DNA from: Deltaproteobacteria bacterium
GTDB lineage: Bacteria; Desulfobacterota; Dissulfuribacteria; Dissulfuribacterales; UBA3076
Direction: 5' to 3'
Length of the DNA: 41,537 bases
NCBI GenBank assembly: GCA_018399745.1
Contig: JAGYNZ010000025.1
Coordinates: forward strand, 1 to 41,537
Positions 1 to 41,537 of this stretch are shown here, piece by piece. The position numbers and the translations under genes are program-made. A model generated the notes under the pieces. The model saw only the letters and a program-made list of their open reading frames with translations. It made no database searches and was not told the DNA's origin. The stretch's first letter is position 1. Each line of letters begins with the position of its first letter.

Positions 1-1
1 T

Positions 2-251
2 GATGTGGTGGTGGTTATCATCGACTCGGTCCTCGTAGCGAGCCGGCGGGCTGAATGGTTGATAAGAAATTGCTTTATAGGGATTGTTGATAAGAAATTG
101 CTTTATAGGGATTGAGGAGCAGGTTGACCAAGAACCGGTAAATTGCGGGTCCAAAATCTTCTCAGACTCCATCTCTCCCAACTCCTATAACATAAAAATC
201 GTGTATCACGATTGGGATCCGCCTGTCAAGGGATCAAATAGACTTTTTTGA
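2..251 (+). other. Edge ORF fragment disrupted by tandem duplication
   Basis: A frame open from the left edge (codons starting at base 2) reads DVVVVIIDSVLVASRRAEW and on into the first copy of a 28-bp repeat; it ends at a TGA at 113-115 in the second copy. If one repeat copy is removed the frame joins a second open frame (codons starting at 111) that runs without a stop to a TGA at 249-251, ending in DWDPPVKGSNRLF. The duplication therefore looks like the lesion that split a single coding sequence. I do not recognise the protein. The joined frame would overlap the convergent OmpA-type gene by 18 bases. It is also possible that this is non-coding DNA that happens to be open. Confidence 0.25.
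58..113. repeat. Perfect 28-bp tandem duplication
   Basis: Two identical head-to-tail 28-bp units at 58-85 and 86-113, each starting GTTGATAAGAAATTG and ending ATAGGGATT, with no spacer. Because 28 is not a multiple of 3 the duplication shifts the reading frame that crosses it. The lack of a spacer argues against a CRISPR repeat. A replication-slippage event or an assembly artefact would both produce this. Confidence 0.9.
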
Positions 252-884
252 GCTGAGTCCCTGAATCTCGACCTTGAGCCCCGGGTTGTCTTTCATGAGC
301 TTGACCATTTCCGTGAGAACCTTTTCCGAGCCCACCTTCAGGTTCGCCTTGTCAAAGTCGAAAAGGATGCCGTAGATGGCCACACGTCCTTCTGCATCCA
401 GCTTGTCCTTCATCTCCTTGGCGCTGAAGGTGAGCTTTTTCTCAAACCCCTCCTGGTCCACGATGGTCAATTCATAGTAGTTCTCCTTGGCCCAGAGGTG
501 CGCCCAGGCCGTGCCGCCATCGGGCAAGGGAACAGTGAAATCGAGATAGACATCGTCGCCGCTGAGAACCCTTCCGCCTTTTTGCAAGGCCTCCCGGCGA
601 TAGTTCTCGATGATCTCCAGCGGAGAAAACCTGCGATCGCTTTTTTCATATTCGTATATCAACTCCCAGTATTTGCCGTTAACGCGCTTTGCGGCGGTGC
701 TCCCATCCTCCTGCCCTAACTTGAACTTGAAGGCGGCGAAATTCTGGAACTCGCTGTCATAGAGCTTGAAGCCGGGGATGGGACGGATGAAGGAATGCTC
801 CTTAGGGACTGCACAAACCGCCTGAGCCGCCAATACGGCCGGCAACACCACAAACATGAACAGACAGGTCTTAAGATAACGCAT
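234..884 (-). CDS. OmpA-family protein, truncated in its C-terminal domain
   Basis: A 216-residue exported protein. The start at 884 is chosen because a perfect AGGAGG precedes it and it begins a signal peptide (MRYLKTCLFMFVV, cleavage near QAVCA); upstream in-frame starts add a non-signal tail with no ribosome site. After about 150 residues of a beta-rich domain I cannot name, it enters an OmpA/MotB peptidoglycan-binding domain (YGILFDFDKANLKVGSEKVL, then NPGLKVEIQG). In this family EIQG is followed by HTDN and a helix with conserved N and R residues; here it is replaced by LSSKKSI and a stop. About 50 residues that hold the diaminopimelate-binding loop are missing, so peptidoglycan anchoring is probably lost. 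The break lies about 120 bp from the 28-bp duplication. Probably cotranscribed with the preceding DUF2330-like gene on the same strand. Confidence 0.65.
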   Translation of the reverse strand: MRYLKTCLFMFVVLPAVLAAQAVCAVPKEHSFIRPIPGFKLYDSEFQNFAAFKFKLGQEDGSTAAKRVNGKYWELIYEYEKSDRRFSPLEIIENYRREALQKGGRVLSGDDVYLDFTVPLPDGGTAWAHLWAKENYYELTIVDQEGFEKKLTFSAKEMKDKLDAEGRVAIYGILFDFDKANLKVGSEKVLTEMVKLMKDNPGLKVEIQGLSSKKSI

Positions 885-1012
885 GACGCAAACCTCCTTT
901 CGTGCTCTAACCCTCGAATTGTCAACGCCCACCCGATACAATTTCTTGGTACCGGTCGAGCAAAGTGGCGGGGTCTTGAAATATGAGCACTGTCTTATAA
1001 CCATCATGCCGT

Positions 1013-1960
1013 TCATTCAGATAGCGGACGGATAGTCTGGGCCGGCGGAATACTATCAGGCTTCAGCCAAAGATCGCCCTTGAACTCCATTTCACCCTCG
1101 TACTTGTAGGCCCGCAGAAGCGCATGCGCCCCAAGCAGCGTTTCGAGCTCAGGGGCGATGGTCCGCATTTCTTCGCCGCTCACAACCGCATACTCGGAAA
1201 CATAAGGCCAGAGCAGGAACCATTCCTGCCTGCGCCCTCCGATATAGTAATTGCGCTTTATGGATTCATGGACCAGGTAGGTTTCTCCAAAAACGAAGAG
1301 TTGAATCGTGCCTCTACCCTCAAACACGTTGGACGCTTTCAGGGGATAGTAAAACTTCCTGGTGGGAAAGCGGTAAATCAAGGGCCTTATGGATCGAACC
1401 TCCGGTCCCACGTCAACCAAATCAAATACGAAATAGTTGAAACTTCGATGAATGTAGTCTTCAACAATCTCGCGCTCCCGCTCTGACAACTGACGTTCTT
1501 TCAAGCCGCGCCTGCGAAACAGATCATTTATCCAATCCCCAAAATCCCGGGCGTTGTTCACCCGGACCACCGTTACATCGTGCGCGCCCAGCTGGGCATG
1601 GAATACAACTTCAACGTCATATGACGGAGAGGCCCCGATCATTTTGCTTTTCATGGTGTATCGCAGGCTGTGTTTTTTGAAGATCACCTCCAGGTTTTTG
1701 AATGCCTCGCTGGACCCAAGGCTGACCTCCGGCTTCGACGGCAGGGGAATGAAGCGAACCGCTTTGGTATTCTCGGATGCCTCCAGATCCGTCCCCAGGA
1801 TGAGAATTTCCTCGTACCCATCAAACCCGATAATCGCGTTTTGCCCTGGCTCCTTGATGGTTACATCCACTCCAGGGGTGATCATGCCCATATCCGCGCG
1901 GGCACTGCCAAAGTCAGTCAGCAGCATCATGAAGCATACGACCCGCCAATAATTCCGCAT
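1013..1960 (-). CDS. Secreted DUF2330-like protein
   Basis: A 315-residue protein with a signal peptide (MRNYWRVVCFMMLLTDFG, cleavage near ARA-DMG). The start at 1960 is supported by GGGAGG seven bases upstream; a longer frame to 2041 has no export signal at its N-terminus. The mature N-terminus (MGMITPGVDVTIKEPGQNAI, then an EEILILGTDL strand and FIPLPSKPEV) resembles the DUF2330 family of exported proteins of unknown function. The rest is beta-rich with charged helices and ends near IPPAQTIRPLSE. Its stop lies 128 bases before the start of the OmpA-type gene, so the two may form a cell-envelope operon. The function is unknown; the family name is from memory of motif pattern, not a search. 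Confidence 0.6.
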   Translation of the reverse strand: MRNYWRVVCFMMLLTDFGSARADMGMITPGVDVTIKEPGQNAIIGFDGYEEILILGTDLEASENTKAVRFIPLPSKPEVSLGSSEAFKNLEVIFKKHSLRYTMKSKMIGASPSYDVEVVFHAQLGAHDVTVVRVNNARDFGDWINDLFRRRGLKERQLSEREREIVEDYIHRSFNYFVFDLVDVGPEVRSIRPLIYRFPTRKFYYPLKASNVFEGRGTIQLFVFGETYLVHESIKRNYYIGGRRQEWFLLWPYVSEYAVVSGEEMRTIAPELETLLGAHALLRAYKYEGEMEFKGDLWLKPDSIPPAQTIRPLSE

Positions 1961-2041
1961 GGCTTGTCCTCCCGTGGGCTTCCAGGAACCTGATTTCCCG
2001 AATGCCGGGTTGCAGCCTCCTCTTCTATGAGCGGCAAACAA

Positions 2042-2556
2042 TTATTACTAAAAAACAATATAACACCTTAAAAAGCCACTAAATACTATAAAAATAAATA
2101 AGTATTGTTATTTAAAATTAAATTAATTGCAGGTTCAGGGGGAGAAGCTGGGTGAGGATAAGCCTGGCTCAGGATTCGCTGCTCTTTCCGTGGCCGGATA
2201 CCGGATATAAAGACTTATATTGAACTTGCATACCACAAGACAATTCAGCAGTCAAGATTCAGTCCTCTTTCCCGGAGGGAAGTCATTTTGATAATGGGGT
2301 CGGGCCATGCGTGTTGGTTTGGTCCGACCCGACCCCGGCATGTTGATAAGCTATTTTACCCAATTTTCAATTCTTAAAAGGTTGTAATTAATATTTTTTA
2401 ACATGGCTGCCTCCTCCGGTTGCTCGGTATGCCGCCTAAGGGAAAGGTGAATCCGATTTAATTTTTTTCAATCATTTGCGCCGCAAAGACCAGAGGAAGG
2501 CGACCCCAACCATGATGAATTGCCTTTGATTAAAAGGTTTATGAAAGCCGACAGTT
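2042..2556. other. Gene-free spacer, 515 bp
   Basis: AT-rich spacer between the DUF2330-like gene start and the 3' end of the P-type ATPase, both on the minus strand. It must hold the promoter of the DUF2330/OmpA pair; the stretch 2041-2125 is very AT-rich and is the likeliest place. It also contains a G+C-rich inverted repeat at 2296-2336 (listed separately). No coding remnant was recognised. Confidence 0.6.
2296..2336. repeat. REP-like GC-rich inverted repeat
   Basis: GGGGTCGGG (2296-2304) pairs perfectly with CCCGACCCC (2328-2336) around a 23-base loop. No T-tract follows on either strand, so it is not a good intrinsic terminator. The 13-base word GGGTCGGGTCGGA, read on the minus strand at 2323-2335, recurs on the plus strand at 40686-40698, suggesting a dispersed repeat family. 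Confidence 0.55.
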
Positions 2557-5451
2557 TCAGCTGGCGTGCAAAATATTTTCCCGCCGCAACCACTTGTCGA
2601 GCTCGACGACGATGACCACGGTCAAGGACACCAGCCCGATTCTCAGCCAATCCCAGGCGCTAATGGGCTCCATCCGGAATATCCATTGCATTCCTGGCAC
2701 ATAGATGGCGGTCAAATGCGCAATAAAGGCCGCGATGGTGCTAAAAAAGAGAAACGGGTTGCCCAAGGGGTTCATGGTAAAGAGGGAGTGCGTCTCGGAA
2801 CGGCTGTTCCAGGCCTGGAAAAACTGGAAAAACACCATGGTGGTCACCGCTATGGTCCGGGCCTTTTCCAGGGAAACCCCCTCGTTCAACGCATGGATAA
2901 ACTCATAAACCACTCCCGCCGAGATGAGCAAGGCCACAATAATGGTGCGCTCGATGAAAAGGCGGGTCATGATGCCTTCCTTGGGGTCTCGGGGCGGCCG
3001 CTCCACTACATCTTTTTCTCCCGGTTCAAAAGCCAGAGCCACATCCTGGAGGCCGTTGGTGACCAGGTTGATCCACAGCAACTGAGCCGGCAAATAGGGC
3101 AGCGGCAGTCCTAGCATCACGGTGGTCAGAATGGAAATGATTGCCGCGATGCCGGTGGGGATGAGAAAGAAAGTGACCTTGCGGATGTTGTCAAAGACCA
3201 CCCGCCCTAGTTCCACGGCCCGGTAAATGCTGGCAAAATTGTCGTCAACAATGACCATGTCGGAGGCCTCTTTAGCCACGTCGGTGCCGGTCCGGCCCAT
3301 GGCCACGCCGATGTGGGCTGCCTTCAGGGCCGGGGCGTCATTCACTCCGTCCCCGGTCACCGCCACGATTTCGCCGTGTTTCATCAGCTGTTGGACGATG
3401 CGCAATTTATGATGAGGAGCAACCCGGGCATAGACATAGACCTTCTTTACCAGGTGAAACAGGGCGAGGTCGCTCATGGTCTCCAGTTCCTTGCCGGCCA
3501 GGACCTTGCGCATCGCGCCCTCGGGCCCGGCTCTTTTAACCAGGGCGGCCAACACCTCTTTGATAAAGCCGAACAGTTCCATATCCTCCATGGCCTGCAC
3601 ATGTTTGCCCGTCAGGCTCAGGGATGCCCGGCCGGACAAGCCGGAGCGTTGGGCCAGGACACTGGTCACCTCTCGGGTAACCGTAAAGAGTTCTTCATCA
3701 GTCATGGCTTCCACCGATTTGGACACCAGGTCTTCCACTTCCTCTTCTTCCTCTTCAATGCCCAGTTTCTTGGCGATAGCCACCGCAGTGACCGCATGAT
3801 CTCCGGTAATCATCACCACCCGGATGCCGGCTTGTTTACAGCCCCTGACTGCATTAATGGCTTCCTCCCGGGGCGGGTCGATCAGTCCCTGCAGCCCAGC
3901 GAAGATCAGTCCGGTCTGCAGATCGGCTATAGTGATTTCCGTTTGTTCGGGCGGGACCTTTTTGAAGGCCATGGCCAAGACCCTCAGACCTTCCCGAGCA
4001 AAATACTCGGCCACTCGGGGGACGTCTTCCCAGGCCTCAAATCGGCACTCGGAGCAGATGTCCAGCAGTTTTTCCGGTGCCCCTTTGACGAAGACCACGT
4101 TATGGTCGTCCTGGCGGTGCACGGTAGCCATGTAGCCCCGCTCTGATTCAAAGGGGATGATAAAAGTTTGAGGATACCGGCCCCGCTCCTCTTCCGGGTC
4201 TAAGCCCGCCTTCATACCCGAAACGATGAGCGCCCCCTCGGTGGGATCGCCATACACCTGGTAGTGGTCCTCCTCCAAATAGACATCCGATTCATTGCAC
4301 AGCAGACCGATGCGGAACATCATGTTCAGATGGGGATCGGCCTCGGCATAAATCTTGCGGCCTTCTTCGAAAATTTCGCCCTCCGGATCGTAGCCGGTCC
4401 CGGTTATTTCGTAGATTGTACGGCCATCGTAGGCCAGTCTGACGGTCATCTGATTTTTGGTGAGGGTGCCGGTCTTGTCAGAGCAGATGACCGTAGTGCT
4501 GCCCAGGGTCTCCACCGCCGGCAGGGTGCGGATGATCGCGTTGCGCTGGGCCATACGCCCCACGCCGATGGCCAGGGTAATGGTCACCACGATGGGCAGA
4601 CCTTCAGGGATGGTAGCCACTGCGGCCGCCACCGCGGTCATAAACATTTCCTGGGCGCCTATCCCCACCAGAATACCGATTAAAAACAGCAAGGTGGCCG
4701 CCACCAGCACGATAACGCCGATGGCATGGGCGAACCGGTCAATCTTTTCCTGGAGCGGGGATTTGGTTACCCCGATTTCCCGGACATCCACGGCGATCCG
4801 CCCCAGGGTAGTGCGCGAACCGGTTTCCACTGCCACCCCTTTGGCCCGGCCGGTCACAATGATGGTGCCCATAAAGGCCATGTTTTTCTGGTCGCCCGGG
4901 GTCAGATTGTTTTCGGCGATAGGTTCGGTGATCTTGTCCACCGGAAGGGATTCGCCGGTGAGCATGGCTTCGTCGGTCTTCAATTCAACGCAGCGTATAA
5001 GCCTCAGATCCGCCGGCACCCGGGACCCGGAAGCCAAAAACACAATGTCTCCCGGCACCACCTCTTCACTGTTCACTTCCTGTTCCTTGCCGTCCCGCAG
5101 CACCAAGGCTTTGGCCACCACCATTTTTTTCAGGGCCTGCACCTGCTTCTCCGCCCTGTACTCCTGGATGAAGCCGATCAATGCGTTGAGCAGCACCACT
5201 GCCCCGATAACCCCGGTGTCTTTGTATTCCTCGAGGAAGAAAGTAACTACGCAGGCTACCAACAGGATATAAATCAGGGGACTTTTGAATTGGTCCAGCA
5301 AGATCTTAAGAACGCCGACCCTTTCCTCTTCGGCCAATTTGTTGGGGCCGAATTTCGCCAGGCGCTCCCTGACCTCGGCGTCGGTCAAACCATGCTCGGA
5401 AATGTTCAACTCCTCAAAAACTTGGTCAATTTCACGCTGGTACCAGTTCAT
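2557..5451 (-). CDS. P-type cation-transporting ATPase (P2 family)
   Basis: A 964-residue integral inner-membrane pump that couples ATP hydrolysis to cation transport. The start at 5451 is preceded by AAAGGAGG. In order: N-terminal cation-ATPase domain, TM1-2 (about 58-95), actuator domain with TGES (165-168), TM3-4 with PEGLP (282-286), the phosphorylated aspartate in DKTGT (325-329), nucleotide-binding domain with KGAPE, the hinge motif TGDGVNDAP, then six C-terminal TM segments. TM6 reads [12 protein letters not shown], where SERCA-type calcium pumps have NLVTDG, so the transported ion cannot be read with confidence; Ca2+ is the default guess and Na+ or another cation is possible. Residues about 580-682 contain three tandem copies of a roughly 38-residue unit (MTDEELF / MEDMELF / MSDLALF) where I would expect one. 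The gene is intact, unlike most of its neighbours. Downstream (left) spacer holds a hairpin without a T-tract. Confidence 0.93.
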
Positions 5452-5514
5452 CTTTCCTCCTTTGCGAAGCGCAAAGTGAACCATGATTTGTAGTCATGAT
5501 AAAGCTGAGCCGAA

Positions 5515-5687
5515 TCATTTCTTCCGGGCCTTTTTCTTCAACAACCCGGTAAATAGGGTAAACCCGAAAAGCACCAGTAAAATAAAAAAAGGATTTTGGC
5601 AATACCGGCGGCGGCTACGGCCTTACCGCTAAACCCATAGACTCCGGCAATGATTGCCAGAATTAAAAAAACCAGGGGTGCTAACAC
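5515..5687 (-). pseudogene. DUF1328 small membrane protein, frameshifted
   Basis: A small gene starting at GTG 5687 with GGGAGG seven bases upstream. It reads [18 protein letters not shown], then [14 protein letters not shown], which is the DUF1328 (YtjA-type) pattern of two short membrane helices around a GxAxxAAGIAK loop. After the run of seven T (plus-strand A7 at 5584-5590) the frame goes wrong ([14 protein letters not shown]) and stops at 5538. Adding a single T restores the family ending ([20 protein letters not shown]) and a stop at 5515. So either the gene is mutated by one base or the run length is miscalled. Function of the family is unknown; it is often linked to stress. It lies between the TreT-like gene and the ATPase on the same strand. 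Confidence 0.75.
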
Positions 5688-5706
5688 AGTGCACCTCCCA
5701 CTCCCT

Positions 5707-6579
5707 TCAGGGAAGATTTCTCAGGGTAAAATTGGTCTCAAAAGGACTGAAAAGATCTAAATATTGTTCCAAGTTCCGGCTCAGCAAAAACTTTTGCCGC
5801 ACCGTTTCCCGCCCGGCCTCTCCCAGCTGCCGCAGCAATCCCTCATCATTGATCAGTTGGACAATCCGGGCCGCGGCCTCCTCGAAGTCGAAGCGGGAGA
5901 CCTGGACCACCAGGAGGTGGTCAATGGGAATATTATAGTGATTCAACCGCTCTTCGATCTCGGCTTGGCAGAAAGGATGATTTTTAATGCAAAAAGGATC
6001 GATGGCCGGCATGAAAAAGAGCAGTGGAGTATTAATTTTCTGAGCGTATTCCGGAATGCTGAAAATCACCCCATCGTAGCGATCCACAAAAGGCCGTAAA
6101 TATTTCCACAACTCCTGGTTTGGCCCGCTCAGGTCGACATGTCCGCGCCAGATCCATGGGCCCCGCTTGCGGTAGTGGTTGATCATCGGCAGAGGCTGAG
6201 GATCGTGGATGATGACCACGTCGTGTTCCAGGTGGTTGCGGATGACATTCTCGTACACCACCTCCTCATAAATTTGCTTTTTCCGGTCGGTGAGGTTGAT
6301 TTCGCCGCCCTGCAGGACATTGTGCATCTTTTTGTTGATGCTGAAAAAATCCGGCGGCCCCTGGATTACCCGCCAGCCGGTTTTGATGCCGATGCTGTTC
6401 ATCAGAATGGTCATCGACCCCAAAAGCTCCGCCACCCCACCGCCATAGTAAGTGGAATTGACATTAACCACATCCAAGTCCTGCAATGTCTTGGCCTTGT
6501 TCAGAATACGCTCCACGGTCTCGTCGCCGACATACTTGACGTAGTCTTCGATCTTGACCAGACGCGGATGATTAAGCAT
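5707..6579 (-). CDS. treT: Trehalose synthase (TreT-type GT4), internally deleted
   Basis: A 290-residue relative of trehalose glycosyltransferring synthase, a retaining GT4 enzyme that joins a nucleoside diphosphate glucose and glucose. ATG 6579 follows AGGGG at good spacing. The N-terminal Rossmann half is well preserved: [39 protein letters not shown], and [12 protein letters not shown] near 190. At residue 231 (about base 5888) the sequence jumps from VVQVSRFD straight to [20 protein letters not shown], which belongs to the C-terminal end. Roughly 110-120 residues are absent, including the glycine-rich NDP-sugar site and the E-x7-E catalytic motif. Full-length members have about 400 residues. 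The fusion stays in frame, but I infer the product is inactive. TCGAAG is directly repeated at the junction. Confidence 0.8.
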
Positions 6580-6682
6580 AGATGACCCCTTGGCGCGAGA
6601 TGATTAACTGTCCGGGAATATTAGTCCATGAATATTCAAACTTGCTTTTGCAGCGACCCTTGTGAGCAGACTCAGGCTCCAG

Positions 6683-7251
6683 TTAAGAAGATCCACTGTC
6701 ATCGACGAGCCTCTCATCGTCATTTAGCTTTATAGTGGGTTCGCCGGTTTTTTGAGCTACCAGCCAATAACCTGTGCGCAGGGCCAGAATCAAGGCTCCA
6801 GTGGCGCAAACATAGCCGGTCGCCACTTTGTCAAAATCAAAAATAATCACTTTTCGGGCTATCGCCATAAGAGCGGTAGCCATGACCAACTTCACGTGGA
6901 TGACGTCGTCCCTGAGATAAAGGGTGATATTAATGAAAATTTCAATGGCGATCAAAACCGCCATAAAGGCCCCGAAGGTTGCCAGAATGTCATTAATATT
7001 CAAAAGGAACAGCGGGGGAGAAATAAGTTGCTTGTAAAGCATCCACACCACATCCCCTATTCCCCACAAAATAACCAGAGTCATCAGAACCGCCAGCATT
7101 CTCACCGCAAAATGAATGATCTGCTGCAAAAAGGCGATAAGGGTTCACGTTCCCGGACTTCAAAGGCGTGGGGTTCAATAGATCGGTGGTGCTTCATGGC
7201 CCGGTCTTTATTATCCGGGCCAGCCTGAGAGTTTGTTGGGCTAGCCATCAT
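6683..7251 (-). pseudogene. psiE: PsiE-family membrane protein, frameshifted
   Basis: Two overlapping frames make one phosphate-starvation-inducible PsiE-family gene. The N-terminal frame starts at ATG 7251 (or 7248) with MASPTNSQAGPDNKDRA and continues to HAFEVREREP, then runs into a stop at 7104-7102. The C-terminal frame begins at about 7141 with LIAFLQQIIHFAVRML and contains four membrane helices, ISPPLFLLNINDILATFG, YLRDDVIHVKLVMATALM and the family hallmark AIARKVIIFDF. One extra C in the CCC at 7141-7143 would join them as EPLIAFLQQ. The C-terminal frame alone begins with only TTG and no clear ribosome site. The lesion is a single-base change in a short C run: true mutation or sequencing error. 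Role in the cell is unknown beyond the phosphate-starvation link of E. coli PsiE. Confidence 0.78.
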
Positions 7252-7640
7252 TGATAAACTAATGGTGATCTGGCTGCAAACCTAATGGGTAGCTTATCTC
7301 AAAGACGTTGTCTGCCAACATAATTTTCTGATATGATCCACATTGCCGGGCCCGGCAATCAAGCATTATCCGGGTAGTTCTTATTTAAGGAAAATAATCC
7401 GGGTCTGTTGGTGCAACATTTTCCATGGTGGTGTGCATAGTTAATCGACAGGCTAAAAATGTTTATATTTATCATGGAAACAACTTCAGTCAAGCAAAGT
7501 CGGTGCCATTGACGGTTGGATACCGGCCGACTTCCAACAGATTCCACTGCCCATACCACCCTGCCAGCAACAGATTACAAGCCATTGATCATCCGCTCTA
7601 TGCATGCAGAAGGCTCTCCCCTAAGATAATACCAAGATTT

Positions 7641-7760
7641 ATGATGTTATTATGGTTGGTGGAGATGCAATGGGCAGATATAGATTTCCATGGGCGGTTT
7701 ACAACCATTCGAAGGAACTTTTCTCTTGGGAAAATTGAAACTCCCAAAAATGGCAGTTGA
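7641..7760 (+). pseudogene. Tyrosine recombinase (phage-type integrase) fragment
   Basis: The frame reads MLLWLVEMQWADIDFHGRF, then TTIRRNFSLGKIETPKNGS and a stop. This matches the start of the integrase catalytic domain, where GE-(L/I)-x-x-LxWxDIDF is followed by a strand and a TKNGKSRRV-like turn. The first catalytic Arg region upstream is replaced by unrelated sequence, and everything after PKNG, including the HxxR and catalytic Tyr boxes, is gone. It is a short, dead remnant that marks past phage or island insertion. Confidence 0.6.
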
Positions 7761-8047
7761 TAGTTGATAGGAGTTGACAGGAAATCGCTTTTTGTTATTT
7801 GGACTGGAACGGCACTCCCAAGCACCACATACTGACTTCTATAGCACTATTAGAAGCTGCAGGTCAAGGAATTTTCAATGTGTCGTGAAAAAAGAGGGAA
7901 AAATAAACGTTCCGGCCCTTGGAGGAGTTGATTCACGCATATTTTGTGCGCACATGGCCAATAGCTGTTTGTGAAAATCAGCTGGACGTAATTAATGGAG
8001 GGTTGATTCCGACTCTTCGTATGGGGCCAGCCATCTGCCTGTGCATG

Positions 8048-8206
8048 TCAGCACGCAGACAGGTCATCAAAATCTTCATGGACAACTGGCCTATAACCAG
8101 GTTTTGGTTTCTTGCATCGAGACCCCGTATCCTGCCTCCAAAGTCCGAGATGCTCAAGTATCCGGCGAATAACATCCGGGTCCTGGATCAGGCTGATGAC
8201 CCGCAT
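8048..8206 (-). pseudogene. IS91-like transposase C-terminal remnant
   Basis: A 52-residue frame reading MRVISLIQDPDVIRRILEHL then GLWRQDTGSR. This closely follows the conserved tail of IS91-family transposases, in which a CxxCG zinc knuckle is followed by MR(V/I)I, a DP-x-VI-x-x-ILxHLGL motif. Just upstream, in the same frame, TCT-stop-CGSE remains of the zinc knuckle, with a TGA replacing a coding codon at about 8213-8217. The Y2 relaxase core is absent. A dead insertion-sequence remnant. Confidence 0.55.
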
Positions 8207-8495
8207 CTCAGAACCGCATCATGTGCAGGTCAACGGTTCAAACAGTGACACAAAGAATGGGACAATTTACGATCTCAATGGTCGGAAATTGTCAGCTGAG
8301 TAAGAAAGACAAAATATCTGTCCAATCCCTGAAACGATTTCCTATCACTCACTTATTTTATGACTACACCTTTCCGGTCTCTAAACTCTTTATGAAACAA
8401 AGCTTTTGGGAATTGGTGAATTCTCTCGTGTAATTGTTTACTGCCAGACTACCAACAAGAATGAACGGTCACCTGCTGGTCACTCACGCCGTAGT

Positions 8496-10481
8496 TCATC
8501 CTTTTAGTTCTTTAATTTTGTCCCTGAGTTCAGCGGCCTCCTCAAAACGGTGTTCTTTAGCAGCCGCCTTCATCTCCTTTTCTATCATTTTTATCATTTG
8601 TTCTATATCGTGGATACCAGACAGATCGGTATAAGGGAAGGTCGCATCAGCTATCTGCCTTTCCAGCTGCTGCTCCCTTTCAAAAATTGAAGACAGGGCA
8701 TCTTTAACATGCTTTTTTATACTTACAGGATTAATATTATGTATCGTATTATATTCTATCTGTAGCTTGCGCCGACGTTCGGTTTCCTCTATTGTCCGCC
8801 TCATAGAGTCGGTAATCCTGTCTGCATATAGCAGCACCATGCCATCGACATTCCGACTGGCCCGCCCAGCAATCTGTATAAGAGAACGCTCCGAACGAAG
8901 AAAGCCTTCCTTGTCCGCATCAAGCACCGCCACCAGGGCCACCTCCGGAAGATCGAGGCCCTCTCTCAAGAGATTTATACCGATCAGTACATCAAAATCA
9001 CCCTGCCTAAGGCCCTTTATCAACTGACTCCTTTCTATGGTTTTTATGTCCGAATGGAGATATTCAACACGGATACCCGCTGAGGAATAATAATCTGCAA
9101 GATCCTCTGCCATGCTCTTTGTCAGAGTAGTGACAAGGACACGTGAATCTTTCGCAACGGTTTTCTGTATTTCCTCCATGAGATCATCTACCTGGGTACC
9201 TGCAGGCCTTACCTCAAGCCTCGGATCCGTGAGACCTGTGGGTCTTATTATCTGTTCAACCACGGCCACTCCTGCCTTTTCAAGCTCGTATGGCCCAGGC
9301 GTAGCAGAAATGCAAATGACCTGGTTTACGGCCTTTTCAAATTCATCAAACCGTAATGGGCGGTTGTCCAGCGCTGAGGGAAGCCTGAAGCCAAACTCAA
9401 CAAGGGTCTCTTTTCTGGAACGATCTCCGGCATACATGCCCCTTATCTGGGGAATGCTTATGTGGCTTTCGTCAATGAATGTCAAAAAATCCTTTGGGAA
9501 ATAATCTAAAAGTGCAGGCGGAGGCTCTCCAGGAGATCGACCTGAGAGGTGTCTTGCATAGTTCTCTATTCCATGACAATAACCCAGCTCCTGAAGCATC
9601 TCGATGTCCAGATTGGTCCTCTGTTCTAAGCGCTGTGCCTCAACCAGTCTATTCCTGGACTCAAAGAACAGGAGCCTTTCCTCCAATTCTGCCTTGATAC
9701 TCAGAATGGCACGATCAAGCCTGTCTCCAGATGCCACATAGTGACTCGATGGATATATGATAGCCTCTCTCAGCGAAGCAATAGTTTGCCCCTTTAATGG
9801 GTCAATAATAGTTATATTTTCGATTTCGTCTCCAAAGAGTTCAATCCTTAAGGCATATTTTTCCTCATGGGCAGGGTAAATTTCAACTATATCTCCCCGA
9901 ACCCTGAAGTTGCCCCGACAAAAATTAATATCGTTCCGTTCATAAAGCATTGCGACCAGCCTTTTCAGGATTTCTTCTCTGGAAATCTCATCGCCCACCC
10001 TCAAGTAGAGTTGCATCCGCTGGTATTCTTCAGGAGAGCCCAGACCATAGATACATGATACGCTGGCCACAACTATCACATCTCTTCTGGTAAATAGGGA
10101 ATGAGTGGCTGAGTGGCGCAGCCTGTCAATAAAGTCATTGATTGAAGAGTCCTTCTGAATGTAGGTATCGGATTGAGGTATATAGGCCTCTGGCTGGTAG
10201 TAATCGTAATAGCTTACAAAATATTCAACTGCATTTTCCGGGAAAAGGGTTTTGAATTCCCCAAACAGCTGCGCGGCAAGGGTCTTGTTCGGAACAATTA
10301 CAAGGGCAGGCCGTTGTGCATGAACCATTATATTGGCCATGGTAAAAGTCTTGCCGGATCCAGTGATTCCTAAAAGTGTTTGAAGGCGCAGGCCTTTGTG
10401 AAGACCCTCAGTAAGGGCCGCAATAGCTTCAGGCTGATCTCCGCATGGGGAAAAATCCGAATGTAAGCGAAAAGGCTTCAT
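8496..10481 (-). CDS. uvrB: Excinuclease ABC subunit B
   Basis: A 661-residue UvrB, the damage-verifying helicase-like subunit of nucleotide excision repair that works with UvrA and UvrC in the cytoplasm. Visible are the Walker A GITGSGKT (38-45), the beta-hairpin region [20 protein letters not shown], the DEAD-type box in FIDESHIS, helicase motifs [20 protein letters not shown] and QIAGRASRN, and a C-terminal UVR domain ending [13 protein letters not shown], which contacts UvrC. Length is normal. ATG 10481 is the best start; a TTG at 10505 would add eight residues and neither has a strong ribosome site. It stands alone, with 367-390 bp of non-coding DNA upstream. Confidence 0.97.
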
Positions 10482-10872
10482 TGTGTTGTTTGTTTTAGGA
10501 GACAAAGATCGGGATAATCCGTTCTATGGTGTCCTTTGTTATTTATGTTCAAAGTTAAGACTAAAAGGTCGTAATATGCAATAATACTATTCTGAAAATA
10601 CTTTTTAAATCAGCCACAGATTCATATAATCAAATACAGGCGTTTCCCAGCTTCAAGATCATATGACGGTGGGAAAAAGTAGCTGGCTTATTATCTGCAG
10701 GTTAGCAGATGCCAAAGTCCGTTTTTCGTCTGCATATCTCAAATGAGCAGATGAAAATTTTCTGCTCGGAGGTGACGAAAATCTACTTCATGAGTGTTTG
10801 GGGTATAGATTTAAATAGCTGATGCAGAAGTGTTGGGGTTATAATTCGAAGAAAGGATTGGCAATCAATGGA
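10482..10872. other. Gene-free spacer upstream of uvrB
   Basis: About 390 bp between the 3' end of the HDOD gene and uvrB, both on the minus strand, so it should carry the uvrB promoter. I see no coding frame, no SOS-box-like CTG-N10-CAG that I would defend, and no hairpin terminator. Confidence 0.5.
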
Positions 10873-11718
10873 CTAGGTAAAAAATATCGCCCCCCAGCTG
10901 GCCTCTATGCGCTCTTTTTCTTCTTTTAGATAGAGTACTGCTTTTTTTACAATATCCAAGTTCAACCCCAAGCTTTTGGGCACAATCACCCTGTCCGGCT
11001 CTCCCTCAATGTGCCAACCGAACTTCATTTTCTGGCAGATCTCGTCCGCCAGAAAGACAACTGAAGCAGCCAAGGTATTTGGACCAGCGCTGTTGGGACG
11101 ATGGTGGTAGCGGATAACATCCATCAACATCTCACTCAAATTCCATCTCTTGGCGAGATATGCTCCTACCTCTGTATGCGTAAGACCATACTGCTCCTCC
11201 GCATCAAAGAGGGAGAGTTGTTTCTTTTGCCTCAATTCCAAAATCTCTCTCAACTCAGATGAAAAGTATAGACAGAGTAAAAAACGCCCCAAGTCATGTA
11301 CCATGCCAGCTGTAAATAACTCATCCGCCTCCAGACCATCAATATCCTCTGCCAGCATCTTGGAGACCTTGGCTACACCGATGGAGTGAAGCCATATGCT
11401 CTTGGTATCAAATTCGTCAAAGCCCAGATCATTAGAAAATATCCCGGTAAGTGAGAGCCCTATGACTATGCGTCGCACTTCCTCAAAACCTAAAACGACT
11501 ATAGCCCTGGCAATACTGCTAACCTCCTGTCTCAGGCAATAATACGGCGAATTCGCTATGCGCAGGATCTTCGCCGTAAGGACAGGATCATCCCTGATTA
11601 TTTTTTCCATAGTCTGGGCCGAGGAAGACATGCTGTCAAGGCCTTCCAGCACACTACTCAGAGTATGAGGCATAGAGGGAAGATCATGAATATTATCTAA
11701 ACACTGTATAAATGACAT
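10873..11718 (-). CDS. HDOD-domain signalling protein (first copy)
   Basis: A 281-residue stand-alone HDOD protein. HDOD domains are HD-superfamily relatives, usually without phosphodiesterase activity, found in signalling and gene-regulatory proteins. The N-terminus has the typical LPSMPHTLSSVLEGLDS helix and the DDPVLTAKILRIANSPYY motif; the core keeps GMVHDLGRFLLC, a partial HD signature, then HTEVGAYLAKRWNLSEML and IRYHHRP. The ATG at 11718 begins at the family's usual N-terminus. It has no other domain. Another HDOD gene of similar size lies 3.7 kb away (15399-16265), with the glnS-gltX pair between them on the opposite strand. Target and partners are unknown. Confidence 0.85.
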   Translation of the reverse strand: MSFIQCLDNIHDLPSMPHTLSSVLEGLDSMSSSAQTMEKIIRDDPVLTAKILRIANSPYYCLRQEVSSIARAIVVLGFEEVRRIVIGLSLTGIFSNDLGFDEFDTKSIWLHSIGVAKVSKMLAEDIDGLEADELFTAGMVHDLGRFLLCLYFSSELREILELRQKKQLSLFDAEEQYGLTHTEVGAYLAKRWNLSEMLMDVIRYHHRPNSAGPNTLAASVVFLADEICQKMKFGWHIEGEPDRVIVPKSLGLNLDIVKKAVLYLKEEKERIEASWGAIFFT

Positions 11719-12007
11719 GGCATTGTTGTATCGATATTGAATTTATTATCGTCCAGAAACTTCAATTGCTTGAGCTAACTTTCACACTTTTTAAAAAATT
11801 GTGATGTTACGGACAATATTTTATAAATGTCACAAAATTTGTAGTATGGATGAAAAAACAAATTCACAGTAGCGTCTGCTTGTGGTTTTGTTGCCTCACC
11901 GTTAAAATTCATTCGTCAAAAATTTCACAGGCCTCGCCAACTATGTATATAAATAGAGGGAGTTTCTTGCAAAAATACAATATAAAGATCGAAACGGAGT
12001 TGCCGAT

Positions 12008-13717
12008 ATGACCAAGACTGATTCGCATCCATCATTTGACTTCATTCGCAATATTATCGCGGAAGACTTGAGTATAAACAAGAATGAAGGTCGAGTTGTA
12101 ACCAGGTTTCCACCAGAGCCAAACGGCTATCTCCATATCGGACATGCCAAGTCGATCTGCCTCAATTTTGGAATCGCCGAGGAAAACAGGGGCGTCTGCC
12201 ACTTGCGTTTTGACGACACAAATCCCAGCAAGGAAGACATTGAATATATTGAGTCGATCAAAGCAGATGTGAAGTGGCTTGGTTTTGACTGGGGCAGGCA
12301 CCTCTACTATGCATCCGACTACTTTGACCGGTTATACGACTATGCAGTTCAGTTGATCAAAAAAGGCAAGGCCTATGTATGCAGTCTGAGTCCGGAGGAA
12401 ATCAAGGAGTACCGAGGTACATTGACTGAGCCTGGCAAGGACAGTCCATATCGCTCACGATCGGTTGAAGAGAACCTGGACCTTTTTGAGCGCATGAGGG
12501 CAGGAGAATTTGAAGACGGATCTCATATATTGCGGGCAAAAATAGATATGGCATCTCCTAATTTGAATATGAGAGATCCGGCCATCTACCGTATTAGGCG
12601 TATGTCACATCACAGGACTGGCGATAAGTGGTGCGTTTATCCCATGTATGACTTCACTCATTGCCTTTCTGATTCTATTGAAGGTATCACACATTCCATC
12701 TGTACGCTGGAATTTCAAGATCATCGCCCCCTATACGACTGGGTACTCGACCAGTTGAATGTCAAGTGTCATCCTCAGCAAATCGAGTTTGCGCGCCTCA
12801 ACCTCAGCTATACCATTATGAGTAAGAGAAAACTGGCAAAACTAGTGGAGTCCGGCGCTGTTTTTGGATGGGATGATCCACGGATGCCCACAATATGCGG
12901 TCTGCGAAGACGTGGGTATACGCCGAATTCGATTCGGGACTTTTGTGAACGTATCGGAGTGGCAAAAAGGGACAGCACGGTCGATGTAGCCTTGCTCGAA
13001 CACTGTGTACGCCAGGACCTGAATAAACATGCGCCACGTGTTATGTGTGTATTGCGTCCTCTCAGGGTAGTCATAGAAAATTATCCTGAAGATCTGGTGG
13101 AAAGTCTGGAAGCGATTAATAACCCTGAAGATCCTGGTATGGGCTCCAGAAAGGTACCTTTTTCACGAGTACTGTATATAGAACAGGAGGATTTTCGTGA
13201 AGATCCCCCGAAAAAGTACTTCCGCCTGGCCCCGGGCCGAGAGGTACGGCTGAGATACGCCTATTATATAAAATGCATTGACATGGTGAAGGACGGACAG
13301 ACCGGCGAAATAATAGAGTTGCGCTGTACATACGATCCCGAAACTCGAGGAGGTGGGTCTCCAGATAAACGAAAGGTAAAGGCAACACTGCACTGGGTGT
13401 CAGCTGCCCACTCCCTTCGAGCTGAAGTACGCCTATACGATCATCTTTTCCTGAAAGCAAACCCCGATGAACTAACAGATGATGGTAATTTCAAAACCAA
13501 TTTGAATCCAAACTCCTTGCAGATTCTTACGTCTTGCCGTGTGGAACCGAGTCTCGAAAACGCCTTGCCGGGGAGTCTTTACCAGTTCGAGAGGCAAGGT
13601 TATTTTTGTGTGGATACTCAAGACTCTTCTGATAAGCTCCTTGTCTTCAATCGCACGGTGACGTTGCGTGACACATGGGCGAGGATTCAGAAAGCCATGA
13701 AAAATAAACCGCTATAA
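12008..13717 (+). CDS. glnS: Glutamine--tRNA ligase
   Basis: A 569-residue class I glutaminyl-tRNA synthetase that charges tRNA-Gln in the cytoplasm. It shows [17 protein letters not shown] with the HIGH signature at 43-46, the MSKRK signature at 271-275, the GlnRS-specific [15 protein letters not shown] and [14 protein letters not shown] segments, and two C-terminal anticodon-binding beta-barrels. GGAG stands eight bases before the ATG. gltX starts 36 bases downstream on the same strand, so the two form an operon. Presence of GlnRS means Gln-tRNA can be made directly rather than only through the Glu-tRNA amidotransferase. Confidence 0.97.
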
Positions 13718-13753
13718 GTTCAGAAAAAAATACCAAATTAAGGATACAGCAAT

Positions 13754-15271
13754 ATGCAATCTCAGAACCATGACAAAATCGAAGAAGGCATACGCGTACG
13801 CTTTGCTCCAAGCCCCACAGGTTATCTCCATATCGGCGGGGCCCGTACTGCTATATATAACTGGCTCTTTGCAAAAAAGCACAATGGCGTTTTCATATTG
13901 AGAATTGAGGACACTGATGTCGAAAGATCCACAGCCGATTCCATCAAGGGTATTATTGACGGACTCAATTGGCTGGGCATTGATTGGGATGAGGGTCCTT
14001 ATTTCCAATCAAAATACATTGAGGAGCATAAAAATGCTGCTTTGCGTTTGGTTGAATCGGGACATGCCTATAAGTGTTTCTGTACCAAGGAGGAACTTGA
14101 CGTAAAAAGGCAGGCCTCTTTGGCAGCGAAACGGTCTGTTCAATACGACTGGACGTGCAGAAGACTTTCACCAGAAACTATAGCTGCTAAAGAGGCCCAG
14201 GGGCTTCCGTATGTCATTCGCTTCAAGGTACCAGATCAACAAGGTGGGATATGTGTCCATGATGCGGTTTACGGACCGATTGAAAAGCAGTACGAGGATA
14301 TTGAAGACTTTGTCATATCGAGGTCAGACGGCTCTCCACTCTATCTCCTCTCAAACGCCGTAGACGACATCCGGGATGGAATCACACATGTGATCCGTGG
14401 TCAAGACGGCCTGGCAAACACCCCCAGGCAGGTCCTGATATACGAAGCCCTCGGGGCAAGATGCCCTGTGTTCGCCCACATGCCTCTTACCTTGGACCTA
14501 AAAAAGCGCAAGATATCTAAACGGACACACGGTGAACTTGTATCAGTGCAGTTTTACCGGGATCACGGCTTCCTGTCCTGGGCCCTTGTGAATTTCCTTG
14601 TACTTTTAGGCTGGCACACATCTGATGATCGGGAGATATTCAGCAGAGAGGAACTCATAGACGCATTTTCACTTGAGGGGATAGGCAGAGCGAATTCCAT
14701 ATTCAATTACACGCCTGGAGATCCCAAATTTTTTACAGATCCCAAGGCCCTCTCAATAAATTCTCATTTTCTGAGGACATTGCCCATAGAAAAAATCGCC
14801 GAACTTGTTAAAGACGAGTTCGTCAAGGAAGGTATCTGGAACCCGGTATATGATGGGGATAAAAGGCGTTGGTTTCTTTCTACCCTGAATCTTATCAGAA
14901 GCCGTTTTCATACCTTAAAGGACTTCCCATACCTGGGAAGGGCATATTTCTCAGAAGACTTTCCTGTTGACCCTAAAGCCCTTAAGAAAAGAGTACTCAA
15001 TTACCCGAATCTAAAAGAACTTATGCCTCAGCTTGCAGACCGAATGGAGCAGATCGAGGACTGGACCCTTCAAACTACTGAAGAGGCTGTAAGAGACTTT
15101 ATACAAGGGCTTGAAGAAAAACCAGGTATCATTATCAACGCCATCCGCACTTCAGTTACAGGCCAATTGGCGGGTCCGGGCATCTTTGACGTGCTTACGG
15201 CAATTGGAAAGGAACGGGTGATCAAGAGACTCCGCAGAGTACCTGAATTGTTCGAAGAAATTCAGGAATAA
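13754..15271 (+). CDS. gltX: Glutamate--tRNA ligase
   Basis: A 505-residue class I glutamyl-tRNA synthetase. It has RFAPSPTGYLHIGGARTA with the HIGH-like HIGG at 26-29, LRIEDTDVERS, and the KMSKS equivalent KKRKISKRTHGE near 255, followed by an alpha-helical anticodon-binding domain. AGGAT lies upstream of ATG 13754. Length is slightly above the usual 470-490. Second gene of the glnS-gltX pair. I cannot say whether it is discriminating towards tRNA-Glu only, though the adjacent GlnRS makes that likely. Confidence 0.97.
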   Translation: MQSQNHDKIEEGIRVRFAPSPTGYLHIGGARTAIYNWLFAKKHNGVFILRIEDTDVERSTADSIKGIIDGLNWLGIDWDEGPYFQSKYIEEHKNAALRLVESGHAYKCFCTKEELDVKRQASLAAKRSVQYDWTCRRLSPETIAAKEAQGLPYVIRFKVPDQQGGICVHDAVYGPIEKQYEDIEDFVISRSDGSPLYLLSNAVDDIRDGITHVIRGQDGLANTPRQVLIYEALGARCPVFAHMPLTLDLKKRKISKRTHGELVSVQFYRDHGFLSWALVNFLVLLGWHTSDDREIFSREELIDAFSLEGIGRANSIFNYTPGDPKFFTDPKALSINSHFLRTLPIEKIAELVKDEFVKEGIWNPVYDGDKRRWFLSTLNLIRSRFHTLKDFPYLGRAYFSEDFPVDPKALKKRVLNYPNLKELMPQLADRMEQIEDWTLQTTEEAVRDFIQGLEEKPGIIINAIRTSVTGQLAGPGIFDVLTAIGKERVIKRLRRVPELFEEIQE

Positions 15272-15398
15272 ATCCGGTCACATCGTACCACATTAACTAT
15301 CCTGCAGTCTCTCCTTGTTGGAAGGAATTAAGTGTGTGGTAAAGTTAGCAAGCGTGTTACGAAAGTGATTTGATTATGCATTCCCTGCGTCTCTCGTG

Positions 15399-16265
15399 TT
15401 AGATAAATGTAAGCAGTATTTCCGATTTCTCGGATTCCTCCTTCACTTTCTCGATCATCGGCGGAATATCGGAAGCCTCGAGGCCCATCCTTTTCCAGAC
15501 GCTGTGAAAAAATGCGGGTGCTGTCTCGTCTCCGCTGTTTCCTATCTTCTTGACGTTGCAAACGTAGTTGGCCATATGACAGAGCATGACCAGATCACGA
15601 TATTGCTCTGTTGCGTTATCGGGTTCATGGTGCCACCGAATCACTTCAATCACTTCCTCGGAGAGTCTCCATTTCTTTCCCAGCCATGCACCCACCTGGG
15701 CATGATCAGAACCTATGCATTCCAGCTCAATATGAAACAGAGGTATTTTGCGCTTCGCACTTTCACGAAGCGATATTCTGAACTCATCGTGGAAAAACTG
15801 CTCAAAGATGATTTTGCCTATATCGTGAAGTAGGCCCAGAAGATGGAGTAAATCCAGGGTGTAGTATTTCGAAATGTTCTGCTTGACCCTATTATAGACA
15901 ATATTGGCTGCAATACCGGTACAAACACAGTGTCGCCAGAATTCTTTTCGGTCAAAGCCGACTTCCACTGATTTATCGAACGTAGCGAATACGGAAGTCG
16001 ACAGGGCAATGTTGTTGATAGCGTTGAATCCCATCCTTGTCACTGCTTGCTGTACAGAGGTGATCGGCTCGATTCCGCCATAAAATGCGGAATTAACCAC
16101 CTTCAATATTCTGGCCATCATTGAAGGGTCGTCTTCGATAAGGGCCGCCACACGTTTTGCATCTGATTTGGGATCCCGAATCTCTTCGCCCAGCTTATGT
16201 ATCACCTCAGGAAGAGTCGGAAGATTACGAATTTTCTCGAGGCGTTTAACAATATGTGTCTTCAT
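15399..16265 (-). CDS. HDOD-domain signalling protein (second copy)
   Basis: A 288-residue single-domain HDOD protein. The N-terminus LEKIRNLPTLPEVIHKLGEE, the IEDDPSMMARILKVVNSAFY helix, LLGLLHDIGKIIFEQF (a fuller HD motif than in the first HDOD protein) and IGSDHAQVGAWLGKKW with IRWHHEP are all family hallmarks. It is the last gene of a minus-strand cluster with PilZ and a MinD-type ATPase, which points to a role in c-di-GMP-linked or localisation signalling. The start codon is preceded by only a weak AGGG three bases upstream, and may depend on coupling with the small frame that overlaps it by 20 bases. Confidence 0.85.
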   Translation of the reverse strand: MKTHIVKRLEKIRNLPTLPEVIHKLGEEIRDPKSDAKRVAALIEDDPSMMARILKVVNSAFYGGIEPITSVQQAVTRMGFNAINNIALSTSVFATFDKSVEVGFDRKEFWRHCVCTGIAANIVYNRVKQNISKYYTLDLLHLLGLLHDIGKIIFEQFFHDEFRISLRESAKRKIPLFHIELECIGSDHAQVGAWLGKKWRLSEEVIEVIRWHHEPDNATEQYRDLVMLCHMANYVCNVKKIGNSGDETAPAFFHSVWKRMGLEASDIPPMIEKVKEESEKSEILLTFI

Positions 16266-16407
16266 TTCCCTGGACCGCCATCAGCAGTTTAGGGGGCATG
16301 GATCTGCCTATAAGTTGCCCGATAGCCTCAATTTTGCGCACATAGTGGATTTTTTGATTTTTCTCTGCCTTATAACAACTCCTCATTAAATTTGTTTTGT
16401 CTCTCAT
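16246..16407 (-). CDS. Possible small coupled ORF upstream of HDOD gene
   Basis: A 53-codon frame, MRDKTNLMRSCYKAEKNQKI onward, containing IEAIGQLIGRSMPPKLLMAV, ends 20 bases inside the HDOD gene. The overlap and the weak ribosome site of the HDOD gene make translational coupling possible. No family is recognised, the frame's own ribosome site is poor, and it may be chance. Confidence 0.25.
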   Translation of the reverse strand: MRDKTNLMRSCYKAEKNQKIHYVRKIEAIGQLIGRSMPPKLLMAVQGNEDTYC

Positions 16408-16468
16408 GATTTTGGTCTCATATCTTGATCCAAGATTGCACGACGACAAACTGCGACGGAGGGCTTTG

Positions 16469-17428
16469 CTATTGGACTGATGAAGTATTTGGAACCAAGG
16501 ATTTGGCAGGAATCAGTTTACGACAGCTCTTTAAGACATTATAGGCAATATCATAAAAATTATTACGGGAGGCACAGTCTTTTCCTTTAGTTAAAAATCC
16601 AGCCATGTTATTAACTGATGCTTCCAATATCTTATCATACTGTATTACGCCAAAATCTTCGATCTCGAGACTCAAGTAATTTTTTGCTACAGATTTTACT
16701 ATATGTGATACATCCCTCTCCTTCGGTTTCCTTACCATGTTAACAACCAGTTTTATATTGATCTCATTAAGGCATTTTATCAAATTTCCCGTAGAATCCT
16801 TTCCCAGGGGTTTAATTGCATTGTATACTTTGGCTATCGAGTCTATGGTTTCGCCCTGCACTGAAACACTTGACCTCTTGATAATTTCCAGGACTTTAGG
16901 ATCCGCTCGGAAAATCCGATGTAACTTTCTGTAAAGACTTGCTTTAATAAAGCCGTAACCATTTTGTATCGATGTAGCCTGTGGTGTAAGTACGACTATT
17001 TTGTTTGGGGCATACAGGAAAAAATCCATTGTGGTAAAGGAGACCCCGGCTCCGAGATCAAGAAGGATAAAGTCGGCATCAAGATTTTTTAAATGATTTA
17101 AAAGGCGGGTTTTTTGAGTAAACTTGGGATTGGCTATCCCCAAAATATCATCCGCTCCACAGATAAGTTTCAGGTTATTTATCGGGGTGTCCACAATTAC
17201 TTCATCCATTGATTCCACTCTCCTGCCGATAAAATCCGCCAAAGTATATTTGGGATATCGTATACCGGCAAAAGTATGAAGGTTACTGCCGCCCAAATCT
17301 GCATCGACCAATATCACCTTGTTGCCGAGTTGGGCCAGTGAATCCCCCAGTAAAAGTGTAAATAAACTCTTTCCTACGCCCCCTTTGCCCCCACCGATGG
17401 CCCATATTTTATTTTTTATTTCTTCCAT
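16469..17428 (-). CDS. MinD/FlhG-type P-loop ATPase
   Basis: A 319-residue deviant-Walker ATPase of the MinD/ParA family. The N-terminus IWAIGGGKGGVGKSLFTLLL holds the deviant P-loop with its signature lysine, followed by VILVDADLGGSNLHT and the switch region ILLDLGAGVSFTTMDF. These enzymes dimerise on ATP and position proteins, flagella or pili at the cell pole or membrane. No clear amphipathic membrane-targeting helix is seen at the C-terminus (SCRKLIPAKSLVPNTSSVQ). Its start overlaps the end of the PilZ gene by 13 bases, so the two are cotranscribed and probably coupled. FlhG, MinD and a pilus-positioning role are all possible; no flagellar gene is nearby. Confidence 0.85.
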   Translation of the reverse strand: MEEIKNKIWAIGGGKGGVGKSLFTLLLGDSLAQLGNKVILVDADLGGSNLHTFAGIRYPKYTLADFIGRRVESMDEVIVDTPINNLKLICGADDILGIANPKFTQKTRLLNHLKNLDADFILLDLGAGVSFTTMDFFLYAPNKIVVLTPQATSIQNGYGFIKASLYRKLHRIFRADPKVLEIIKRSSVSVQGETIDSIAKVYNAIKPLGKDSTGNLIKCLNEINIKLVVNMVRKPKERDVSHIVKSVAKNYLSLEIEDFGVIQYDKILEASVNNMAGFLTKGKDCASRNNFYDIAYNVLKSCRKLIPAKSLVPNTSSVQ

Positions 17429-17886
17429 CTATCTCTTTCAGATGACTCAGTGTACTGTTTCCAAAGATTCCACATCATGTTGTGGTCTTTATTTTTCATT
17501 CCGATTAAATTTTCTATCACCTCTAGCTGCCAATTTTCGACATATTGAAACTCAATTCCGATTTTATAAGAAACGGTTTTAGGTATTTTCTTGAACCACT
17601 TAATTTGAGCCAGGATAATGACATTGTTTCCTTCCGGCATACTTAGTGAAAGTCTAAGTTGTGAATTCCCAACTTTATCAAAATTTAATCGCCCGTACTT
17701 ATCTTTAAACGTTAAACATGCGCCAGATCGTGAAATATCTTCTAAGAATCCATCGAAAGTTACTGGATTTCCGCAAAAAATTTTAAATTCAACTGGATAT
17801 GCAAATATTGCGCGCGGGTGCTGCCGTCGCTCCTCTGCCAATTGCTCATCTTTGACGGCACTATCTATTAAATTCTCTTTATCCAT
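17416..17886 (-). CDS. PilZ-domain protein (c-di-GMP receptor candidate)
   Basis: A 156-residue protein with one PilZ domain. The two c-di-GMP-binding motifs are intact: RxxxR as RQHPR (21-25) and DxSxxG as DISRSG near residue 50, followed by a six-stranded beta-barrel pattern ending in GIEFQYV. A charged C-terminal helix (about 120-156) is extra. It is the first gene of the PilZ / MinD-type ATPase / HDOD cluster, which suggests that c-di-GMP level is passed to the ATPase. ATG 17886 lies 172 bases from the next gene upstream, leaving room for the cluster promoter. Confidence 0.85.
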   Translation of the reverse strand: MDKENLIDSAVKDEQLAEERRQHPRAIFAYPVEFKIFCGNPVTFDGFLEDISRSGACLTFKDKYGRLNFDKVGNSQLRLSLSMPEGNNVIILAQIKWFKKIPKTVSYKIGIEFQYVENWQLEVIENLIGMKNKDHNMMWNLWKQYTESSERDRWKK

Positions 17887-18058
17887 AAAGATAACATCGG
17901 TTTTTAAAAGAAAATCTTGAATAAAAGGAAGGAGCGAAAGCGCATAAACAAACTTTTTACGCTAACCACTAATATTCTTCGAACATCAAATAGCGAGCAC
18001 TGCCAGATGATATTCAGTATATCAATTTTGTTTCTTCAAAAGAGCATATGAGTGCGAA

Positions 18059-19231
18059 TTAAGGATATAGCAGCCAGGGCAGCCGGGCCTTCTCAAAATC
18101 TTTTAAATCCTTGGCCCAGATAGATTCGATATCAATTGGGTTCTCTCCGGCATCGACGGCCTTCCTCACCCTCTTGTCTCCCATGATAAGATCTGCTGGA
18201 AGACGCGTGAACTCATACTCATAGGGAGGGTCTTTCCATGCCAAATCTTTTGAATGTATCCTTTTGACTGCGGCCAAAAAGGCAAGGGTCGTAATATATG
18301 GCCGATATTCAAGTCTATGTGTTATGTGGATTTGAAAGCCTGCACACCGCCTTCCCGACCACTTGTGAAAAGTCGGCTCGAAAGACTGTTCTCTCAGTAC
18401 AAAACCTGGCATTTTCCACCTTTCTACTTGCTTTCTCAGTGCCCTCGTATCAAAAAAAGGGGCACCGAATATCTCAAAGGGCTTGGTAGTACCCCTTCCC
18501 TCTGAGACATTTGTGCCTTCCCAGATGACCTGACCTGGATATACTCTGGCAGTGTCAAAAGTAGGCATATTGGGTGAAGGCCATATCCATGGAAGACCCG
18601 TTGCAGCAAAATCCATCTCTCGCCTCCAGCCCTGCATCTTAACAATATGTAACTCAAGATCCAGGTCCTGCTCCTCCATGAAAAACCGTGCAATTTCCCC
18701 AATAGTCATACCATGACGCATTGGAAGGGGGGCAAATCCCACAAAGGATTGGCAATCTCGGACCAGAAGATTGCCTTCTATCAGATCGCCTCCCAGAGGA
18801 TTTGGACGATCCAATATCACGACTCCTATACCTGCTCTGGCGCTTGCTTTCATAGCCAGATAGAGGGTCCAGATAAATGTGTAAACTCGGGAACCAATGT
18901 CCTGAAGGTCAACAACAAGAAGATCGATTTTGGACAATTGCCTATGAGAAGGCTCTCTGTCTTTTCCATAAAGACTGAGGATCGGGATATTAAGAAGCGG
19001 ATCAAAATCATCCGGAGACTCCTTCATATTATCCTGCTTTTCAGCATAAAGGCCGTGTTGAGGGCTAAAAAGGCACTTCAGTTGGCCTGGCAACATGGAA
19101 AATATCAGATTTTTAGAGTATCTTAAACTTGAATCAACCGAGGCCTGGTTGCAAAGGAGCCCCAGCCTTCTTCCCTTGACCCATGACGGCGAGTTTTCCA
19201 GAAAGGTTTCAAGACCTGTGCGTACATTCAT
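18059..19231 (-). CDS. namZ: Exo-beta-N-acetylmuramidase NamZ-like (DUF1343, GH171)
   Basis: A 390-residue DUF1343 protein. The family was shown to include NamZ, which removes N-acetylmuramic acid from the non-reducing end of peptidoglycan fragments. Family motifs seen include RLGLLCNQASVD, LFSPQHGLYAEKQDNM, IDLLVVDLQDIGSRVYTFIW, VVILDRPNPLGG, LPMRHGMTIGE, PSPNMPTFDTARVYPG and ISEGRGTTKPFE-like VSEGRGTTKPFE. Length is normal. I see no signal peptide, so it probably acts on imported muropeptides in the cytoplasm; in other bacteria members are exported. It lies 159 bases downstream of recO on the same strand. Confidence 0.88.
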   Translation of the reverse strand: MNVRTGLETFLENSPSWVKGRRLGLLCNQASVDSSLRYSKNLIFSMLPGQLKCLFSPQHGLYAEKQDNMKESPDDFDPLLNIPILSLYGKDREPSHRQLSKIDLLVVDLQDIGSRVYTFIWTLYLAMKASARAGIGVVILDRPNPLGGDLIEGNLLVRDCQSFVGFAPLPMRHGMTIGEIARFFMEEQDLDLELHIVKMQGWRREMDFAATGLPWIWPSPNMPTFDTARVYPGQVIWEGTNVSEGRGTTKPFEIFGAPFFDTRALRKQVERWKMPGFVLREQSFEPTFHKWSGRRCAGFQIHITHRLEYRPYITTLAFLAAVKRIHSKDLAWKDPPYEYEFTRLPADLIMGDKRVRKAVDAGENPIDIESIWAKDLKDFEKARLPWLLYP

Positions 19232-19390
19232 TCAAAGACAACCCAATCCATTAATCATTTATAGGCCTTCACTGAATGTTGAAATTAGAAAATAGAACCT
19301 TGGCCTCTATACCTTTGTATTTTTGCTGAGTATATCGGCTTATTATAATCTAGTATATTCTGAACATTTTTGTTTTAACTACTCAAATTT

Positions 19391-20158
19391 CTATTTTCTA
19401 ATTTCAAGTTTCAAGCCGTTAAAAGCCTCATAAGAAGATGGTACCCGCTCCAGATGGTGACAGTGAAGACCTTTCATTAAGGACCATGCCTCTTCAAATA
19501 CAGAATCCGTCATGGTAAGCCTGTGAAAATTGTCAACAGATCCATTTTGAATATGTCTCAAGGACTTTAGTGTCCCCAAACTTATTTTATGGGTTCTGTC
19601 CACTGAATTCCAACATTCGCTGCATATGAATCCACCCGCATGGATTTTAAAGATCACATGATCGCTCATCGGTGGCCTTTTACATAGAAGGCACTGATCA
19701 AAATCAGGGCCATAGCCTGCCATGGCTAGAAGCAAAGTCTTGAAAAAGAGAGTGGTCTTTCTTGGATGGAGACCATCATTTAGAGATTTAAGATACCATT
19801 GAAGGAGTTTAAAAATTTCTTCTTGGGTATCATTCTCCTTTGTCCAGAGATTTACCAGTTCGCAGCATAGACTGGCCATGATAAAGCATTCGACCCTATG
19901 TCTTATAACTGGAAAATTATCCATGATTTCAGTAGAGTCGATTCTGTTTAAACCTGTAGTACGTGGCAGGGCTAGAGACAGATCTAGCATAGTGAAGGGC
20001 TCAAGTGCATTTACAAAACGCCGTCGACTCCTTTTTGCCCCCTTGGCAATGCCGTGCATTTTCCCTCTAAGCATTGTGTAAAAAGTAATAAGCCGATCAG
20101 ACTCTCCCAAGTCCTGGCCTGAAAGTACGAATGCAGGACTTTTGAAGATAGCGGGCAT
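19391..20158 (-). CDS. recO: DNA repair protein RecO
   Basis: A 255-residue RecO, which anneals SSB-coated DNA and helps load RecA in the RecFOR pathway. It has the N-terminal OB-fold (FVLSGQDLGESDRLITFYT, MHGIAKGAKRSRRRF), a helical middle, and a zinc knuckle with CLLC (about 174) and CSEC (about 195). Length matches the family. The gene sits in the mfd / surA-like / rodZ-like / recO minus-strand order, though 286 non-coding bases separate it from the rodZ-like gene, so it may have its own promoter. Confidence 0.95.
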   Translation of the reverse strand: MPAIFKSPAFVLSGQDLGESDRLITFYTMLRGKMHGIAKGAKRSRRRFVNALEPFTMLDLSLALPRTTGLNRIDSTEIMDNFPVIRHRVECFIMASLCCELVNLWTKENDTQEEIFKLLQWYLKSLNDGLHPRKTTLFFKTLLLAMAGYGPDFDQCLLCKRPPMSDHVIFKIHAGGFICSECWNSVDRTHKISLGTLKSLRHIQNGSVDNFHRLTMTDSVFEEAWSLMKGLHCHHLERVPSSYEAFNGLKLEIRK

Positions 20159-20444
20159 ATTATTCCTTTATTATTGCTCCAGTATAATGTTCCAGATGCA
20201 AGGCAACAAACTTTTGAGTTATTAAGGTATAAGGTACATTAAAATATAAACCTGGCGCACTCGGGACCAATTTAAAAAATTCGATATGGATTTGACTGAT
20301 TGCATATTATAAACCTAATCAATGGCCTTAGGTGCGGACAGTATACAAAAAATAAATCCTGTACTTTCAAGTCATATGGGACACAAGATTTTACAGATAT
20401 GAACTGATAATAACTATCTATAAATAAATTTTGTTGGCATTTGT

Positions 20445-20921
20445 TTATTTGTGTCCAATAGGTATTTCTTTCGATGAAGTGGTTGTGGAAGGCACGAGAT
20501 TTTGATCCTTTTTGTGTTTTTCATCTGAGGGCCAGAAAAACCAAATTGCCATTACCATCAATAAAAGAATGAGGAAAAACCCTGATGCCGCAATAATTAG
20601 TTCTCTATTGAACAAAGAGACTTTATTTACATAATTGAATAACGGCTTATGTGCCGGCTCAGTTGGCTCGTCAGGTCTTTCCTGGGCGGCATATTCCTGG
20701 TAACGAAGGATGACGTCTTCAGGAACAAGGCCTATAAATTCAGCATAGCTTTTTATAAAGCCCTTTACGAAAATTTCGGCAGGCAGCTTGTCCCAGCCGT
20801 CTGCCTCCATAGCCCTCAACCTGTAAATCGCGATTTTGGTGCCCTCTGCAACCTCCTCCAGAGAAATCTGGCGTAATTCACGTTCCCGCTTGAGGTATTC
20901 CCCTAAAGATTCTTTACGCAT
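20445..20921 (-). CDS. RodZ-like HTH membrane protein, short form
   Basis: A 158-residue protein with a RodZ-type helix-turn-helix domain (LGEYLKRERELRQISLEEVA, then AIYRLRAMEADGWDKLPAEI and FVKGFIKSYAEFIGL), a linker, and one membrane helix at about 110-130 (LIIAASGFFLILLLMVMAIW). RodZ ties MreB to the cell-wall machinery. Full RodZ proteins go on to a periplasmic DUF4115 domain; here the chain ends about 28 residues after the membrane helix, so that domain is missing. Either a natural short form or a truncation. It lies 30 bases after the SurA-like gene, consistent with one operon. Confidence 0.82.
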   Translation of the reverse strand: MRKESLGEYLKRERELRQISLEEVAEGTKIAIYRLRAMEADGWDKLPAEIFVKGFIKSYAEFIGLVPEDVILRYQEYAAQERPDEPTEPAHKPLFNYVNKVSLFNRELIIAASGFFLILLLMVMAIWFFWPSDEKHKKDQNLVPSTTTSSKEIPIGHK

Positions 20922-20951
20922 ATCTTCTTGTTCAAAATGTTATAGTGAAAA

Positions 20952-21941
20952 TCAAAGAAGTATGTTGATAATTGACTTTGAACGTAGTTCACTGAGCCAC
21001 TCTTCAAATCGGGCATTTGTTTGATTTTGATAAAGTTTTTTTCTTACTTCTTTTATTTGAGCCGAACTAAGTTCAGTTTGTCCGCTTTGTACTATTTCCT
21101 TTAAACTGAAGATCTGCCAACCCATCTGAGTATCAATTATATCACTAAAATCCCCTGGTTTAAGGTCGATTACGGCCTGCTTTACAGAAAGTGCCATCTC
21201 GTTCAAGGTAAAAGCACCCAGGTAACCACCGTCTTTGCCCGATGGAAAGTCCGAATATTGTATCGCAACCTCTTCAAAAACTTTTCCTTCCTTTAATGCA
21301 TTGTGGGCTTCTTCGATCCTTATCCTGGCTTCCTCTCTGGATTCAGGATTATTCTGTTCAAATGCAACGCCTATGTGCTCTATAATATAGAGTGGCTCAT
21401 TGGAGCTATTATTAATGGGATGCTCTTTTAGATATTCATTAACCTGTTCATCAGTTATCACTATCTTTGCACTCACCTGTGCATTTATAAGCTCTGCCCT
21501 CTCAATTTGTTGTTTTAGCTCCTTCTTGTATTTTTCGAGTGTATGGCCTTCGTATGCAAGTTTTTCTGAAAGCTGCTCTCTTGTTATATGATTGTCTTCA
21601 CAAATTTGGTCCAGGGCCCTCTCGATCTCCCGTTCACCTACTTTTATACCCAGTTTTTTGATCTCTTCCCTGGCAAGGCGTTCATCGATCAACTCCGGCA
21701 GGACCTGGGAAAGGATTTCCTGCCTCGTCGTCTCTATCTCCTCCTTGCTCATTTCCTGATTAATATACTTCCGAAAAAAGGGTTGTGCCCAGTCTTCGAG
21801 TTCGGAAAGTGTTATTACATCTCCATTTACAGTGGCGACTATCCTGTCGACCAAGATACCATATGCAGGACACGTCTCAAATGCCATTACAGCCGCCACA
21901 ACCAAAAAGGTACGGGCAAACATGTTATGTAAAATCATCAT
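20952..21941 (-). CDS. SurA-like periplasmic peptidyl-prolyl isomerase
   Basis: A 329-residue exported chaperone. ATG 21941 is chosen because GGAG lies six bases upstream; the ATG at 21953 would include that ribosome site. A signal peptide (MFARTFLVVAAVMAF, cleavage near PAYG) is followed by the SurA N-terminal helical domain (DRIVATVNGDVITLSELEDW) and a single parvulin PPIase domain (about 190-290: ARIRIEEAHNALKEG, FPSGKDGGYLGAF, PGDFSDIIDTQMGWQIFSL), then a C-terminal helix. It should fold outer-membrane proteins. E. coli SurA has two parvulin domains, this has one. It follows mfd with a gap of 32 bases. Confidence 0.9.
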   Translation of the reverse strand: MMILHNMFARTFLVVAAVMAFETCPAYGILVDRIVATVNGDVITLSELEDWAQPFFRKYINQEMSKEEIETTRQEILSQVLPELIDERLAREEIKKLGIKVGEREIERALDQICEDNHITREQLSEKLAYEGHTLEKYKKELKQQIERAELINAQVSAKIVITDEQVNEYLKEHPINNSSNEPLYIIEHIGVAFEQNNPESREEARIRIEEAHNALKEGKVFEEVAIQYSDFPSGKDGGYLGAFTLNEMALSVKQAVIDLKPGDFSDIIDTQMGWQIFSLKEIVQSGQTELSSAQIKEVRKKLYQNQTNARFEEWLSELRSKSIINILL

Positions 21942-21973
21942 TATAGACTCCATTACAGAATATCATATCAAAA

Positions 21974-24900
21974 TTATACCTTTGTAGCCATTTTTACGAG
22001 TACTTGCAAGGTCTGTCTAATGCTTGCGAGGCTATCTCCAGCCCCTTCAATAAATTCAGGGGAAATAATCAGTCTGCCATCCGGCAATAGGCTCCAATGA
22101 CGGTTTTTTTGTACTGTCTCTAAGAGTCCCGCATGATCAGGTGGACCTTCAGGCCCAAAACTCAAGACAATACGTTCTTTATTGTTAGAAAAGCCCCTGT
22201 CAAGTCGAATAACATTCAGCAGCCTCAATGTGCGTTTTATCCCCATTACCTTGAGTAGAGAGGCCGTTTCTTCCGGCATCGGGCCAAAGCGGTCTGTGAG
22301 TTCCAGGGAAAAATCAGCGTCCTTTTCGCTGTCTTCCAGCCGTGCCATTCTACGATATAGGAGCAGACGCTGTTCCACATCCGGGATATACTCTTCAGGG
22401 ATAAAGGCAGGTATGCCCAGGTTTACCTCCGGGTCTATTTCGTCCTTTTGAGGAAACCCCTTGAACTCTTCTATAGCTCTCTGGAGTAATTCAAGATAGA
22501 GTTCATATCCTACTTCTGCGATACTCCCTGACTGAGAGACTCCAAGTATATTCCCGGCACCTCTTATTTGAAGATCCTGCATCGCAAGGCGGAATCCGCC
22601 TCCGGACACAGAGAGTTCCATAATGGCCTTAAGCCTTTTTATGGATTCTTTTCCGATCTGGGAAATCCGGGGGATAATAAGATAGGCATAGGCCTGCTCG
22701 CCGGCCCTTCCTACCCTGCCCCTGAGCTGGTACAGATCAGCAAGCCCAAGCTTGTCCGCACGGTTTATGATGGTGGTGTTTGCCGAGGGTATGTCTATAC
22801 CGGATTCTATTATGGTGGTACACAGAAGACAGTCAATGTCACCCCTTACAAAGCGTATCATGATCTCTTCAAGTTCGGTGGGGTTCATTTGTCCATGTAT
22901 GACCTCTATCCTGGCATCTGGTGTCAGGCGCTGGATATGCTCCGCCAGCCTGTATAGGCCCTTGATCCGGTTATGAACAAAAAATACCTGGCCGCCGCGA
23001 CTGACCTCCCGTTCTATAGCCTCTTTTATCAGCGAGTCATCAAATTCGGCCATGAATGTCTTGACAGGTATGCGCTCCCTCGGAGGTGTATTGATTACTG
23101 AAAGATCCCGTATCCCCAGAAGAGAGAGCTGAAGAGTCCTTGGGATCGGTGTAGCGGTTAGCGTAAGGCAGTCAACAGTCTGCTTGAGCCTTTTCAGCCG
23201 CTCCTTGTGTCTGACCCCAAAACGGTGTTCCTCATCGACGATCAGCAATCCGAGATCTTTGAATTTTACGTCCGGCTGCAGCAGACGATGCGTGCCTATG
23301 ATAATATCAACCCTGCCCTGACTTATTCCGGCAAGGATCTCTCTCTGTCTTTGTCTGGTCTTCAGCCTGCTGAGGGCCTCTACAGTGACAGGGTATCTCT
23401 GAAACCGCTGCATGAATGTCCGCTCATGCTGTTCTGCCAGTAGAGTAGTGGGTACCAGTACGGCTACCTGCTTTCCGTCTTCAACGGCCTTGAATACGGC
23501 CCTCATAGCTACTTCTGTCTTGCCATAGCCCACGTCTCCGCATATCAGTCGATCCATGGGTCTGGGTTCCTGCATGTCGGAAAGCACCTCTTCTATGGAG
23601 GCGGCCTGGTCTCTGGTTTCTTCATAAGGAAATGAGGCCTCAAACTGCCGGAACATGGCATCAGGCGCTGAAAACTCAAAGCCCTTGCTCACTTTTCTTG
23701 ATGCATAGAGGTCAACCAGTTCGTGGGCGATTTTATATATGTCTCTCTTGACCTTCTTTTTCGTGAGTTGCCAGCTTGAGCTTCCCAACCTGTCAAGTCT
23801 TAAAGCACGACCCTCTATCCCGATGTATTTCTGCACAAGTCCCAGTCGGTCTACCGGCAGATAGAGTTTATCACCACCGCGGTATTCAAGGAAAAGGAAT
23901 TCCCCCGGAACCCCACCGGTCTCGATCATGACAAGGCCCTTATAGAGCCCTACACCATGGTCCCTGTGTACGATCGGTTGGCCGGGCCTCAGATCCTCAA
24001 AGGTGAGATCACTTACTTTTGTTGCCTTCTCCCTTCCCGAGCCCCTGGTCCGTCTTGTCCGTGAGCCCAAAAACTCTTCTTCTGTAATAATTATGTAGGC
24101 CTCACCAGGAAGGACAAACCCTGAAGAAAGTTCTCCGGTACAGATATTAAGGCCGGATTCGACCGGATCACTGGTCAAAGGGGCTGAGGGCATGGTGAGT
24201 CCGACCTCATCGCTGACAATCTCATGATAACTCAGGAGTTCCACCATCCTTCGACCCTGCCTTCGGCCAGGCACTACCAGGACAATCCTTTCTCCCGCCT
24301 CAATCCAGTCTTTGAGCCGATCAAGCGCCGGCCCGACAAGATCGATTCCCTTCTTTGCGCCTCCGGGTATCAAGGTCAGATCAGGCTTGCTCGATTCTAT
24401 CTCCAGATCCTGGATTTTTGGACGTGTCAGATCGATAGAAAACACTTTGTATTTGGTGATTTCCCGACGTGGTGAAGTGGTGTTTGAAGATTTAAGTAAC
24501 GATCCATACAAGTTAATGTCCTGAAACAGCCAGCACGTATGATCATTGATGCGTTTCGCAAGCTGCTCCGGGTCAAAGACAAGAGAATCCAGGGGAGAAA
24601 AAACCCTATGTTCGCTCAAGGCCGTTTCGTATGTCTGTTCAGCACCTTTCCGGTAGTTTTCCAGCGCCCGATCAACCTCTTCAGGCCTGTCAATCAATAT
24701 AGGGGTATGTTGATGAATATAATCCAGAACAGAGGCGGGTTTTGGATAAAAAAGCGGCAGCAGCGCCTCATGCCCCTCCACCAGCCTTCTGGCCTCCAGC
24801 TGTTGCAGGATTTCATGTACCCTCCGGGCAGGCAATCTATACTCAGCCGCTCGTTCAACCAGTTTTTCATGGATAGCCTCATACATGGTTTGAGAAAATA

Positions 24901-25567
24901 TGAGTTCATGACACGGAAGTAAAACCAGTTCATTCAGATCTTCAGCCGAGCGTTGCGTAAGCGGATCAAAAAAGCGCATCTCTTCCACAAAGTCGCCGAA
25001 AAAGTCTATTCGTACAGGACGAATTGTTAAAGGCGAAAAGATGTCAAGCAGGCTGCCCCTTATGCTGAACTCCCCTCTGGACCTGACTATAGCGCAGCTT
25101 TCATAGCCTGAGTCAATAAGCCACTTGAGCAGTTTTTCCCGGTCAACCTCTTCTCCTCTTTGGAGATACTCCACATGGTTTAAAAGGACTTCAGGAGGTA
25201 TTGTAAGTTCCACAAGGGCCTGCACCGGAGCAACCGCTACGGCAGGACCCTCTTCGGTGGCCAGGCGGTAGAGTGTCGAAATTCTTTGAGATATTGTGTC
25301 GGTTGAGGGAAGCAGGGGCACGAAAGGAAGCGAGTCATGGCAAGGATACAATAGAACAGGAAAATCCGAGAAAAAGGAAAGGTCTGATACTATCTGTTCC
25401 GCCTCTTTCTGAAGGGAAGTGACCCAGAGTACAGAATGATTGACAGATTTGAGAAGTCTGGCAATCAGCCAGGCCGATGAAGTGCCTCGAAGACCGGTTA
25501 AGGCCAAAACACTCTTCGGTTCTTCGATAGACTCTCTGAGTTTTAAAAGGACTTGTTCAGTATTCAT
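21974..25567 (-). CDS. mfd: Transcription-repair coupling factor Mfd
   Basis: A 1197-residue Mfd, the translocase that removes stalled RNA polymerase and recruits UvrA to lesions. Seen in order: UvrB-like N-terminal modules ([38 protein letters not shown]), the RNA-polymerase interaction domain after [20 protein letters not shown], the helicase core with Walker [16 protein letters not shown] and the DEEH box [23 protein letters not shown], the TRG motif in [18 protein letters not shown], and the C-terminal UvrA-binding-inhibitor domain. Full length and intact. First gene of the mfd / surA-like / rodZ-like run. uvrB is in the same window but separately transcribed. Confidence 0.97.
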
Positions 25568-25793
25568 TCGGAGTTTATTGCCATATTTAGACTGTCGGTC
25601 AAACAGTCAGTATTACCTGTTTAACATTCAATTGAAAACATAAATTGTTCCAGATCAAGTCAACAGATCAGGTATTTTATTATTCAGACAGGATGAACAG
25701 AGTCGGTAGGGTTGTATGGGAATATTAAATTTCCAAGGACTTGACCGAGTATTTCGTCAACATATAGATCGTTGAATTGACAAATATTTAATC

Positions 25794-26453
25794 TCAGATT
25801 TTTCCATCTTCAGAAAAACTATAATAGCCCTTGCCGGTAAATATGATGTGATCTAACAGGCAGATCCCCAGGATTTCTCCGGCAGATTTCAATTGTCTGG
25901 TTACCTGCATGTCTTCTTTACTCGGCTTCAGGCAGCCTGAAGGATGGTTGTGTGCCACTATGATTGCTGTCGCCCGGTCAGTTATCGGGTCGGCAAAGAC
26001 CTCTCTGGGATGTACCTGGGTCCTGTTGACAAGGCCTACGGATACAACTCGGCTCGCAATGACTTCATTGGCACCGTTCAGGGATATACAGAGAAAATGC
26101 TCCTGTTTACGATCTGCATAATGTCTGATTACAGGAAGCACCGCAGGCGGAGAGGATATCCTTAATCCTTCAGGCCGAATACGGCGTCGCGCAAATTCCA
26201 GGGCCGCCGCAATAAGTGTAGCCTTGGCCGGACCTACCCCCTCAATGGCCTGGAGTTCCTTCAAGTCCGGCCTTGAACCGTCGACATCCAAGGTCTTTAC
26301 TACCCTTTTGGCTATATACAAGACATCATGTCTTACAGTCCCCTTGCCCAAAAGAATGGCCATCAACTCAAGGTCTGATAATGCTTCAGCACCTTTCTGT
26401 TGAAGCCTTTCACGTGGGCGGTCTGATTCAGGAATGTCAGATATCTTTTTCAT
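25794..26453 (-). CDS. radC: RadC-family JAB-domain protein
   Basis: A 219-residue RadC (UPF0758) protein. An N-terminal helix-hairpin-helix region (LQAIEGVGPAKATLIAAALE) precedes an MPN/JAB metalloprotease-like domain with the zinc motif HNHPSG, then the aspartate in KPSKEDMQVTRQL, and LLDHIIFTGKGYYS. The link to DNA repair is historical and uncertain; the true role is unresolved. Length is normal. It lies 226 bases upstream of mfd on the same strand. Confidence 0.93.
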   Translation of the reverse strand: MKKISDIPESDRPRERLQQKGAEALSDLELMAILLGKGTVRHDVLYIAKRVVKTLDVDGSRPDLKELQAIEGVGPAKATLIAAALEFARRRIRPEGLRISSPPAVLPVIRHYADRKQEHFLCISLNGANEVIASRVVSVGLVNRTQVHPREVFADPITDRATAIIVAHNHPSGCLKPSKEDMQVTRQLKSAGEILGICLLDHIIFTGKGYYSFSEDGKI

Positions 26454-26844
26454 AATATTCTGAAGATGTAAATAATGTATTTTTCGGCTGTTTTTTTAAG
26501 GGACTTCAAAATGGGGGCCATTCAATTTCAGGTATGTCTCACTTGCTCGATATACTATCAGGTTTAATGCATCCATTAAAACAAATACTCTCAAGTTATG
26601 GAGAAACAGGTAAAATACCCAATAAACAGGTATCAAAACATGCTTAATACGCATATATCCATGGTGTAAAAATTCAATAGTATGATTAATAATCGTGTCA
26701 GTTTATCCAAGCAAATTTTATGTTATTATATAAGTTTGAATCCACCTCTTCGAGTATCAAGATGTCAAAAATAAAGAGCATTAAGACAGATACCCCTTAA
26801 GATCAAATCAAAGTTATCTCTCTGGTGGTTGATTTTTTAAAACA
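26454..26844. other. Gene-free spacer, 391 bp
   Basis: AT-rich spacer between the divergently transcribed radC (minus) and the 127-residue hypothetical gene (plus). It must hold both promoters. No coding frame, hairpin or repeat that I would defend was found. It marks the border between the housekeeping block and the defence island. Confidence 0.5.
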
Positions 26845-27228
26845 ATGAGTTTTTGGCCCTGGCAAAAAAAGAAGAAGGACCCTCAGGCATTAATAAAAAA
26901 GAGCAAGGGGCAGGTCCTGCCCTCCATGCCTGAGGCCAAGCCCGAAGCCATCACTCACTGGCAAAAAGAGCAGTTCCTGAAGGAATTCAATGACCGTGAA
27001 GAATTCTTCTTTTTAGAACTGGCCGAAAGGAGTATTTCAAAAGGCTATCCTGTATGTCGCGATTTATATTTTTTCTGTTATTTCAGCACACTCAGATTCC
27101 GGTTTCTTTCTCAAGCTGGACGCGATGCCCGGTTCAGTTATGTCTATGCCTGGGGATTAAAGGATCTGAATGATCAAATCTGTTTTTACGAGAAAAAACT
27201 GGAAAAATGGAAAAAAGAGATACATTGA
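26845..27228 (+). CDS. Hypothetical basic 127-residue protein
   Basis: A 127-residue frame beginning MSFWPWQKKKKDPQALIKKS, with a lysine-rich start, a proline-rich linker, and an aromatic-rich C-terminal half (CRDLYFFCYFSTLRFRFLSQ) ending in a lysine-rich helix. No family is recognised and no signal peptide or membrane helix is seen. The codon use looks like that of real genes and no competing frame exists, but the ribosome site is weak. It is the only plus-strand gene between gltX and the RHH antitoxin, and it converges on the res gene. Confidence 0.55.
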   Translation: MSFWPWQKKKKDPQALIKKSKGQVLPSMPEAKPEAITHWQKEQFLKEFNDREEFFFLELAERSISKGYPVCRDLYFFCYFSTLRFRFLSQAGRDARFSYVYAWGLKDLNDQICFYEKKLEKWKKEIH

Positions 27229-27339
27229 TCTCCAAACGGCTCTTCCGACCAAAGCGGCTCACAAACAGTTTGGGTCTGTATTATTTAAGGGATTTAACTA
27301 TCAAGCCCCTTTGGAAATAAATTGCTAAACCCTAAATTA

Positions 27340-30192
27340 TCATGGCTTTCCTTTTTTTAAATCCGCAATCCAGCCTTGGTATTGATGAGGGGTAAGCAAA
27401 TCAAAGCTGTAACACTGTTTGGCATCTGCCCGATATTGGGCGTCGATGTCTGCTAAGGGCGTTCGGCTTAACTTCTTGTTCACCCTTTCAAAATGCGCTT
27501 TTGCGTATCCCTCTTTTGCCGGGGTTGCTTCGTGCTGCTCTTCATCCGACTTGATCTCCACCACCTTGATCAGCGTTTCTATACCTTCATTCTGGAGTTC
27601 TTTCAGTTCCTCCAGATGTTCATCCTTTTCCTCGATCTCAAGCCTTGAAATATAATCATCAAGATCAATCTTTATAAAGAAATCGGGATTGAAACTGCGC
27701 CTGACCCTGTCCTTCCCGCCTTTCCAATATTCATACTGAATGCTGTAGAAATTTTTGTCTGGTGACTTTATCCAGGAATCTATGTAATCTGAATTGTCTA
27801 TCAACTGGAAAACAAACTCTTTTTCCGGCGAATGGGAGACCAGAACGATATTTTGAGGCGATTTCAGCTTTGATGTATTTACTACGTAAGGGGGCCTTGT
27901 ATCACCCCTTACAAATGGACGGATAATTTCATCTTTACGTTCCACAAAATCTTCGGCCTTAAAAAGGGAAAGCTGCGGCCCGTCTTCCGGACGCCTTCTC
28001 AACTCATTAATATAGTCCAGTACAAATCTGTTTGTTCCCCCCACCTCGGTTTCATAATCCTCGCTCAAAAATGCGGATCTGTCCCTTTCAAGTTCGCTCA
28101 CACGGATACCTGACCTGTCCATTCGAAAAGTAGTAATGGGATCTATGTCCCCTTCAATATTTTCAAAGACCCGTTTCTTTTTCCCCGGTGGCAGGAACTG
28201 GCTAAAATAGATATCGATCTGTTTTCTATTATCTTTCGAGAGCTTGTTTCCAGTGATTCCGGCATTTTTCATTGCTTCAAGCATAACTTGCCTGATTTCA
28301 TCTTCTTCAGGATAACGGTTGTCCACAACCACGCTTCCGAAATCAAAATGCAATGCCTCAAAGGTCCTCAGGCTAAAACGCTTATAAATATCATACACAA
28401 TTTCATCAACCGTATAAAAATCCCTTGCCAGCTCATAACGCCTTTCATCTTTGGTCCTTATGACCTTAACACCAAGTTTTTCCTCAAATGGGGTTAATGC
28501 CAGTTTGCCCGGCGGTTTTGCTTCAAGACTGCGGCCTGCCTTTTCAAAACGAGTGCTCGGGATATAATTGAGGTTGAAGAGAGTAAAATTGTGTGTGCCT
28601 CGCCCCTGTTCCCTGTCAATCAGCGCCGAAGAGGTGAGATACATATCGCTCTCGGTAACCGAGTCAACCAGTTCCTTGATGTGATCTGCGAATTTGTCGT
28701 GATTTGTAACAGTCAGAACAGGATAGGTTTGCTGTATAAGTTCATTAGGAACTTCACGGGGTATGCGCATCCCCCTGCCCAGCACCTGAGAGATAAGAAG
28801 CTTGGAATTAAAAACCCTCTCTTCCATTGGAACAATCTGAAAGACATTATCCACGTCCCAGCCTTCGGAAAGCTTGTTCACCGCATAAACGAATTCCACG
28901 CTTCCACCCGGTCTTACCGGATCTGTCTTTTCGATATTATCAAGCTCCTGCTTGTATTCCGACTCGGAAACCCTGCTTATAACGCAGATAACTTTTTTGC
29001 GTAACCTGTCTACGATCTCCGAATCCGTTCCCTTCGCGCCGTTGTGTTTCCTCTCATATCCAGACAGAAATCTGATGAATTCCTCATTTCTTTTTTGGGC
29101 ATTTTTTTGGTTGGGGCAGATAAAAATCGTGATCGGCTTTACTCTCCTTTTGCCGAAGAAATTCCTGTAGGCATACTTCTCACGATTTTCCAGATGATTT
29201 TTCAGCACCATTTCAAAGCGCTGATCAATCGTAAGTCTTGAGTCACCTTCATCGGTCTCGGTACGGATAATCGAATTGATCTTTTTTATATATCTCTCTT
29301 CGGTTGCATCCTTGATGGAATAATTGTAAATGATATCAGCGAAATATTCGTTCTGGTTATAGGGTGTGCCGGTAAAGCCGATGTGCCTGGTGATTTTGCC
29401 GTTTTCACGCAAAAATCGCATCCATAGCCGCTCATCTCTTACCTCTCCCTTGCCTTCCTGTCCCTTTTCTTTATCGAGCACGAGACGATTGTCTGCATAT
29501 TTCAAATGGGAATAGGCATGATGTATCTCATCTCCAAGGACAAGGACTTCATCGGTATTTTTGAATAATGTATCGTTGATACCTCCAAAGGTGTAAACAG
29601 CATTGATGTTTTCAATCACAATGGAGTCATCTTCTATCGAGTCATTGTCAGTCAGAAGATTGATCGCTTTACCCCTGTATTTCGTCGGGAGTTTGTCACT
29701 AAATTCCTTTCTGTTCATCAAGTCCCTGAATTTTTCGCGAAGGCCCTGTTCGATAATGGTGGAAGCCGGACCGAGTACCAAAACTCTCTTTGTAAGCCCC
29801 ATGACAAGGGAAAGCCAGGCGATGGCAAATATTACATATGATTTACCGGTCCCTGTGGCCATATGCACGACCCCGGAGAGTCGATCCGGAAGGGGCAGAT
29901 TGTAGTAAAAATTTGTTTCAGTCCCAAACCGTTGTTGAATCTGTAGCTTCTTTTGATAGTTCTCATTTCCAAGTTCTGTAATGCTTTTGTACCCGCCACC
30001 CCACAAATAGATCATGACCTGCTTAATAGCATCGTATTGGTAGTCACGTGATCCGACCAGCTCACGGACATATTCCTCGATATTCGCAAAATTGAACTTG
30101 TTGTAATTACACTTGCGTACATTTATATCCAGCGTGTGGTCAGACAGGTTCAGCCTCTTGATTGCCTTCTGTCTTTTAGGTTTCTTTGCCAT
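27340..30192 (-). CDS. res: Type III-like restriction helicase-nuclease (Res)
   Basis: A 950-residue SF2 helicase with a C-terminal nuclease, the expected restriction subunit of a type III or type III-like system. Walker A MATGTGKS is at 111-118, the DExH box DEIHHAYSH at 221-229, motif III GFTGTPYN near 285, and motif VI QVLGRGMRIPR near 485. Near the C-terminus a PD-(D/E)xK nuclease site is visible as FNPDFFIKI followed by VVEIKSDEEQ. It is the last gene of the mod / MNT / HEPN / res operon; its ATG comes one base after the HEPN stop codon, so translation should be coupled. It appears intact although mod carries a stop. The C-terminal arrangement resembles stand-alone DEAD/DEAH restriction proteins as well as classical EcoP15I-type Res. 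Confidence 0.85.
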   Translation of the reverse strand: MAKKPKRQKAIKRLNLSDHTLDINVRKCNYNKFNFANIEEYVRELVGSRDYQYDAIKQVMIYLWGGGYKSITELGNENYQKKLQIQQRFGTETNFYYNLPLPDRLSGVVHMATGTGKSYVIFAIAWLSLVMGLTKRVLVLGPASTIIEQGLREKFRDLMNRKEFSDKLPTKYRGKAINLLTDNDSIEDDSIVIENINAVYTFGGINDTLFKNTDEVLVLGDEIHHAYSHLKYADNRLVLDKEKGQEGKGEVRDERLWMRFLRENGKITRHIGFTGTPYNQNEYFADIIYNYSIKDATEERYIKKINSIIRTETDEGDSRLTIDQRFEMVLKNHLENREKYAYRNFFGKRRVKPITIFICPNQKNAQKRNEEFIRFLSGYERKHNGAKGTDSEIVDRLRKKVICVISRVSESEYKQELDNIEKTDPVRPGGSVEFVYAVNKLSEGWDVDNVFQIVPMEERVFNSKLLISQVLGRGMRIPREVPNELIQQTYPVLTVTNHDKFADHIKELVDSVTESDMYLTSSALIDREQGRGTHNFTLFNLNYIPSTRFEKAGRSLEAKPPGKLALTPFEEKLGVKVIRTKDERRYELARDFYTVDEIVYDIYKRFSLRTFEALHFDFGSVVVDNRYPEEDEIRQVMLEAMKNAGITGNKLSKDNRKQIDIYFSQFLPPGKKKRVFENIEGDIDPITTFRMDRSGIRVSELERDRSAFLSEDYETEVGGTNRFVLDYINELRRRPEDGPQLSLFKAEDFVERKDEIIRPFVRGDTRPPYVVNTSKLKSPQNIVLVSHSPEKEFVFQLIDNSDYIDSWIKSPDKNFYSIQYEYWKGGKDRVRRSFNPDFFIKIDLDDYISRLEIEEKDEHLEELKELQNEGIETLIKVVEIKSDEEQHEATPAKEGYAKAHFERVNKKLSRTPLADIDAQYRADAKQCYSFDLLTPHQYQGWIADLKKGKP

Positions 30193-30193
30193 T

Positions 30194-30583
30194 TTACTTT
30201 TGGCTCTTTAACATTCCTGTCATCTCTTTTATGAATGCTTCGCTTTCCTCAACGATCTCTCTGACCTGTTCAGGATCAAATTTTACCAATGGTCGATAAT
30301 CCACCTTGTGTCGATTATCAAAAAGCCAATCGTAGTATTTTCCCCATGACCTATCGATTTTACCGGTTCGAATAAAATCCCTATGGAGCATGGATCGTAC
30401 TTCTTTGTGTTTTTTGAACGTCTTTCCCTCATTTAAAAGCACCGAAGAGAAGACATGGAAGCAGGCAAAATATGCGTCTCGAACTGCATTCTGATATCTG
30501 CCCGATTTAAGGTTATCCCGTGCTGACGCAAGGTCTTCTCCGGCCTTTTCCATCCAATAGTCGATGATGATTTGTTGACTCAT
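30194..30583 (-). CDS. HEPN-domain protein (toxin-like, paired with MNT)
   Basis: A 129-residue all-helical HEPN protein of the Pfam HEPN (PF05168) type. ATG 30583 is chosen because it overlaps the MNT stop as ATGA; longer frames begin inside the MNT gene. Characteristic segments are DYWMEKAGEDLASARDNLKS, the helix RDAYFACFHVFSSVLLNEG, a KKHKEVRSMLHRDFIRTG linker and LFDNRHKVDYRPL. HEPN proteins are often RNases, but I do not see a clean RX4-6H motif at the place where HepT toxins have it, so it may be a binding rather than cutting subunit. It lies between MNT and res, one base from the res start. Confidence 0.83.
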   Translation of the reverse strand: MSQQIIIDYWMEKAGEDLASARDNLKSGRYQNAVRDAYFACFHVFSSVLLNEGKTFKKHKEVRSMLHRDFIRTGKIDRSWGKYYDWLFDNRHKVDYRPLVKFDPEQVREIVEESEAFIKEMTGMLKSQK

Positions 30584-30927
30584 AAAACGACAGCCCCATC
30601 TCGTGAGATTTCCTGGTAAACAGGAAACTCCTTGAATATACCATTCTCCCACTCAGCAACGAATGTGAATAACGGGCTGAAGATAACATCATATTTCATG
30701 CCAATATCGAATAGGGCACCAACGATGGCTTTTTCCTCTTTCCAATGCAACAACCGGGAGGTAACCACAAGCAGATCGATATCCGAATGCTCGTCATAAT
30801 CCCCGCGGGCCTTTGACCCAAACAGAATAACTTTGGTTATGGGAAATTCACTTTTCAGCATCCTAATGGCTGCCTCGATGGCATCGCTTTCATTTTTCAT
30901 CAACGAGGTACTTTCAAACGATTTCAT
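30580..30927 (-). CDS. Minimal nucleotidyltransferase (MNT, antitoxin-like)
   Basis: A 115-residue MNT-type nucleotidyltransferase. ATG 30927 follows AAAGGA at six bases; an upstream TTG is weaker. The catalytic pattern is complete: VILFGSKARGDYDEHSDIDL gives GS-x10-DxD, and the third acidic position falls near YDVIFSPL. In MntA-HepT pairs this enzyme AMPylates and silences the HEPN partner; here that is only an inference. It ends in a 4-base overlap with the HEPN gene and starts 50 bases after the end of mod. Confidence 0.87.
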   Translation of the reverse strand: MKSFESTSLMKNESDAIEAAIRMLKSEFPITKVILFGSKARGDYDEHSDIDLLVVTSRLLHWKEEKAIVGALFDIGMKYDVIFSPLFTFVAEWENGIFKEFPVYQEISRDGAVVL

Positions 30928-30977
30928 GATAATTCCTTTCAAAAAGCGAACGAACCTTCTAACTTCAGCCTATCCAC

Positions 30978-32939
30978 CTATGTATTGCCAATTATAAAAG
31001 GTTTGCTTTCATTGCCGTGTTTATCAATTGCAATAACTGCGACGCTTTCTGTCAAACCTTCCAATTTGATCTCGCCATTTTCAGAAATATCTCTTGCAAA
31101 TACGGTCCTGTCCATGTCAAAAATTTCACCGTCATAATCAATATCCACGAGAAGCATGGCAAGCCCGTCCAGGCCTTTTAATCGCTCCCCCTGTTTATCC
31201 AGAATACTTGTCTCAAACCGGGTGATCTTCAAGCCCTCTTCTGTCTTTTCGGTCTCGATTTCCACATTGTCATTGAAATAGAACCCTGTCGAATTGATAA
31301 GGTTATTGACATTTTCCTGGGCGCTTGGCTGCTCCTGTATCTGAAAATTCCGGGATACATCTTCCAGAATCTTGTACGGAAACTTAAGCATCTTAAAATA
31401 CAAATCATCACCGCCGCTGTTCTTCATAGCCATATCGCCAATCAGGGTGCAGGTCTCCGGTGTAATGATATAGTAATTTCCCTTTAATTTGCCGCCGGAC
31501 TGCAAAATGATTCCCTTGAGATAGTCCGCATCAATCCTGATGTTTTTCAGATATTCATCATCCCACACAGGGTAGACTTCCACCGGATCGCCGTCCTTTT
31601 CGCCAAAGATATTGATAAGCCTGTATTTGCCCGATAAATCCTTTTCGTCCCGGCTGATCTGAAAAAGCCCCAACACAAAATCGACATAGGCATCCCTGTT
31701 TTCCCGGAGCTTCATAATACGGGAAAAATCATAAGCGCCCGTAGAAACCACACAGAATGGTTTTGGGGGGTTGTCGTATTTCTGGTTTTTCTTTACCTCT
31801 TTACCAAGGGCTTTTGACTCCCCAATCCTGAGCATCCTCTTCTGCATGGTGTAGATCGCATGCTTGCCGAAATCGCATACAATCCAACGCCTGCCGAGTT
31901 TTTCCGCCACGGCTGCGGTGGTGCCTGAACCGGCGAATACGTCCATGACGAGGTCACCGGGGTTGGAAGAGCAATTAATTATCCTTCGAAGCAGTTCTTC
32001 TGGTTTTTGTGTTACGTATCCAATATTTTCATGTGTTGCTTATTGTATCGCAGATATTTCCCACACATCTCTTACAATTGCATCACGGTATTGTCGTCCC
32101 TCTTCGTCAATTTTAAAATCATCTTTAGAAAAACCATATTTATGTTGCATATATGATCTTTCGGTTTCGTAGTTAAAAATCCAGTTATTAGTTTTGGAAT
32201 AAAACAGTATGGTGTCATGTTTTCTTGAATATCTTCTTTTTGTAGCGCCTTGAGTTTTGTAAGCCCAATTTATTTCATTTTGAAAATTAGGTTTTCCAAA
32301 AACCTCATCCATAATTATCTTTACATAATGACTCATCTTTTGGTCCAAATGCACATAAATGCTTCCATCGTTTGCCAAAATTTCCCTTATATAAATCAAC
32401 CTCTCTCTCAATCCCTCAATAAATTCGGCTGAATCGACTTTATCTGAATAGCTTTTTTCGTCTCCCGAAGATCTAAAATCACTCTTTGTCGCAAACGGCG
32501 GATCAATGTAAATCAGCTTCACCTTGCCCTTGACCTTATCCTTAATCAAGGGATCAGCATTCTGATAGCAGGTCTTTAGGAATTGCAGATTATCCCCCTG
32601 CACAATCAAGTTCTGCCAATTATTATCAGTACCATCCTTTGCTCTTTCAAAGAGATCAAGCTGGGTTTCACCCGTCAGACTGCCGCTTTTAAAACATCTT
32701 TCAACCTGGAGTGGTGATCCGGTATCCGTTGGAGAACCCTGGTTCAGGATAGCAGCCTCACTTCTTTTTCCGGCATATTCAAGGGTGACGATCTTTGCTC
32801 TATCCAATTTTGCCACATCGAATTTCTCGGCAAGTCCTGGAAAAAGTTTTGTCATCAGCTCCGAGGGCGGTTCGGTATTGTTGTTCAGCGCCTCAATGAT
32901 GGATGTCTTTTCTTCATCTGTAAGGTCGGGCTTTGCCAT
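30978..32939 (-). pseudogene. mod: Type III-like DNA methyltransferase (Mod), in-frame TAA
   Basis: A 653-codon frame of a beta-class adenine methyltransferase broken by a single in-frame TAA at 32040-32042 (codon 300). ATG 32939 follows AGGAG. The first part holds QGDNLQFLKTCYQ and the catalytic DPPF (146-149) in KLIYIDPPFATKSDF, then INWAYKTQGATKRRYSRKHD. After ISAIQ and the stop, the frame continues at once with ATHENIGYVTQKPEELL and the SAM-binding FAGSGTT in VMDVFAGSGTTAAVAEKLG, so nothing else is lost. The order DPPF then FxGxG is that of type III Mod. A second ATG at 31946 could start the C-terminal half. The stop is a real nonsense mutation, a recoding site, or a base-call error; if real, methylation should fail while Res stays intact. 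Confidence 0.88.
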
Positions 32940-33476
32940 GAAATACTCCTGGATTCTGAACGATTATGGGCTATCGTTTAATGAAGGGCACTGCTGTAAA
33001 CTGAGATTACAATATTCGCCGCGTGAAGTTTTAGCATTTGAAAACTGCGCATCCACTTTTAGCTCCCATATTTTGTTGTTACTATTATATTCTGCAAATC
33101 TATAATTTGAATTGGTAGTTTCTTATCTTCGATTGCTTTTTTTCTTTCGTTGCTAAGCGTAGAGGCTGAGATATAGAGGTTATCTCTTGCCCGGCTTATC
33201 CCCACATATGCAATCCGTCGCGACTATCAATCTAAATCATTCTGCGAGCCCTTTGTAAGCCCATTATTAGCCCTTTGACCGTGCAGTGCGTATTTTATAA
33301 CATCCTTATTCCACTATGTATTATGTGATGTACTTTTCGTCATTGGTCAATTAAGGCATTTGATAGGCTCCCTTATTTCTGGAAACAGCCCCCTGTTGAG
33401 TCCTTCCCGTTGCTTGAAGAAGAATGGCGTTCTCCCAGCCATGCACTGATAGTGTAAACTTATCAGACATAGAGAG
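32940..33476. other. Spacer with helicase remnant, 537 bp
   Basis: Between mod and the AlbA_2 gene. Bases 32940-33058 must carry the mod operon promoter. Bases 33059-33223 hold the tail of a UvrD-like helicase (listed separately). Bases 33224-33476 have only short frames, the longest being 31 codons at 33347-33442 on the minus strand, with no recognisable match. Confidence 0.6.
33059..33223 (-). pseudogene. UvrD/Rep-type helicase C-terminal remnant
   Basis: A 54-codon frame reads SRRIAYVGISRARDNLYISA, followed by STLSNERKKAIEDKK and an orderly end at a TAA. RRIAYVGISRARDNLYI is helicase motif VI of SF1A (UvrD/Rep/PcrA) proteins, usually RRLxYVAxTRAxxxLY. The frame is cut at 33223 by a TAG and everything upstream (Walker A, DExx box and the rest) is gone. 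UvrD-like helicases are partners in several defence systems, for example the GajB subunit of Gabija, but the remnant is too short to assign. It shows that the island has lost at least one older defence gene. Confidence 0.65.
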
Positions 33477-34826
33477 TTATTTTTTAACCTTGTATTTGGT
33501 GTTTTTCCCGGAACCTGTTTTTTCCACGCTCCCTAAATCTATAAGCTCTTTAAGCCTTTTTATGGCCGTATTTTGATGAATATCCATCTCCTTTGATATC
33601 TCGGAAGAAGACAAAGATCCTTTTGATCTAAGTGTCTGATATATTTCTTCCAAATGGAATGTCATTTGCTGCTTTGTCCTGAGAGTAACACAAAAATATT
33701 GGCCTTTTTCCTCGAACTCCGGCCTTGGATTGCCTGAATTCTTCATTTCCTGAATCATTCTTGAAATTCCGCTTCCAAGCTCTTCCATAAAGCCGGCCCC
33801 GCGAAAAATGCAGGCAAGGCTTCTGTTTCTTATTTCTGAAATACCCTGGCCCAACAGATCAATGCTTAAAGCGCCGGGAAGCACACCAGGACTTGTTATT
33901 TTGCAACGATCACTAAAGATATCCACTTGCACGGAGGCGCCTTTCAAACTATAATCTCTATGTACAATCGCATTGATGACAGCCTCCCTTATAGCAAATG
34001 CCGGCAATACCGGAATCCTCTCACTTTTTGCACCCACAAGTTTTTGGGTCTTCGGAATCTCTGATATGGTATAATTAATAATACTATCTATTTTCAGACC
34101 GAGAGGCGGTTCAAAGAATTGTGAAGACAGTATTTCCGTTCTGTCAATTCCTTTATATCTGGTAACCTTAATTTTCGAATAGTCAACTTCCCTTAATTCC
34201 GGCAGATTTTCTTTGCCAAAAAGAACCACTCCAAGAAAACTTGGAAAGATGTCCCCATTGTTTTTTCTTAATATCACGTAATGAAAAAAGTGATTAAGCA
34301 ACGGCTTCTTAATCCCAAGAAGCCTCTTGAAAAAAACATGTAATGCCTCTTTATCTAAAGCATCTTTACCACACTGAAAAAATATTTGATCAAGGTAACT
34401 AATGCCGTAAGCCTGACGTTTCAACTCCTCGATGGCGGGAAAATCGGCCTGTCTATTGGTTGACCCGATACGGATATAAGCGCCCTTTTCCAGGCCCTTT
34501 GAAGCAAGATAATAGGGCTTTTGCTGGCCAGGAAGAATCTGGATACTTAGGAGCTGTCTGTTTTTCAGATTAATGGTCTGTATATACGGGGAAATTGACG
34601 GCCGGATACTATCATGAATAGTATTTGAAATCTTTTCTTCCAACTCAAAAGGGTTCTCTATCCCTACTATATCTCTGCTTTTATCATCTACCCCAAGAAT
34701 TAACTCCCCTCCAGCTCCATTCGCAAAAGCGACAATGGATTTTAACCACTTCGCCTTGGGTGGCAGGGATCTTTTCAACTCCAATTTACGATTTTCAGGC
34801 TGTCTTACTTTGTCAAGTATATTCAT
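33477..34826 (-). CDS. AlbA_2 (Schlafen-like) ATP-binding regulator with HTH
   Basis: A 449-residue protein. The N-terminus is an AlbA_2 (divergent AAA-4, Schlafen-like) domain: ENRKLELKRSLPPKAKWLKS then IVAFANGAGGELILGVDD. The middle has the ATP-binding-like motif REAVINAIVHRDYSLKG of the HATPase_c_4 domain and the ELGSGISRMIQ helix. A winged helix closes the protein (LSSSEISKEMDIHQNTAIKR). Such proteins are often annotated as transcriptional regulators and are common in defence islands; their biochemical role is mostly unknown. ATG 34826 follows GAGGA. The promoter region has clustered CTCACA half-sites, one of them overlapping the ribosome site, which suggests self-repression. The spacing to both neighbours suggests its own transcript. 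Confidence 0.83.
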   Translation of the reverse strand: MNILDKVRQPENRKLELKRSLPPKAKWLKSIVAFANGAGGELILGVDDKSRDIVGIENPFELEEKISNTIHDSIRPSISPYIQTINLKNRQLLSIQILPGQQKPYYLASKGLEKGAYIRIGSTNRQADFPAIEELKRQAYGISYLDQIFFQCGKDALDKEALHVFFKRLLGIKKPLLNHFFHYVILRKNNGDIFPSFLGVVLFGKENLPELREVDYSKIKVTRYKGIDRTEILSSQFFEPPLGLKIDSIINYTISEIPKTQKLVGAKSERIPVLPAFAIREAVINAIVHRDYSLKGASVQVDIFSDRCKITSPGVLPGALSIDLLGQGISEIRNRSLACIFRGAGFMEELGSGISRMIQEMKNSGNPRPEFEEKGQYFCVTLRTKQQMTFHLEEIYQTLRSKGSLSSSEISKEMDIHQNTAIKRLKELIDLGSVEKTGSGKNTKYKVKK

Positions 34827-34831
34827 TCTTC

Positions 34832-34889
34832 CTCACATTGAACACACTTTCTCACATTCTCTCACAGTGAGAATCAGAAGATTTGTGAG
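34832..34889. promoter_or_regulatory. Clustered CTCACA/TGTGAG operator candidate
   Basis: CTCACA occurs at 34832-34837, 34851-34856 and 34861-34866 and its inverse TGTGAG at 34884-34889. The perfect palindrome TCTCACAGTGAGA covers 34860-34872. Spacings of 19 and 10 bases put the direct copies on one helix face. The first copy overlaps the GAGGA ribosome site of the AlbA_2 gene. The winged-helix domain of that protein is the obvious candidate to bind here. Confidence 0.55.
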
Positions 34890-35005
34890 TAATTTTTCTT
34901 GTTAATCCTTTCAACTTTTTTAAGCGTACAGAATTATGGAAATCAACGGATTACCGTCCAGGATCTTTTGCCTTTTGCACGACGACCAGATTTTGCCACC
35001 AGGAA

Positions 35006-35032
35006 ATTTCTCCAACAAGTTGTTGGAGAAAT
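35006..35032. terminator. Perfect 27-base palindrome after helicase gene
   Basis: ATTTCTCCAACAA, a central G, and TTGTTGGAGAAAT form a perfect inverted repeat 14 bases beyond the stop codon of the 1451-residue helicase gene. It could fold as an 11-bp stem with a 5-base loop and end or protect that transcript. No long T-tract follows on the minus strand, so simple intrinsic termination is not assured. Confidence 0.5.
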
Positions 35033-35046
35033 GGTCTCAATCTGTA

Positions 35047-38000
35047 TCATTCAACTGCAAACGTTTTTCTTAAAAATCTGTCCAGCACATCCCCTTTTGT
35101 CTCGCCTTCCTGCTCGGGTTGCAGGTTGAACTTGTTCAGCCGCAAAAAGCGGCAGCCGTAGCTTTCCAGCTCTATCTGCCGGCTGATATCATAATCAAGG
35201 TACTCCTGAGAAAAATTATGTTTTGTCACGATATCAGGATTTTTTGTGTGATATTCCACACCGTCATATTCCAGGATCAGGGTCTGCTCTTTACCGCCTT
35301 TTGAAAATGTCATGAGAAAATCAACCCGGTATTTTGGTATCTGTCTGGCGTATTCGGCCCTGATGTATTCTCCGATCTTGAACTGGGGAATTATTTTGAC
35401 ATGCTCTCGGTGAGTTTTCACAAAGTTAGTGCTGATCAGAAGGTTATATAGGTCTTTTTCTGCTGGTGATTCAAAGATATTCGGGTCTTCAATAAAAAAA
35501 TCATTCTTTCTGTTTTCATTAAGGACCTTATCATAATGCCTTATGGCATCGCCAAGCCGGGTTTTGTTGTATTCATTAACCGGCATGCTGTGGACAAAAA
35601 CCATCGTGTCCTTGGCGCGGCTGAACCCAACATTGAGCCGCTGCATCTTTAAGCTCCTGATATTATCCGCCGTGCCGTCAATTACCGGATAAATGTTACT
35701 TAAATAGGCGTTGCCGTATTTGTTGTCTTCTACAAAGGAGTAATATACGAGATCACGTTCTTCACCCTGCACATCCCCTACAAACCAAACGGCCAGATCA
35801 TGGTTCTTTTTCAGTTCGGTTATATTGAGTTTTTCGCTCAATGCCTGCTCCATTCTTGCCTGCTGTTCACGGAAAGAGGTGATAATGCCCACACTTCCCT
35901 TAAAGCCGTTTTTAATCCTTGATTTCAAATCATGGATAATGGCATCGATTTCATCAAGGTTCACATTACTGCCTGAATTGCCTCTGGTTTCCACTGGGAT
36001 AAACTGCAAGACCTCTCCAATCGGTTTGGTGCGGATGCGGTTGACATTGAGATCCAGTTGAGCAGGCTTATAGAAAAACTCATTTGAATAATCAATGATT
36101 TCAGGAAAACTCCGGTAATGCTCACGGAGGGAAGTTGTGTAATTTGCAATGGCCTTGGCAAAACTTAAGGTTGACGTCCGGATGTTGAAGGTTTTGAGCC
36201 ATAGGATCGTGCCCGAGTTATCCTGTAAGGGCCCCAATACCTGTTCAACTTCCTGCTCATCTTCTTTTATCTCTTTGGAAACTTCCTGAATCAGTTCATT
36301 TTTCGCCTGATCTGTTGTCGATACATTGTAATCCTCCTGATATGAATTAATTATATTCCTGAAATAAGCGTCTGAATATTTTGAGTTCACGTTAATTGCG
36401 CCAACCGCGCCGTACTGGTATTCGTCGCCAAAAACAACGACCTGCTTTGCCCGCAGAATAAGGGAGATTGACTCGGCTATTGAGACCTGTGACGCCTCAT
36501 CAATCACAAGAACATCAATCAGGTCCTGGTCCATGGGGAAGTGCCTGGATATCATGTCCGGTTCGGCAATAATAGCGGCTACGTTTTCCAGAAACACCCG
36601 GGCCTGTTTGCCCGTCAGCCTGGTTCCCCCGTTAAAAGAGACCTTGATTCTGGCAACATCTGCCAGGAAATTGTTGAGGTTCTTCAACCTGAGGTCGTTC
36701 TGATACTCAACCTGTTTCTGCCTGAGCATATAAAAGGCACCGAGATCTTCTCTGTTTAATGTATCAAGGGTCGATGTTTTAGAAAGCGTATAGTGCAGTT
36801 GGATCCATTTCCAGATATCAGCCTCAGTATAAGTAAGATTACTGAGTCGGGACAAAGTACTCAGATCTCCGCTTGAAATTCTGAGTTTGGCAAGGATTGA
36901 TCCATATTTTTGGAATAGCGCATCGACAGAGCTGCAAAGTTCTGCATCCACCTTTTGAAGAGCATCTCTTAATCCGTTAAGAGTATTGTAGACCTCGGAA
37001 ATACTCTTTTCTTTGTCTCCGCTGACTTCACGGTATTCACTGATGATATCCCTGTGCTTCTTCAAATAAATGGCGGTTCGAAGCTTGGGGATTCCCTCAG
37101 ACATCATATCCAAGGTGAGTTCGTTTGGCGGAATATTTGATAAACGCGCGACTTCTTCAATAATCCGGGCGTGTTCAAGGCTTCTCAAAGATCTGATCAA
37201 CTGTTCCTGTTCTTTTTTGTCAGGTGATTTCCCTATCAGCCTTTTGAAGAATGCGCCGGGTATATCGCCGGCATGGAGAAAGGAAATAGCCACATCTTTT
37301 TTGAACGATTTTGCGACTTTTTCAAGTAGATTGACAAAAGACTCGGGAATTTCAGTCAGGCTTGTCTCAAAGTCAAAATCCTCCCCGGAATGAAGATTGA
37401 TTTCCTCGCAGGCATTAAGAAACTTCGGAACATCTTTCCGTCGTTTTAAAAGAAAACGAAAAGCGGGTTGACTGATATCCTTGAAACTATCTATGTTTTC
37501 ATCTTCTGCAAAATCCTGTATCTTTTTAAAATCAATTATGGCCGATTCGTCGACTTTGGGAAGTGCAAGATCATGTTCTGAAAACTCGCCGGAACCAACA
37601 AGACTATTTTGTGTCTGCTCAAATTCAAACAGACTATAAATAGTTTCCCGGTATTTATCGGATGAAGAAAGCTGTCTCTCAATTTTCCCGATAACATCCC
37701 TTCTTGACGCCTTTTCGTCTTTTTCGGCAGCCTGTTCGTTATAGTTATTGGCGCGGTCACCCGCGGCGTTTATAACCGCATTTTGAAGGGAATTCTCAAG
37801 GCTGTTTATTGATTTACCGTTTTTGGACAATCTGATAATCGATGGTTTCGCCCTGGGGTGAAGGTTGCGAAACTTGGCTGTAAGTATCCTGTCGATCACA
37901 TCAATGGCCTGCTTTTTATGGGATGTTATAACAACGGATTTTCTTCCCTGGTTGGCCCAATAGGTAATGGCTGCAATCGTGTGAGATTTACCTGTTCCGG

Positions 38001-39402
38001 GCGGACCATCAACAACAATTATTTTGTTTTTGGAATTATCAAGGGCAAGCAGAATCCTCTTTTGGGAAATATTCAGATTTAATGGATTATCGGAAATGTA
38101 TCTGCTGGAGCTCTTGATAGGATATCTCTTTTTGAATTCCTTATCCACTGTATCCTGGGTATTTTCAACGTTTCCGTCAACATAATCTGATATAAAATCA
38201 ACGAATTTGCTCTTGCCCCCTGATTCAAGGTGCGTCATAATTTCGGAATAATCCAGCAGCTTCTTGTTCTCGTTTTGGACAACCTGAAATCCAACGCGAC
38301 ATTTAATGTCAGGATAAATTTCTTTTGGCGCCTTGATTGGTCTGAAATGCGGTTCAAGCACAAAAGACTCATTCCAGCCATACTGAGATTGTAAAAAGAC
38401 CTCTATTCCACTGAGGTTAGAACCAGCATTTTTAAGTATTGAAGATCTTGAGGTGGTCAGAACTGAAGGGAATTTGAAATAATTTACCGCCGGTGTATTG
38501 ATCAGTAAAAGATCCCTGGAAAATGAAACCGTAACTTCTTCGTTGCCCGGGACCAGAGTAACCTCTATAAAATATATGGGGTACCCTTCAATAGTGTTGT
38601 CATCAGTTTGCCTGTTCAGTTCGTGAAAGAACAGATAGGTTGTTCCGACAGTGTTGTATCTCGAGTATTTCTGAATACTGGTGAACAAGTCATATAAGAC
38701 TATGTCTTCAATGATTTCCTTGAAATACTTTTTGACACTGTCAAAATATTTTTCCTCGGTTCGATTATCGCGCGCAATAACCTGAAGTGCATCAAAGTGT
38801 TTTTTCAGGTAATTGGCAGAGTTGAAAGTTGAATGAGGAACGTGATCAATTCCCAGGTCCTGTTTCAGGCGATCGATCTTCTTTTCTTGTAATTCTAAAA
38901 GAATAAGCTCAATCTGCTTTCTAAGGGCAAGGTTATATTTCCGGCAACCATCAGGGAATGCCTGTTCGTTATATTTCTTGATCTCATTTTTGGAAAGGTC
39001 AGAATCTTTGTCAGGCCTTAGTCCTTTTTCAGTGGCCACGAGTGCCGCAGTATTTCGTTCAGCTCTTTTTGCCCACTCTTGTTCGACGCACGTTTTGAGA
39101 TAATCTAAACAAAACTTGCCGGAAAGGGCCTTGTCAATCTCCAATAGAACCTCATCTCCGGACAGCGCAAGAATGTGCTCATTAGCTTTTACGATAAGAG
39201 GCGTTTTATCTCCGGCCTTTATTCTTTGTAAAAGAGTATATTGGAAGTCCTGGAATATTGCTAAATCGAGCGTCAGCTCATTGTTTGTCCATCGATAATT
39301 TATAAGTGTCCTGAAATTGAACTTTGTCTCGGTAAATGCAGCAAAATAATTGAGTATGCTGGTGGAGAGTTTGCTTGCGCTTTTTCTGTTCTTTGCTGTC
39401 AT
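35047..39402 (-). CDS. SF1 helicase fused to Vsr/DUF559-like nuclease
   Basis: A 1451-residue protein likely to serve in anti-phage defence. The first 440 residues are a domain I do not recognise. Then comes an SF1B (AAA_11/AAA_12, Upf1-like) helicase: Walker A GPPGTGKS (466-473), a long coiled helical insertion, Walker B VIDEASQVSIAES, the Q-like GDEYQYGAV, and the C-terminal half with SFREQQARMEQAL, DVQGEERDLVYYS and motif VI LNVGFSRAKDTMVF. The last 130 residues form a PD-(D/E)xK nuclease of the Vsr/DUF559 kind: YRVDFLMTF, LILEYDGVEYHT, and FLRLNKFNL. Helicase plus Vsr-type nuclease in one chain recalls the Hhe-type system and related giant defence helicases, but I see no DUF4011. It stands as a single gene with its own 5' spacer. 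Confidence 0.82.
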   Translation of the reverse strand: MTAKNRKSASKLSTSILNYFAAFTETKFNFRTLINYRWTNNELTLDLAIFQDFQYTLLQRIKAGDKTPLIVKANEHILALSGDEVLLEIDKALSGKFCLDYLKTCVEQEWAKRAERNTAALVATEKGLRPDKDSDLSKNEIKKYNEQAFPDGCRKYNLALRKQIELILLELQEKKIDRLKQDLGIDHVPHSTFNSANYLKKHFDALQVIARDNRTEEKYFDSVKKYFKEIIEDIVLYDLFTSIQKYSRYNTVGTTYLFFHELNRQTDDNTIEGYPIYFIEVTLVPGNEEVTVSFSRDLLLINTPAVNYFKFPSVLTTSRSSILKNAGSNLSGIEVFLQSQYGWNESFVLEPHFRPIKAPKEIYPDIKCRVGFQVVQNENKKLLDYSEIMTHLESGGKSKFVDFISDYVDGNVENTQDTVDKEFKKRYPIKSSSRYISDNPLNLNISQKRILLALDNSKNKIIVVDGPPGTGKSHTIAAITYWANQGRKSVVITSHKKQAIDVIDRILTAKFRNLHPRAKPSIIRLSKNGKSINSLENSLQNAVINAAGDRANNYNEQAAEKDEKASRRDVIGKIERQLSSSDKYRETIYSLFEFEQTQNSLVGSGEFSEHDLALPKVDESAIIDFKKIQDFAEDENIDSFKDISQPAFRFLLKRRKDVPKFLNACEEINLHSGEDFDFETSLTEIPESFVNLLEKVAKSFKKDVAISFLHAGDIPGAFFKRLIGKSPDKKEQEQLIRSLRSLEHARIIEEVARLSNIPPNELTLDMMSEGIPKLRTAIYLKKHRDIISEYREVSGDKEKSISEVYNTLNGLRDALQKVDAELCSSVDALFQKYGSILAKLRISSGDLSTLSRLSNLTYTEADIWKWIQLHYTLSKTSTLDTLNREDLGAFYMLRQKQVEYQNDLRLKNLNNFLADVARIKVSFNGGTRLTGKQARVFLENVAAIIAEPDMISRHFPMDQDLIDVLVIDEASQVSIAESISLILRAKQVVVFGDEYQYGAVGAINVNSKYSDAYFRNIINSYQEDYNVSTTDQAKNELIQEVSKEIKEDEQEVEQVLGPLQDNSGTILWLKTFNIRTSTLSFAKAIANYTTSLREHYRSFPEIIDYSNEFFYKPAQLDLNVNRIRTKPIGEVLQFIPVETRGNSGSNVNLDEIDAIIHDLKSRIKNGFKGSVGIITSFREQQARMEQALSEKLNITELKKNHDLAVWFVGDVQGEERDLVYYSFVEDNKYGNAYLSNIYPVIDGTADNIRSLKMQRLNVGFSRAKDTMVFVHSMPVNEYNKTRLGDAIRHYDKVLNENRKNDFFIEDPNIFESPAEKDLYNLLISTNFVKTHREHVKIIPQFKIGEYIRAEYARQIPKYRVDFLMTFSKGGKEQTLILEYDGVEYHTKNPDIVTKHNFSQEYLDYDISRQIELESYGCRFLRLNKFNLQPEQEGETKGDVLDRFLRKTFAVE

Positions 39403-39859
39403 GATGAAGCCTTTTTACACAAACAAAACTAATAAATCGAGAATCTTAGGCCTGCATCCAGAAAAACCTGTTTCGGCGTCTTAGGCAAGGCAAATTTCCT
39501 GCCCTATATAATTTATGTTAACCGCAAACACACTCATATTAATATAAGATTGAGGGACATCGTCAATTTATTCAACTAAATTTTATATCCCATATATGTT
39601 GAGACAAGACCGATTGAACCTGACTGGTATCCTCTAATATTATGTCATGTCATGCGGAATTGGGCCAGGGCCAGTTTTTATAAAAAGGGAGATTGAATGC
39701 GAAAGCCACAGAAAGGTAGTGCCGGTGATGTTGTATGAATTCTATGTCCCCCATTACATTCCAGATTCCCTGTGGTACGGGGATATAGGCTTAATTCTTG
39801 CTAAAATGTTTCATTCATAATACACGTATATTACGTGAATATTCTAAAGGAGTCAGAGG
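39403..39859. other. Divergent promoter spacer, 457 bp
   Basis: Between the divergently transcribed helicase-nuclease (minus) and antitoxin (plus) genes; it must hold both promoters. AT-rich, with a candidate operator at 39823-39837. A 30-codon frame at 39728-39820 (MLYEFYVPHYIPDSLWYGDI onward) is not recognised and is probably chance. Confidence 0.5.
39823..39837. promoter_or_regulatory. Inverted repeat, likely antitoxin operator
   Basis: CACGT-ATATT-ACGTG is a perfect inverted repeat with 5-base arms, 23 bases before the antitoxin start codon and just upstream of its AAGGAGT ribosome site. RHH antitoxins normally bind such a palindrome to repress their own operon. Confidence 0.5.
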
Positions 39860-40093
39860 ATGAAACAGAATATAACGCTCAGTCTCGATAAAGATTTAAT
39901 TCAAAAGGCAAGGGTTATTTCTGCGAGAAGACACTCCTCGGTCAGCAAGATACTCAGTCAGGAATTGCAGAGAATTCTAGAATCCACTGAAAAGCATGAA
40001 ATTGCCAGAAAGAGGGCGATTTCTGATCTGCGGACCGGATACCGTCTTGGAGGCATAATCACCGCATCGAGAAAAGAACTTCATGAAAGATAG
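39860..40093 (+). CDS. RHH antitoxin (DUF6364/VapB-like)
   Basis: A 77-residue protein starting MKQNITLSLDKDLIQKARVI, the pattern of a ribbon-helix-helix antitoxin of the DUF6364 kind, with the DNA-binding strand NITLSLDK and a following helix; the C-terminal tail (RTGYRLGGIITASRKELHER) is the likely toxin-binding part. AAGGAGT stands at good distance from the ATG. It overlaps by 11 bases the start of a VapC gene, the usual arrangement, but that toxin is destroyed, leaving an orphan antitoxin. Confidence 0.82.
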   Translation: MKQNITLSLDKDLIQKARVISARRHSSVSKILSQELQRILESTEKHEIARKRAISDLRTGYRLGGIITASRKELHER

Positions 40094-40234
40094 AATTTTT
40101 GTTAATACAAATATTGGGATGCGCTTATCATAGCAGCGGCCTGTCGGGCAAAAGTATACAAAATCCTCACCGAAGATTTGAACCATGGCCAGGAGATAGA
40201 AGGAATTCTTATCGAAAGCCCTTTCGTCATTTAA
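40083..40234 (+). pseudogene. vapC: VapC-type PIN toxin with central deletion
   Basis: The ATG at 40083 reads MKDRIFVNTN, the first strand of a PIN-domain ribonuclease with its catalytic position (normally DTN) as NTN, and then the frame is lost. From 40112 another frame reads YWDALIIAAACRAKVYKILT, followed by EDLNHGQEIEGILIESPFVI and a stop, which is the C-terminal end of the same kind of protein, with the usual WDALI and TEDL-x-HGQ motifs. Roughly 80 residues between the two pieces are missing and the join is out of frame, so no toxin can be made. It partners the RHH antitoxin upstream. Confidence 0.8.
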
Positions 40235-40489
40235 AAATTTCGGATTTCAGGATCTTCAGGATTTAGCTCGTATCTTTCCTTCCTGTTCTCCTCTTTTAAC
40301 CCTGTGCTTTTAGACCTGCGGGGGCAGTTCATAGTAGACCCATATATTGAATAAACTCGGACAAAAACCGATAAGCTTGTAAGTGGCCCTTCGATGTCTT
40401 ATTTTAACGATAGTGGTCATATCCGGTATTTTTCCAGTAGTCGAAAACCTATCCGGATATACCTTAACATACTGAATAAGGAATAAAAA
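40235..40489. other. Leader region of the small ORF
   Basis: Non-coding stretch before the small TGA-containing ORF. TATCCGG occurs at 40419 and 40450, the latter within the palindrome TATCCGGATA, 30 bases before the start codon; this may be an operator. No gene was recognised. Confidence 0.35.
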
Positions 40490-40654
40490 ATGACAGAAAT
40501 TCTGATTATTATTGCTCTTATAGGTATATGGTACCTGTTGCAGGTCCACATACTGCCCAAACTTGGAATATCCACCTGAATGCGGGAATCCTGTCAGGTG
40601 ACGGGAAAAAAGGACAAAGGCACGCAAACAGAAAGACCGAACGAAGAAGGATGA
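40490..40654 (+). CDS. Candidate small selenoprotein (in-frame TGA)
   Basis: ATG 40490 follows AAGGA at seven bases. The first 29 codons encode a single membrane helix, MTEILIIIALIGIWYLLQV then HILPKLGIST. A TGA (40577-40579) follows, and the same frame goes on with MRESCQVTGKKDKGTQTERP to a stop at 40652-40654, a sensible cytoplasmic tail with a Cys six residues after the TGA-adjacent Thr. Ten bases after the TGA a hairpin with an AGGT loop fits the bacterial SECIS pattern, with the loop 16 bases from the TGA, close to the distance in E. coli fdhF. I infer that TGA may encode selenocysteine, giving a 54-residue protein. The simpler alternatives are a 29-residue membrane peptide or a nonsense mutation. 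Function unknown. Confidence 0.5.
40589..40606 (+). promoter_or_regulatory. SECIS-like hairpin after in-frame TGA
   Basis: TCCTGTC (40589-40595) pairs with GACGGGA (40600-40606), with one U-G pair, around the loop AGGT (40596-40599). A G among the first two loop bases and a loop about 16 bases after UGA are features required by bacterial SelB. The pairing is seen directly; the function is inferred. Confidence 0.4.
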
Positions 40655-40685
40655 AGGTTGTGACCTGATCAGCTGCCACCAATTC

Positions 40686-40698
40686 GGGTCGGGTCGGA
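40686..40698 (+). repeat. REP-like word GGGTCGGGTCGGA
   Basis: Same 13 bases as the complement of 2323-2335, 38 kb away. Here no second arm is present, so it may be half of a dispersed palindromic element. Confidence 0.4.
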
Positions 40699-40731
40699 AC
40701 AATCTTTATTTATGAAAGGCAGTGTTTTTAC

Positions 40732-41537
40732 TCACGTGACACCGAATGTCTTAAGATAGTTTCTGAATTGTCTTTTGCTCAAATTCGAGAACCGATCTAA
40801 TATCGTCATGAATTCCAGACCCGGTACCAATGCCCTGATCACCGGTATATCCAGGTCCTTTCTTGTCAGATCCACATAGATAGGTTTATGGCCGTTCGAT
40901 AACAGCAGTCTCTCCAAGGCATCCAGATCACTATTTACATCCCCTGATGAATAATCAGGGAGGTCCTCGAATTTTATGGTCCTTTGTCCTGCCGGAGGGG
41001 GATTTGATCTGACAAAATAAGGATATGCCAGCTCGGTCAATGCGGATACCGCTGCGGTCTTTCCACTCAGGTCGGCTGCACAGCCCCTTACGAATTCATC
41101 TCCAGTCTGGATAAAGGCCTTATAGCAAGGTATTCCAAGATCAGTAGTCAGATCCAGAAACTGGACATGGCGACCTGTTTCCCGACACCTGTTCAGGAGA
41201 TGGGCTACCGTGGGATCCTCCGCCTTCAGAGTGAAACACCGCTCTGGAGAGTAAAGACCAACTCTCTCGGCATCTCTTTCTATGTATTCCATCAGGCCAT
41301 GCAACCTGGCCTCTTCTTCAGTATTACCGGCAGCAAGGCCGTTTGATGATACCCCGCTGGTCAGAGACACTTCATCGAGGTTACAGAACAAAAATACGAA
41401 CTGGGCGGGCAGATATATCTCGGTATCCTTTTCTGAGCCAGTTTCCCTGCCTGCTATCCAGTACAACACCTGGTCCTCGTAAGGGACTTCAAGATTCATG
41501 GTATTCGGATCCAGTACAGAAAGCCCCTGCCTTACTA
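40732..41537 (-). CDS. YcaO-domain protein, 5' end outside the window
   Basis: The frame is open to the right edge (VRQGLSVLDPNT before MNLEVPYEDQ), so this is the C-terminal part of a larger protein, at least 267 residues seen. YcaO enzymes use ATP to activate amide oxygens in making azoline, thioamide or amidine groups, or help RimO modify ribosomal protein S12. Visible motifs are VSSNGLAAGNTEEEARLHGL followed by MEYIERDAERVGLY, which form the ATP-binding helix with its conserved glutamates and arginine, and SALTELAYPYF. The chain ends soon after LKTFGVT, without the proline-rich PxPxP tail of azoline-forming YcaO proteins, so a TfuA-type or other role is more likely. It converges on the small TGA-containing ORF. 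Confidence 0.85.
   Translation of the reverse strand, partial: VRQGLSVLDPNTMNLEVPYEDQVLYWIAGRETGSEKDTEIYLPAQFVFLFCNLDEVSLTSGVSSNGLAAGNTEEEARLHGLMEYIERDAERVGLYSPERCFTLKAEDPTVAHLLNRCRETGRHVQFLDLTTDLGIPCYKAFIQTGDEFVRGCAADLSGKTAAVSALTELAYPYFVRSNPPPAGQRTIKFEDLPDYSSGDVNSDLDALERLLLSNGHKPIYVDLTRKDLDIPVIRALVPGLEFMTILDRFSNLSKRQFRNYLKTFGVT

Follow-up and report, generated by a model that had tools for sequence, protein, structure and literature searches.

A short gene in the 41,537-nucleotide stretch of DNA analysed here (the window; contig JAGYNZ010000025.1 of a Deltaproteobacteria bacterium) raises the question whether the TGA at its codon 30 ends translation or is read as selenocysteine (Sec, U). All of its features lie on the forward strand. 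A Shine-Dalgarno-like AAGGA (40478-40482), of a kind present in 132 of 135 members of the family described below, stands 7 nt 5′ of the ATG at 40490, and the reading frame 40490-40654, taken through the TGA on the basis of its translation and of the family, encodes 54 amino acids (MTEILIIIALIGIWYLLQVHILPKLGISTUMRESCQVTGKKDKGTQTERPNEEG). Residues 2-24 (40493-40561) form a single transmembrane helix according to an AlphaFold model and to conservation, with the motif W-x-x-[LV]-[QN]-x-x-[IL]-L-P-[KR]; the model consists of this lone helix, with a pLDDT of about 90 over the first 20 residues, and a tail of low confidence. The TGA in question occupies 40577-40579 and is assigned to Sec by family comparison, including Cys homologues. 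It is followed by 24 open codons, among them that of Cys35 (40592-40594), which is 95% conserved at U+5 and is the putative selenenylsulfide partner, and then by the termination codon TGA (40652-40654), beyond which there is no conserved continuation. The gene is single-copy in its genome.

Starting at the tenth base past the TGA is a hairpin, UCCUGUC-AGGU-GACGGGA (40589-40606), assigned as a SECIS element by folding and covariation, with 7-bp arms at 40589-40595 and 40600-40606 and the loop AGGU at 40596-40599, at a distance of 16 nt from the UGA. Its folding energy is -10.0 kcal/mol, a value matched by 2 of 200 dinucleotide shuffles. Taken alone, the hairpin of this gene is therefore modest and only moderately unusual. 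A terminator was considered and rejected because no U-run lies behind it. A preliminary description of the locus, made from sequence alone, had already listed the ribosome site, the membrane helix, the TGA at codon 30, the open continuation with a Cys and a normal stop, as well as the 7-bp stem with its AGGT loop ten bases past the TGA, and all of these observations held.

A bacterial selenoprotein of the SelB/SECIS type requires selA, selB, selC and selD, and the source genome (2.65 Mb, 97.5% complete) meets this criterion. SelB (355 bits), SelA (607 bits) and SelD (384 bits) all exceed their cut-offs, and the tRNA-Sec scores 74.5 bits (gathering threshold 47). The SelD reading frame of this genome itself contains one TGA. 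As selB is nearly universal in the home phylum (353 of 395 genomes), its co-occurrence with the gene within the phylum is uninformative. Four draft genomes (G012, G039, G108, G170) have the gene with its TGA, yet SelB is missing from them at E≤1e-60; genomes congeneric with G039 and G108 do have SelB, and the missing genes are probably assembly gaps.

Homologues were searched in six frames in the 395 genomes of the phylum, using a query with Cys at the Sec position. Matches were found in 207 genomes (E≤1), about half, and all listed matches (E 1e-31 to 0.0026) contain at least one in-frame TGA. An independent and unbiased DNA pattern, allowing TGA, TGC or TGT at this position, was also run on genome contigs; the scan ended at its match limit with at least 117 matches, 116 with TGA versus one with TGT. 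They come chiefly from Desulfobacterales and Syntrophales, the others from Acidobacteriota, Planctomycetota, KSB1 and one contig labelled Margulisbacteria. The consensus is a helix with W/Y and Q/N followed by [IL]-L-P-[KR]-[LMF]-G-[IV]-x-T-U-x4-C. Over 193 sequences, non-redundant at 90% and selected for containing U, the P, G and T residues are conserved to 98-100% and the C at U+5 to 95%; about 50 additional distant members from the six-frame list all have U at the same position. The family thus shows what is expected of a genuine Sec codon, a UGA whose in-frame position is conserved and which is flanked on both sides by conserved coding sequence. A few members (L188, L195, L229) keep Sec but lack the Cys at U+5, therefore the U-C pair is not obligatory. 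A codon-position test of the tail (109/76/130 changes) shows little third-position bias in its last part, which fits a fast-evolving tail and is not counted as evidence.

Across the family the hairpin occurs in two registers. Type 1, defined by CQV(T/A) and including the window gene, has the loop AGGU 16 nt past the UGA, while type 2, defined by C-x-x-E/G-D/S-R, has the loop GGA or GGU about 23 nt past it. In type 1 (n=93) 77% of the cells are paired versus 71% in shuffled alignments, with a covariation of 0.294 versus 0.180 and two-sided changes in 63 versus 25 cells. The corresponding values for type 2 (n=29) are 95% versus 73%, 0.699 versus 0.262, and 51 versus 17 cells; in either type none of 500 shuffles was as high. 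Slid versions of the type 2 structure all scored far lower, and laid on the type 1 sequences as a cross-check it gave no signal. The third base of the Cys codon in type 1 pairs with the first base of the Thr/Ala codon, so that TGT co-occurs with A (Thr) and TGC with G. The stem of type 2 does not include the Cys codon, yet the TG of this codon is invariant, and conservation of this Cys is therefore not a by-product of the RNA structure. For 202 members the mean fold energy is -10.7 versus -7.6 in shuffled sequences, and 188 of them have a G within the first two loop positions. The published bSECIS model asks for such a G in a loop 16-37 nt after the UGA (PMC13188914), and both the family and the window gene meet it. 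Although modest for the window gene alone, the hairpin is not due to chance across the family. A chance reading frame or hairpin was rejected on the strength of this covariation, together with the in-frame TGA of all listed homologues and of 116 of 117 pattern matches.

Studying the Planctomycetota reveals forms with Cys in place of Sec, which were found only in this phylum. Of 294 planctomycete genomes 30 had a match, with four clear Cys members (L255, L256, L258, L264), and of 397 Pirellulales genomes 45 had one, the listed matches comprising 27 with and 19 without TGA. Thirteen of these 19 were fully read, and all thirteen carry Cys. The criterion that some homologues have Cys is met, and the idea that Sec is obligate everywhere has to be rejected, Cys forms being common in Pirellulales. 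A G-loop stem of at least 6 bp in the right range is found in 29 of 38 planctomycete Sec genes versus one of 17 Cys genes (p 9e-7), and selB in none of the three Cys-only genomes tested (G644, G587, G573) versus 21 of 22 Sec-bearing ones (Fisher p 0.0017). One Planctomycetaceae genome (G395) has selB and both Cys and Sec copies; its Cys member (L100/L258) is preceded by an extra similar helix, and the Sec copy is separate. No other evidence for Sec is as strong as this exchange of Sec for Cys with loss of both hairpin and machinery.

With these data two rival explanations can be judged. According to the first, the gene encodes an ordinary 29-residue membrane peptide ending at the TGA, and the frame and hairpin behind it arose by chance or belong to some other RNA element. 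In favour of it, the Shine-Dalgarno motif and the helix precede the TGA, and the window hairpin by itself stands out only moderately. Against it, Cys35 is conserved even where the hairpin is shifted away, Cys homologues and thioredoxin fusions (see below) run through the position, and the stems covary; we regard this rival as practically ruled out. The second holds that suppression inserts an amino acid other than Sec at the TGA. The residue can indeed not be named from sequence alone, but the alternative residue is Cys, a G-loop bSECIS hairpin lies at the right distance, and hairpin and selB are absent where Cys is present, so that next to no room is left for this rival either. We therefore consider it nearly certain that UGA30 is decoded as Sec via a SelB-type hairpin starting 9 nt downstream, a conclusion from comparative sequence without any selenium data. 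The in-frame UGA, the hairpin within the coding region, the Cys homologues and the genomic Sec genes are all shared with bacterial selenoproteins of the SelB/SECIS type. The preliminary description had proposed a possible new small selenoprotein, to be refuted by a lack of Sec genes or by homologues that all stop at the TGA without conservation behind it. Both tests were passed, and the homologues include Cys forms. Its proposal is supported, except that in fact a large family and not a single protein has been found.

Regarding the function, a thioredoxin domain (PF00085, E 1e-28 to 3e-32) follows in frame at the C-terminus of five Pirellulales members, three of them with Sec (L302, L309, which is identical to L149, and L322) and two with Cys (L316, L321). 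None of the five has a stop between the family part and the thioredoxin domain. Because a Met immediately precedes the domain in four of them, separate initiation cannot be excluded. Such fusions are known only in Pirellulales, and the stand-alone family lacks a thioredoxin domain; elsewhere thioredoxin is encoded by an adjacent gene, which lies immediately 5′ of the family gene in Smithella/Syntrophaceae and L168 and is divergently oriented in Desulfobacula-like loci. Thioredoxin-like genes occupy 12 of 550 near versus 2 of 676 far gene slots (p 0.002, uncorrected for relatedness). OsmC-family genes precede the family gene in L053, L068 and L097 (the last assigned by eye), and a thioredoxin-reductase-like gene, also assigned by eye, does so in L178. 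A thioredoxin-linked membrane redox function is thus likely, although inferred from fusions and neighbours without biochemical evidence. That Sec30 and the Cys might form a redox centre had been suggested beforehand and is strengthened by the fusions, while the link to thioredoxin itself had not been foreseen.

Most relatives keep the U-x4-C pair just past the membrane helix. The first four residues have a net charge of about -0.2, and the tail averages 5.6 K/R versus 4.1 D/E, with the K/R after the helix as a further positive charge beside this count. By the positive-inside rule such a distribution places the C-terminus in the cytoplasm. Because of the short uncharged N-terminus and the Lys-rich tail we infer that the C-terminus and Sec are cytoplasmic, in agreement with the fusion to a TrxA-like domain. 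Our best reading, which we consider likely although the mechanism is inferred and lacks biochemical evidence, is a redox module anchored in the membrane, based on a selenenylsulfide (U-x4-C) and served by thioredoxin. The Sec selenolate would attack an oxidised substrate at the membrane surface, possibly a hydroperoxide, a quinone-type oxidant or a disulfide (its identity is unknown), resolution would give a Sec30-Cys35 selenenylsulfide, and thioredoxin would re-reduce it. The thioredoxin would be supplied by the tail fusion in some planctomycetes and by the adjacent trx gene in some other bacteria. The protein would then act as a membrane tether through which a fast selenol is available to the thioredoxin system at the membrane.

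The gene neighbourhoods differ among the members, many of which, including the window gene, are solitary, and a single conserved operon was rejected. In 10-12 Desulfobacterales loci the genes directly upstream, often with gaps of 0-35 nt, encode a small membrane protein and a TAT Fe-S protein that resembles HmcB/HybA at a score below cut-off. MobB is found upstream in 14 loci, and some loci have an FmdB zinc-ribbon, a sigma/FeoA or a YgaP-like membrane-domain neighbour. Because of the Fe-S/membrane-protein, MobB, FmdB and sigma/FeoA contexts a respiratory-complex rival stays open. In this view the protein is a genuine selenoprotein whose main role is that of a small subunit or maturation factor in membrane redox complexes (Fe-S/membrane-subunit pairs, molybdenum-cofactor enzymes). 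Sec would then be a ligand, a persulfide/selenide carrier or an electron relay, and thioredoxin would be incidental. The Fe-S pair, MobB and FmdB speak for it; yet none of these neighbours occurs as a fusion or is common to different lineages, whereas thioredoxin does form fusions and turns up repeatedly in lineages that are unrelated, and we regard this rival as unlikely. Even less likely is that the Sec/Cys pair binds metal or moves selenium or sulfur as a membrane chaperone without redox electron cycling. The FmdB Zn-ribbon and YgaP-like neighbours at some loci and the Lys-rich disordered tail would fit, but the fusion of thioredoxin to Sec and Cys members alike favours thiol/selenol exchange, and the few members without Cys also speak against it.

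Returning to the thioredoxin-served module, a bolder reading is that the family has so far gone unrecognised, ranks among the commonest selenoproteins of sulfate-reducing and syntrophic bacteria, and serves as a membrane-tethered selenol station of the thioredoxin system. We lean towards it, by a narrow margin. The family would then have escaped notice owing to its tiny size and to its almost exclusive use of Sec outside Planctomycetota, and it would be a bacterial counterpart in design of eukaryotic selenoprotein S, which makes a selenenylsulfide within its own chain and has disulfide reductase and peroxidase activity in vitro (PMC10298544). Like selenoproteins S and K it is a membrane protein with Sec borne on a disordered tail; unlike them it has a bacterial SECIS in the coding region and Sec beside the helix, not near the C-terminus. 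No selenoprotein S/K family was among the Pfam matches.

No NCBIfam (June 2026) or Pfam model reached its cut-off in a scan of 50 diverse members. The weak match to the YnaM/YnfT small membrane proteins (NF041477; E 0.09, 13 bits versus a cut-off of 35) covers the helix only and ends before Sec, so that membership is not met. None of the 119 prokaryotic selenoprotein families tabulated in a 2026 review (PMC13188914) combines a U-x4-C motif with a single membrane helix, the closest motif there being the UxxxxU of TsoB, a rhodanese/DsbD-fusion-like protein. A known selenoprotein family was rejected by these three resources. Relative to them the family is probably new, but a prior description is not excluded, since closed-access papers and supplements were outside the search. 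Members are present in about half of the genomes sampled from the phylum, and ORF callers would end them at residue 29. According to its 2025 paper, the tool deep-Sep filters out families without Cys homologues; here such homologues came only from a different phylum. With the thioredoxin fusions a function becomes directly testable, and the paired Sec and Cys members, with and without hairpin and selB, represent a natural experiment on Sec retention.

The window gene itself belongs to the CQVT/AGGU type typical of other orders, with up to 63% identity, and eight members from its own order (L208, L209, L211, L212, L215, L230, L231, L233) have the other hairpin type and less than 42% identity to it. 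It could possibly have been acquired by horizontal transfer. The contig labelled Margulisbacteria (L077) encodes a protein which, like its neighbours (trx, PAS/sensor kinase), resembles those of Desulfobacula; that genome yielded no selB above cut-off, and the contig is likely misbinned or recently transferred. At L127:5350-6902 and similar loci the protein of about 155 aa beside the TAT Fe-S protein is a membrane protein without Pfam or NCBIfam match. Two distinct family members lie in tandem, 225 bp apart and both with TGA and hairpin, in Desulfococcaceae HSG9 (L130:5032-5319). In the window, a DUF6364 protein, antitoxin-like by eye from length and position, is encoded upstream of the selenoprotein gene (39860-40093), a YcaO-domain protein downstream on the opposite strand (40732-41535), and a superfamily 1 helicase-like protein of 1451 aa (AAA_11/AAA_12) at 35047-39402.
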